Below are positions 1 through 64,000 of a DNA stretch of 64,000 bases, in pieces. The first letter of the stretch is position 1, and each line of letters opens with the position of its first letter. Below the pieces are notes generated by a model. That model made no database searches, was not told the DNA's origin, and saw only the letters and a list, made by a program, of their open reading frames with translations. The position numbers and the translations under genes were made by a program. Location: positions 206,130 through 270,129 of the forward strand of contig OY986966.1 in NCBI GenBank assembly GCA_963920575.1, in the 5' to 3' direction. The stretch is from Narthecium ossifragum (lineage: Eukaryota; Streptophyta; Magnoliopsida; Dioscoreales; Nartheciaceae).

Positions 1-640
1 TGGAGGCAATATTGATTAGAATTTGTATTTTTATATATTTCTGTGTATCTCTTTTTTATGTATTGTTACATGTACTCTTCCCTGATAATGGCTAAATCAA
101 TATTGGAGAGACTTTTCACAAAACACAATGTATACATATACCTTTTATTTTGATTCATATTTTTATACTTTTTTAAATTTTTACAAATAATTACTCTCAA
201 AATCTACAACTAAAAATTAAACAAAAGATTACAAATATATAATAATAAAAACCTCTTATCCAAAAAGAAAAATAAAACTGTTAATAAAAAAGAAATAAAA
301 TTGATTAAAAAACAATAAAGAAAACAGATAAAAACAAAACTAATAAAGAAACAAAACTAAAAAAACAACGCAAAATTAAGAGAAAAAAAAAGAGAGCAAA
401 GTCAAATATTGCGGCTGAGAGGGGCGGGGGTATAAATGAAAAAAAACAGGTGGGACCGGAGGGGGGTTGTGTCAGGGGGGGTGGGAGAAGCAGCTCTCCT
501 CTCTAATAACTCTACTCCTCGTGGCTTTACCGACTTTCACGTCAATGCTTCTGTTCCTGCTTTAATTTGGGTTTCAACATATAGTTAAAAAGGAAGTGTG
601 CGATGATGACCAATTAAGAGGAGACGTTGATATATACCTG
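1..640. other. AT-rich stretch without recognisable gene
   Basis: This stretch is very AT-rich, with long A/T runs up to about position 400, followed by a short G-rich patch near 418-485. I see no credible reading frame, splice pattern or RNA gene. It is probably old repeat-derived intergenic DNA. Confidence 0.5.
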
Positions 641-1805
641 CGCGCTGTTTCACGACGGAGGGGAGTTGAGTCACTTATTGTTGAATCTGACTCGTTACTT
701 CTCATCGTCTACATCAATGGTAGATTTGCTTGGCCTAGGAATCTCTTATACCCTTTGTTTTCTGTTTAGTGACTGACATCTCTTTTCTTAAGCATCTCTT
801 TCATTCACATGCCATCCGAGTTTAACTCCGTGACTGATGGTCCTGTATCCTCAACGTGATGACCCATTTGGGTTATGACCGTTGAGAGTCATCCACTAAT
901 AATAATAATAAAAAATTACCTACACACTGTTCCAAACGTTCAAAGATTTTGATGAGGAAACATGGCCCAAAGCCACAGGAGACAGTGAACCACATATTTT
1001 TCGAGTGCTCATTTGTGGTGGAAGTGTGGATGTTGGTGTCAGATGGTAGGCAACCTCCCTCATCGGTGGAGGATTGTTGGTTGCTTCTTACAGGCTCAGG
1101 GAGAAGGAAACGAGACGAGTGGGAGTCCTGAGTCGCCTATTTGTTGTGGTGGCTATGGAAGGAGCGTAACGCTAGCTCTAATATTCGAGAATAGAAGTCT
1201 GTCACCGGAACAACTTAGTCACTTAATTTTTCGGCAAGTGAGGGAGTTCAAATTTACTATACGACCACATGTACACCCTATTGTGTCATTAGGAACTCGG
1301 CTACCTATCATTGACACTCCGAGCGGATGCGACCTTTACTAATGCCATAGCAGGGCTAGGTGTGGTATACGTTTTTGATGGTGGGACTTCTCCGGCTTGG
1401 ACTTGGGGTGCTCGTCAGACAGCCGGGTCAGTTGTGATGGCAGAATTGCTGGCGATCTGGGGGGTCTGGAGGAGGCCCGTCACGGGGGTATGTGTGGGAC
1501 TATGGTGGAGTCAGATTCGCTTCTAGCTGTGGGGTTCATTAATGGGAGGTATGATTGGCCATGCGAGCTTGGGGGTACTTTGTGAGAAATCTGATGGATG
1601 ACGATGCAGTCCGTGACATCGTGCTTTCTTCACATTCCCCAGGAGATGAATTCCTTGGCTCATGAGGTGACGAGTTGGACAAGATGGTTTAAATGGGTGA
1701 CTGCAGTTTTAGCCCTTTTTTCCCTGCCCCTTCTGTCTTGTTTGTAATTTTGATTTTTTTTTGTAACCTAGTTCCCGGCTCATCTAACCACCAAGAGAAA
1801 AAAAA
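640..1805 (+). mobile_element. Degenerate LINE (non-LTR retrotransposon) 3' remnant
   Basis: Broken frames at 949-1260 read like the zinc-binding reverse-transcriptase tail (zf-RVT) of plant LINEs, with ETVNHIFFECSF then KERNAS-like and ENRSLSPEQLSHLIFRQV segments. Frames at 1311-1585 read like the attached RNase H domain (AIAGLGVVYVFDGG, VESDSLLAVGFINGRYDWP). The frame changes several times, so nothing intact is encoded. The remnant ends in an A-rich tail at about 1794-1805, as a LINE should. A second copy of the RNase H segment (VESDSLLLIVYINGRFAWP) lies upstream at about 690-760. Family assignment is by motif recognition only. Confidence 0.6.
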
Positions 1806-3033
1806 GGCCAAAAAACACTTTGATACCATGTAGTTTCATGATTTTGCAGTTTAGTATCATGTAGTTTAAAAATGATAAAAACATACCCAAAGTTACAAAA
1901 CTGTGCAGTTTGGTACCAACCGGCTAACTCCGTTAGTTCATTTGACGGAAAAACATTTTTTTATTAATTTTGACTGGATTGAAACGATTTTGACCCGAAA
2001 AAGCATTTTTTTTATCAATTGACTCATACCGAGCTCCTCCGCCGGAAGTCCCTCCTGGCGCTGACCACTTCACCACCGCGTAGCTCTCCCCCACCACTAC
2101 CCCTTTTGTACACCAGACATAGCCATCGTCGTCGTCCTCCTCGCTGGAGAGCCAGCCGCTGTCCTCCGACGAGAAGCTCGGTCGGCGGGGAATGGGTGGG
2201 TGGCAGCTGGAGAGCCAGCCACTTCTCCTCCCAGCGCCAGAGATAACCGGAGCTCTCTCTCGCGACGGCGTTGTCTTCGACGTCGGCATCGCCAGCGGCA
2301 CTGGGTGGGTGGCAGCTGGCGGCGGGGACAGCCACCAAGGTGGAGCTGAGGCGAGGGTACGCCGGGATCCATGGCAGCGAAGGAAGGGAGGGGGGCCGGA
2401 GAAAATAGAGCACGGTAAATGATGAAGGCTGCCAGTGGAGGGAGGGGAGATGAAGGCTGGAGGTACGGCCGGTGAAGGAAAAGAGAGAGAAAGGCAGCGA
2501 AGGAAGACGCCGGCCAGAGAAGGAAAAGAGAGAGAAAGGCAGCGAAGGAAGAGCAAAAGCCATGGTCGCCGCCGTGAGATGGAAGCATGGTGTCGGTGAA
2601 GGAGAGGCTCTGTGGAGGTTAAGGAATGGGCGGCGTAGATGGAAGTGGAGCACGGTGGAGGAAAAGACAGAGAGGGAGGGAGGCGCCGGCCTTGGTCGCC
2701 GGCGCCGGTGGTCAGAACCCATGGCAAAAGCCATGGCGTCTTCTGGTAGGTGGGAAACAGAGAGATGTAGGGGGTGGACGGCGAAATTAATAAAAAAAAT
2801 ACCACATCAGCGAAAAAAATGGCCCCATCAGCTTAAAAAACTGGTCAAAATTAAAAAACCTGATCAAAATTAGTAAAAAAATAATTTTTCGTCAAATGGA
2901 CTAACGGAGTTAGCCGGTTGGTACTAAACTGCACAGTTTGATAACTTGAAATATTATTTTGTTATTTTTAAACTACGTGATACTAAACTGCAAAATCATG
3001 AAACTACATTGTACCAAAGTACTTTTGAGCGGA
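1806..3033. mobile_element. Non-autonomous TIR element, MULE-like, with GC-rich cargo
   Basis: About 165 bp at 1806-1970 is repeated in inverted, diverged form at about 2870-3033. Both arms share TGTAGTTTCATGATTTTGCA and ACCGGCTAACTCCGTTAG. The outermost bases differ, so the ends are approximate. The A-rich flanks (1796-1805 and about 3034-3043) both contain AGAAAAAAAA and could be the target duplication, placing the insertion inside the poly-A tail of the adjoining LINE. The interior is GC-rich, reads open on several frames and contains a direct repeat of about 32 bp (about 2475 and 2520). No transposase is present. Long TIRs and a roughly 9-10 bp duplication point to a Mutator-like element. 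Confidence 0.6.
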
Positions 3034-3300
3034 AGAAAAAAAAAAAGCCACGATAGAGGAACCTAATGATACGTACTTATGGTGCGTGTGCATTAATTCT
3101 GATCAATTGGACATTGATGCATGTATGGACCCCATCCTCTAGAGTTAAAAGCTCATCAAGTTAGCTCGCAACTGTGCGGCGGCTTATCTTACCACCTCCC
3201 ACCATTTAAATCCTCCCACCTCCCCGGCCTCTCGTCACCACTCAACACTTCCATCTCTCTCTTTCTCTCTAGATCTCTCCCTCTAGGCCTCTAACACAAC

Positions 3301-5371
3301 ATGGGGGCTCTCCGGTTCAAGCCCATCGGAGAATGTAGCTTGGAGGGGAGATCGGAGCAGACAGTGGCGGCGGATCTCGACGGCACACTCCTCAGATCAC
3401 GGAGTGCCTTCCCTTACTACTTGCTGGTCGCCCTCGAAGCTGGTAGCCTTCTGAGGGCAATACTACTCCTTGTCTCAGTGCCTACAGTGTACATCACCTA
3501 CATATTCTTCTCAGAATCCCTGGCGATTCAAATGCTAGTTTACGTATCTTTCGCGGGCTTAAAGATCAGAGACATCGAGATGGTGGCGCGGTCTGTGTTG
3601 CCTAGGTTCTATGCTGAGGACGTTCATCCGGATAGTTGGAGGGTGTTTGGTTCTTTCGGCAGGCGATACATCGTCACCGCCAGCCCCCGAGTCATGGTGG
3701 AGCCCTTTGTCAAGAGCTTTCTTGGGGCTGACAAGGTCTTGGGGACGGAGCTGGAGGTCTCCAAAGCTGGCAGGGCTACAGGATTCATCAGCAAACCTGG
3801 AGTGCTCGTGGGAGAGCTCAAGAGGGTTGCTGTTGAGCAAGAGCTGGGTAAGAACTCGCCTGATGTGGGCATCGGCGATAGAGAGACTGACTACGACTTC
3901 ATCTCCATTTGCAAGGTTTGATGATCTCATTACGTTCTCTTTTCTGAACATTTTCAAAGTTATTTCTAGTCTCTAATTAAATATTCCGAAAGAACAAATA
4001 ATACAGTCGTTGATCTAAATTTTCTATATGAAAAAAGATGTATGTACGTGTGTTTATGTGGTCATGATGGATTGTTGACTTATATGATGGGACAAGTGGA
4101 TGTGATAGGATCTGGAGCATTGTCTATATATATTTATCTCCATTTTCACGTGTATACGTGTCAACGAACACCCCCTTCATCCCTATGTTAGTGTTACATA
4201 AATCATGAATGATCGACGAGCCAGCTTTGGTCACGTCATCCATGCCCCCAGGGCCCCCAGCTGCTTTAATTTGGCTCTCGTCCCATGTGATGTGATACCA
4301 CCCATGCATGCATGCACCGTCAAAGTTTGTGCATTTTCACTCTCATATTGCCAACTACCAACTCAATTTGGCAATCTCATATGAGAGATGCTTTCTTTAC
4401 ATACAGCTGTTAGTTGCATGCTATATATATTAATTTCTTGGGCTCGATGTATGTATGGATTGCAGGAAGGCTATGTGGTACCACCGTCCAAATGCCAGTC
4501 GGTGCCGAAGAGCAAGCTGATGAGCCGAATTATCCTGCACGATGGCAGGCTGGTCCAGCGCCCGACTCCTTTGGTGGCGCTGCTCACCTTCCTCTGGATC
4601 CCAGTCGGGTTCGCCCTCGCCCTCGTCCGGATGTACGTCAACATCCCCCTGCCCGAGCGCATTGTGTTCTACAACTACAAGCTCATGGGCATCAAGCTGA
4701 TGGTGAAGGGCACCCCGCCGCCTCCCCCCAAGAAGGGTCACCCTGGCGTCCTCTTAGTCTGCAACCACCGCACCGTGCTCGACCCCGTCGTCACCGCCGT
4801 CGCCCTGGGTCGCAAGATAAGCTGCGTCACGTACAGCATCAGCAAGTTCTCGGAGCTGATCTCGCCCATCAAGGCCGTGGCTCTGTCGAGGGAGCGCGAG
4901 AAGGACGCAGCCAAGATCAAGAGACTGTTAGAGGAGGGGGACCTGGTGATATGCCCCGAGGGGACCACGTGCAGGGAGCCTTTCCTGTTGCGTTTCAGTG
5001 CCCTATTCGCTGAGCTCACGGATAGGATCGTGCCGGTGGCCATAAACACGAGACAGAGCATGTTTCATGGGACGACAGCGAGGGGCTGGAAGGTGATGGA
5101 TCCTTACTTCTTCTTCATGAACCCATGGCCCACCTACGAGATCACCTTCCTCAACCAGCTGCCCAAGGAGTTCACTTGCGCCGCCGGGAAGTCGCCCTTC
5201 GACGTCGCTAACTACATCCAGCGAGCCATCGGCGGCGCCCTCGGGTTCAAATGCACCAGCTTCACGCGTAAGGACAAGTACAGGATGCTTACCGGCACTG
5301 ACGGCCGCGTTGCGCCCAATAAAGAGAACGACAAGCCCAGCACCAAACAAGACGACTCCTCTTCATCATGA
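3301..5371 (+). CDS. sn-2 glycerol-3-phosphate acyltransferase (land-plant GPAT, GPAT4/6/8-like)
   Basis: Two exons, 3301-3915 and 4466-5371, with a GT-AG intron, encode 506 residues, normal for the family. These ER enzymes transfer acyl groups to the sn-2 position of glycerol-3-phosphate for cutin and suberin. The N-terminal HAD-type phosphatase domain keeps DLDGT (Asp25, Asp27) and GDRETD (192-197). This predicts an active phosphatase and a 2-monoacylglycerol product, as in the GPAT4/6/8 clade rather than GPAT5/7. The acyltransferase domain has NHRTVLD (His306, Asp311), [10 protein letters not shown] and a VPVAIN block. Hydrophobic stretches lie near residues 40-70 and 240-262. The chosen ATG gives the family N-terminus, and no upstream in-frame alternative is needed. 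The CYP86A gene at 19.8 kb makes the omega-hydroxy acyl substrates such enzymes use. Subclade assignment is from memory of motifs. Confidence 0.93.
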
Positions 5372-5741
5372 CTCATGAGGTGGTCCTTTTAATTATTTTC
5401 AGCAGTATAATTAATATTCTTGCTTACCAGACAGCAACGAGTCATTATTAATTTCATGCATGTCTCTCAGTCTCAGTGTGTATGTATGAATTAAACAAAG
5501 CTTCCCGATCGATCTTCATAAAGATACTATGTATGGTTGACACGTGTATGGATTTTGTACTTAAAAATGGTTTTCTCATTATTCTTAATGAAATTTAATT
5601 GATGCAGCTTTTTTAAATTACTACTAATGACAAATTAATCACAGACGAATTTATTCCTCCAAAATAGCTAGACGCTGGCCCCAGGATGTGAACTCCTTGG
5701 AAAGAAGAAGTGGAATAATGGACGGGGATGTTCTAATTAAA
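5372..5741. other. Intergenic: GPAT 3' flank up to the Pack-MULE
   Basis: This AT-rich stretch presumably holds the GPAT 3' UTR. I see no other gene or clear repeat before the transposon target site. Confidence 0.4.
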
Positions 5742-5750
5742 AGCTTTCAG

Positions 5751-6000
5751 GGATTTTGCTAGAGGCTAGGGCCTTGCAAGGGTCTTGCAAGGGCCTGGCC
5801 ATGTGGCAGATTCCTGTTAAGCCACGTTCCCCCCTCCATCCACAATGAGAAGAGCCAAGCGGGAGCCCAAAATCAAAATTTGGGCGCGGCTTAGGTTTCA
5901 GAAAATCTCTCTCTCCCTCCCTCCCCCACCTGCCCTCTCGTCCCTCTCTCTCGGCGCCGGCTTCTCCTCCGGCATCCGCGCTCCTCCTCCTCCGACATCC
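5751..6000 (+). repeat. Left terminal inverted repeat of the Pack-MULE
   Basis: This arm pairs with about 9430-9664. It contains a pyrimidine-rich leader-like tract and an inward ATG at 5845 (MRRAKREP). Relative to the right arm it has an extra GGTCTTGCAAG block near 5782-5792, apparently a local 11-bp duplication. Confidence 0.9.
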
Positions 6001-6449
6001 GCGTGCTGCTCCTCCTCCGGCATCCGTTCAAGATCAGGGTTTCAAAATCGGGAGAGAAAGAGCCGGCGCCGTTCTCTCTCTCCTTCCCCCACCGCCCCCC
6101 TTCCCCGACCTCTCTCTCTCATTCACTCCCTCTCTCTTCCCACCGCTCCCCTCCAGATATGAGCATTTGATTTATTCCAGGTATCAATATATTGCTTTTA
6201 ATATATTGCTTATTGAAGGAAAGGGGAAAGTGATTTTCACAGTACACAAGTATTTTATCAGTAGAGAGGTTTTCTGTGGCATCTTAATAAAGAGAATTTG
6301 GAGAACTTTTTTTGACTCATAGCAGATGGAATGAGGATATATTGAAAGCACTAGTCCTGAAATTTATGTGTTTTAGTCCATCTTGATTTTGGTTCCATGT
6401 GCAATCTTGTTTCTGTTTTGTGTAATAAATGGTCTATGATTTCCTTCAG

Positions 6450-6868
6450 CTTTTTCTTCCAAACTTACATGACAAGAAGAAGCAGCAAAACGGAAGATTA
6501 CCTCCTGTCTTCATAGCTGAACCAATGAGAGCATCAAATTCCTTTGTTGGAACCAAAGAATATATTGCACCGGTATGTGCAGATCTTACTGAAATTTAGA
6601 GATTCCCTTGAGATACTGAAATTCATGCAGGTTTTTTTGGATCTTATGCTCGAGAAATTTAGCCCAAAATTAGCTGGTTAGGGCTTCATGGCAATGGTAA
6701 CAATCTGTTTATGTTCCCAGTTTTTGTGCCTATTTTCTGATGTAAAATGATACGTCTGCACGTCAGAATCCTCCTACATTAGATGTGCTATTATTCGAGA
6801 CCGAAGTAAGGAAGGAAGAAAAACTTGCAGATCCGGAACTCATGGATGTCCAAACAAATATATTCTGA
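6450..6868 (+). pseudogene. Captured phototropin-1 (PHOT1) C-terminal exon fragments
   Basis: Two exon-like pieces lie inside the Pack-MULE. The piece at 6450-6572 follows TTCCTTCAG and ends before GTATGTGC; it reads LFLPNLHDKKK, then FIAEPMRASNSFVGTKEYIA. That is the activation-segment region of phototropin AGC kinases, with FVGTEEYIAPE changed to FVGTKEYIAP. The piece at 6767-6868 follows CACGTCAG and reads NPPTLDVLLFE, then DPELMDVQTNIF and a stop. That matches the phototropin-1 C-terminus rather than phototropin-2. The kinase exons between them (APE helix to RCT) are missing, so no functional kinase can result. Splice signals are retained, so a chimeric transcript from the left TIR is possible. 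Confidence 0.85.
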
Positions 6869-7719
6869 GAGGTATACTTAATTGCTTCCTAATAACTTTG
6901 GAAGAAAGCTACATATCTACTATTGCTATGCATTCCGTGGCTTCTACTGATCTATTGCTATTTGTCCAAACCTCCAATTCATCTCCCCTTTTTATGCAGA
7001 TTTTCAAGCTCCGCAGATCTTGTTCGAGGAGATTTGTCATCCGATCCTATTAAATTGCCAGCTAATTATCATCCAGAGCATTGATAAGCAGATACAGAGA
7101 CTAAGGAATTCAAGATCTAGTTTTCTTTGTTGTAGCATCAATGGTAGTATCAGATGTGATGTCCTGCTTGGCTAGCTTATTAGTTCACTATTGTTGTTTG
7201 ATGTAAATGTAATGTGACTATCTTTTGTCAATTAAGCTTGTTGCTAATAAAATGTCATTTTTCCTTAGTAATGATATTTCTACAATCAAATTCATTGAGA
7301 CCTATTATGGTTTATGATGCTTGGAGACAAATGTGGTTTCAACTGGCAAGAGACAAAGTAGTCTAGCAAGTAGCTCTCTTCCCTTGCACAGCTTGCTTTG
7401 GCCATCTGAATTGCAAACAACTTTCGAGGAAAATATGATCAACTATATGTTTGATCGTTTCATATATATACTGGTCAACTATATGCTCATTTCCAACTAG
7501 AGCTCAATGCCAACACCAATCATACATCAGGACATGACTGTGATGCTATACTTGTATAATATACAAACACATCAATCAATGCAAGTTTGTATTGACTGAT
7601 CAGCTATCAAAATTACAAGGTTATTGCCAAAAAAAGGTACAGAATTAAGGTTCCATTCAGAAAAGGTACAACACAGATCTTATCAATTGTTCTATGTCAC
7701 TCTTACATACAAGCAGAAA

Positions 7720-7962
7720 TCACACTTCAAATGGGGCCAAGCTCACTATTACATGAGTGAGTACTACAAATAACAAAACAATTGTTAGCCACAAGAATAT
7801 CTCCCTACTTTTTCTCCTCTTCAGCATGACATCCAGCTTCTTCACCTCCATTTTACAAGCTTCAAGTTCAGTTAGAACTTCGACCTCTTTTGCTTTGCAT
7901 TTTTCCATTTCAGCCTCCATCCTCTGAATCTCTGCTCTTGGATCATTGATTAATCTCTCCAT
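7720..7962 (-). pseudogene. Coiled-coil plus C-terminal membrane anchor ORF in the Pack-MULE
   Basis: This 80-residue frame has a charged, heptad-like first part (about residues 1-50, rich in E, K and L) and a hydrophobic segment FLWLTIVLLFVVLTHVIV near residues 56-73. This layout resembles the C-terminal tail of plant GRF zinc-finger proteins, often found as dispersed copies, but no CX4CX3GHX2C-type zinc ribbon is present here. A TTTTCAG acceptor lies just upstream, and in that frame a stop precedes the ATG. It is probably a captured or degraded fragment. I do not claim a function. Confidence 0.4.
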
Positions 7963-8030
7963 TGATTATTTGCCCTGAAAACTGTAATGTGAAGCAGCTG
8001 CCTCAGGAATAGAGCCTGAATAACCGAATG

Positions 8031-8150
8031 AGGAAAGTATTGGAATCTAATGCAATTGCAAAGCAGCTTAAAATAGATGAAAAATTCAGAAGGAAAGTAT
8101 TGGAATCTAATCCAATTGCAAAACAGCTTAAATTTACATGAACATTTCAG
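8031..8150. repeat. Tandem duplication, 60-bp unit
   Basis: Two adjacent copies start at 8031 and 8091, each beginning AGGAAAGTATTGGAATCTAA. A shorter duplication (ATGAACAATTCAGAATAGCC-like) follows at about 8138-8180. Both lie inside the Pack-MULE. Confidence 0.85.
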
Positions 8151-9429
8151 AATAGCCGACATGAACAATTCAGAATAGCCGCCCACCAGTATGGAATACA
8201 TTTTAAAGATTTACTAATTGCATTGTTAACTCTTCATCTTCCTCTTTGCTTAATAATAGATGGGCATCAGGCAATCAGGGGTGACACTTAATGATGATAA
8301 TAAAGGCATGCTTAATCGAATAAAAGTATGTAAAAACCAAGTCAACACCTTCAGCATTTAATTATGTTACTTACCAATGATATACAGAAATTGATAAATC
8401 TCAAGTAAACCCAACATAGACTTTAATCCAATATCATAGAGTTCAGGAATGCTCAACGGCTACTTATGCCACAGATAACAGGAGGAAATCTGAAGCCCAC
8501 ATATGGCATTTAGTTTGATCACACTCATATAGTCCAGAATGTCTGTTATGGTGATGCAAGCTACTTCTCTTGTTCACATGTCCGTATTTGTTTTGCCAGA
8601 ACAATAAAAGTTTTATTTCTCAAATTGGAACCAAAAGGAATATGTTGCTCAATATCAACAACGCAAAAGACCAATGCGTCTGTTACTATGAAATCAAGTT
8701 ATGAATTCAAATTAAATTAAAAAAACCATAGAATTACTCTTGAATATAAGAAACAGGACTAAAATATAACGGCAAAAATTACTCCCTTGTGATTTAGGTC
8801 TTTACCAGCCATGCTCCTACAAGAAAAATAAGGAAAAAACCAAAAACAAAATCAAGATAGGCACCATAATAATCACAGGCCCATAGAAACACTAGAGCAC
8901 ATGGATATGGCCAGATAGAAAATTGTATCAATCAGTGAGTCTGACTATAACAACCAAGGATGCTATTAGGGTAGGTCTAGGTCAATCACTATCCATAAGG
9001 ATGGATAAGAGAAGGGATGCTCCAAAGATAAAAATATTAAGAACTTGGTCATTGAAATGAGAACATCCTCATAGATGATCACAACCTGCATCCTGAATCA
9101 CGTTTAAAATTGAGGAACATGGCCATTCAATTAAAGTCACATTAATGTAGAAAATTAGCAAAGACAGTATATTAGAAACTCTTGGAGCTACAAACACCCA
9201 AAACCAAAAACCCAGATATTGAAAGCATAGGAAGTTTAACATACCCTGCGGCGGGGATAGAGTCGACGGCTGCGGCGAGGGGGGAGAGGCGACGGCTGCG
9301 GCAGGGGAGAGGCGCCGAGGGGGGAACGGCTGCGGCGAGGGGAGAGAGGCGAGGGTTGCAGCGGGGGGAGAGAGCAGACTGTGGCGGTAGGGGTCGAGGG
9401 ACGATGGCTGCGGCGGGAGGAGATCCATT

Positions 9430-9664
9430 CTGCAGGAGGCGCAGCACGCGAATGCCGGAGGAGAAGCCGGCGCCGAGAGAGAGGGACGAGAGGTCAGGTG
9501 GGGGAGGGAGGGAGGGAGAGATTTTCTGAAACCTAAGCCGCGCCCAAATTTTGATTTTGGGCTCCCGCTTGGCTCTTCTCATTGTGGATGGAGGGGGAAC
9601 GTGGCTTAACAGGAATCTGCCACATGGTCAGGCCCTTGCAAGGCCCTGGCCTCTAGCAAAATCC
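9430..9664 (-). repeat. Right terminal inverted repeat of the Pack-MULE
   Basis: Read on the minus strand it repeats the left arm, including the inward MRRAKREP frame starting at 9582. That frame stays open to a GTATGT donor-like site near 9241, so the arm could supply a first exon to minus-strand transcripts. Confidence 0.9.
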
Positions 9665-9949
9665 AGCTTTCAGCTACCGTTATGCCTAATATTATTGTTA
9701 TGTACTTATGTACATCACTATCGCATCACATGCTACGCTGTCATGTACGAATTCATACAAGGCGATTAGAAACGAACATTAATTGCTGAGGAGCGAGCAT
9801 TCATGTTCATGGTGTTCGAGACGAGGTGTAAGTGGGTCCATCATCATCGATCTCATATGCCTTTCATAGTTTAGGGATGAAACGAAATGAAAGAGAGACA
9901 GGGAATGATCATCATCACCGACTAGAAGATAAGATGGGGACGGTTTCTA

Positions 9950-11030
9950 TTAGTCATAAATATAACAATTTCAATGATTAATAAGGTCAATAATAATTTC
10001 TTAAATATTATCAATTGATCAAAAGATACTTCAATATTGACATAACTGAAGTATTTTGGCCATAACTTTTACTTTAAGTATCCAAAGCGAGCGATTCTTG
10101 AACTATGGGAAAGAGGACGAAAAGATCTACAACTTTGTTGTTGAAGAGATCTTCAGATTCCATCGTTTACTATGTCAAACCGGCAGCCAAAGTGCCAGTG
10201 GTAAAATAGTAAATAATGGCCGATAATGTAAATGTCATCGTTCAAAAGATGGCCGATGTCATCGTCTATTTTGCCCATCGACCAAAACCCATCGGCCATA
10301 TTTTGGCTGATTATTTTAATAAGACATCGATGTATTTCGACCATTTTTATCATAACTTTCTCATACGATGTCCAAATGACTTGGGTTTTAGACCGCTGAA
10401 AAGAGAATTCAAAGACCTAAAACTTTCAAGTTCAGCGTTTTATCAAATTCCAAGGTTATCATCGACCAAATCACAGTGGAAGACATGACGCTCTATCTGA
10501 TGGCAATTTCATAAATAGTTGAAGATATCACCAAGTTATGTATTTCTGACGGTTTCAGATTCAGTTTCTGACAGTTGCAGTGGACAGTTCGGGTGGTTTC
10601 AAGGTGGTTAGCAGAAGCTCTATAAAAGGCCAAGAGGATGAAGGAAAAATCTCTCCTAAAATCAAGAGCAAAATGCCACTTTATCTATTTTAGCATGTAT
10701 CAATAGATTTAGCTCCATTTACAATGTAGCCTTTTAAATTCAGCAATGAAGCTTTTCTTTTCTTTAAATTCCTGCAACTAGTCATTCATTTATAGGAGTA
10801 GTGCTAGAATAATTTATTCCATAGGAGTAATATTACCATAATTTTCTAGGAGTAGTGCTACCATAACTCTATTCATAGGAGTAGATCTATAATTTTCTAG
10901 GAGTAGATTTACCATAGTTCATCATTTTCCACTTCCCATTTTCATTTCCTCATCCAATCTCAACAGCTTCGACACCTCTGTTCGAACAAAGTTCGAAGGA
11001 GTAGAACTTAACTACAATCTCTTGATTCTT
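9950..11030 (+). mobile_element. LTR-like or pararetrovirus-like non-coding remnant
   Basis: There is no coding capacity. Two diverged copies of a module of about 75 bp, starting CATAACTTT and ending AAAACTTT or ACAACTTT, begin at 10061 and 10351. A TATAAAA box is at 10621-10627. Downstream, five copies of AGGAGTA occur between 10794 and 10910 in alternation with CCATAATTTTCT-type spacers. Promoter plus leader repeats of this kind occur in plant LTR retrotransposons and in endogenous caulimovirids. I see no polymerase, PBS or second LTR, so the class stays open. Confidence 0.35.
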
Positions 11031-11149
11031 GATGTTAGATCATTTTAATCTTTTTTTCCCTTCGCCGATCAATGATATGCTATGCATGATTTATGTTCTA
11101 ACAGTTCCACCTCCAGCTCCACTGCTCCAGCGAACAGTTTTTATAAGTA

Positions 11150-12172
11150 CAGTGGCGGAACCAAGGGGGGGGCGGCCACCCCCCTGGCAACGCCGGACCC
11201 CCCCCCCCCCAAAGCTGCTATCACATCTAGAGCTAGAGTTCATAACCTAAAAGAAGGAGAAAAGGCTCAGTGATCTTGGATTGTGACCGAGTCTCAGTAA
11301 AAAAAGGGTATATTGGTGCTCAAAAGAGTTATATATATATATTCTCTTTTGGTTGATTTCGTTCCAGACTTCCAGGAGGGAAAAAAATCCATTTTAGAGA
11401 TTTTCTCTAGGTTGCAGCCATGGAAGATCCTATGTTTCCATTAGATTTCTTCAAGAAATAGGTATATATATAGAGAGAGAAATAGAAATAGAATGTCGAT
11501 AGAGAAGCAGAGAAGCTGGCAAGCAAGTCGTGGGAGCGAATCAATGTCGCCGGTGGCGGAACCAGTGTAGACAGGTATGTTAAAAAAAAATGATTTAGTT
11601 AATTATTTGTTAATGTTAGGATTTATAATTTATTAGTGTGATTTAGTTAATTATTTATTTGTTAGGATTTAGTTAATTATTTGATAATTTATAAAATATT
11701 TATAGTTGATTAGCTTGATTTCTAATTGACGCATTTTTATTTTTATTTTTGTTTTTGTTTATTTTGATAATGGATAAGTTTGTGATAAAAAACCATGAAG
11801 CGGACCAAGTGATAAATCGTCTAATACTCATGACTTGCATACTACTTTAGAGAATACTAGTTTGAAAAGACCCCGAACTAGTTTAATTAATCCGAATGAT
11901 ATTGTTGGTTACCTAGGCTGGTTGAATCACTTGAATGATATTGTTGGTGACCCAGGTTGCAAAAACCCATTGAAACATATGATGTTGGGATTATGGATGA
12001 AATTCGTAGGGGAATTTGATCAAAGGCCCTTGTCAATCGTTTGGTTATGATTTTCTCAAAAAAAAATATGAAAAAGATACGAGAACGAAGTCATTCTGCA
12101 ACGTTTTTAAAAAGTACAAAAGCGTAGGAATCCAACTTCCACCTCTTAATCTCAGCACATAGTACGGTACAT
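11150..12172 (+). mobile_element. Degraded hAT transposon (TTF/ZMYM1-type transposase N-terminus)
   Basis: The hAT-like terminal motif AGTGGCGGAACCA occurs at about 11151, and a second GGTGGCGGAACCAG at about 11554. From 11835 broken frames read LNDIVGDPGCKNPL, then DEIRR (another frame), then KGPCQSFGYDFLKKKY and SFCNVFKKYKS. This order (DPG..P, DE.RR.YL, KGPCQ) is that of the N-terminal zinc-finger region of plant hAT transposases. At least two frame changes and a stop break it. The right end was not found. A poly-C/G run at about 11163-11215 lies near the first terminus. Confidence 0.55.
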
Positions 12173-12199
12173 ATATTTTAATATTTGTATTATTTTTAT

Positions 12200-13290
12200 T
12201 CCTTAATGTTCGATATTGTAATTCTAAGGTATTTTTTGTATTATTTAAAAAAAAATTTGATCATTTTGTTTTAAAAAAGTCTCATCCTGTTCCGTCATTG
12301 AATACGTACGTCAAAATTTAAGTTCATACATAGTTGGGCTAGGACCATTCGTACTGGGTCGGTCGTTCACGGAAATCTAGCTATCGCGGTCAAGCAATAG
12401 GACGCGCCCCACTATTGGTACTCTGGGGTTATCCCACTCAAATTGTGGGCCGGGCTGTATAAGGGCCTCCAGTCAGCTGAGCCCTGCGGTTACCCACAAC
12501 AGTTCAAGCAACAAATATGTTCCATCCATGTACCTTATATGCCTTGATGATAGAGGAGGCTGGACACTTGTCTGAGTTATTGGATAGCAGATAGAGCTAT
12601 TGTTGATGAGACCTTCGAAGTAATTGACTACAGGATCTGAGATAGAGCAGTCCTACGTCGAACAACGGAGGGAACCTGGCGCTGATACGAAGCAAGGATT
12701 GGAAAAATTACTTATAAAGCATTGTTGTAGTATATATGGTAATAAATCAAGCCTGAACAACATATGTATGGTAAACAATCATTCTATATATAATAAACAA
12801 TCAATCAATATTCTGTTAATATAATCACCCGGAAGATAGATGGCTTTCCATATGTTCTATCGGATATGAGGTTCTCATTGCCGTTTTCTTCTCCTTTTGG
12901 TGACGGAGAATATCACGTAAAGAACGATCTTGATTGGCTTATAAGAGAGATGAGAAGATTTCAAAGACAGGGGAGAGGTATCACGGTAATCGCCGATCTC
13001 ATCATCAAGAGCAACAGAGAGTGACGAAGCTGCTTGCACTTCGCTTCCATTAGAAGAATCACCAACCCCGGTGGCATTCACATTGTTGTTCTTATTTACT
13101 ACTCATGGCGGAGAAGATCACGGAAAGAACGAATCTTTATTGATTAATAATAGAGAGAAATTTCAAAACACGGGAGGCGTACCGGGTGGCGAAGCTGCTC
13201 TCGCTTCCATGCTTCAGCTCTCTTCCATCTCTAGTGGAATGACAAGCAAATATTCCAATACTTGCTTCTTAACATGATATCAGAGCTATG
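12200..13290 (+). mobile_element. Probable Copia-like LTR debris ending at a primer-binding-like site
   Basis: TTCTTAACA followed directly by TGATATCAGAGCTA at about 13274 resembles an LTR end (CA) plus the initiator-tRNA-Met primer site of Copia elements. Upstream, two diverged copies of a purine-rich block (GGTGACGGAGAATATCACG at about 12899, ATGGCGGAGAAGATCACGG at about 13105) form an imperfect duplication. GGGCCGGGCTG followed by GGGCCTCCA occurs at about 12448 and again at about 13410. No gag-pol frame is present. Confidence 0.3.
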
Positions 13291-13619
13291 TTTCCTCCTT
13301 CGTTCAACATAGGAGTGCTCTGTCTCAGATGCTGCAGTCAACTACTCCGAAGGTCTATCTGCTGTCCACCCTCCAATCAGCAGCTGAGGCCTCCAGCCTT
13401 CCAAGTATGGGCCGGGCTGCAGAGGGGCCTCCAATCAGGTAAGGCGTTTAGTTCCCAATCTAGTTCCAAACTTCCAATATGCCCATCGTGATTCGTGGTT
13501 TAATAATCCTGAGAGCTGGCGACCGTTACCACTCGTTAGTCTTCCTGTGGAAAGAAAGAGAGATCTTTTTTGGGCGCGAGAGTAGACAAGAGCTGGGAAG
13601 AGCCCGCGTTAGGATTTAG

Positions 13620-13645
13620 GATACGATACGATACGATACGATACT
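13620..13645. repeat. ATACG pentanucleotide microsatellite
   Basis: Five adjoining ATACG units lie just upstream of the PHT4;1 start codon, presumably in its 5' leader. Confidence 0.9.
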
Positions 13646-13657
13646 GCTCTTGAAGCC

Positions 13658-16600
13658 ATGAACGGGGCAGGAGTTTATCTCCTAACCTTCTCCTCTCCGT
13701 TCCGGAAGCCCTTATTACCGCCCACCAACTGGGCTACGTCTAGGTTGCCGAGCGGGATCATCGGAAAAAGGACTCGCTTCTGCCGCCCGACTGGGGATTC
13801 TTGCCGCTACGCAGTCGCGCGAGCTCTAGGCGGCGGTGCTGACGTGAAATCGGAGCCGTTGGATACCCCGGGCTCGGTGCCTCAGTCCATCAAGCTTTCC
13901 GAGTCCCTGAGGGAGGGGGTTTCAGAGCGGCAGGAGGAGGAGGAGGAGGGCGGATGGATTTCTGCGTGGGGTCGTGGGGGCGAGAGCTTGCCCAAGCGAT
14001 GGGTGATTGTGATCCTGTGCTTCTCCGCGTTCTTGCTCTGCAACATGGATCGAGTAATGGGAAAAAATCTCGTTCTACTTCATCCGTTCTATTATTCTCG
14101 ACTATATTATCGGGAATCTGTTCTATGTTTCATCACATTTTATGAGACTATCAACCATAATTCATCGGAATTAGGATCTCTTCTGCTAGCTGTTGTTTGG
14201 GAATTTACTTCTTGAAAAGATTCTTGCAATTGCATTCTCATGAATTTGCTCGCTCCTATTCCTGCTCCGTTTGTCAATTGGTTCTGTTGAATTGGATATA
14301 GGCTTTACCGAATTGAAGTTTAATATCACCGTCAATTTTCCGCGTTTGAATTTTTTTTGTTCTCCTTTCAAAGAACAAAAATATTTTTCTCTCTCTTTTT
14401 TTGTTCTTGATGTGTTGTTCCTCCTAGAGGCTATATGTACATTATTCTGGTCAGTTACATGTATTTCTAATATTGTTGATCATGCATTGGAGCTGCTTGT
14501 TTGTCAGCATTGCTGCACAAGGAAAGCTAATGTGATTCCTATTCCTATTATATGGCAGGTAAACATGAGCATTGCAATACTCCCCATGTCAGCAGAGTAC
14601 AATTGGAGTCCAACAACAGTGGGCTTGATTCAATCTTCCTTTTTCTGGGGCTACCTTCTCACTCAGGTTTGAAAATAGTACACCTTGTGCTATAGTAATT
14701 TTCCAAGGCAGTAAAGCATATTGCATCGATCATGACAACCTTACAGGTCATATATGTATTTGCTGGAAAAGATACTATGAAAGCATGAACTGATCGATTT
14801 TTCAATGTTTGTGATAATGTTGTATATACAACATAAATCTGTTAATCCTTTGTTCTTATTGGTATTGTGGTATAGATTGCTGGAGGAATATGGGCAGATA
14901 AAGTTGGTGGAAAGAGTGTCTTGGGCTTTGGTGTTATTTGGTGGTCTGTTGCCACTGTTCTCACACCTGTAGCTGCCAAAATTGGTTTGCCATTTTTGCT
15001 TGTTGTGCGTGCTTTTATGGGCATTGGTGAGGTAATTTTTCTTGCTAATAACGGTTTCTCTAGACTTTCATCTTTGCCCTCTTTATCTGAGGTTGCTTGA
15101 TTAAAACTCAGTTCTACACATTGCTTGACCTTATATCAATCGTTGGCGTATGTTGTTCTCCAAATCGGAGAATTTACAATCTGTTTATATACTGTGCTCT
15201 GACTGGATATGTTTTACAGGGTGTTGCTATGCCTGCTATGAATAACATTCTTTCTAAGTGGATACCTGTGGCAGAGCGAAGTCGGGCATTGGCACTTGTA
15301 TATAGTGGGATGTACCTTGGTTCGGTAACTGGGCTAGCCTTCTCACCTTTCTTAATACACGAGTTTGGGTGGCCATCAGTTTTCTATTCCTTTGGTTCTC
15401 TTGGAACTGTTTGGTTTGCAACGTGGTTGAGTAAGGTATGTACCTGCATTGCTTTTAGACTTTTAGTAAGTTGCCTCTGTTTTTCAATCCTAGTTTTTTC
15501 TTTGTTTTCTAGAACTAAATGTTCTATGCAGTAACCTTGTAGTCTTTGATTTCCTCTGTGTCTTGTGTTTTATACCTTTTGGTTCTGGCTTCTTCTTGGT
15601 ACTGCTTACAATTACTAGAGACCTTGAAGAAGTACATGTATCTGAACCTTCTGTAAGTACATCCATTGATTACTTACTGATATCCTTTTTTTTCTATTAA
15701 AAGGCACACAGTTCCCCTCTTGAAGATCCTGAACTTAGCTCTGAAGAAAAGACACTTATTTTAGGTAGCAGTGTTGTGAAGGAACCTGTCGCAGTGATCC
15801 CATGGAGGCTGATCTTGTCAAAACCGCCTGTATGGGCTCTTATAGTATGCCATTTCTGCCATAATTGGGGAACATTCATTCTTCTGACATGGATGCCAAC
15901 GTACTACAACCAAGTACTTAACACTTATGCCAGATTCTTCTTTCTGCGGATCATATATTTCTTGAAATACTTTGCCTTGTCTTTTGATGTCTTTCTCCCT
16001 ATTTGTATTATTTACATTGTATAGCTAGAGTTAAGCAAGACCTAGCATAAATTACAATGCTTCTTTCCTTCTCTTAAATTTCAAGGTGAATTAGATATGC
16101 ATGAGGCTTTGAGATCCTAAAATTGAGGAATGGATCTGGGATTATAAGTCTATGCTATCGCATTTCAAGTATTTCTCATCTTATATATGCTAGAAAGTTT
16201 ATTTCCTAAACAAATATGACACATTCTGGAGTCCGTTAAGAACATATGCTTGCATTTGAAGAAGTAAAGTAATCGATATTTGACTTGAAAACAATTGTTT
16301 CGTTCTGTGAAACCTGTGTCCCTCAGGTCTTGAAGTTCAACCTCACAGAATCTGGGCTTTTGTGTGTTCTTCCTTGGCTCACGATGGCATTTTCTGCAAA
16401 TCTTGGTGGATGGATCGCAGACACCCTTGTAAACAAGGGACTGTCTGTTACTGTGGTTCGCAAGGTATGGACATTCTTTTCCATTAAAACAGGACGATAG
16501 TCTATATTGTGCATGCTTTTTGCTTCTCTCTGCATATCTATTGTATGCCTTTTTTTTCTTTTTATCATCCTTATTTGGATATTTAATTGCAGATCATGCA

Positions 16601-18558
16601 GTCAATCGGATTTCTTGGCCCAGCATTCTTTCTTACGCAATTGAGTCATATTCATTCACCTGGAATGGCAATATTGTGCATGGCATGCAGTCAGGTTTGT
16701 TAACTATTAGCTTTCAAAAAATAAATCCTGTAAGCACTTAGGATCCAGTTTCGAAATGCTCCACATTCTGCCATTCTTACAGTTATGATTGGTGCCTTCA
16801 GTTAACAATTGGCGTTGTTCTGATCTATTTCATCATCTCAGTGAACTTTTAAAGAAAAAATGGTTTGGGAAACTTTTAGAATACGCCGTAATTATGATAA
16901 TAAGACTTGTTACATAAACTTTTCAAATTTTACTTCCAAGCATTGTATAAGATGCAACAATGAATGCTTTGGTAGCAAGCTCTCCATCCCGCTTTTAATC
17001 AAATTTAAGAGATTTAACACATTGACCTTTCCCATCCTTATGTAGGGAACTGATGCATTCTCACAATCTGGTCTTTACTCAAACCACCAAGATATTGGCC
17101 CACGATATGCTGTAAGTATATGGTCAGGTCTCTTTGTAAGCATATGCTGATATTCTGCTTACTTCCATAATATATGACTCTTTGGCATAAAGATCAAGTC
17201 ACTTTTCAATAGAAAGCAGTTGTCAGTTCAGACAAACTTGTCCTCACCAGATTTGATGTTTTCTGCTTCAGAAGCCTTCCTCATGTTACCATGTTACTTT
17301 TCATGCTTGAAAGTTAGCTAACATTTGAATACGATAGTCAATTATAATTCTTCTGAGGGAAGCAATGATTTGTATCGTTGTCCAATTGGCAGGGTGTGCT
17401 GCTTGGTCTGTCAAATACAGCAGGGGTTTTAGCTGGGGTCTTTGGTACAGCAGCTACAGGCTACATATTGCAACATGGTTCGAGTTTGACCCCACTCCCT
17501 CTTTCAGTTATGTTCTACATATCTAAAAAAAGTTCATATCTAGAGTTTCTATAGTTCAGGACACTGTTTCATCATTTCTACATATATAGCATAAAATAAT
17601 AATGTTTATTTAACTAATATCACTGCTTTTGTATTAGCTATGTCTACTGAAATGTTTTATTCTGACTAAGTGCTTGGACATTGATCAAATGACCTCATCA
17701 TCCACCTCTCTGAATTTTTCGCTTTGAGTCCAGACCATCTGGAGCATGAAGTGGAATAGCATGCGAATAGACTGGCCTGTATGGTTTGTTGAATATCTAT
17801 TTGCATAAGTGAGCACATGTGCTAAGAGCACTGTCATTGGAGGATCTTAAAATTGATCTTGTGGCCTGAGATTGTCCTATGGACGAGGTATTCTGAAAGA
17901 GAGGTTCACTAAAAATATGCACCTTTACCTATATTGTGTTCAAATAATAGGGGAGGTTCCAAGATTGCTACCTGATTGTATGAGCTTATATTTGATGCGA
18001 TCTGTTTCAAATCGCAAATTACAAACCAACATTGAGAGTTTCATGGCTACCTCTTTATTTACGGATTTGGCCAAGACACAAGAACAGGCCATGAGGGGCC
18101 AGTCTGGGGTTGAACATTGATAATGGAACTCTAGTCAAATTTTTTAGAAGGTGTCTTGACTGGTGCAAAACGGTTAATTCAGTATTCTGAGGAAAAGGTT
18201 GGAGTTTGATGATAGTTCTTACATATCTGTGAACTTTTTGAAACCAAAATCCTTAAGGTTTGTATAGTTAATTTAAGTTTTACTGATTGTTCATCCAACT
18301 TGCTCCTGACGTGGAGTTTATGCAAGAAAAATGATGGTTATCTTGATATCAGCCCACCTTTTATAGGTTAAAGAAGGTAATTGCATGTTAATTGTTAAGA
18401 ATCATATATTAGGTGTATTACTAAATTTAACTCGATGCATATGGATGCTATATTCTGCAGGCTCTTGGGATGACGTCTTCAAAGTCTCCGTAACTCTCTA
18501 TATTGCTGGAACTGTAGTCTGGAACCTCTTCTCAACCGGGGAGAAAATTCTTGATTAA
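13658..18558 (+). CDS. PHT4;1: Plastid Na+-dependent phosphate transporter PHT4;1 (ANTR1), MFS/SLC17 family
   Basis: Ten exons, 13658-14053, 14559-14666, 14876-15031, 15220-15435, 15704-15913, 16327-16464, 16593-16694, 17046-17111, 17393-17477 and 18461-18558, join in frame with GT-AG introns to 524 residues. The first ~110 residues are Ser/Arg-rich and lack membrane segments, as expected of a plastid transit peptide. Membrane helices start at about [21 protein letters not shown]. Blocks such as [43 protein letters not shown] and [15 protein letters not shown] closely match Arabidopsis ANTR1, which sits in thylakoid membranes and carries phosphate. It could instead be a sister PHT4 member, but the match is best to PHT4;1. 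In Arabidopsis this gene adjoins JOSL and THIC, both also present in this window. Confidence 0.95.
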
Positions 18559-19811
18559 GTAAAGCAACTCTGTTGATCAACATCTAAGGTTTGTGGTTTA
18601 TTAAATTTACAAACGCGGTTGAAGGTGAATTGGAAAAGGAACATGGAGCAAGTCAGAAACGTGGTGCTCACTTGACAACCGAGTATTTTGCCCGTACTGG
18701 CTTATTGTGGAGAGTCGAGAATACCTTAATTTTAAGAAAAGGAAAGGTTTATTGGTTTCTTAGATCCATTGAGATCAATTTAACTGGAGAATCTTCCCGG
18801 GCTGATGAAGGAGCTGACAGTATACGGGATGCATCATAAAAGAGGGCAAAAACATGTATAGTTAGTCATCAAAATTGTCTGAGAGTACCCTTTTTTAATT
18901 TCCTCTCAGTAGCGTCTTGTGTTTAATCACCGTTGCCGATACAAGGGCGGGGGGCAACATATATAATGAAGACCTAAGATGCATGTCGGTTCTGCTTGTT
19001 GAAGCCTCATGAATTTCAAACAGTTCAATCTTATTTAGTTAGAAGGTCTTCTCTTCTTTTGTATGTTGATATTTCCCCGCCCCCATGTATATCCTAGCAT
19101 TTGTGGGGGATTTAGTGACTACTGAGAGCATGGTGAGCAAATGTACATGAAACGCTTGTATAGTTGTAATCAAGTTCTTTTTGGATTGTTACATGCAGTT
19201 TTTCTTTTTGGAAGAAACCTAGATCGAAGAAAAGCGTTTCTTCTTCATTTTATCTTCGAGTTCTAGATAGAATGATGTTGTTGGACATGCATCTTCAAGT
19301 TCTTTTCAAGTAATATCATCCTCCCTCATCTTTATTGGTTTTGCCAGTAGCAAAACTTACAACAAATATAACGAAATAGGGACCAAAATTACCCCGTCTT
19401 CACTATTGTAGTTTCCATCTATTAATTGTATGCAATGAAGATTTGGAAGCTGGTCCTGGATTTTGAATCTGTTTTGTTCATGGTCATTTGTAATGTTTTA
19501 GCTGATAGTATAGCCAACTGGTGTAAGTTTGGTTGCACCAGGCTGGATTGGCAACATGGGGATGGGACTGATGTCCTGGACTTGATGTTGTAAATAATAC
19601 TTAGCCTGTGGGCTCCATTCCTCAGCAAAAAAAATTGTATGCAGTGAAGAACATTGATAAAGACATTCACTTATCTCCAGATGACATATAGCACCGGACT
19701 GTAAAAGTATAACCAAACCAAATATAAATCACTCGTTTCTCAACCACACACTGCACACAAACTGGACCCTGGAGCTGTGTGTTCTATCGAGCAACTTGTA
19801 GTAGTGGGCGT
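18559..19811. other. Intergenic between convergent PHT4;1 and CYP86A
   Basis: This stretch holds the 3' UTRs of two convergent genes. I see no gene. A short TTGTATGCA..TGAAGA motif occurs at about 19427 and again at about 19635, too short to classify. Confidence 0.5.
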
Positions 19812-21452
19812 CTAAGCGGCAGCAGCTGTAGCAATGGAGGCAGGCTTCGAATCTGGAGTCGGATAGCTGGTGTAGTAATCAAGGTTCCTGGGACGCACAT
19901 AGACCTGGAGGCCATTCTTCATGAAGAGGGTGAGGGACATCTTCTGCTGCACTTGGTGGCCAGGCACGAGCTCAAGGTGGTGGCGCAGCAGCACAGCCGA
20001 CGCGATGGCCTTCATCTGGAGGTAGGCCAGGTCCTTCCCCAGGCACGTCCTTGGCCCCGCATTGAATGCCACGAATTGGTACGCATCCTTGGCCGGCTCG
20101 AAGCGTTCCCCCTCCGCCGATAGCCACCTCTCCGGTCGGAACTCATTGCAGTCAGCTCCCCATATGGTCTCCATTCTCCCAACAGAGTAGATGGAGTAGG
20201 TGATCGTTGACCCCGCTGTCACCTTAGTCCCGTCGGGCAGCACGTCATCTGCGACCACGTACTTGGAGTCCTGCGGCACTGAAGGGTACAGCCGAAGCGT
20301 CTCTGCCAGGGCGGCCTTCAAGTACACCAGCCGCTCCAGCTCCTCAAACACCAGTGGCTCCTCCACCCACTTGGCGGTGTCTGGTCCCCGCGTCTCTGTC
20401 AGGACTGATGCCATCTCCTTGAGTAGCTTCTCCTCCACGTCGAACCGCTGCATCACCGTCCAGAAGAACCAGCTGAGAGCCACCGAGGAGGTGTCCCGTC
20501 CGGCGAGCAAGAAGTTGAGTGCGATCCATTGCAGGACGGAGGGGGAGAAAGCATCTCCGTTGGCGTCGCGTTTCTTCATGAACCTGGAAAGCAGGTCATC
20601 CGATGGGGATTCCTTCCGGGCAGCAATGGCCTCCGTCATGTAGTGGTCGACAACCTTGAGACTCTTCTGGAGGCTAGCCTCTGACCCGAATCCTAATGCC
20701 TTCTTAAGTCGCCAGAGGAAACTGGGGTAGAGGAAGCGCTGGAGAGTGGCCTCCGTGGCTTCGTCGAAAGCGCTGGCAAATGGGTTATCCGGCAGGTCGG
20801 GGGAGAGGGTCTGTGGGTCCTTCCCGAAGGTGAGGCCGCATATGTTGTCGAAGGTGAGGCGGAGGAGGATGTCCTGAAGGTCGACGCCCCGGCCCCCGTC
20901 GCAGTGGTCGGCGAGAATGCTCCAGAGGCGGGTCCTGATGATGCGGTTGGCCCAGCGGGTCATGGCCTGGCGGAGGGTGCGGGTGGTGAACTCCAGCGCC
21001 GCCGTCTTCCGCTGGATCAGCCACGTGTCCCCGTCGGAGTTGAAGATGCCCTGGCCAAGCAGGTCGTGGAACGCGGCCTGCCACATCGGCCCCTTGGGGT
21101 AATTGTCGAAGCGGGTGCGGAGCACGTGCTCCAGGTTGCGAGGGTGGCATGTGACCGTAACGAGGCCTTGGCGGCGGGCGATGCCGGGGAACGGCAGGAC
21201 GCAGGTCTGGTAGGTGGCCGCGGCGCCCGTGGCGCGGAGGTTCTCCACGATCCAGTCGTGCATGCGAGAGCGGTTGCGTATGAGGCCCGGAAGGCTGCCT
21301 ACGAGTGGCCACATGCGCGGGCCCGTCAGCGTTCGGGCTAGCACCCAGAACCATATCAGGTACGCCGACGCCGCTCCCACCACCAGAGCCGCCGCCAGCA
21401 TTTGGAGGCTGACATCGCCTCCTAGGTGTTGCTGTTCCAGGACTCCCTCCAT
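19812..21452 (-). CDS. Cytochrome P450 CYP86A, fatty-acid omega-hydroxylase
   Basis: A single intronless exon encodes 546 residues. CYP86A enzymes at the ER hydroxylate C16/C18 fatty acids at the omega carbon for cutin and suberin. A hydrophobic anchor spans about residues 16-37. I-helix AGRDT is at 317-321, the ExxR motif ETLR at 384-387, PERW at 440-443, and the heme loop [10 protein letters not shown] has Cys470. [19 protein letters not shown] and RKTAALEFT are typical CYP86A signatures. The frame is open upstream of the chosen ATG, but the extension (codons for HRKR preceded by TTG) has no ATG, so 21452 is the start. The C-terminal tail is Ala-rich. GPAT at 3.3 kb uses its products. The exact number (A2, A4, A7 or A8) cannot be assigned. 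Confidence 0.95.
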
Positions 21453-21516
21453 TCTTTTTCGATGCAATGAAACAGAGAATATGAGTTGTTTGGATGCAGT
21501 GGGTCTGAAGATGTGT

Positions 21517-21526
21517 CTATAAATAG
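21517..21526 (-). promoter_or_regulatory. TATA-like box of CYP86A
   Basis: On the minus strand CTATTTATAG lies about 70 bp upstream of the CYP86A start codon, a normal core-promoter distance for a plant gene with a short leader. Confidence 0.5.
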
Positions 21527-21529
21527 GTA

Positions 21530-22735
21530 GTACAGTACGCTTCGCTTGTCTGACAGTAGAAGATCAGGGCCATCGTCGTGCCTTTGGAGTGTGGGCGATG
21601 CTGCTGGAGGGACGTTGGGAAAATTTGAGACTTTTGTCTTATCTTGTTGATCACATTAGTTGCGAAATGGAGGGAAGAAAAAGGTGTATTCAATTGGCAC
21701 TGGAGTATCCGGTTGGCTCAGGTCTTGCTGCAATCTCATCACATTACGGTGGATTTGATGGAGTGAGCAGAAACACTGCACGCACACCCGCATATGCTTG
21801 TATTATTGCTAACATGGAGGCTGGGCCCAAAATTTTTAGAAATGCAGGCACTGGATGGGAGTTAAAAGTGATCGAGGTGCATTTTTGTCTGGTTTTGGTA
21901 AGAGTCGTTGAGCCACACAGAGAAAAACTGGGATGATCCTGCTGCATAAACAAATGCTCAATGAATAGCTAAACAATGAATGCGTACGTGATTTAAAGCT
22001 AGTGTTGCAAGTTTGTGTTTTCTAGGGGAAAATTAATTAAGCCATGGAGGTACCGCTGCAAACCACGGCAAGGTAGGTAATGTATTTTAGTGGTTTGGTT
22101 TGATGTGTTTCCCATTCTTGTCAGTAACTCGTGTGGACTATCTAGAAACTGGAATCATCTTGCATGTATTTTTCTAACTACTGCAGTTCAATATATATGG
22201 CATTTATTTATTTTTTGCGTTAGTATCATACGTCACCCTCAAAAGTCAAAACGTGCCAAAACGTTGTAGTTCCTCTTGAAAACAGTCTTTTCTACTAGTA
22301 GTGAGTAGTGGCTCTTCTCTGCATTTATTCCATTAGCTTTATAATAAACATCTATTTGGTTGGTTGCAGTTTTGGCAAATATATATGCTGTGAACTTAGT
22401 TAAATCGTAGTCTTAACATGGTATAGTGGCATAGTTGAAGACTCAAAAACATGATTAAAAATAATTCAAAATTGTGAAGCCAGACAGAAGAACAAAAAAA
22501 ACAAAAGCGCTCAGTGATAAATTGAGTATTTGCTTTCGAGAGTCAAATGACTGATTGGAGTCTTTTTTTTTATTTATTTATTTAAGGAGTCCAGCCCCTC
22601 CGTTCCATCGAGTTGATGGTCCAATCAAATAATCTAAAGTGAAGGAAGCGTCAGTAGTCCATCCACTTCGAGCTCAACTCATGATAACCAAACACCCTCA
22701 CTGAGTGGGTTAAGCCCCCGAGTAGCATCCCGCAA
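21530..22735. other. Intergenic between divergent CYP86A and HISN4
   Basis: This is upstream sequence of both genes. A 115-codon open frame at 21589-21936 has no recognisable domain and no coding support. Nothing else is convincing. Confidence 0.45.
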
Positions 22736-22740
22736 TTAGC

Positions 22741-22840
22741 AATTAGCAGGCCCAACCACGCCACTTCTGACTAAACCCTTTTCCTTCAATTAGTAGACCC
22801 AACCGCGCGACTTCTCTAATATAATAAATAAACCCTTCTT
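22741..22840. repeat. Tandem duplication in the HISN4 upstream region
   Basis: Two diverged units, at about 22741-22787 and 22788-22840, share AATTAG.AG.CCCAACC.CG, then CGACTTCT/CCACTTCT and AAACCCTT. They lie 40-140 bp upstream of the start codon. Confidence 0.7.
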
Positions 22841-22880
22841 CCAAAACCCCAGTGACTCTCCGACCATCCCGAGCATCCCA

Positions 22881-25800
22881 ATGGAGGCTCCGCCGTTCTC
22901 CTTGCCGAAGACCCCTCGGCTCCGTGTTCCTTCCGCTCCCCTCTCACGCCAGAGTCCATGGCAACGTTGCCTGAGATTCAAGAAGCATCTGGAAGTCCGC
23001 GCCTCATCAACCAGCGAATCCAGTAGGAACACCCTATCCTCGCCGCTCCATGCCCCTGTTCCAAGACCGATTCTTTCTTGAATTCATTAACGTGTATTTC
23101 GCTCTTTGCCAGCGGTTACGCTGTTGGACTATGGCGCCGGGAATGTCAGGAGCGTGCGGAATGCCATTCGATATCTTGGGTTCAACGTGAAGGATGTGAG
23201 TTTATCTGTACCCTCCTTTCATCGTAAACTTGGGCTTTGGCACACACTAGTTTGATATCTTGCTAGGTTTCTGTATTTTAGCCAAATGGGAAGAACGGAG
23301 ATCGCTTTGGGTGAATTCGGGATGCTTTTCTTGCCTGCTGTTCTTGATGTCAGGATTTAGTGCCACCTATTAAAAAAGCACCCTGCGTCTCGTATGCTTT
23401 CGAGTCACGGTTCTTTTTGTATCAGTTCTTGATTCACGTCAGCCAGGGCTCAATTTGAGGCCTATTGGCCTCTCATGAGAGATTCTAGCATCTTGCCACC
23501 TGGATGGAGAAAGGGGGTGGGCCTCGAATGATTAGATTACAATAGGATCAAGATAAACAGAATCAAGATTCGGAGAGTAGTGTGAATATTATGTGTGATT
23601 TATGATGTGAAAATGCTCTGGTCCTCCAATAAGTTATTCAGTTTCATCCACTTCCAGAGATTCTCTCAGGGATCAATGCGCAGAAACCCCTGCGTGTCTT
23701 GAATTTTTACTTCTCTGCAGGTGCGAGATCCAGAAGATATTCTTAATGCAAGTCGCCTGGTCTTTCCAGGAGTTGGAGCCTTTGCAGCAGCAATGGATGT
23801 TCTGAATCAGAAAGGGTAAGCATGTGTGAAGTCCTGTCTATTGGTGCTAATTCACATTTGAGAGATATTGATATCTTCTTCCATACAGGGAACTATATTT
23901 TTTCAGCAATAAAATTGCCTTTGGTCAGATGTACAATGGTACTTCACTTTCACCTCTATACATTTACATGGTTTCTTCAACTCCACTGTAGGTTGGCTGA
24001 AGCACTATGTACATACATAGAGAAGGATCGTCCTTTCTTAGGCATCTGTCTTGGTCTCCAGCTGCTTTTTGAGTCTAGTGAGGAGAATGGTCCAGGTGAC
24101 ACCAAAAACCTCTATTTTTGTGCATGTGTTGCTGCAGCAGTTGTGTTGTGAATTTATTGGCTGACAGTAGTTGTATCAAAAGAAATGCTGGAGTTAACAT
24201 TAGATTGTTTAGGTGATAACTGTCCACGCAAGAAAAAGCAATTTTTGTGTAAATAATTACAAAGATAGATACTAATTAACCCTTTTTATTCATTAATTGT
24301 CGGGTTTTTTTCCTTTAACTAATCAGACGATTTTTAACAGAAAGGACATGGGTACTCTATCAAACCACTTCATTAGTAGACGCTCAATTTCATATCCCTA
24401 TTGTTAGTATGCAAGAAAGAAGAATTTTCTTTTTTTTTGTTTCTTTAGTTCAATGATCACGACTCCATGGATCTATAGTCTTTTCGAAACAATTCCTGAA
24501 CCATATATTGTCTTAGCATCTCAAGCACCAAACCTTTACCCTAAATTGAATGGTTCACAATATTTAATTTCTCACTGCGCTCTGAAAGTCATGAACATTG
24601 TTCTATTGACATCTTATTGCTAAGTACCGATGTACATCTAGAACAATTAGTGATTAAATGTGAAGTGCTGTTGCACACTCCCAAAGCTAGTGACAAATCT
24701 GTATTGAATGATTAGAGCATTTGCCTTGCTTTGGTTAGTCACTGTGACTACAAATTTGAGCAACTGTGATTAACAATTCTTGTTTTTTATCATCATCAAG
24801 CAGCATCAAGTTGTCTCCGGATTGTGCTCTGTGTCCTAGAAAACTGAAAGCTTAAAATGTACTCAAGCCAGAACTTTTCTCTCTGACAATTTGATTTTGA
24901 AGTCCATACTGTTTAGGATTCACACTCAAATGGTATAGTTCATACAAGTGCCATAGACATTAGTTTTTCAGTGCAGATATTTTCATTTTTACATAATAAC
25001 AATGCTGATAAATGTCACGTGAAGCCTTTTTTCTGTAGTAACACAAAAGATCTGTAAGTGGTAAGAAACTTTGTCTTTTCAGATTTGGTTGTTCCAATGA
25101 TGCATAATTCTAGACTTAAACCCATAAATTCTTGTTACTGGTGGAGCGAAGTCTGCATATCCTTTTTCAACTTACACGATTGCATGATTCATTGATACAA
25201 GGGTAACTTGAATGTATGTATTAGTTTAAATACCAACTTTATTTTCTTATTGTATACTGTTAAGCTGATTTTAGTTATTGTTGATCTCTTGTTGTTTCCA
25301 AATCTATGTTGACAGTTTCTGGTCACTCCTTGCAGTAAAAGGTCTTGGCCTCATACCTGGTGTGGTGAGAAAGTTTGATTCATGTAATGGTCTTAGAGTA
25401 CCTCATATTGGCTGGAATGTTCTGCAAATTTCGCAAGACTCAGGAATTTTGGATGATACTGATGGCTGCCATGTCTATTTTGTTCACTCATACTGCGCTT
25501 TGCCTGTATGCTTTACATTGTATCATTCTACTGCTTTCTTACCTACTTTTCTGCAATAAATTTGACTGGGGTTGGAACTGATTTCTCTGTTTTTCCCTGT
25601 AGTCAGATGATAATAAAGACTGGATTTCATCGACATGTAACTATGGATATCAGTTCATTTCTTCCATTAGAAAGGGGAACATACATGCTGTCCAGTTTCA
25701 TCCAGAAAAGAGTGGAGGTTACACTTCTTACTTAAAAAATTCACATTGGTTGCAACATTCAAACATACTAGCTGTTTATTCACATCACCAAGTAAATGAG

Positions 25801-28800
25801 AAGATATAGGACGCATTTGGAACTGTCATGTGACATATATGTCACTTTTTCTTAGTCTTAGACAAAACTGCATCCACAATGAAATTTGGTGATATTGGTC
25901 TTGCCTGTTTCTTCTACAGCAGAGAGTGGATTTGCCAGAAATTAATGGCAATAATCCTGGCCTTCCTATAATGTAGCTATTGGTAAGAGATCTACGCAGA
26001 CCACATGCATGCGCGGCTTCCTACGTTGAAATCTATCACCATCATATGTCTCTATTCATCTTTACTCATAGTAGCTGACTAATCACTTTTTTTTATCTAT
26101 CCAATTTCCCAGTTTCTTATTCTAGTTAGATTTAGTACCTTGAAAGAATAACAAGCACATATTGAAGCACTTGAACCTGTTTTCCAGATGTTGGGCTTTC
26201 TGTATTAAGAAGGTTTCTTGATCCATCACAAACTCCAAAACTAAAGGTACGCAAGATATGTCTATAGGGAGTAATTAGTGTAGCTGTTTTTATCTTGTGA
26301 CTTTTGTAATATATAAACAACTGAAATTACCTTATCTACTTGGAGCAGAGAGTGGCCAATCAGAAAGCATCAAAGCTTGCTAAGAGGGTAAGAACCTTTG
26401 ATTTGACCTTTGGACGATGCACTTCATGCATTATTGTTTTCTCCTTGGGTTAAACTGGTTTGTTTCCTCCACTAGTGCTGCTTGATTAATGCCACTTACC
26501 TTTTCAGGTAATAGCATGCCTTGATGTTAGGGCAAATGATACAGGAGATCTTGTAGTAACGAAAGGGGATCAATATGACGTGAGAGAGCATAACAAGGAA
26601 AACGAGGTATGTGATTAGGAAGTTAATAAGTTTGAGATGGATGATCACACAAAAGAACCAGTTTATCTTGCCGGCTCCTATTATTTTCATGGCTTTTAAT
26701 ATTCACAAATTTTGCACTTTCTCATATTTGTGTAAGGGATCGATGAGAACTCTCGGAATTTTTTCTGATGGTAGAATGGTCATTTTACATCACTACGATT
26801 GTAGGATGCCGGAGGATCTCAGGCATTAGGGAAGAATGGAATATGCTGTACTCAATAGCAGCCTCTATAAGAATGGGCTGATATAGGATATTCTAGAGAG
26901 AGGTGTTTGTGGCTTCGTGCCATGAGTCTGGGGAGTTTGTGATTGCACTTATGCCTCTTAATGGAAATAGAGGAGTTTCGTGCTTGTGGAAAACGATGCG
27001 CACTATCAAATTTGAATAGTTGAAATTAGGTTTCTTGGTGCTTCATTACCATTAATGTAGTAAGCATTGGAGTTTTGACTCATGTTTGCACATATAGGTG
27101 GACCTGAATTTGATTTTTGAACTCATTCCTTCTGCCATTAGGTGAGAAATCTTGGCAAGCCAGTGGAGTTGGCGGGTCAATATTACAAAGATGGTGCTGA
27201 TGAGGTAGTGCATCACATTGATTAATGACAGTTTGTGTCATATTAAGCAGAAGTTACATGAAATGGGCATGCTATCTGACATTTCAGGTTAGTTTTCTGA
27301 ACATAACTGGCTTCCGGGACTTTCCTTTGGGAGATTTGCCAATGCTAAAGGTCTGACATAAACTTCATGATCATACAATTTTCTGAGAATAACGTTATGA
27401 ATTGATGATCTTACCCGGGCCATATCTTATAAATGCATAATGCCATATAGGTACTGCGCTACACATCAGAAAATGTTTTCGTGCCACTAACTGTAGGTGG
27501 TGGCATAAGAGACTTCACAGATGGGAATGGGAGGTCAGATTACGGTGCTGTTTCAAATATTCTTATCATGTCTAGTGATACGTCCTAAAGGTTGATTTGT
27601 TTAGAGAATTTGCTTTCTATTCAGGAATTCAAGATTGTTTTATGTAAAAATAGCATTTACGTCCTCTGCATTGCACTATACTTATTTTTTCTCAGTAGGT
27701 AAAACTCAGTAATTTTGAGATTCCTCAGGCACTATTCAAGTTTGGAAGTGGCTGAAGAATACTTCAGGTCAGGTGCTGATAAGGTCTCAATTGGAAGTGA
27801 TGCAGTGTTTGCTGCAGAAGCATATATAAGAACCGGAGTATGCTCTAATTCTCCTTACATACGCTGTAGCTGTTATTGCTGAGAATATCCTTGTGATATT
27901 TCTTGGTTGTTACTTTAGGTTAAGACTGGAAAAAGTAGCTTGGAGCAGATTTCTCGAGTCTATGGGAATCAGGTTTTGTATGTCATGATTCTTGATTGGT
28001 CCACTACAATCTATTGGCTTGCCTTGCTAGTTTCTTATTTGTACTATTTTCCATGTGCTTGTGGTTTTGGATTAAATCTGTAAATGTTCAAATTGAAAAT
28101 TTTTGTTGCCATCTGAAAGAGTACACTGGATAATAGTTCTTCGAATAGCCAACTTTTCAAGTTTTCATAGAGTACATGGTTTAAGCTTTATCAACCATTA
28201 TCGATTATTGCTAGATGCATACATTCGAGCTCATTGAGCCTTAACCCTTTTACTTGCTCAGGCAGTTGTCGTAAGCATTGATCCTCGCAGAGTGTATGTC
28301 AAGAGTCCAGATGATGTGAAGTTCAAGACTGTAAAAATGGCGAATCCAGGTCTCCTTTTCTCTCTACCAAGGAGCTCGATGAGCTTTTTCAATGGAATAA
28401 TTTCAACATCTATGTTATCAGTCACAGGATTAATGGCATGTTCTTCATTTCAGGTCCAATTGGTCAGGAATATGCATGGTATCAATGTACGGTAAGGCAT
28501 CTCTTTATTTGATTTGGACTGGACATGTAGCTAGAAGGTGCACTGGTCGTTTTTTTTTAGCTATTTTGCCCTAGGGGAATGAATTCTCTGGGCTTGCAAT
28601 GTTTTTTTTTTTTCCTGTTTACTTTATTTTTCCAAGCAGGTCAGTGGTGGGCGTGAGGCTCGGCAGATAGGAGCTTATGAACTTGCAAAAGCCGTTGAAG
28701 AGCTTGGAGCAGGAGAAATACTACTCAATTGCATTGATTGTGACGGTACCTGCTCTATGTGTTTATACACTGCATAAATTTACAGGATGCCTGAATTCAC

Positions 28801-29876
28801 GTTCATGATTCCATGATTTTATCTTTTTGGTGGTGCTAATACTTCTTAATCATATTTGAGCTTGGAAACAAGATTTACTTTGAGCTTGGAAACAAGATTT
28901 ACTTTGAGCTTGCTTCTGCCTGATCTTGCATGAATGATGTACACTGATGTTGATAAGCTTACAAGGAATGTGTGGGTGTGTGCTTACAGAACAATCTGTT
29001 GTTTCTCTAGGTCAAGGGCTGGGATATGACATAGACCTTATCAAGCTGGTATCAGACGCTGTTACAATCCCAGTAATTGCAAGCAGTGGTGCAGGGGCTG
29101 TGAACCATTTTTGTGAGGTTTTTCAGAAAACAAGTGCTTCAGCTGCCCTTGCCGCTGGCATTTTCCATCGTAAAGAGGTAATTAGTATGTGAAACTATAT
29201 TATCTTACCCTATTGCTAGCTGTTTGGAAGGAAACTTCTGCGTTTATAGTAGAAGCTGCAGGGGTTCAACAACACTTAGAAGCTATATAACAAGAGATTT
29301 TTACTTGAATAGAAAGCACAAATGATAGATTGATGAGAACTGGTAACTGTGCCTAATTTTGGAGCACACTTCTTTTGGTCCATTGTTTCATAGGCCCTTC
29401 CTTTTCCTTGTTTTTCTTATTTTGTCCATATAATTTTTCTGTTTCTTTGAAAGGTGTTTTGCTCCTTGTGTTTAAACTAGAGGGTCTTAATCATTTATCC
29501 TTTTTCTGTGTTTCTCACTCCATAAGTCATTTTAAATGTTTGTGCAACCACTTGTTTCTTCTTAGTAGAATACTGTGGCAGTGTTTGTGAATTAGCTATG
29601 GTATGTCACAAAGCATTTTATTTTGTTTAGTTTTTATTTTTTTTCCTTTTTTTCCTCCTTTTTTTTTCATCTGTTTGGTTAGGGAGCATTGAGTTGTAGG
29701 TTTCTGGGTAATGCAAGCACAGATAGGTTATAGGTGCTTCATCCTGGTGAACTTGTGTCTTATTTCAGCTAAACTATTTGAAGTATGGCAAATTAAGATG
29801 TATTGTGAAAGTGCAGGTTCCTATTCTATCTGTTAAAGAGCATTTGAGGCAAGAAGGTGTAGAAGTCAGAATTTGA
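22881..29876 (+). CDS. HISN4: Imidazole-glycerol-phosphate synthase hisHF, plastid
   Basis: Nineteen exons join in frame to 578 residues: 22881-23022, 23113-23195, 23721-23815, 23992-24095, 25336-25505, 25603-25717, 26188-26246, 26349-26387, 26508-26606, 27142-27204, 27288-27350, 27451-27533, 27729-27837, 27919-27972, 28262-28349, 28454-28491, 28640-28745, 29011-29177 and 29817-29876. The enzyme takes ammonia from glutamine and makes imidazole-glycerol phosphate plus AICAR in histidine synthesis. Residues 1-47 look like a transit peptide. The amidotransferase half has LDYGAGN, the nucleophile in GICLGLQLL (Cys126) and QFHPEKSG (His231, Glu233). The HisF barrel starts at about VIACLDVR (Asp275) and keeps [16 protein letters not shown] (Asp501, Asp503) and VIASSGAG. 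Plants fuse the two bacterial subunits this way, and the length fits. AICAR feeds plastid purine synthesis, the source of THIC's substrate AIR. Confidence 0.96.
28854..28911. repeat. 24-bp tandem repeat in a HISN4 intron
   Basis: About 2.4 copies of a 24-bp unit beginning TTTGAGCTTGGAAACAAGAT lie in the intron before exon 18, clear of the splice sites. Confidence 0.9.
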
Positions 29877-30728
29877 TGCATGCTGAGCTAAACCCTAGCC
29901 TTTTATATTATCTCCAGCAAGGTCAACAAACTTTTCACTGAGAGTCTTGTGCCTTGTAACGTTGGACTATCATTTTTTTCATCTTGACAGATGGACTCTA
30001 GACTGATTATGCGAGATTTTTTATTTGCTAAATGCCTCATTGTAATATCGGCCAAGATTGTTTTGCTTCAATTGTTGCATCATTCTAGAATTATAAACAT
30101 ATATTCTTATGGTGACAAATGCTCTTACAAACTTACAACCGCAAGGTCATTTACTGCTTGCCCTCGCAGACTAACTTTGAAACAGGCAGATAAAGAACTA
30201 TGCAGAATTTTGCTGTATCGCATTCAGCCATCCTTTATACCACTAGCATTTGCCTCCAAAAGGACCAGCTTTGTGACAAATCAGGTAAAGTTCTACCGGT
30301 AGTTCCAAGGCGGTGAATTTTTTTATTGAAGCTTTGCTATTGCTGCACCAGTAGATTGCACACCAATTAAGTTTTTTGCATTACTCATCAAAAGCAAGCA
30401 AAGTTGGTCAAAATTTTAGTGCATTAATTCAAATATGGCTGCGGGTAGGTTAATGCTAGCATTTCTTCCTAGTCATAGCCTCTGCTTGTTCAGTGCCTTC
30501 ATATGTTCTCACTATACCATATGATTTTTGCACTACTTTTGTGAAATGGAAACTAGGCAATATTATAAGAAACACTGTCCACTCGTTCAGAGGTTTACTG
30601 TTACGATACAAACACAAAATCCAACAGAAAATCCAGAAAGACTTCTCATCAGATGATCTTCTGATTTTTTGGAACTTCCGGGTTCCAACGCGGCTTTGGT
30701 AAATGAAGCAGGGCTCCTCCGACGCAAA
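29877..30728. other. Intergenic: HISN4 3' UTR and 3' flank of the small minus-strand gene
   Basis: This stretch lies between convergent genes. It is AT-rich with no gene. CAGAAAGACTTCTCAT occurs twice, at about 30637 and 30729, the second overlapping the stop codon of the minus-strand gene, so a short local duplication sits at that 3' end. Confidence 0.5.
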
Positions 30729-31076
30729 TCAGAAAGACTTCTCATAGGAGGATTTGATGAACTGAATACAGTCCTCAATGGCCTCGGTACTGTAAGAATC
30801 TCCATGAACCACAAGCCTCCGTGGAACGCCGGGGCTCACTGGGCTTTTCGCCGACGGCCGGCGCCAAGAAACCAGACGAAGGGCCTTCACCATGTTGGTC
30901 CCTACGTGCCTCAGGAATCTCATGGGGGAGAGAACCATCAACCGAGAAGAGAAGCCTCTGCGATGATCCCGTTTCTGGGGTCTTGCTGTTGCATAAGTTT
31001 CGGACCTTAGGGCGGCCGTCAGCTTCTCATTGACGTCTGGGCTGAAGCTTACTTGCCTTCTTCTCTTCACTGACAT
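30729..31076 (-). CDS. Small plant-specific basic protein with EAIEDCIQFI motif
   Basis: One exon of 115 residues. The N-terminus is basic (SVKRRRQVSFSPDVNEK), the middle is Arg/Pro-rich, and the end is STEAIEDCIQFIKSS. Plant genomes hold a family of small proteins with VSFSPDVNEKP near the start and AEAIEDCIEFINSS near the end. Some carry the label josephin-like protein, although no Josephin catalytic residues are present. Function is unknown. There is no signal peptide or membrane segment. The gene converges with HISN4. The last codons fall in a short local duplication, so the C-terminus may differ from relatives. Confidence 0.65.
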   Translation of the reverse strand: MSVKRRRQVSFSPDVNEKLTAALRSETYATARPQKRDHRRGFSSRLMVLSPMRFLRHVGTNMVKALRLVSWRRPSAKSPVSPGVPRRLVVHGDSYSTEAIEDCIQFIKSSYEKSF

Positions 31077-32460
31077 ATTCAGCTATGGAAACAAGCTGTG
31101 AGGTGAAGAAGTTAGTGGAATGGACAATGAAGAAATTGGTCGTTGCAGTGTATATAATGGGGAAGTTTAGAGATGTGCCAAGAAACAAAAGAAAAAGGAA
31201 AAGGTAAAGGAGGTAGAAGGAGATGGAAGAGTTATAGAGTGGAGAAAGAAAATTAATGGTGGTCTTCCTCGTTCTAAGAAGGGTTTTTGACTGAGGTGCT
31301 ATTTTCTTTCTTGGGAGAATTGTTGCCTAACTACACTTGAAAACTAAGCCGAGGTCTGCTTCACTTTTGTCCTTTTTGAGTAGTGGCTCTCGTTTGTGGA
31401 CAAAAGAACATGAATTCCCACCCAGTGAGACAGTAGCCTGGCGTGTATCTTTTGCTGGAACACTTTGAATTCTTGTTAGGGAAGGGACAAAAGAATGTAG
31501 AAATGGTTGGTACTGGAATTGGAGAAGTTTTACAGGCGATGGTGATGGTTGGCTGGGCACCTCTCTCTTTTGGCAGTAAGAATCTCGAGTACTGAAGCAA
31601 TTGAAAGAGAGTCTCGCATTGTTCGATACGGAGGACATGGACACGGAGACCAGCTACTATTAGCGTTCCTTTTGAGACTCGTGTGCTGTGTGTGCTGGGG
31701 CCTTCACCTTTCTTTTCTTTGTCAATATATGTGAGGTGAGATCCACATCAGCGCAGAGGAATCCTGGAGCAGTAGCAACAGACAGGAGAATCCCAAGTGG
31801 GACTTCTGAATGGCTGGAGCTGGGAGCTCGGTTAGTTAGTTGGTCGCTAATTTTTCACCCCCTGATTAATTAAACCTATATATTCCACAAGCTTAGGGAA
31901 ACAAACGATCTATATACTAATTTTTTTTATGCAAATTATCATAGATTATCAGCCATGTTATCCTTGGCCAACCTAGACTAGACCAGATATTTTGTCAATA
32001 GTTCAGATCTTATGGATCACAGCATGCATAGTAAGGGTCCTTAATGGTTCACATGAGCTGAACATGAATTGATGTCATGCTCTCTTGCGATATTTTGGGA
32101 GAAAGAATGCAGCTAATCCGGTAATCAGGAAGGATGGCCTTCAAAGATCAATTGCTTCTCCAATCTAATTGGCTGGTATAAAGAAATAGACCACTTCTAC
32201 TTGGCTGCAAAGCCCAAAATCATGATTACAGAATCAACCATTATGAATAAAGAAAAAAAGTCAAAAACTCTTCGGAGGAGCGAATTCCACGGAATCAACG
32301 TCATGATGCAAGTCGGTAGACATATCCTATGATGGCTTTTGGCGGTGGTTATCCTAAACTTGGTGCGAAATGGACTTTAGTTGGCGCACGTCCGAGCCAG
32401 ACAAGACGGATTCAACGATCAGTATCCTTTGAGTAAGGTTTTAGAAGAAAATTGTAAAAC
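31077..32460. other. Intergenic: upstream of the small gene
   Basis: Open frames on both strands at 31327-31873 show no domain. I see no convincing gene or structured element. Confidence 0.4.
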
Positions 32461-32463
32461 TTA

Positions 32464-32876
32464 TTATAAGATTGAATTTTTTTTTACTGCTTAGGCTCAT
32501 TTGTTCACATTATGCAGCCAAAGCCGTATCTGTTTTCTTGCAAAACAGGACCCCTAACCTATAAAATCCCAACATTAGCCCTTAGTCCATCGATGTATTG
32601 ATATATAATGGCATGTTAAGCATGACATGTGAACAAAAAATCAGGGTGAATCCGGCGTACTCACGATGCATTGGTAGGTGGATACACATGGCGATCGTAT
32701 ATCGTCGGATCCATGAGATGTTTTATTCACATGCCATTCTTAATACATCGATGGATTAAGGGGGCAATGTTGGGATTTTGTAGGTTAGGGGTCTGTTTTG
32801 TAAGAAAACAAGGGAGGGTGCTTAAGATGCAAAATGTTAACAACTGAGGCCCTAAACAGCAAAAAAATTCTTATAA
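32464..32876. mobile_element. Foldback MITE with long imperfect inverted arms
   Basis: The left arm, about 32464-32640, is repeated inverted at about 32705-32876. Matching blocks include CCCCTAACCTA.AAAATCCCA, CATCGATGTATT and TGTTCACATTATGCA versus its mate near 32830-32845. Only about 65 bp separates the arms, so a transcript would fold into a long hairpin. It has no coding capacity. A clear target duplication was not established, so the superfamily is unassigned. Confidence 0.6.
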
Positions 32877-32879
32877 GAT

Positions 32880-34112
32880 TAGCGGCGCGTGACAGTGACA
32901 AGGGACTGGAGATCACAAGTTTGAATCTTGGTGGGTTCAAGACACACGGAGCTTGGAATTTACAAAAGCAGAGTGCCTGCTGCCATGAGCCAAAAGGAAA
33001 AGCATACTCTCACTTCAAACTGTTACAATTGCTCTAAATTTGAGAAGCATTAGCTAGCTCTCTAAGATCATCGGAATGATGCTGATTGCTTAAAGGATAT
33101 TATTATCTCAAACGCACCAACCCCTCTCTGCTAGAGCCTAGAGCGCTACTAGTCTTCAAAGCTCGATGGGGAATTGGGGATGGGGTCCTGATTTGGAGAC
33201 ATCATGATGTAAATAAGCGAATCAGGGTCATGGGTCTCAGTGGGTCGGGGTCCACCAGTTTCCAGATCAAGCTTCCTCGCAGCAGCCACTTATTACCATA
33301 TGAATGGCAGCTGGACGGGTTAGTATAATCACAAACCCATCTCATATAAAACAACACTTCCAAATCCGTCCCAAACTCATACGGATTTGTATGTCCCATC
33401 TCATCCCCGTTTAAAATCCAACCCACATAACCCATCTCCAACCCCATATAATATCATTGGAAACACGATAAAATGTAATATGAAAATTAAAAAAATCACA
33501 TATTATATATATATATATATAAAAAGAAAATCCTCTTCTTCGTCCTCAATATATAAATAGAGTTTTAATTTTAAGAAAAAAAACATTGGTAGACTCTAAA
33601 AGATAAAGGGATCGGAAAGTTGGAATGTCTATACGATGCATTCCTATAATACTTAATTGTACATATAAATAGCACAAGTATTTAAGTATATATATATAAT
33701 CGAGTTGGGTTCGGATTTGGGTTTTTTTAAGCCTAAATCCAAACTCGTTCCACGTCCATTCGGATTTAACTTGACTTTTTTGTACCCACTCCAAATCCAT
33801 TTTAGGCTTACTCTAAACCCATACTATTAGGGATGGATCGGGACGAGTACCCGCTTAACTCCCCCCATTGCCATCCCCACATATGCGTCCAAACCACATG
33901 CTCTTCTTTTCTTTTTCTTTATGGATATTTATTGGAATTTATCTTATCTCCACCACAACAGTCTCTTTCCCCTCCTCTCCTCTGACTTCTGATGAGTCGT
34001 CTGAGATCACAAGAAATTACATCGTCCATATAATAGTTTAGTTATTTACCTGGTGTTAATTTTAAATTTAACTTTCTTTACATTTGAGTCTGATGAGATC
34101 TGGAAATGGTGA
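32880..34112. other. Intergenic, repeat-rich, upstream of SQD2
   Basis: Stretches at 33310-33450 and 33700-33880 are full of GGGTT/AACCC-type motifs resembling subterminal regions of plant DNA transposons (for example CCCATTGCCATCCCC at about 33864). A matching opposite end could not be fixed. No gene is seen. Confidence 0.35.
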
Positions 34113-34120
34113 GAATATGC
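34113..34120. promoter_or_regulatory. P1BS-type element (PHR1 site) upstream of SQD2
   Basis: GAATATGC fits GNATATNC, the PHR1 binding consensus of phosphate-starvation genes, 318 bp upstream of the SQD2 start. SQD2 is a known phosphate-starvation gene. A chance match in a region of this size is not rare, so this is suggestive only. Confidence 0.4.
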
Positions 34121-34340
34121 CGGCAAGTGATTCCGGAATCTAACAACCAATACAGAGACTAGAGAGTGGTGGGGCCCAGGTGGTATTGGAATTGGGAAAA
34201 CCTCAAACCTCGTTTTGGAGTTATAGTTGTTGGAGAGGAGGCGAGGCAACCTTGGATCCCCACCACCACCACCAAGCTCCTCCTTCCTCCATCTCTCTCT
34301 TCTCTCCTCTCTGGCTCTCTCTGTCTCTTCCTTCATTCAT

Positions 34341-34342
<2 letters not shown>

Positions 34343-34378
<36 letters not shown>
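34343..34378. repeat. (CT)n microsatellite in the SQD2 leader
   Basis: About 18 uninterrupted TC dinucleotides lie about 60 bp upstream of the SQD2 start codon, within a pyrimidine-rich leader. Confidence 0.95.
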
Positions 34379-34381
<3 letters not shown>

Positions 34382-34437
34382 TTCTTAATCTTGATAAAAA
34401 TCCATCATCAGCAATTATTAAAGTAATAATCCGCAGG

Positions 34438-37400
34438 ATGAGCCCCTCCTCCACCTCCTCCCTCTCCATTATAAACCATCACCTCTCTTCTCTCCCCCTC
34501 CGCTCCCCCGCCGCCTCCTCCTCTTCTTCTTCTTGCTCTTCTTACACTTGTTATTCATGTCCTCCTACTGTCCTTTCGATCTCGAGGAGGGGAAGGCCGC
34601 AGGGTTTTGCATCCCTGCGATTGAGCGCCTCCCGGCAGCGCTACCGAGTTGTGAAGCTGTGGGCGGTCAACGCGGATGAGAGCATGTCGATCGAAGAGGT
34701 CAAGGACGCTGAGCAGCCGCTCCTGGGGGATCCCAAGGCCAACAGGCCTCGCCGCATTGCTCTCTTCGTGGAGCCCTCTCCCTTCGCGTGAGCATTCCCC
34801 CCCCTCATCCTGCCTCTTTTTCATGCGTTTTCTTGCTTGCTTGTGTACACTTACCAGTGGTTGAAAATGGGGGCCTTTTTAGGGGCAATTGGTTCTAATC
34901 GAACTCCGATTTTGAAATGGGGTTCACAGTTGTCCTCCTCCTCCTCATCCGGATTTTGTTGCTGCGACCGAGATGATTTATATCCCTTTTTTGCTTTAAT
35001 TTTCGGCTCTTTTTTTTTTTGGTTAATGCTGCTTCTTCCAGATTGGTGGATAATTCTTTTATTTATTTATACATTGGTGTTCACCAGAACCTATACTTAA
35101 TTATCAATAGCACCAACACTGCAAGAAGCCTATCACTAGCACGTGCTGGTGCATTGTTAACCTCCTATTTATGGGTTTAAAATGTGCTATCTTTGATATT
35201 GTGCTAAATTCCTATTTGGCAGTTATGTCTCGGGATATAAAAATCGGTTCCAGAATTTCATCAAGAATCTGCGCGAAATGGGAGATGAGGTATATGAGCT
35301 CTTACTTGACAGTACCTTTAGGATAGATGAATTGCTTAGCTTTCTCTGGATTATTGTGTGAGATGTACACTACATGAGGTGACCTAGTTTAATACCCCTT
35401 TTCTCGTATGCTTCTAGAAATTCAACTTTTGTGAATCAGTGTTGCCTTTTTCATGGCTTTAGATTCATCCAAATAACCAAGATGTCTTCTTGGTGGTTGG
35501 TGCAGGTTATTGTTGTGACAACCCATGAAGGAGTGCCTCAGGAGTTCTATGGAGCAAAATTGGTTGGTTCATGGAGGTACTTGGCATTTACTTCATATGA
35601 ACTTACATTGACGATGAAATTTTTTGTTCCAGTCACTATGTTGAAGTATGGCACAATAATGACTTATCAACAGCAAATATGGTACATCTATGGCACTGAA
35701 TAGCTAATGACTTATCAACAGAAAATATGGTACATCTTTGGTACTGAATAGCTAGCTCTAAAATTTTCGGGGATGCCAACTGCTTGGTTGTTAAATAATA
35801 AGATGATGTTGCAATGTATGCTTGCACAATTTATCTTAGCCAACTGTTGCATAAAGTTGTTTGACAAGAAACTCGATTAGGTGATGGACATATGCGACTT
35901 GTCTATATGTCGCTCTGTCATTGTGAACAAATAATGCAAGCTTCTCATATCTGATAAATGCAATGCTTGAAATAAGTTTTCATCTTTTGTGCACTGATGT
36001 CACTTTTTGACAAGATTTTTCCTAGTGAGTTGGCTTATCTTCTTCTTTCGATTCTTACAATCAGTGATTGCTTTCTTTGTAGCTTTCCCTGCCCATGGTA
36101 CAATAAAGTACCACTTTCGCTGGCACTCAGCCCTAGAATAATTTCGGAAGTGAGAAAATTCAAGCCAGATATAATACATGCTTCTTCACCTGGGATCATG
36201 GTAATTATGACCACCAAGAAATCTTGTAGGTACAATTTTTATTTTTCTTTGCAAGGAACTTAAACTTTTGCAAACAAAATCCAGGTATTCGGTGCTCTTA
36301 TAATTGCTAAGCTGCTCTGTGTCCCGCTAGTGATGTCCTATCATACGCATGTTCCAATGTAAGTTCTCCCACAGATTATTTGGTGGTTCTATGATTCCTC
36401 TTACATGTTTGTAGTTATGATATTTTTTTTGCTGAAAGCTTGTAATATTTAAATGACTTAGTACAATATTGAACGCAAAGATTATGGTTATTTGAGTTTA
36501 TAGGTGATTTAAGAGCTATGCATCCCACATGTTGGCTGTTTTAATGAATTTTTGTGCACATGAATTTGCAGTAAAGCCGTTACCAAGTGCATTAAGATAC
36601 TAATACTCTCCTTGCATTATCCAACTGCAAATATACTCTGTTGGGCTTTTATGGATTTGTGATGTACGTGGGAAGAAAAGCCTAAAACTTAAACGATCTA
36701 ATATGACAGAGAAACTCCATGGGACGAATTGTCCAAAGGGACGATGCTTAAAATTTTCTTCCGTTGGTTTGTTATTTAAACTCATCTATTTGTTCAAGAT
36801 CAATGCTGTAGGAATGTAATTCTTTTTGCAGGGTATATATATTTAAAAGCTTCAACTTATACCAAGATTTGCAGAATTTGAATTCTGCATGTTCTTGCAT
36901 GTGGTTCCTAGGAGGCATACCTGAATCTTGTATCGAGTATTAGTGTTTTACAAGCATGGCAAGTATATCAGCATTAGTTGTTTTTGTAAATATATGACAT
37001 TTGTTTTTGAAAAGCTCTTATGGTTGTGCAACAGATACATTCCCAGATACACATTCAGTTGGTTGGTGACACCCATGTGGCTGGTCATAAGTAAGCTTTT
37101 GTGGCTTCCCTTGTTTAACTATGATTGCTTTTCTCATATTTATGGCTACTGACATATCAAATTCGTTGTTATGTCTCTCAAGAATTCCTTCATAGAGCTG
37201 CTGATCTTACACTGGTGCCATCAGCTGCTATCAGCAGAGATCTTCTAGCTGCACGCGTAACAGCAGGTAGATGAGCAACCAATTTCCAACATATTTTTTT
37301 TTTGTTGTTGTGTTGCTGATGGATTGCTTGTTTTACAGCTAATAAAATACGCCTTTGGAACAAGGGTGTTGACTCTGATAGCTTCAACCCTCGCTATTGC

Positions 37401-38670
37401 AGCCATGAAATGCGAGTTAGGCTGAGGTACTCTCTCTCGCTCTCCCTCTCGCTCTCCCTCTCTGGCCTCAGCTGATTCTGAGTTGTGTTGGCAGTGGTGG
37501 GGAACCCGAGAAACCATTGATTGTTCATGTTGGGCGCTTGGGGGTTGAGAAGAGCTTGGACTTTCTGAAACAGTAAGTTCCTAATTTTGTATGACATCGT
37601 TACTTGCATTCATGTTGAAGCTGTGGTCTCTGCATTTTATTTTTGCATGAACTATTAAAGTTAGAGATGATACTCTCGGCACAAGCCTGGTATATCTTAT
37701 CTGCCTGAGCTTTAAAACTCTATTATGCATGAGCCTTAATCACAGTCTCCAATTGCTCTGTCAGTGTGCATTGAATTCATTTTGGTTTTAGTCAATTTCT
37801 GATAATCTTCTATCATATTGCCACATAATTGCTCATCACATCTGATTGTATGGATTCCCCTGGTTCTTTTCAGTTGGTGTCAATATGCGATAAATTTTTA
37901 GCCTTTGACTGATGGAATGTGTGCGTGGACAGGGTTATGGATAGACTTCCAGGAGCAAGGATCGCATTCATAGGAGATGGACCATATAGGTAAGCTATTT
38001 TCCCACTGTGACATGAAGACAATTGCTTGGGCAATTTTCTATAGATCTTCTTAGTTCTGTGCAGTATAATCATTGATTAAATTCACGTTTATGGGTATAT
38101 AATGAGTTCAGTAACTTGCTTCTAGTTAATCTTTGCTGCAGTCGTTGACAAATGAACCCTTTCTGTCTAGTCAGGAGTGAACTGGAAAAGATGTTCTCTG
38201 GCATGGCTGCAGTTTTCACAGGAATGCTTCAAGGTGAGGAGCTCTCACAGGCATACGCCAGCGGGGATATTTTTGTGATGCCTTCAGAATCTGAGACTCT
38301 GGGCCTAGTTGTGTTGGAGGCCATGTCATCTGGGGTCCCGGTTGTCGCAGCTCGGGCAGGAGGGATAATAGATATCATTCCAGAGGACCAGGATGGCAAG
38401 ACCAGCTTCCTATACACTCCCGGTGACCTTGATGACTGTGTTGGCAAGATCGAGCAGCTTTTGTCTTCCAATGAATTCAGAGAGGCAATGGGAAAGGCTG
38501 CAAGGGAGGAGATGGAGAAGTTCGACTGGCGAGAGGCCACACGGGTCATCCGCAATGAACAGTATAACGCAGCCATCTGGTTCTGGCGAAAGAAGAGAGC
38601 ACAACTACTCGGACCATTCCAGCGGTTGTATAGAAAGTTCTTCAGATCCCCAGAAATCACCTACGGGTGA
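34438..38670 (+). CDS. SQD2: Sulfoquinovosyl transferase SQD2, GT4 family, plastid
   Basis: Eleven exons join in frame to 512 residues: 34438-34787, 35223-35289, 35506-35576, 36083-36200, 36285-36358, 37035-37090, 37183-37266, 37339-37426, 37495-37572, 37933-37989 and 38175-38670. SQD2 transfers sulfoquinovose from UDP-sulfoquinovose to diacylglycerol at the plastid envelope, giving SQDG. Residues 1-80 are Ser-rich without acids, a transit peptide. The GT-B fold shows RRIALFVEPSPFAYVSGYKN, IVVTTHEGVP, SYHTHVP, IVHVGRLGVEKSLDF and the donor-site E-x7-E region MPSESETLGLVVLEAM. The length equals the Arabidopsis protein within two residues. An upstream ATG at 34180 is in frame, but the ATG at 34438 gives the family N-terminus. 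A P1BS-like site and a CT microsatellite lie upstream. A 48-bp duplication lies in intron 3. Confidence 0.96.
35657..35752. repeat. 48-bp tandem duplication in SQD2 intron 3
   Basis: Two copies, 35657-35704 and 35705-35752, differ at about three positions and begin TAATGACTTATCAACAG. Confidence 0.95.
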
Positions 38671-40270
38671 GCTGTGATCCGTGGAGCGTATGTTGCGGTC
38701 AATAGTGTCATTTTTATGTAGTGGCGTTGAAGGATTTCCTCAGGAAGGGTAGGGGTGATTGTTTGGTTGGACTTAATTATTTTCATGTACATTAGACGAC
38801 CACAGAGTGATTATTTGTGCTTGCTCAAGCAACAATGACAGCCATTAATTTAGTGAATGTTGGTTATTTTGCATCTACTGTTGTCTTCTACAATAAATAG
38901 CTGTATTCAGCCTCGCTCCTTCGATTTAATGGCTTTATCAGTATGGCTATTTCCACTTACATGATCCAAAGGCATGGCCTTTACCAGTCATTTGGTTGCA
39001 TCTAGCACCTTTCTCTTCTCAAACTAAGCTAGCCGATATTAGAACATCCGGAGCTGACATGCAACACATAACAAAACTGTGAAGTAATCTTAATCTTAAG
39101 AAAGGGATGGAGCGTTCCTATTACATGGCTCAAGTGAGGAGACATCTGCAACTTCAGGCTAAGCTTATAATACTCCCTGGTGCTGGTATTCCAATAACAT
39201 GCTAGGCGAATAGTTTAAAGGCTCCCCTTTTTTTCATGAGTTGAAGCCCGAGGGCTAGGGGTTACATAACTTACATTAATGCCTTTGAAAGAGAGCTAGG
39301 ACACCCCGTGAAGATCCATCCAAAACCCCGTTAGCTAGTTCTACACCACTGGGCTACTCTATCCATCATATCAATACATAAACACAGCGTGTACACAAAA
39401 ACAATAGAGTTTAATGACAAACACTTCTACCCATATTTCTCTAATGAGCCCCTCTACATCATTAGGCCAAAGCCTATTACTCATATTTACCAAACAGTAG
39501 CAGTTTTTGTTTAGACGATTTATCATACATTTCCATCCCATCCCTTCTGATTCAGGGAGTATCTAATGAAACTGATGCAGAAGAATCCCCTTCACCAGCA
39601 AAACATTACGCCTCAGCTGGCTTTTGTACGCAACCATGTCAGAAAAACTGCAATTTCATTTCTACTATCTGTATAATCACTGACAAACTGGAGATCCATA
39701 ACTATGCCACTCGTAAGACAACACGAACAACGAACTCAGCAACTCTGAAGACCACTAAGTCTGACTGGACGTTGTTAACAACCATTGTTCCGCCCATACT
39801 CCCGTAAGCATACAATCTTAATCTGACACGAAATCAAAAAAATTCCCGTGTGTGTATATACTTAACCCAGAACATAGACTTTGTGTAACAGGAGAACACC
39901 ACAGAGAAAGGCGTATGCAAAAACATAAGCTTTCGATCGCTTTCGTCTCTTCTGAACATGCCCGAGGCGCTTTTCTTATGCCATTGCGGTACTTGAGGTT
40001 ATCTGGACCATTGCCACAATCATTCTCCCGAACCTTGCGTCCTTAATGTCCTGTTGATACCTTGCTGTTGAAATCAGTGATCTATGTGGAATTTCTGACT
40101 TGAATAAAGACAGCAAGCTGATGACAGGTGAATATGCATACCAAAGCAACAGACTCATAAAACCAACTCTTTCCAACCTCTTCCGCAACAAACTCTATAA
40201 GTTCCAACAATAATGAGCAAGATATCTAATGTCATTCACATTACGACTCAGATGCACACCTCAGAGCTGG
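38671..40270. other. Intergenic between convergent SQD2 and JOSL
   Basis: This stretch holds the 3' UTRs. A T-run at about 39228-39236 followed by GAAGCCCGAGGGC could be the reversed poly-A end of an old LINE, but no target duplication was identified. No gene is seen. Confidence 0.4.
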
Positions 40271-41321
40271 TCAATGGTCATGCAAAACGATTAAAATTTC
40301 TCCACCCTCACTGATGACAACGTCCAAAAACTCAGTCACCTCTTCATCATGTTGGAATGCTTTCGCTGCTTTAAGATCACTATCCAAATTGTACCAGATA
40401 CCATCAATTTTTCGCAGAGTGGCCCAATGCCTACCTCTCCAAAGGCCACGAAACCTCCTCACCGGGATGTTAAGCATGATACCCATCAAATTTTCATCGA
40501 CGAGATTGATACAAGAAGCTCCATTGCGACGGTCATGCCAATGAACCTTTTTTCTTCTACTTTCTAGTGCCGCAATAAGTACATTTACATCATAGTTTCC
40601 CGTCAACACATTGTGGTGGGGCTTAAAGATGACAGTTAGAGGATTCCATCTATCCGTGTCAGGATCGTTAAGAATCAGTTTGTCGGCAATGACATCCAAC
40701 TCGGCCCGACTGAATGAATTTTTTTCCTGAATGAGAAAAAAGCTGCTGAAGCACAAGAAAAATACGAGCAGAAATGGACAACTTGCACAGAAATCTTAAT
40801 CAATGCAAAAAAAAAAAAAAAAAGATTATAGGAACAAACAGTCTGCTCTATGTCCTCTACATAAAGGGCATCATATCAATAGCTAACTAAGATCTGATTC
40901 GCTGTGTCTACAAGCAGACCATTTTCCATGCTTAAAGGCCATTGTTAGACATCATCATAAAGGACAAGTAGAATATCGTGTAGCGGATAATGGGTTTTAA
41001 GATCTCGATCAAAACAGTGATCTCTAAAATTATCAAATATATCTCCTAATCTCATGTCAGAAGAGGGTGGATCCCTAAAATTTTCTATTGATGCCACCCC
41101 AAAAGCGTCTCTTCTTCGTAGATCACTAATCTACGAAGGCAAAAGTTAACAGCTGTGTGTGAAAAAGAAGAAGGAAGTGAAGGAAAACACAGACAAGCAA
41201 TTCATCAAACATCACATAGTTGGAGGATGGTCAATTCACAAACCTGAAGAAGATTATTGAGTGCGTGCAACAAGCAGAATTGCAACCTCTGCTTCTCGTG
41301 ATATACCTCGTGATTCTCCAT
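40271..41321 (-). CDS. JOSL: Josephin-domain deubiquitinase (JOSL, ataxin-3-like without UIMs)
   Basis: Two exons, 41244-41321 and 40271-40726, encode 177 residues, essentially a bare Josephin domain. The protease triad is visible: Cys16 in QFCLLHALNN, His126 in GRHWATLRKI and Asp141 in WYNLDSD, the position of ataxin-3 Asn134. Gln14, two residues before the Cys, may serve the oxyanion hole. No ubiquitin-interacting motif follows. The reading frame stays open upstream of the chosen ATG, but a TTTGCAG acceptor sits six bases before it, suggesting a 5'-UTR intron. The start chosen gives the N-terminus of the Arabidopsis protein. JOSL lies between THIC and PHT4;1 in Arabidopsis, and all three are present here. 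Confidence 0.9.
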
Positions 41322-42422
41322 GGGAACCTGCAAAGCGCCGCCGGGTAGAAACTTGCAAATTAAAGAGCTCGTGGGACCAGAGACCATCGCAAACAACATA
41401 AACGCTACGCTGAAGGCTATATTTATCAAGATTCAAGTTTGCATCTTGTCATTCGATCTTTGTTACAGTAGCCCAACCCCAACCAACGAACGATGAAAAC
41501 CCTAGAGATCCAATATCTTGTGCATCAAATTTTGCAAATTTAGGTGGCAAAAACAGAGAGGATGGAACAGTATATGGAATCACCGTCCGACAAAACCCAC
41601 GAGATGTCTAAAATTCCGATGAAAGTGATAATCGCAAATGTCGTTGGGTGCGCAGCGTGCAGTCATCGGACAAATTGGGTTTCGGATAAGAGATTTAGTG
41701 AGAGAGAGCGCTAAAGACTTGTCCTCTTAACTTCCATCGGGACTCTCATACCATACATACATAGTTGAATCGAGAATAAAGAGGAGGAGATGATACCTCA
41801 CAGCCGCTGGACTCGCGGTCGCGGTCGAGGTTGCGGTTGCTGCGGGGGGGCAACCAAACACAACGGCGGTGGAGACGCTAATAACCAAATAGATAGACAT
41901 GGAGGCGTGGACGCTTCCTTTCTAGTTTTGTACTAGTAATTCATCATGTGCCAATTGGGTTCCATTAGTTAAAGGCTGAAACCATATCCTGGCCGTCGGA
42001 TCGCCAATCAGAAATCGCTTGGTCGGTCCATCAAAGCAGAGAAGATGGATAACAAATTGGCTGTGCCTGTGCGAGATGAGATGTCAGTCACTTGGTTGGT
42101 CATTTGATAGGGGCTTTGTTGTTTATGTTAATTTCCAATATTCAGAATAAAAAAGATCATGTAAAAAAATCCTCGATCGCAACAATTGTTTTTTTATTTA
42201 TTTATGAAATGATCTGAGCTATATGATCTCAAATGACTCCGACAATTGTTAGTATCCTCAAGTCCTCGATCGCATGACAATACAATAGTGCTATATATGT
42301 TGTTTCTAATTTATAAGTGTCACTTTGCTTCTCTGTAAGAATTAATTGGGAGTGGCCTTTGATCCAGAAATTATTAATTGGGTATGGCATGCATGTTCCA
42401 GTCTGGATCGATTTAGCTATCA
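41322..42422. other. Intergenic: JOSL leader/promoter and BAHD 3' flank
   Basis: The first ~500 bp upstream of JOSL look like leader and promoter, including a GCGGTCGCGGTCGAGG tract near 41816. I see no other gene. Confidence 0.45.
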
Positions 42423-43913
42423 TCAAGGCTCAATATAATATAATGAATGGCTCATGAATGCATCTGGTTCCGAGACATGGCGCATGAGCTCGTCATCACC
42501 CAGCAGCGCCGCCATGGTCTCCGGCGCGAGGCACACTTCAAGCTCCACACTCCCGCCCCCGTCCCTCCCGGGAAACGCTGACATCTTCCCGTCGAACTTA
42601 TTCGCCTTCCCACTCCTCACTGCCAATGGTTTTCCCCATCCCAAGTCATTGTTGTCGTACATCGGGAAGCGAGGCGAGCTTCCCATCGTCACTCCGGCCC
42701 CATCTGGGTTCCCCAGCGGGAAACACCTCGGCGCCGCCTCCCACTCCGCAACCACCGCCCTCACCCTCTTGTCATCGTACCCTATCACGTTCTTATGAAG
42801 CAGAGCCGCCACCCACCGGAGGTCTCTGCCCACCACCTCACTCACCGTCGCAGTGGTGGGGATGCTCTGAATCGCGTTGCCGAAATAGTACGGGTCCACC
42901 CGCGGCACCAATCTATGCCGGCAGTTCACCGCCATCCGGAACGTCGTGGTGGCGTCCGCCGCGAGGTGTTTTCTCGCGCGCGTCACCGACCTCCAGAGCT
43001 GCGCGCATAGCGACTGGAAGGACGAGATCTCCTCCTTCCTGTCGTCGGTCTCCTTGGCGTAGACCTCTGCCATCGAGCAGTCGATGGCCGGCTTACGGAT
43101 AGATTGGTTTGCCCTGAATTTTAGCTCCAGGATCGCCTCCCGGCTGAAGTGGAAGACGCGCTCCCGCAGCGGAGCGTCGACCGGGAACGTGACCTCGGGA
43201 CCGGTGTCATTGGAAAACCGGAGCACAGCATCGGATTCGGGGAAGTAATTACGCCGGAAGTCCGGGGAACGGGAGATGGTGAGGCCACCGGTGCGGCAGA
43301 GCTCGGCCCAGGCGTTGAAGAAGTTCCAGAAGGAGGTGCCGTCGACGACGGCGTGATTGGCTGCGCAGCCGAGGAAGACTGCGCCGTCTGCCAGCTCGGT
43401 GAGCTGGAAGGCGGCCAGTGGGAGGAAATGGCCGGCGTAGCTGACGACGCCGTCAAGAGGGAAGAAAGCTCTGAAGGCCTGAGGGACGTCGGAGGGGAGG
43501 TCGGGGAGGAGGAGCGGGAGGGAGAGGGAGGGGGCGACGGCGTGGGCGAAGGGGACGCCGGAGTCGTCGCAAGATAGGAAGATACGAGCTGCGTCGATGG
43601 AGAGGCGGCCAGCGAGTGGGGGGAAGAGGGAGAGGGCGCGGGAGAGGGAGTGAGTGAGGAGGGAGAGGAGTACTGGTGCTATGGGTATGGGCGGAGATGG
43701 GAAAAGGAGGCCCTTTTGGATGTAGTGGCACGACAGCATGGGGAGGTCGGAGGGACTGAGCTTGAGCTCTCCCATGCTGGATTTCTGGTCAGGGTACACT
43801 ACGCACTTGGACACTATGGTCACACTACTAGTCACACAAGCGCTAGCTGAAGAGGAGGGTTGTACTGATGATGAGTGGTACATGATCTCCTTCTTCATGT
43901 CTGATCTGTGCAT
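42423..43913 (-). CDS. BAHD-family acyltransferase
   Basis: A single exon of 496 residues. BAHD enzymes transfer acyl groups from acyl-CoA to alcohols or amines in the cytosol. The catalytic HxxxD is NHAVVD (His187, Asp191), and the structural DFGWG motif appears as DLGWGKP at 423. The sequence resembles the group of uncharacterised acetyltransferases like At3g50280 (YPDQKSSMGELKLSPSDLPMLSCHYIQKG; FFPLDGVVSYAGH). Substrate cannot be predicted. The N-terminus is about 30 Ser-rich residues longer than usual. Other in-frame ATGs lie at codons 6 and 11, so the true start could be slightly downstream. There is no transit or signal peptide of classical type. High GC and no intron fit monocot single-exon genes. 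Confidence 0.92.
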   Translation of the reverse strand: MHRSDMKKEIMYHSSSVQPSSSASACVTSSVTIVSKCVVYPDQKSSMGELKLSPSDLPMLSCHYIQKGLLFPSPPIPIAPVLLSLLTHSLSRALSLFPPLAGRLSIDAARIFLSCDDSGVPFAHAVAPSLSLPLLLPDLPSDVPQAFRAFFPLDGVVSYAGHFLPLAAFQLTELADGAVFLGCAANHAVVDGTSFWNFFNAWAELCRTGGLTISRSPDFRRNYFPESDAVLRFSNDTGPEVTFPVDAPLRERVFHFSREAILELKFRANQSIRKPAIDCSMAEVYAKETDDRKEEISSFQSLCAQLWRSVTRARKHLAADATTTFRMAVNCRHRLVPRVDPYYFGNAIQSIPTTATVSEVVGRDLRWVAALLHKNVIGYDDKRVRAVVAEWEAAPRCFPLGNPDGAGVTMGSSPRFPMYDNNDLGWGKPLAVRSGKANKFDGKMSAFPGRDGGGSVELEVCLAPETMAALLGDDELMRHVSEPDAFMSHSLYYIEP

Positions 43914-45410
43914 GATTACTAACTAGCTAGCTAGCTAACTAACTACCTGCATGCGCGCGGCTGTGATCTAATTAATTTGTTTTGGAAGTTGGAGCTAGCT
44001 AGTGGAGAGTACTGGATGGAGAGGGGATGGATGCATGCATGAGAATTACTTATAATTTATAGACATGTATGGGGAACACTACTACTCACTAGTACTGTCA
44101 TGCATTTGATCATCTGGATACCTTAGCCACTAGCTAGCTAGCACAGTGTTCTCGTAGAGAAACACGTACGTGTCCATCCTGTTATCCAGTAGGCTCCCAG
44201 ATCGACCCAGTACCAACTTGGTTCACTCTCTCTGCTGGCAACTTGTTGGCAATTGGGAAAGGGGGGGGTACTCAGTACTGTGATGGGAGGAGAGTCGTGG
44301 CCTCCTCCAGGCTCCAGCTTTGCTGGAGTATGGTGTTTTAAGGAGCCGTCCATGGCCGGCCCTTACCTCCAACTACAACTAAAGAGTAAAGAGTGATATA
44401 TTAAGAAAAGATTGAAGCCATGTACGATATTGCGCGTTGGTGAAGCGAAGATATCGGTAACAGAGACTTCCATAAGCCAGGTTCAATGGTTGCATCCCCC
44501 TCTTCAGGCAAGTTGATGTTCTTTATACAGCTTGGGCTTGGTGTCCCATGCTGCCAAAGCTGTCAAAAGCCATGCAACGGGTGCCACTTATTATTATGTC
44601 TGCAGAGCTTATCGAGAACAGAAAGCACCACCCTCAAATCCCCCCTGCCTAGAGATATATTTAGATTTAGCAGGCGAAATATATAAATCTAGCAGAGCTT
44701 TTTCCTGTTTGAGTTGTAGCTGCATGCGGCTTAACTTTATAAGAGAAATAAATAAATATATAGGTACATAAATCAATTAATAGCGAACAGGTCGTAGTTC
44801 AATGGGTGGGTTCAGTCGCATACGTACCTTAATAATAAGAAAAAGAAATGATGCAGGCAGGCAGGCAGGTGGGCTGTATACAGGCGCTCCCAGTCCCTCT
44901 CATGAATTCCTGTTTAATTGTTTAATGAGCACCGATCGACCATCGTCGCATTATTATTAGCAGCATATATATAGAGCATTCCAATCATGTGATCGCCAGA
45001 ATGATGAAACAGCTGATCAGGACCAAAGCTATCTACATCAATTCTATTCATCTGGACGAAGGTTAGGAGAAATTTATTAATCATGATAATGCCTTCCAAA
45101 CAAGGCAAACTTGTCACTTCAAAAATTGCTAGCCGTCATACAAATCTAAGAAATTTTTTTATGATTGAGACCATAATTTTTTAAGTGCCGGACGACAAAT
45201 TCGACCAGTCCAATGTAGGTAACTTGTCACCCCAAAATCATTGCCACGTGTCATGGCTTATAATAATTTCTGTCAAACCATGCATCCAAACTTAATGCGT
45301 ACGTGCGTACGTACGTACATGGATGACTTCATAATATATCAAGGAAAAAAAGAGTCATTTAATAATGTCTGACCATAATAATAATAATAATAAAGTAGCA
45401 AGTGCAGAAT
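43914..45410. other. Intergenic between BAHD gene and C2-like gene
   Basis: This stretch is AT-rich with short self-complementary tracts (CTAGCTAGCTAGC near 43925, GTACGTACGTAC near 45306). It holds the BAHD upstream region. No gene was recognised. Frames at 44138-44771 have no domain. Confidence 0.45.
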
Positions 45411-45935
45411 TTAGAAATATCTAAATCGCCCGTTTCGCCTCTTCAAATTGAGAGACATCTCAATTTTCCCATCGCCCCGCGGGGGTCGATAAAGCTCGAG
45501 TCCGACCTGATACCAGTGGTTCTGCTGGTTTATGTTGGGCAGCACCGAGCGAGCCCGGCCCACCACCACCTCCCCATTGGAAGGCCCGGGATCGACGGAG
45601 CCAACATGAACAACCTCAATGTAGAGGCGTGCATCCTCCAAAGGTCCATAGATTGGGAGTCGGAACCTTGGGCCCCATCCAGCAATAGCATATCGACTGC
45701 TGGGCAGCGGGATATGAGCCTCATCGGTTGGCACAAACGGCCCGATCCATGCAACTATATAGTCGTACGGTCCTAATGGTGAATCCGCGTCTCTTTTGAT
45801 GCCAGTAAATTCTATCTCCAGCTCCAGTGGTACTTGATATGGCGTCCTATCTATTATCGCTTGCTTGCCTTTATAGCTGCCAGCTTCCACGTTGCTCCCC
45901 CCTCTTTCCTGCCAACAATGGCTTTCATCTTCCAT
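45411..45935 (-). CDS. C2-domain-like protein, single exon, function unknown
   Basis: An uninterrupted frame of 174 residues. The pattern LELEIEFTGI, YDYIVAWIGPF, RFRLPIY, LYIEVVHVG, VVVGRARSVLPNI and a closing KIEMSLNLKR is that of the beta strands of a plant C2 domain ending in the basic strand. However, the Asp residues that bind calcium in classical C2 loops are not obvious. It could be a lineage-specific relative of small membrane-binding C2 proteins. There is no signal peptide. The first ~35 residues are polar. Composition is gene-like (GC richer than its flanks) and no other frame competes. Confidence 0.5.
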   Translation of the reverse strand: MEDESHCWQERGGSNVEAGSYKGKQAIIDRTPYQVPLELEIEFTGIKRDADSPLGPYDYIVAWIGPFVPTDEAHIPLPSSRYAIAGWGPRFRLPIYGPLEDARLYIEVVHVGSVDPGPSNGEVVVGRARSVLPNINQQNHWYQVGLELYRPPRGDGKIEMSLNLKRRNGRFRYF

Positions 45936-46979
45936 GTTGCCCCTTTTTTAATTTCCTGTTAAAAGATTTCATCAGTGAAACTATAATTAATTAAGGTTGA
46001 GAAGAACAAACGCAGGTCATTATAACTACTATATGAATAGAGTAATTTAACACATTGTAGACAGATAATTAAGAATGCATATACATGCGGTGAAATATGT
46101 TAGACTTTAAACACACATATTCTCATCGATCTATAGATGATTTAAGTTCCTGGATTAGATGATTATAGTTCAGATGATATCCGACCGACCAGAAATCATC
46201 ATGATCCTTGTGTCACATTACGTATTCCCGAACAAATAAGTAGCCCATGCTATATAGATATGCATCGGTCTTGCGTACCAAAAGGTCACAACGAACCAGT
46301 GATGTGAAAAGGTCACAACGAAGCAGTGATGTGAATCAATATATCATATCCATGGTTTAGTGGTGGTGTTGGATAATTTTATTCTTCATCTCATCAGTGT
46401 GCAGCATGTAATTCTTGCCCTACTTTACGTTTTAATCAGAAATCTACAAACATATAATTTTACTTCCACACGATTCTAACCCTAATTTCTTTGATCATGG
46501 AGTATAATAATAATAAATCATGATAACTAAAATCTTGCATATCCTTACTTCACGTCGCTAGATATCCGTATGTTTGTATTGTACCTCGATCATGGTAATA
46601 GCTAGGTTATCATGCATGCATATAATACGCACAATAATCTAATGATTAATATTTTTAAAACGCATCCGTCAAAGTTAATAATCGTTAATCACGTCGGCAA
46701 GCATATTTTTTTACTGTAAATTTATATATATATTGTCAAAACAGAAACAAACGAGACGGTATGTAGGATGAAATAATACCTGATGCAAAAAACCCAAAAA
46801 AAAGAAGAAAAAAACGAAAGCCAAAATCTGACTGCTTGCTTTGCAAACTCCGGTCGAGAATCCGGTGAGAGATTGGAAAGAAATCATCAATACACCATTG
46901 CGGCTACAATGGCTTCTATATATGGCAGGGCTGATGAGTTTTGTTTACCTAATTAAGGTTCGACTCTTAAGTACAACCG
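45936..46979. other. Intergenic, AT-rich
   Basis: I see no gene. A clean 27-bp tandem duplication lies at 46280-46333. Confidence 0.5.
46280..46333. repeat. 27-bp tandem duplication
   Basis: Units 46280-46306 and 46307-46333 start AAAAGGTCACAACGAA and differ at one base. Confidence 0.95.
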
Positions 46980-47051
46980 GTCGTTGTAGTATAGTGGTGA
47001 GTATTCCCGCCTGTCACGCGGGTGACCCGGGTTCGATCCCCGGCAACGGCG
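46980..47051 (+). tRNA. tRNA-Asp (anticodon GTC)
   Basis: This is a 72-nt cloverleaf. The acceptor strands GTCGTTG and CAACGGC pair with one G-T wobble and discriminator G. The anticodon loop CTGTCAC carries GTC at 47013-47015 between CCCGC and GCGGG stems. The T arm has GGTTCGATCCC. No intron and no encoded CCA, as usual for nuclear tRNA genes. Confidence 0.97.
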
Positions 47052-47055
47052 GTTA

Positions 47056-47063
47056 TTTTTTTT
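47056..47063 (+). terminator. RNA polymerase III T-run terminator
   Basis: Eight T residues begin five bases after the tRNA 3' end. Confidence 0.9.
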
Positions 47064-47237
47064 GGATTCGATCTTTTCCCAGTTCTAGACTCACTAACAA
47101 TGCTAATCCACTAGATACTATATTATCATATTAGGGTAATCATTTATAAGGCTCGCAAAAATCTAAGTAGAGTTCAGACTAATATAGAATTAGTCTCCAA
47201 CCCAAAGTGGTCTTCCTATATAACGAGGACTCTTGTG

Positions 47238-47270
<33 letters not shown>

Positions 47271-47564
47271 TAATTAGATAAGTTCGAAGGCTGGTTGGGT
47301 TTATCGATTGACAGATATTTTATTACAATAAATTTATTACGTAGCCCGGCTCGGGTTTGGTAATCTTCGGATCTAACTAATCCCACGGTTCACAACGATT
47401 CTATTCCAGTCTCAAACCCACCCAAAACAATACAATGCCTCCCCAGGTTGACCTCCCTCCAGAAGGATTGCCTTGTTCTGTACTTTCTGCTGTATTCTCT
47501 TGAGGAACTTCCTCTGGTTGGCAGCACCTCCGTGTACTTGAGGAATGCAAGAAGCTTGTCTGTG
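47064..47564. other. Intergenic: tRNA-Asp to PPR 3' end
   Basis: This contains a (GT)n run near 47232-47252 followed by a long T-run, and the presumed 3' UTR of the PPR gene. No gene is seen. Confidence 0.5.
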
Positions 47565-49592
47565 TCACCAGTAATCTCCACAAGAACAGTCCCCATGTCT
47601 AAAATGATGGAATCGACTAACATCTCTCACAACTATCTCCCGGTTTGTGATCTTCGAAATGAGCTTAATGGCAACATGGCAATCATCGCAGACTCGTAAA
47701 TTCTTCATGATCCGGATTGGAGCTCCCTCAGGCATGGTCAGGATTGCAAACGCTATCGCTAGCTTCTCACTGTGATATGCCAAACTACCTTCTTTCTCCT
47801 CATCCTCCATGTCATGGTACACTGTGCTGGTATCAGGGACATATCCACACTGTCTCAACTTGCTCAACAATTCTTTCAAGCACACATCGATGTCCCTCTG
47901 CCTCGGATGCAATCGATCTGCTGTCGAGAACTGATGCACCACGCCCTTCAGTTCCACCCAACTGATTCCAGGCTCCTTCCTCACCATCTTCTCCCTCATA
48001 GCCCTTCTAACATCAGAAACATCAGTCCATCTACGAGCAGAAGCACGAATGTTCGACAGCAAGACATAAGATGCTGAATCCTCTGGGTCCAATCGGAGAA
48101 CATGTTCTGCCACCCTCTCTGCCATCACCGCATTCTTATGGGTCTTACATGCTGACAGCAAAGTCTTCCATATGACAGCATCAGGTCTCACGGGCATCGA
48201 TTTGATCAGAGCTTCGGCTTCGTCCAGACAACCTGAACGCCCGAGTAGATCCACGACGCAAGTGTAATGCATCAATGTGGGCTCCATTCCATACTTCTGC
48301 TTCATCAGCTCCAGGAACTCCATCCCTTGATCTTTCAATCCACTGTGACAGCAAGCATATAGCAAGCTCAAGAATGTGACATCGCTTGGCTCTATTCCCT
48401 CTTGCACCATCTTCTCAAACAACCGAATGGCCTCCAGGCCATGCCCATGAAACCCATAACCCGCGATCATTGCGCTCCATAACACGAGGTCGGATCCTTC
48501 TGATTCAAAGAACACCCTCGCAGAGTCAGACAAGCAGCCACATTTGGAGTACATGCTTATGAGCGAACTCCTCACTGGCACCACGGAATCAACGCCTGCT
48601 TTGATTGCTTGGGCGTGCACCTGCTGGCCTTGGCCGAAGGCCCCCAAATCCGAGCATGAACTTACAACGCTTACAAAGGTGACCTCATCGGGCGCTATCC
48701 CTGCAGCTTTCATCAGGCTAAAATGGTCGACTGCCCCTTCGCCGTCTCCATTCTGAGCCCTTCCGGCAATAATGGTGTTGCACGACACGACATTGAGGAA
48801 TGGCAGTCCTTTTAATCCCTTCTCGCCTTCTGCGAGCGACCCACATTTCATGTACATGTGAGCCAGAGAGCTGCCGACACACATATCGAACCCGAATCCG
48901 GATAGAACGACATAGGCATGAATCTGGCGACCGGAGGCGATATCTTTCAGCCCGGCACAGCATCTCAGCGCGCTACCCAGCCCAAATTCATCTAGCCGGA
49001 AGCCTTCTCTCCTCATTCCCACCAAGAATTCCAAACCATCCTCGTTGCATCCGTGATGGGCCATGCCGGTGATCATGGCATTCCAAGTCGCTACATTTCT
49101 CTCTGGCGTTTGCTCGAAGAGCTTCCGGGCTTCCACGAGATGCCCGTGCTGGATAAATCCCCCGATGAGGATATTGGAGGACATAATGTTTCTCCTGGGC
49201 ATTGCTTGGAAGAGGGCGGCGGCCGACGGGAGGTCACCGAGCTTGGAATACATGTTGAGCAGGTGGTTGGCGGTAAAGCGGTCGGCGGCGGCACCGGAGG
49301 CAATGATGAAAGCATGAAGTTGGTGACCCTGCTGGAGGGAGTGGTGGGAGACGCATCCATTGAGGAGCTGGGAGAAGAGGTTGGGGTCCGACCAGAGGTC
49401 CGGGAGGAAGCCTCGCAGGGCTTGTCTCAGAGCGCCTTTGAAGCAGAGGGCGGCGAAGGTCTCTCTGGACGGGGATGTGTACGAGTACCGGTTAGAGATG
49501 ACCTTGGCGAGCATCTGGCTCGATTCGGTTCCTAGTTGGCGCAACCCGAAGGTTATTAAGCCAATTTGGGCCACCACAAGGCCCATAATCAT
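47565..49592 (-). CDS. PLS-class pentatricopeptide repeat protein with E and DYW domains (At2g41080-like)
   Basis: A single exon of 675 residues. Such proteins bind organelle transcripts and edit C to U. PPR motifs run from about residue 95 to 470 (NVATWNAMITGMAHHG, DLVLWSAMIAGYGFHG, PDEVTFVSVVSSC and similar). E-type motifs follow (LLGRSGCLDEAEALIKSMP, WKTLLSACK), then the DYW deaminase: GYVPDT, the zinc-site HSEKLAIAF, CDDCH and terminal HGDCSCGDYW. All deaminase signatures are intact, so an active editor is expected. The first ~40 residues could target mitochondria or plastid. A second ATG two codons in is an alternative start. It resembles the single-copy angiosperm gene At2g41080. Confidence 0.93.
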   Translation of the reverse strand: MIMGLVVAQIGLITFGLRQLGTESSQMLAKVISNRYSYTSPSRETFAALCFKGALRQALRGFLPDLWSDPNLFSQLLNGCVSHHSLQQGHQLHAFIIASGAAADRFTANHLLNMYSKLGDLPSAAALFQAMPRRNIMSSNILIGGFIQHGHLVEARKLFEQTPERNVATWNAMITGMAHHGCNEDGLEFLVGMRREGFRLDEFGLGSALRCCAGLKDIASGRQIHAYVVLSGFGFDMCVGSSLAHMYMKCGSLAEGEKGLKGLPFLNVVSCNTIIAGRAQNGDGEGAVDHFSLMKAAGIAPDEVTFVSVVSSCSDLGAFGQGQQVHAQAIKAGVDSVVPVRSSLISMYSKCGCLSDSARVFFESEGSDLVLWSAMIAGYGFHGHGLEAIRLFEKMVQEGIEPSDVTFLSLLYACCHSGLKDQGMEFLELMKQKYGMEPTLMHYTCVVDLLGRSGCLDEAEALIKSMPVRPDAVIWKTLLSACKTHKNAVMAERVAEHVLRLDPEDSASYVLLSNIRASARRWTDVSDVRRAMREKMVRKEPGISWVELKGVVHQFSTADRLHPRQRDIDVCLKELLSKLRQCGYVPDTSTVYHDMEDEEKEGSLAYHSEKLAIAFAILTMPEGAPIRIMKNLRVCDDCHVAIKLISKITNREIVVRDVSRFHHFRHGDCSCGDYW

Positions 49593-50284
49593 AAATATGA
49601 CAATTTTAACCAGTATTCAATATTCATGGGCTACAAAATTGATGCCGGTTGAGCTTCGAAAAAAGCTTTCAATTAGATTTCTTAAAATCTATTTACTTAA
49701 CCATTTGGCCGGCGGCTCCCCTAATAAAAATAAGAAATTAATAAAATTGGAATTAGATTTGAGTGCATCTATCATGGAGGTTGGTGCAAATTGATGATGT
49801 TTTCCATCCATGGTACAATTGAGTTGAACCATATTTTCCATCCATGGTAGTGATGCACCTTTATTAGTCAACTGGTTGAGACCAATTTGGGGTAGAGCCT
49901 AGTTACAGGTTTCCCATTTGGATAAAACTAACAGCAAATATATGGCTTTTTTATTTTATTACTTAAGCCCCAAGGCTGGAAATCAGGACAATAAGTTGGA
50001 ATTGCAAATATATGGTTGCATATAACACAGTAGTTATTGTAATTCCAACCGTTGGAAAACAACTTCAAGAGTTTTAGCTTCAATTTTAGTCACCCAAATA
50101 TAACAGACATTGATTAAAAAATCAGCACAATAAGTTGGAATTGGTGACTGGAGAAACTGCAACGAAATGGATGTGCAGAGGCTAGACTTCCAGGTGGCAA
50201 CAACATTCTACTGTACATCTTAGACGCTGAGATTGCGTTGGGTTTGCTCCAGCTGCCAAAAACAAGAAAAAAAAACAAGCAAGC
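49593..50284. other. Upstream of PPR gene and 3' flank of THIC
   Basis: No gene is seen. TTTTCCATCCATGGTA occurs twice (about 49800 and 49838). The THIC transcript may end in this region on the minus strand. Confidence 0.45.
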
Positions 50285-50400
50285 AGCACGCTCCCTGCGC
50301 AGGCATTATCCTGGTCAGGTTCAAAGGGTCTTTCTCAGCCTGCACAATGTCTTTCCCAACTGGTTGAAGCTGGAAAGACAGCGCAAGCACCCCTGATGCT
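50285..50400 (-). promoter_or_regulatory. Second (distal) TPP riboswitch aptamer
   Basis: Read on the minus strand this is a full eukaryotic TPP (THI-box) aptamer: CAGGGGTGC, a P3 hairpin with TGTCTTTCC pairing GGAAAGACA, GCAGGCTGAGA, CCCTTTGAACCTGA, AGGATAATGCC and TGCGCAGGGAG. The P1 strands AGCAT and GTGCT pair. P2 GCTTGC pairs GCAGGC. All the bases that contact the pyrimidine (CTGAGA) and the pyrophosphate (GCGCAGGGAG side) are conserved. It lies about 1.76 kb past the THIC stop codon and about 0.86 kb beyond the first aptamer. No other coding region for it to control is visible, so it appears to be a tandem THIC aptamer. Its activity is untested. Confidence 0.92.
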
Positions 50401-51263
50401 GGCTTTCATCAGCAATCGATCAAGCAAGTTATGAATTCTACTTCCAAATTTCTTCTCCAATATAGGATTTTTTTTTAAAAAACAGACAGTAATTGTTCCC
50501 TACAATGTAGATACAATTTAGAACAAGAAGCAACTAAACGCGCGAGGGATTCACTTTGGGGAAAATGGAAAAACAAAAGTTAAAATGAAAGGATGCAACT
50601 ACATTGCCAGATCTGGCATGCAGAAAAATGGCGCAATACACCAAGTAGCAAATTCAAAAGTTAGGCTGAATGAAGATGGGAGGGGAAAACCTGATTACCT
50701 TATAAAACCAGAAAGGTGGTCTGCAGCCAATTTTCAAACTCTATGGATTTGCTGGCTACTTCTAGCAAATCACTAAAGCAGCTAACTATGTTGGAAATTT
50801 TTTTCAGAAACCTCATTTCTTATTATCAACCATGAATACAAACGCTCAGTTGTTCAACAGCCTATCCCAGTCATTGTTACTTCCAGCTAAGTAAAATGCA
50901 ACTTGCCAAAACAAAACACTCATTGGTTCAAATATATATGTCACATATAAGGCGCCAGACCCAATTTTTGGAGAAAATTATTTAAAAATTGGACCATTTT
51001 TAGCAAGGAGTCCAAAAACCAAAAGAACATAAAAACCCTCCAGATATTAACAGCAGAATTCGGGACTGCAGATATAACTATCAGAAAGACGAAAGATATA
51101 AATCCAAACGGAGAAAATATAAGAAGGTGATATTTGGTTACTTCCCCCCAAGTTAGCAGTTTCGGCCAATTGTAAGAATAGAGGTATATGGCATGCATCT
51201 TCGAGCTGGAACCAGAATGCCGACTTCCCTGAGCAAGCACACAGAAACAAACGGCAAAATAAT

Positions 51264-51381
51264 TGCACGCTCCCTACGCAGGTATTATCCTGTTCAGGTT
51301 CAAAGGGACTATCTCAGCCAGTTCTGCCTCTATCCTGGCCAAAAGGCCTAGAAGCCAGCAGATACAGGCACCCCCGGTGCA
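51264..51381 (-). promoter_or_regulatory. First (proximal) TPP riboswitch aptamer of THIC
   Basis: The minus strand reads TTGCACCGGGGGTGCC, a P3 arm with a TAGGCC-TTTT-GGCCA hairpin tip, GGCTGAGATAG, CCCTTTGAACCTGA, AGGATAATACC and TGCGTAGGGAGCG, closing with GTGCAA. P1 is TTGCAC/GTGCAA. Plant THIC genes carry this aptamer in the 3' UTR, where TPP binding frees a 5' splice site upstream and causes an unstable long 3' end, lowering THIC expression. It lies about 780 bp after the stop codon and about 150 bp after the candidate regulated donor (51527). Confidence 0.95.
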
Positions 51382-51527
51382 ATTTCCCATCAAACAACAA
51401 GCCATACATAAAGGAACAAGATGTACAGTACTATTACCTTAATGTTCAAATGGCCAGAACAATATTGACCAAAGCAGAAGATGCTTAGATTATTTAAATA
51501 ACTACTTTATTACTCACCAAGGTTTGA

Positions 51528-51619
51528 TGGTATAAAACCCCTTTCCCTGATGGCCTAAGCAATTACAGCCAAATGTTCCAGCACAAAAGGCCTCCAACAA
51601 GATCAAGGTTCAGGTATTC
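51528..51619 (-). other. THIC: Candidate THIC 3'-UTR exon between two introns
   Basis: On the minus strand an acceptor TTTTGCAG precedes 51619, and a donor CCTTG/GTGAGTAA follows 51528, bounding a 92-nt exon. The first intron would run 52154 to 51620, starting right after the stop codon. The GTGAGT donor is the likely TPP-controlled one, since it lies just upstream of the proximal aptamer, as in Arabidopsis THIC. This is inferred from sequence only. Confidence 0.6.
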
Positions 51620-51644
51620 CTGCAAAATGATCGAATGCAATCAT

Positions 51645-51779
51645 TTTTTTTTTCTTCCAAAGCTGAGCCAAGAGGCTAAGTGATACAAAGCACCTCAAAC
51701 TACATCAAACTACATCAAGCAGAGGTTGGAGGAGATGCCAACCCCGCTACCATAACCCCAAGGATCCCCTGTCTGGCCC
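51645..51779 (-). mobile_element. Short retroposon (SINE or truncated LINE) in the THIC 3'-UTR intron
   Basis: A 135-bp insert is flanked by identical 14-bp duplications TCGAATGCAATCAT (51631-51644 and 51780-51793). On the minus strand it ends in a poly-A run next to the duplication, the mark of target-primed reverse transcription. The body begins AGGGCCAGACAGGGG and near its end reads CTTAGCCTCTTGGCTCAGC. No pol III box pair is clear, so a 5'-truncated LINE tail is as likely as a SINE. Confidence 0.85.
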
Positions 51780-52156
51780 TCGAATGCAATCATACATAAA
51801 CAGAGAGCACAACATCATTATGGAATATAAAGCAGAAAGGAAAAACACACAAATCTTATGCCATTAGAGAATTTTTCCACTTTATCACTATCATGCCATG
51901 ATGTAAAGATGATTAGATAAAGAGTAGTAGCATCATCATTAAATGTCTTTACAGCAATATTGCAATGTGGGTCTATGTACCTATAAAGGAAGGCCTAGAA
52001 GTCTGGACTCAGATGTGGTCAAGTTTATGCATCATTTAAGTGACAACTAACAAAAATGTTTGATTTCATAAGTTGTTGCATTCTTTAGATAAAGAACTGT
52101 AAACTATCAAGCAACATAAAATTTAATGATTTGCAAATTAATGAGGAGGCTTACCT

Positions 52157-54540
<2,384 letters not shown>

Positions 54541-55057
54541 CTAAAATTAATATAAAAAAAAGAGCAACCTGATTGCAAATAATTTGTCATAACAAACAAC
54601 CAATTCTGCTCACTGAAGTCAATTCATGTGACCCAGGATCAGAATCATCTACTTGTGTGCTCTAAGAATGTACAATCATTCTATATGGTAAGGGTGCTGG
54701 ATTATGAGATTTAAGGTTTGCAGTTCAACAAAGATCCGCCTTTTAAAACGAAGTCGTTCGAAATAGCGGTCACCTGTCAATAAAAAGAAACCTAATTTCA
54801 TAAATCCCTTATTTTTTTGCAGTTCAATGAATGATACATATACATCCATTGAAAAAAATTCATCTCTCTGGACGAAAAAAGAAAGTTCTTGGGTCGATGA
54901 TAACTGGGGGCTTACCAGTGTAGCAAAAACCAAGACACAAGCATTAAAAATCCAGGAGGGAGGCAGAAGCTCACCTGCTCTCGTTTGTCTCCCTCTCTCT
55001 CGCCGCTACTTTCTTATCCTTCCTTCCTTCCTTGCCGGGGGAAACTGGAACGCAAAA

Positions 55058-55066
55058 AGATATTTT
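55058..55066 (-). promoter_or_regulatory. Evening element upstream of THIC
   Basis: AAAATATCT on the THIC strand, about 550 bp upstream of the start codon, is the exact CCA1/LHY-bound evening element. THIC in Arabidopsis is clock-regulated, so the site fits. The intervening stretch may include a 5'-UTR intron. Confidence 0.6.
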
Positions 55067-55103
55067 ATAGATCTTTCTCAGTAGTGATATAGAAACGCAC
55101 AGC

Positions 55104-55109
55104 CACGTG
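55104..55109. promoter_or_regulatory. G-box (CACGTG), perfect CCACGTGG
   Basis: Palindromic G-box 38 bp beyond the evening element in the THIC upstream region. Such sites bind bZIP and bHLH factors in light and clock responses. Confidence 0.5.
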
Positions 55110-55177
55110 GGCGTGCCTTGTGCATTCTGGGCGAGATACCCGATAAATATCCGATCATTCGAAACGCCGGGACGAGG

Positions 55178-55183
55178 CACGTG
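55178..55183. promoter_or_regulatory. Second G-box (CACGTG) upstream of THIC
   Basis: A second CACGTG lies 69 bp beyond the first. An AAATATCC evening-element-like core lies between them at about 55145. Confidence 0.4.
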
Positions 55184-56093
55184 AGACAGCGCACATTTTT
55201 AACGGAGCGTAGGGTGCTGCCCTTGAATAATGAATCTCAACCGTCAGATGAAGAAGCTGGGGTTCAGATCAAACATGTTCGCTCCTCTATTGTTTTTCTA
55301 TTTATGGGATGCAATGCTGAGAACATTCCAAATAATTTTTTTTTTGACAAAATAAGTCATCTACTGGTGTAAATTAAAATCAAAATATCTAATTACATGC
55401 GACCAAAACCCGAGGCCATATAGCCGAACAGTCGGTGATCCGCGATCAAAAAGAACAATGAGCTTGACTACGAGAAAGCCTCCTTATGAACAAGATCGCC
55501 CAAGACTTTAGATGGAAGAACCAATCCCTGAGATGTTTCACATGGATTTCAAAAATCACCTGATAGGCACTGGTCCCAGATGAAAAACCAATTAAGGACC
55601 TGCATTGAATGAGTTTTAAAGCACGACATGATAACTACTATATAAATCTTATAACGTCCATGATGATATGATATGACATGTTATTATCTATATACACAGC
55701 GAATATAAGAAAAACAATGTGGATATACAGAAAATTACAAAAATTACGAGGCATATGGCTTGGCTTAATTAGCAAAAGGATCCTGTGAAACAGTCAGTGG
55801 ATGGCCACTTGCATCTTCTGTTTAAAAACTATCACCAACTTTGGTTCAATGACTTGAAACCTGTAGAAATCCAGGAATCTTCAATAGCTGACAAATTGAG
55901 CACCAAGTCACTTTCGATCGGCACAGGAAGCACTTTTCCACAAAAAACAACTGATAAATACATCTTCTGTTCCTGAAGCATAGCTAGTGGAAGAATAGTA
56001 GCAGGCCTATCTTCAGAGGCAGGCTAATTATTAATGCCTGATAAATTTGAGCTTTGGACTGTGCAGGTCCATGAGTGAAAGTGCAGTTAATTG
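55184..56093. other. Intergenic between THIC promoter and FTSH 3' end
   Basis: This AT-rich stretch includes the presumed FTSH 3' UTR in its right part. No gene was recognised. Confidence 0.5.
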
Positions 56094-61178
<5,085 letters not shown>

Positions 61179-61467
61179 TTCGTTGCGGACCGCGGCAGAA
61201 TTCCTGAGAACCTTATGAATCTTTTGGGGGAAGAGTGGTCGGTCCAGGGATGTGGAACCAGAGACGGTGAGGGGGTCCAGAGTCCCGTCGAGGGATAGCC
61301 GGGAGGGAGAACCGGAGAACAGAGAACGAGGGAGGGATAAGAGCGTCGTGCGGCGGACCTGGTGGCCGTCCGATTTGGATATCGTGATCCGATAAACATC
61401 AGACGGCTGCAGGATCTCGATTCATGGATGAACGCTTGCCTGCGAAGTTATTGGCTCGCGTCACACC

Positions 61468-62475
61468 TAGGTGGCAATCCGGTTCATGACTCGTGAACCC
61501 GATCTGATCCGAGATAAACAGATTTTGATTTGGTCTAATCGGGTTTGGGTCATAAACGGATCGACATGTTTATGACTCATGAATAAATGAGTTGGGTCGA
61601 GTTGACCCGTAGGTTAGACGGAGCAACCAGTTTACCCATTTACCCATCAGTCCTCTACTCATCTCCCCCTCACTCTCCTGGGTCTCCCCCATCTCCCCCT
61701 CTCTCCCCTCTCTCCCCCTCTCCTCCTCCTGGGCCTCCCCTCGCGACGATCTCCCGATCTCCCCCTCTCCCCTCTCCCAATCTCCCCCATCTTCGATCTC
61801 CCCCTCTCCTCGCGGTGATCTCCCCTAGCCCTGATCTCCCCCTCCCCTCACGGCGATCTCCCCGATCTCCCCCTGGTACTCCGTAGTCCCCGCCCCCCAT
61901 CGATCTCCTCCCCTCCCAACCCTTCTATGAAGTCCACCGTCATCTCCCTTCCTAACCTCCATCCGATAAAGTCTATCGGACGATGAAGAAGTCGGAGAAG
62001 AGCGAGAAGGACGGGAGGAAGATGGAGGTGAAGGGGTAGATGGCGTCATTGATCTCGGGCACCTGTGGCCCCTCTTCCCACTCTGACACCGCTCCGACCG
62101 GTCCCCTGCCTCCAAGATCCTCCGCTCCTCCATTAGATCCAGCACCCGACACCTCCCAGCACCGTCCACCCACTAGATCCCGCGAACGCGACTCCTCCCG
62201 GCCACCCCCCAGGCGTGATCCACCTTCCAGCCGCCTACTAGCTGCTCGTGGTCACCGTCGCCGACAAGCTTCTCCCTTCTCCTTGCATTGTAAATTGCAA
62301 TTTTCTTTAGTTTACAAATAAACGGGTTAGTCGGGTTGGGTTAACTCGTTTATAGATGGGTCGGGTTTGGGTTTATAAACATGACTTGTTTATTAAACAG
62401 GTCAGGTTCAGATTGGGCATATGGGTCAGGATATAGGTGCTCGACCCAACCCGTGAACCCGAATTGCCACCCCTA
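61468..62475. mobile_element. Non-autonomous hAT element with 8-bp target duplication
   Basis: The 1008-bp element is flanked by GTCACACC at 61460-61467 and 62476-62483. It begins TAGGTGGCAAT and ends ATTGCCACCCCTA; the left end lacks two of the four G residues. Subterminal regions of about 150 bp on both sides are dense in GGGTT/AACCC motifs such as GTGAACCCGA, found inverted at both ends. The interior is a C/T-rich tract (61660-62250) with no transposase. TIR, 8-bp duplication and TA..GGGTGGCAA end fit the hAT superfamily. Confidence 0.88.
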
Positions 62476-62483
62476 GTCACACC

Positions 62484-63750
62484 GGCTTCTTAATAAGAGG
62501 TGGTTGTTAGAACTCAGCTGAATAGATACGAAAATCTCTTTAAGGCAGTAATCTCTGTTACATTCACTAGAAGGCCCATCTTCTTATTGAGCAAATAAGG
62601 TAGTATAACTATAGATGTAATTGATGCTAATCATCCTTATATGGCAAGATGATAACCCTGTCAATTGGTAGGGGGCTAAGCAATCGAGCTAATTTAGAAA
62701 ACAAATTTAGAATTCTAAATTAGTTATATCTAATGAGTCTTAGCATGCGTTTGGTATGACGATAACTTTATTCCGGATTAAGGGAATTTATTCTAAGTTT
62801 TTGAAATAACTTTATAATAATTAATTAGAATAAGGAAAAAGTAGAGTGAAGTAATGGGTGGTGGTGGTTAGTAGTCACTCAAGCTAATGCGGAATGAGGG
62901 GCTCATCTAATCTATTATATAAGATCCGATGCATTTTATCACACGGATGATGGATGCTCGATTCAAGTTAAGGCCGGATATATCATGCGATCAAGATGAA
63001 GCCACTTTAAATGTGGTGATTACTGGGTGGTTAGATGATTAGTGGGGGTGTTGATTACTCATGCTAGGTGGCACGAGTTCCACCTAGTCTACCAATAAGG
63101 TAATGTTTTATGGCGTTACTGATATGCTATGTCATAACCAATATAAACATAAACTAAAGTGATTTTAAAATTTGATTCAACAGGGCTGGAGCAAACCCAA
63201 AATTGCTTCTCCCCGTCAGAGAAACGTAGACATCTTGATCTGACCCATGGGCCATGAATGATTCAGAGCCTACTCAGATAAGAGCCCAACTCAAGATGTA
63301 ATCTCGGCCACAAAGCCTATGACGCAATGGTTTTGTCCTGTTTTGCACCTCCATGGGGGACAGCTCAAGTTTAGACCTGCCAGGCAGGCTTACTTGCCAC
63401 GAGGAAATTGGCGGGCCCCGCGTGCCAACTCATCTCCACCCGCCCGATGAACTGGTCCAAATACCCAATGACGTTCTGCCACGTAAGCTCAATCAGTACA
63501 GTGAGCGAGCCCAGCGGCCAATGCTGTATGCTGCGAGAGCCTAGACAGCCAATGAGATGAGGTACTTTTAAGCCTAATTTACCGCCGATGACATGGACGG
63601 CCAGGATGGAGGTTTGAGTGGGCCCACAAATAGATCGGGCTAATAACGCCCACCAAGTGTGGGTGATGACGATGACATCGGTGGAATCAGATTGGCCCGG
63701 ACCCGAACCGCCATAAATTCAGAATTGAGAACCAAGAATCAATTCCGAAA
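62484..63750. other. Intergenic, right part of the window
   Basis: I see no convincing gene. Frames at 63353-63544 lack a domain. The last ~400 bp are GC richer and probably form the upstream region of the transcription unit at the right edge. Confidence 0.4.
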
Positions 63751-63755
63751 CCGTC

Positions 63756-64000
63756 TATATAAGCCACCCGCTACGGTACCTCCTTCTCCGTTGTCGGTGT
63801 GATCTCTATCGCCGATAAGAGCTTCTTCTTCGTCGTCCCTGCTCTGTGCGGCTACCGGAAAGCCCTTTTGCCGACCGAATCTTCTTTGTCCACGAACCTC
63901 GCGTGGGATTTGCCCTTCCACGGATCTCTCGGGCTTTCTGTAGACCTACTAACAATCTTTTACGGAGGAAGCTAGGGTTTCTTGATCGTCGTGTGCTCTT
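63756..64000 (+). promoter_or_regulatory. TATA box and leader of a unit continuing past the right edge
   Basis: TATATAA at 63756-63762 is followed by a pyrimidine-rich, leader-like stretch (CTCCTTCTCCG, CTTCTTCTTCG, GCTAGGGTTTCTTG). No start codon with a long frame appears before the edge. It could be the 5' end of a gene or the 5' part of an LTR. Confidence 0.4.

What the first reader, a model, noticed from the sequence alone, without database searches (positions are those of the whole stretch)
50285..51381. Two complete TPP riboswitch aptamers in tandem in the THIC 3' region
Plant THIC genes are described with one 3'-UTR TPP aptamer. Here two lie on the THIC strand, at 51264-51381 and 50285-50400, about 0.86 kb apart. 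Both keep CTGAGA, CCCTTTGAACCTGA, the AGGATAAT loop and the GGGAG segment. The distal copy is closer to the plant consensus (GCTTGC/GCAGGC P2, nine-pair P3 hairpin, TGCGCAGGGAG). P3 loops and flanks differ, so this is not a recent copy-paste, and both cores seem to have been kept by selection. Tandem aptamers could steepen the TPP response, or the distal one could act on a second splice or poly-A choice in the long transcript.
Basis: partly seen in the sequence, partly recalled or inferred. Interest (0 to 1): 0.88.

Follow-up and report, generated by a model that had tools for sequence, protein, structure and literature searches.

The report
Two vitamin-B1 sensors in one gene
The one THIC gene found in this monocot plant genome, a gene for making vitamin B1, is followed by two complete sequence matches to the RNA motif that senses vitamin B1, where one is usually described; the two likely act together on one splicing choice, which would make the plant's feedback on vitamin B1 sharper.

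Summary
Two RF00059 (TPP) matches above Rfam's cut-off lie on the THIC strand: A, 51385-51253 (68.3 bits), and B, 50404-50274 (62.4; cut-off 54.3). They are the only TPP hits found in the 379-Mb genome, beside the only THIC gene found. Their 57-nt cores share 51 bases; P3 and most flanking sequence do not align significantly; P1 differs yet pairs in both. Both look old and maintained.

The copies are not equivalent. In Arabidopsis the regulated 3'-UTR intron ends inside the aptamer, after nucleotide 7 (or 1). B keeps an AG at both places; A has lost both. A sits 135 nt behind a GTGAGT donor that has AATAAA just inside the intron. B lies 1.1 kb from that donor and carries the stems published for oil palm.

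Best reading: a division of labour over one long regulated intron (predicted 51517-50393), A inside it, B at its end. No RNA data were available. Pairing of the aptamer with the donor, part of the Arabidopsis model, was tested and not found, and better-looking acceptors exist (51230, 50254). I found no tandem TPP riboswitch of a land plant in the papers I could search. New variant of a known kind.

The parts
52157..54504 (-). THIC coding region, four exons (54504-54191, 54100-53973, 53809-52983, 52831-52157), 647 aa
   Evidence: Open frame after joining exons at GC/GT..AG borders; 79-86% identity over nearly the full length to many plant THIC proteins; only PF01964 matches found in the genome
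51620..52154 (-). Predicted first 3'-UTR intron, donor right after the stop codon (AAG|GTAAGC), acceptor TTTTGCAG
   Evidence: Sequence; acceptor ranks 1 of 117 AGs by a rough matrix; an intron right after the stop is reported for most plants analysed (PMC5853225)
51516..51517 (-). Candidate donor of the regulated 3'-UTR intron (CCTTG|GTGAGTAA)
   Evidence: Sequence scan; not tested with RNA
51506..51511 (-). AATAAA poly(A)-signal motif just inside the predicted regulated intron
   Evidence: Motif scan
51263..51382 (-). Proximal TPP aptamer A (P1 51382-51377/51268-51263; P2 51375-51372/51307-51304; P4 51298-51295/51276-51273; P5 51292-51289/51282-51279). The two acceptor places read TG (51381-51380) and GG (51375-51374)
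   Evidence: RF00059 68.3 bits; 18 of 18 pairs standard in my layout; acceptor letters seen in the sequence
50284..50401 (-). Distal TPP aptamer B (P1 50401-50396/50289-50284; P2 50394-50391/50328-50325; P4 50319-50316/50297-50294; P5 50313-50310/50303-50300). AG at both acceptor places (50400-50399 and 50394-50393)
   Evidence: RF00059 62.4 bits; 18 of 18 pairs standard in my layout; acceptor letters seen in the sequence
50393..51517 (-). Predicted regulated intron (1,125 nt) holding AATAAA and all of A and ending inside B
   Evidence: Inference from the parts above; T 0.37, like the first 3'-UTR intron
51229..51230 (-). Rival acceptor 33 nt after A (CTTGCTCAG)
   Evidence: Rank 5 of 117 AGs; one of 8 pyrimidine-rich acceptors in the stretch
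50253..50254 (-). Rival acceptor 30 nt after B (TTTTTGGCAG)
   Evidence: Rank 4 of 117 AGs; one of 8 pyrimidine-rich acceptors in the stretch
49860..49960 (-). Three AATAAA motifs (49960, 49955, 49865), the first of that form after 51511; candidate ends of long transcripts
   Evidence: Motif scan; weaker variants (AATAAT, AAGAAA) do occur between the aptamers

Best explanation
The only THIC gene found in this monocot genome is followed on its strand by two complete TPP-aptamer sequences 0.86 kb apart, and these likely gate one long regulated 3'-UTR intron together, with the proximal copy A predicted to lie inside the intron beside its 5' splice site and poly(A) signal, and the distal copy B predicted to supply its splice acceptor. 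Shown by sequence: both copies are complete by Rfam's model; a GTGAGT donor with AATAAA directly behind it lies 135 nt upstream of A; A has no AG at either place where the Arabidopsis aptamer is reported to be spliced, and B has AG at both; no AATAAA lies between the copies. Inferred: at low TPP the intron is kept and the RNA is cut and polyadenylated after AATAAA (short, stable mRNA). At high TPP both aptamers fold, donor and acceptor become usable, and splicing from 51517 to 50393 or nearby would remove the poly(A) signal and all of A, giving long, unstable RNA. Two binding events acting on one splicing decision would make the response to TPP steeper than with one aptamer. The likely history is a duplication of the aptamer in which B kept the ancestral acceptor role, as its palm-like stems suggest, while A lost its acceptors and became an intronic sensor.
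For: Two RF00059 matches over the cut-off, the only ones found in the genome. Core 51/57 identical while blastn sees no similarity outside the aptamer better than E 0.85. P1 differs at 3 of 6 pairs, 2 of them on both sides, yet all 6 pair in each copy; duplex energy -10.2 and -9.9 kcal/mol for the own strands, -5.9 and -4.8 across copies. Arabidopsis splicing removes the first seven, or only the first, aptamer nucleotides (PMC9264592, passages; PMC5853225): B keeps AG at both places, A at neither. The A-to-G change at aptamer nt 6 in A leaves its P2 pair as G-U. Stop-intron-exon-GTGAGT-AATAAA order as in the known gene. B carries the oil-palm stems CAGC, AGGGG, GCUUGC (PMC7390266). No AATAAA between the copies, three 324-419 nt after B.
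Against: No RNA evidence. Pairing of the P4-P5 side of A or B with donor 51517 is no better than background: 99% (A) and 61% (B) of comparable sites do at least as well (65% and 80% with the whole aptamers). In the fold that includes the whole exon the donor pairs with its own exon whether or not A is formed. B's acceptor 50394-50393 has a poor pyrimidine tract and ranks 19 of 117 AGs (score 0.95; the three THIC coding acceptors 1.17, 4.14, 4.01); its other acceptor, 50400, ranks 53; 51230 and 50254 rank 5 and 4 (rough matrix, recalled). A's flank shows no special anti-aptamer pairing (100 of 200 shuffles as strong).
Confidence: 0.4

Rival explanations
1. Two riboswitch units in series. A controls a short intron (51517 to 51229, acceptor just 3' of A) that holds the first poly(A) signal; B controls a second intron further down the long transcript (for example donor 50698 to 50393 or 50253). 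Each makes its own decision, as in bacterial tandem TPP riboswitches.
For: A pyrimidine-rich acceptor follows each aptamer by 30-33 nt, while only 13% of positions have one within 40 nt; ranks 5 and 4 of 117 AGs. A donor-like ATAAG|GTAATC lies at 50698. The oil-palm aptamer is reported to lie within an intron (PMC7390266).
Against: No AATAAA lies between A and B, so the second unit would lack the usual poly(A) choice. Donor 50698 has no special pairing with either aptamer. The 3' flanks are not recognisably homologous (p 0.21).
Confidence: 0.27
2. Only one copy regulates. Most likely B is the working ancestral switch and A is an older duplicate that still folds but has lost its role (or the reverse, A working by a new acceptor and B left over).
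For: A has lost both acceptors. The expected pairing with the donor was not found for A or B. Two doubly changed P1 pairs could be kept by chance about once in seven (my estimate).
Against: All parts of both cores are intact and 51 of 57 core bases agree while the surroundings do not align; A has the higher Rfam score. A copy without a role would be expected to decay like its flanks.
Confidence: 0.23
3. Leftover of a removed THIC duplicate, or an assembly fault, with no function as a pair.
For: Gene duplication followed by deletion could leave a lone 3' aptamer.
Against: THIC tblastn finds nothing near B; no second THIC gene was found; no duplicated flank is seen. The 1.2-kb stretch with both copies was found once in the genome, and the copies differ too much for a repeated haplotype.
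Confidence: 0.05

Closest known systems
Plant THIC 3'-UTR TPP riboswitch (Arabidopsis transcript types I/II/III; Wachter 2007 and Bocobza 2007, known here through other papers)
   Same: Same aptamer class, same gene, same strand and 3' position; intron right after the stop codon; donor with a poly(A) signal in front of the aptamer; B keeps both in-aptamer acceptors.
   Different: Two aptamers instead of one; the proximal one has lost both acceptors; predicted regulated intron of 1.1 kb; no clear pairing of the aptamers with the donor.
Tandem TPP riboswitches of bacteria (213 representatives in PMC9481103, passages; Bacillus anthracis tenA, passages of PMC12121620)
   Same: Two complete aptamers of one class on one gene; a steeper, pseudo-cooperative response would be expected.
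   Different: The tenA pair lies upstream of the gene and acts by transcription termination; here splicing and 3' processing downstream of the gene are predicted.
Two TPP aptamers in 5'-UTR introns of Saprolegnia NMT1 (oomycete; PMC5882874, passages)
   Same: A eukaryotic gene of vitamin-B1 synthesis with two TPP aptamers in introns.
   Different: Other gene, 5' UTR, similar copies that cluster together; its authors could not infer a mechanism.
Cassava MeTHIC1 and MeTHIC2 (PMC5853225, passages and section 24)
   Same: Two THIC aptamers in one plant genome.
   Different: Two genes with one aptamer each; here one gene with two.

Membership tests
TPP riboswitch aptamer (RF00059) | Covariance-model score above the curated cut-off | tested here: met
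   A 68.3 and B 62.4 bits against 54.3
TPP riboswitch aptamer (RF00059) | P1, P2, P4, P5 helices | tested here: met
   18 of 18 pairs standard in each copy in my layout; Rfam's layout marks one inner P1 pair in each copy and one P3 pair in A as non-standard
TPP riboswitch aptamer (RF00059) | Binds TPP | not testable with these tools
   Needs in-line probing or calorimetry
Plant THIC 3'-UTR riboswitch | Lies 3' of THIC on its strand, after an intron that follows the stop codon | tested here: met
   the intron is predicted from sequence
Plant THIC 3'-UTR riboswitch | Donor with a poly(A) signal inside the intron, upstream of the aptamer | tested here: met
   GTGAGT 51517 and AATAAA 51511, 135 and 129 nt before A, about 1.1 kb before B; sequence only
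Plant THIC 3'-UTR riboswitch, copy A | Splice acceptor AG after aptamer nt 7 or nt 1 | tested here: not met
   GG at 51375-51374 and TG at 51381-51380; places taken from PMC9264592, register of the Arabidopsis aptamer recalled
Plant THIC 3'-UTR riboswitch, copy B | Splice acceptor AG after aptamer nt 7 or nt 1 | tested here: met
   AG at 50394-50393 and at 50400-50399
Plant THIC 3'-UTR riboswitch | TPP-free aptamer pairs with the donor | tested here: not met
   No better than background for donor 51517 with A or B
Plant THIC 3'-UTR riboswitch | TPP-dependent splicing and 3' processing | not testable with these tools
   No RNA data on hand
Tandem (pseudo-cooperative) riboswitches | Two complete aptamers for one ligand at one gene | tested here: met
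   By sequence; whether both are on one RNA is untested
Tandem (pseudo-cooperative) riboswitches | Each aptamer has its own expression platform | tested here: inconclusive
   A candidate acceptor follows each copy, but no AATAAA and no donor with special pairing was found for B alone

The most novel reading that the evidence does not exclude
The first natural tandem riboswitch of a land plant: two TPP aptamers that have divided the labour of one ancestral switch, the proximal one a pure intronic sensor beside the donor and poly(A) site, the distal one a ligand-gated splice acceptor, so that one 1.1-kb intron is spliced only when both are bound: an AND gate in pre-mRNA splicing.
Probability: 0.33. 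Interest if true: 0.82.

Novelty: new variant of a known kind. Interest (0 to 1): 0.62.

Why it matters
In the papers I saw, THIC genes of flowering plants are described with one TPP aptamer each. A maintained pair whose copies differ exactly in the splice acceptor is a natural experiment: it can show whether control of the donor and control of the acceptor by the THIC aptamer are separable. It would also be a eukaryotic test of whether tandem aptamers sharpen a splicing response, and a part for plant synthetic biology, where TPP riboswitches are reported to lower RNA by up to five-fold (PMC12371167, passages).

Tried and rejected
Donor masking: the P4-P5 side of A or B pairs with donors 51517, 51437 and 50698 no better than background. 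The post-stop donor 52154 had the strongest pairing with A's P4-P5 side (-24.2 kcal/mol; 0.1% of comparable sites do as well; 3.9% for B), but this fell to 8% (A) and 5% (B) against the whole aptamers, and the fold of the 951-nt stretch 52200-51250 gave it a mean pairing of 0.01 with A. I do not use it.

Anti-aptamer fold: freely folded, A's 3' half pairs with upstream sequence, but shuffled flanks do as well (100 of 200 with the short flank, 115 of 200 with the long one). For B the figures are 6 of 200 and 62 of 200: not robust.

Larger duplication unit: no blastn similarity beyond the aptamers better than E 0.85. Shuffle tests gave p 0.21 (3' flank, 60 nt), 0.23 (5' flank, 60 nt), 0.035 (5' flank, 30 nt) and 0.09 (P3); at most about 30 nt upstream were copied too.

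Species: the THIC tree (38 of 120 listed hits plus the window; no Dioscorea or palm among the named rows) put the window beside grasses at 95/80. The tree of the neighbouring PPR gene (26 of 120 listed hits plus the window) put it beside Dioscorea at 96/94. I say only monocot, perhaps near Dioscoreales.

Relatives: I had no collection of plant genomes to search, so whether other monocots have copy A is not tested. Literature: eight searches showed no tandem TPP riboswitch of a plant in their listings (one search listed 30 of 76 papers), nor did the passages I read of 11 papers. The library lacks most subscription papers; Wachter 2007 is not held, and Bocobza 2007 was not looked up.

Full report
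What is there. The window lies in a genome of 379,400,290 bases in 150 contigs, a monocot by the protein trees of THIC (beside grasses, 95/80) and of the neighbouring PPR gene (beside Dioscorea, 96/94). On the minus strand it holds THIC (54504-52157, four coding exons, 647 aa), the only THIC locus found in that genome (two PF01964 matches, both exons of this gene). Downstream on the same strand lie two full-length RF00059 matches: A at 51385-51253 (68.3 bits) and B at 50404-50274 (62.4 bits), gathering score 54.3. A permissive scan finds no further copy nearby, and the genome search finds no other TPP match (49 of 13,294 candidates scored). The 1.2-kb stretch with both copies was found once in the genome.

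Both copies look maintained. In the layout that I laid on each copy, 18 of 18 pairs of P1, P2, P4 and P5 are standard; Rfam's own layout marks one inner P1 pair in each copy and one P3 pair in A as non-standard. The 57-nt core is 51/57 identical, whereas blastn sees nothing outside the aptamer better than E 0.85 (the aptamer itself: 120 bp, 72.5%, E 5.5e-15). Shuffle tests on P3 and flanks gave p 0.09, 0.21 and 0.23, and 0.035 for the 30 nt just upstream. P1 differs at three of six pairs, two of them on both sides. Each P1 pairs fully with its own partner (-10.2 and -9.9 kcal/mol) and less well across copies (5 of 6 and 4 of 6 pairs; -5.9 and -4.8 kcal/mol). Chance could keep two doubly changed pairs about once in seven (my estimate), so P1 is supporting evidence and no proof. 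The stronger point is that the whole conserved core is intact in both while the surroundings do not align.

How the known switch works. In Arabidopsis a second 3'-UTR intron is regulated. At low TPP the aptamer interacts with its donor, the intron is kept and a poly(A) site within it is used. [quoted passage not shown] PMC10226581; PMC7200797; PMC5853225).

Mapping this onto the window. The stop codon is followed at once by a donor (AAG|GTAAGC, 52154); the acceptor TTTTGCAG at 51621-51620 ranks 1 of 117 AGs. Next come CCTTG|GTGAGT at 51517 and AATAAA at 51511, then A from 51382: the usual layout, with A 135 nt behind the donor. But at the two acceptor places A reads TG and GG, so it cannot be spliced there. 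The change at aptamer nt 6 (A to G) keeps its P2 pair as G-U, so the aptamer is spared while the acceptor is lost. B reads CCAG|CATCAG|GGG, with AG at both places. (That the Arabidopsis aptamer starts GCACCAG is recalled; the papers give only the numbers of nucleotides removed.) B also carries the stems printed for oil palm (P1 CAGC, P2 AGGGG, P3 GCUUGC; PMC7390266, outline, parts 2 and 3 of 6 and passages read), which suggests that B is the ancestral copy and A the changed one. Between the copies there is no AATAAA, only weaker variants (AATAAT 50982, AAGAAA 50821 and 50454); three AATAAA lie 324-419 nt after B, so an RNA that escapes the first signal is predicted to include B.

Best reading. 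One regulated intron, predicted 51517-50393 (1,125 nt), contains the poly(A) signal and A and ends in B. TPP binding to both would favour splicing, and two binding events on one decision would steepen the response. This is inference: no RNA was available. Confidence 0.4.

Results against it. Pairing of A or B with donor 51517 is no better than background (99% and 61% of comparable sites do as well on the P4-P5 side; 65% and 80% with the whole aptamers). In the fold that includes the whole exon, the donor pairs with its own exon whether or not A is formed. A's flank has no unusual anti-aptamer pairing (100 of 200 shuffles as strong). B's in-aptamer acceptor is mediocre (rank 19 of 117 by a rough, recalled matrix; score 0.95, against 1.17, 4.14 and 4.01 for the three THIC coding acceptors; the other B acceptor ranks 53), and better-looking acceptors lie just 3' of A (51230, rank 5) and of B (50254, rank 4). 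These two are among only 8 pyrimidine-rich acceptors in 2.45 kb, where 13% of positions have one within 40 nt. They favour a rival with two units in series, each aptamer wholly intronic (0.27); oil palm's aptamer is also reported to lie in an intron. That only one copy works is a further rival (0.23).

What is known. Two TPP aptamers at one gene are known in bacteria (213 tandem representatives in PMC9481103, passages; Bacillus anthracis tenA, PMC12121620, passages) and in the oomycete Saprolegnia (NMT1, two aptamers in 5'-UTR introns, mechanism not inferred; PMC5882874, passages). For land plants, eight searches and the passages I read showed one aptamer per THIC gene; cassava has two THIC genes with one each. 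The library is partial and Wachter 2007 is not held, so this is no proof of novelty.

Verdict. A real, structurally complete tandem pair with an asymmetry in its splice acceptors that I did not find described: a new variant of a known kind. One long-read RNA experiment would decide between the readings.

Noticed in passing
51631-51793 (-): A 135-nt insert ending in a poly(A)-like run (AAGAAAAAAAAA) lies between two copies of the 14-mer ATGATTGCATTCGA (51793-51780 and 51644-51631), inside the intron after the THIC stop codon: it looks like a SINE-type retroinsertion with target-site duplication close to the intron's acceptor. Its repeat status in the genome could not be searched.
   Followed up: partly
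54190 (-): The first THIC coding intron has a GC-AG border (GCATGA donor).
   Followed up: no
52146-52169 (-): The stretch over the stop codon and the post-stop donor has the strongest predicted pairing with the P4-P5 side of aptamer A of all sites scanned (-24.2 kcal/mol), but not convincingly against the whole aptamer.
   Followed up: partly
47565-49616 (-): An uninterrupted PPR-DYW open frame (683 aa, At2g41080 type) begins about 0.67 kb after aptamer B on the same strand, which bounds how far long THIC transcripts could run before the next gene.
   Followed up: partly
46980-47051 (+): A tRNA gene (60.3 bits); its anticodon reads GTC, so probably tRNA-Asp.
   Followed up: no
56106-61421 (-): Upstream of THIC on the same strand lie exons that read like a chloroplast FtsH-type protease (recognised by eye from the frames; not searched).
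   Followed up: no
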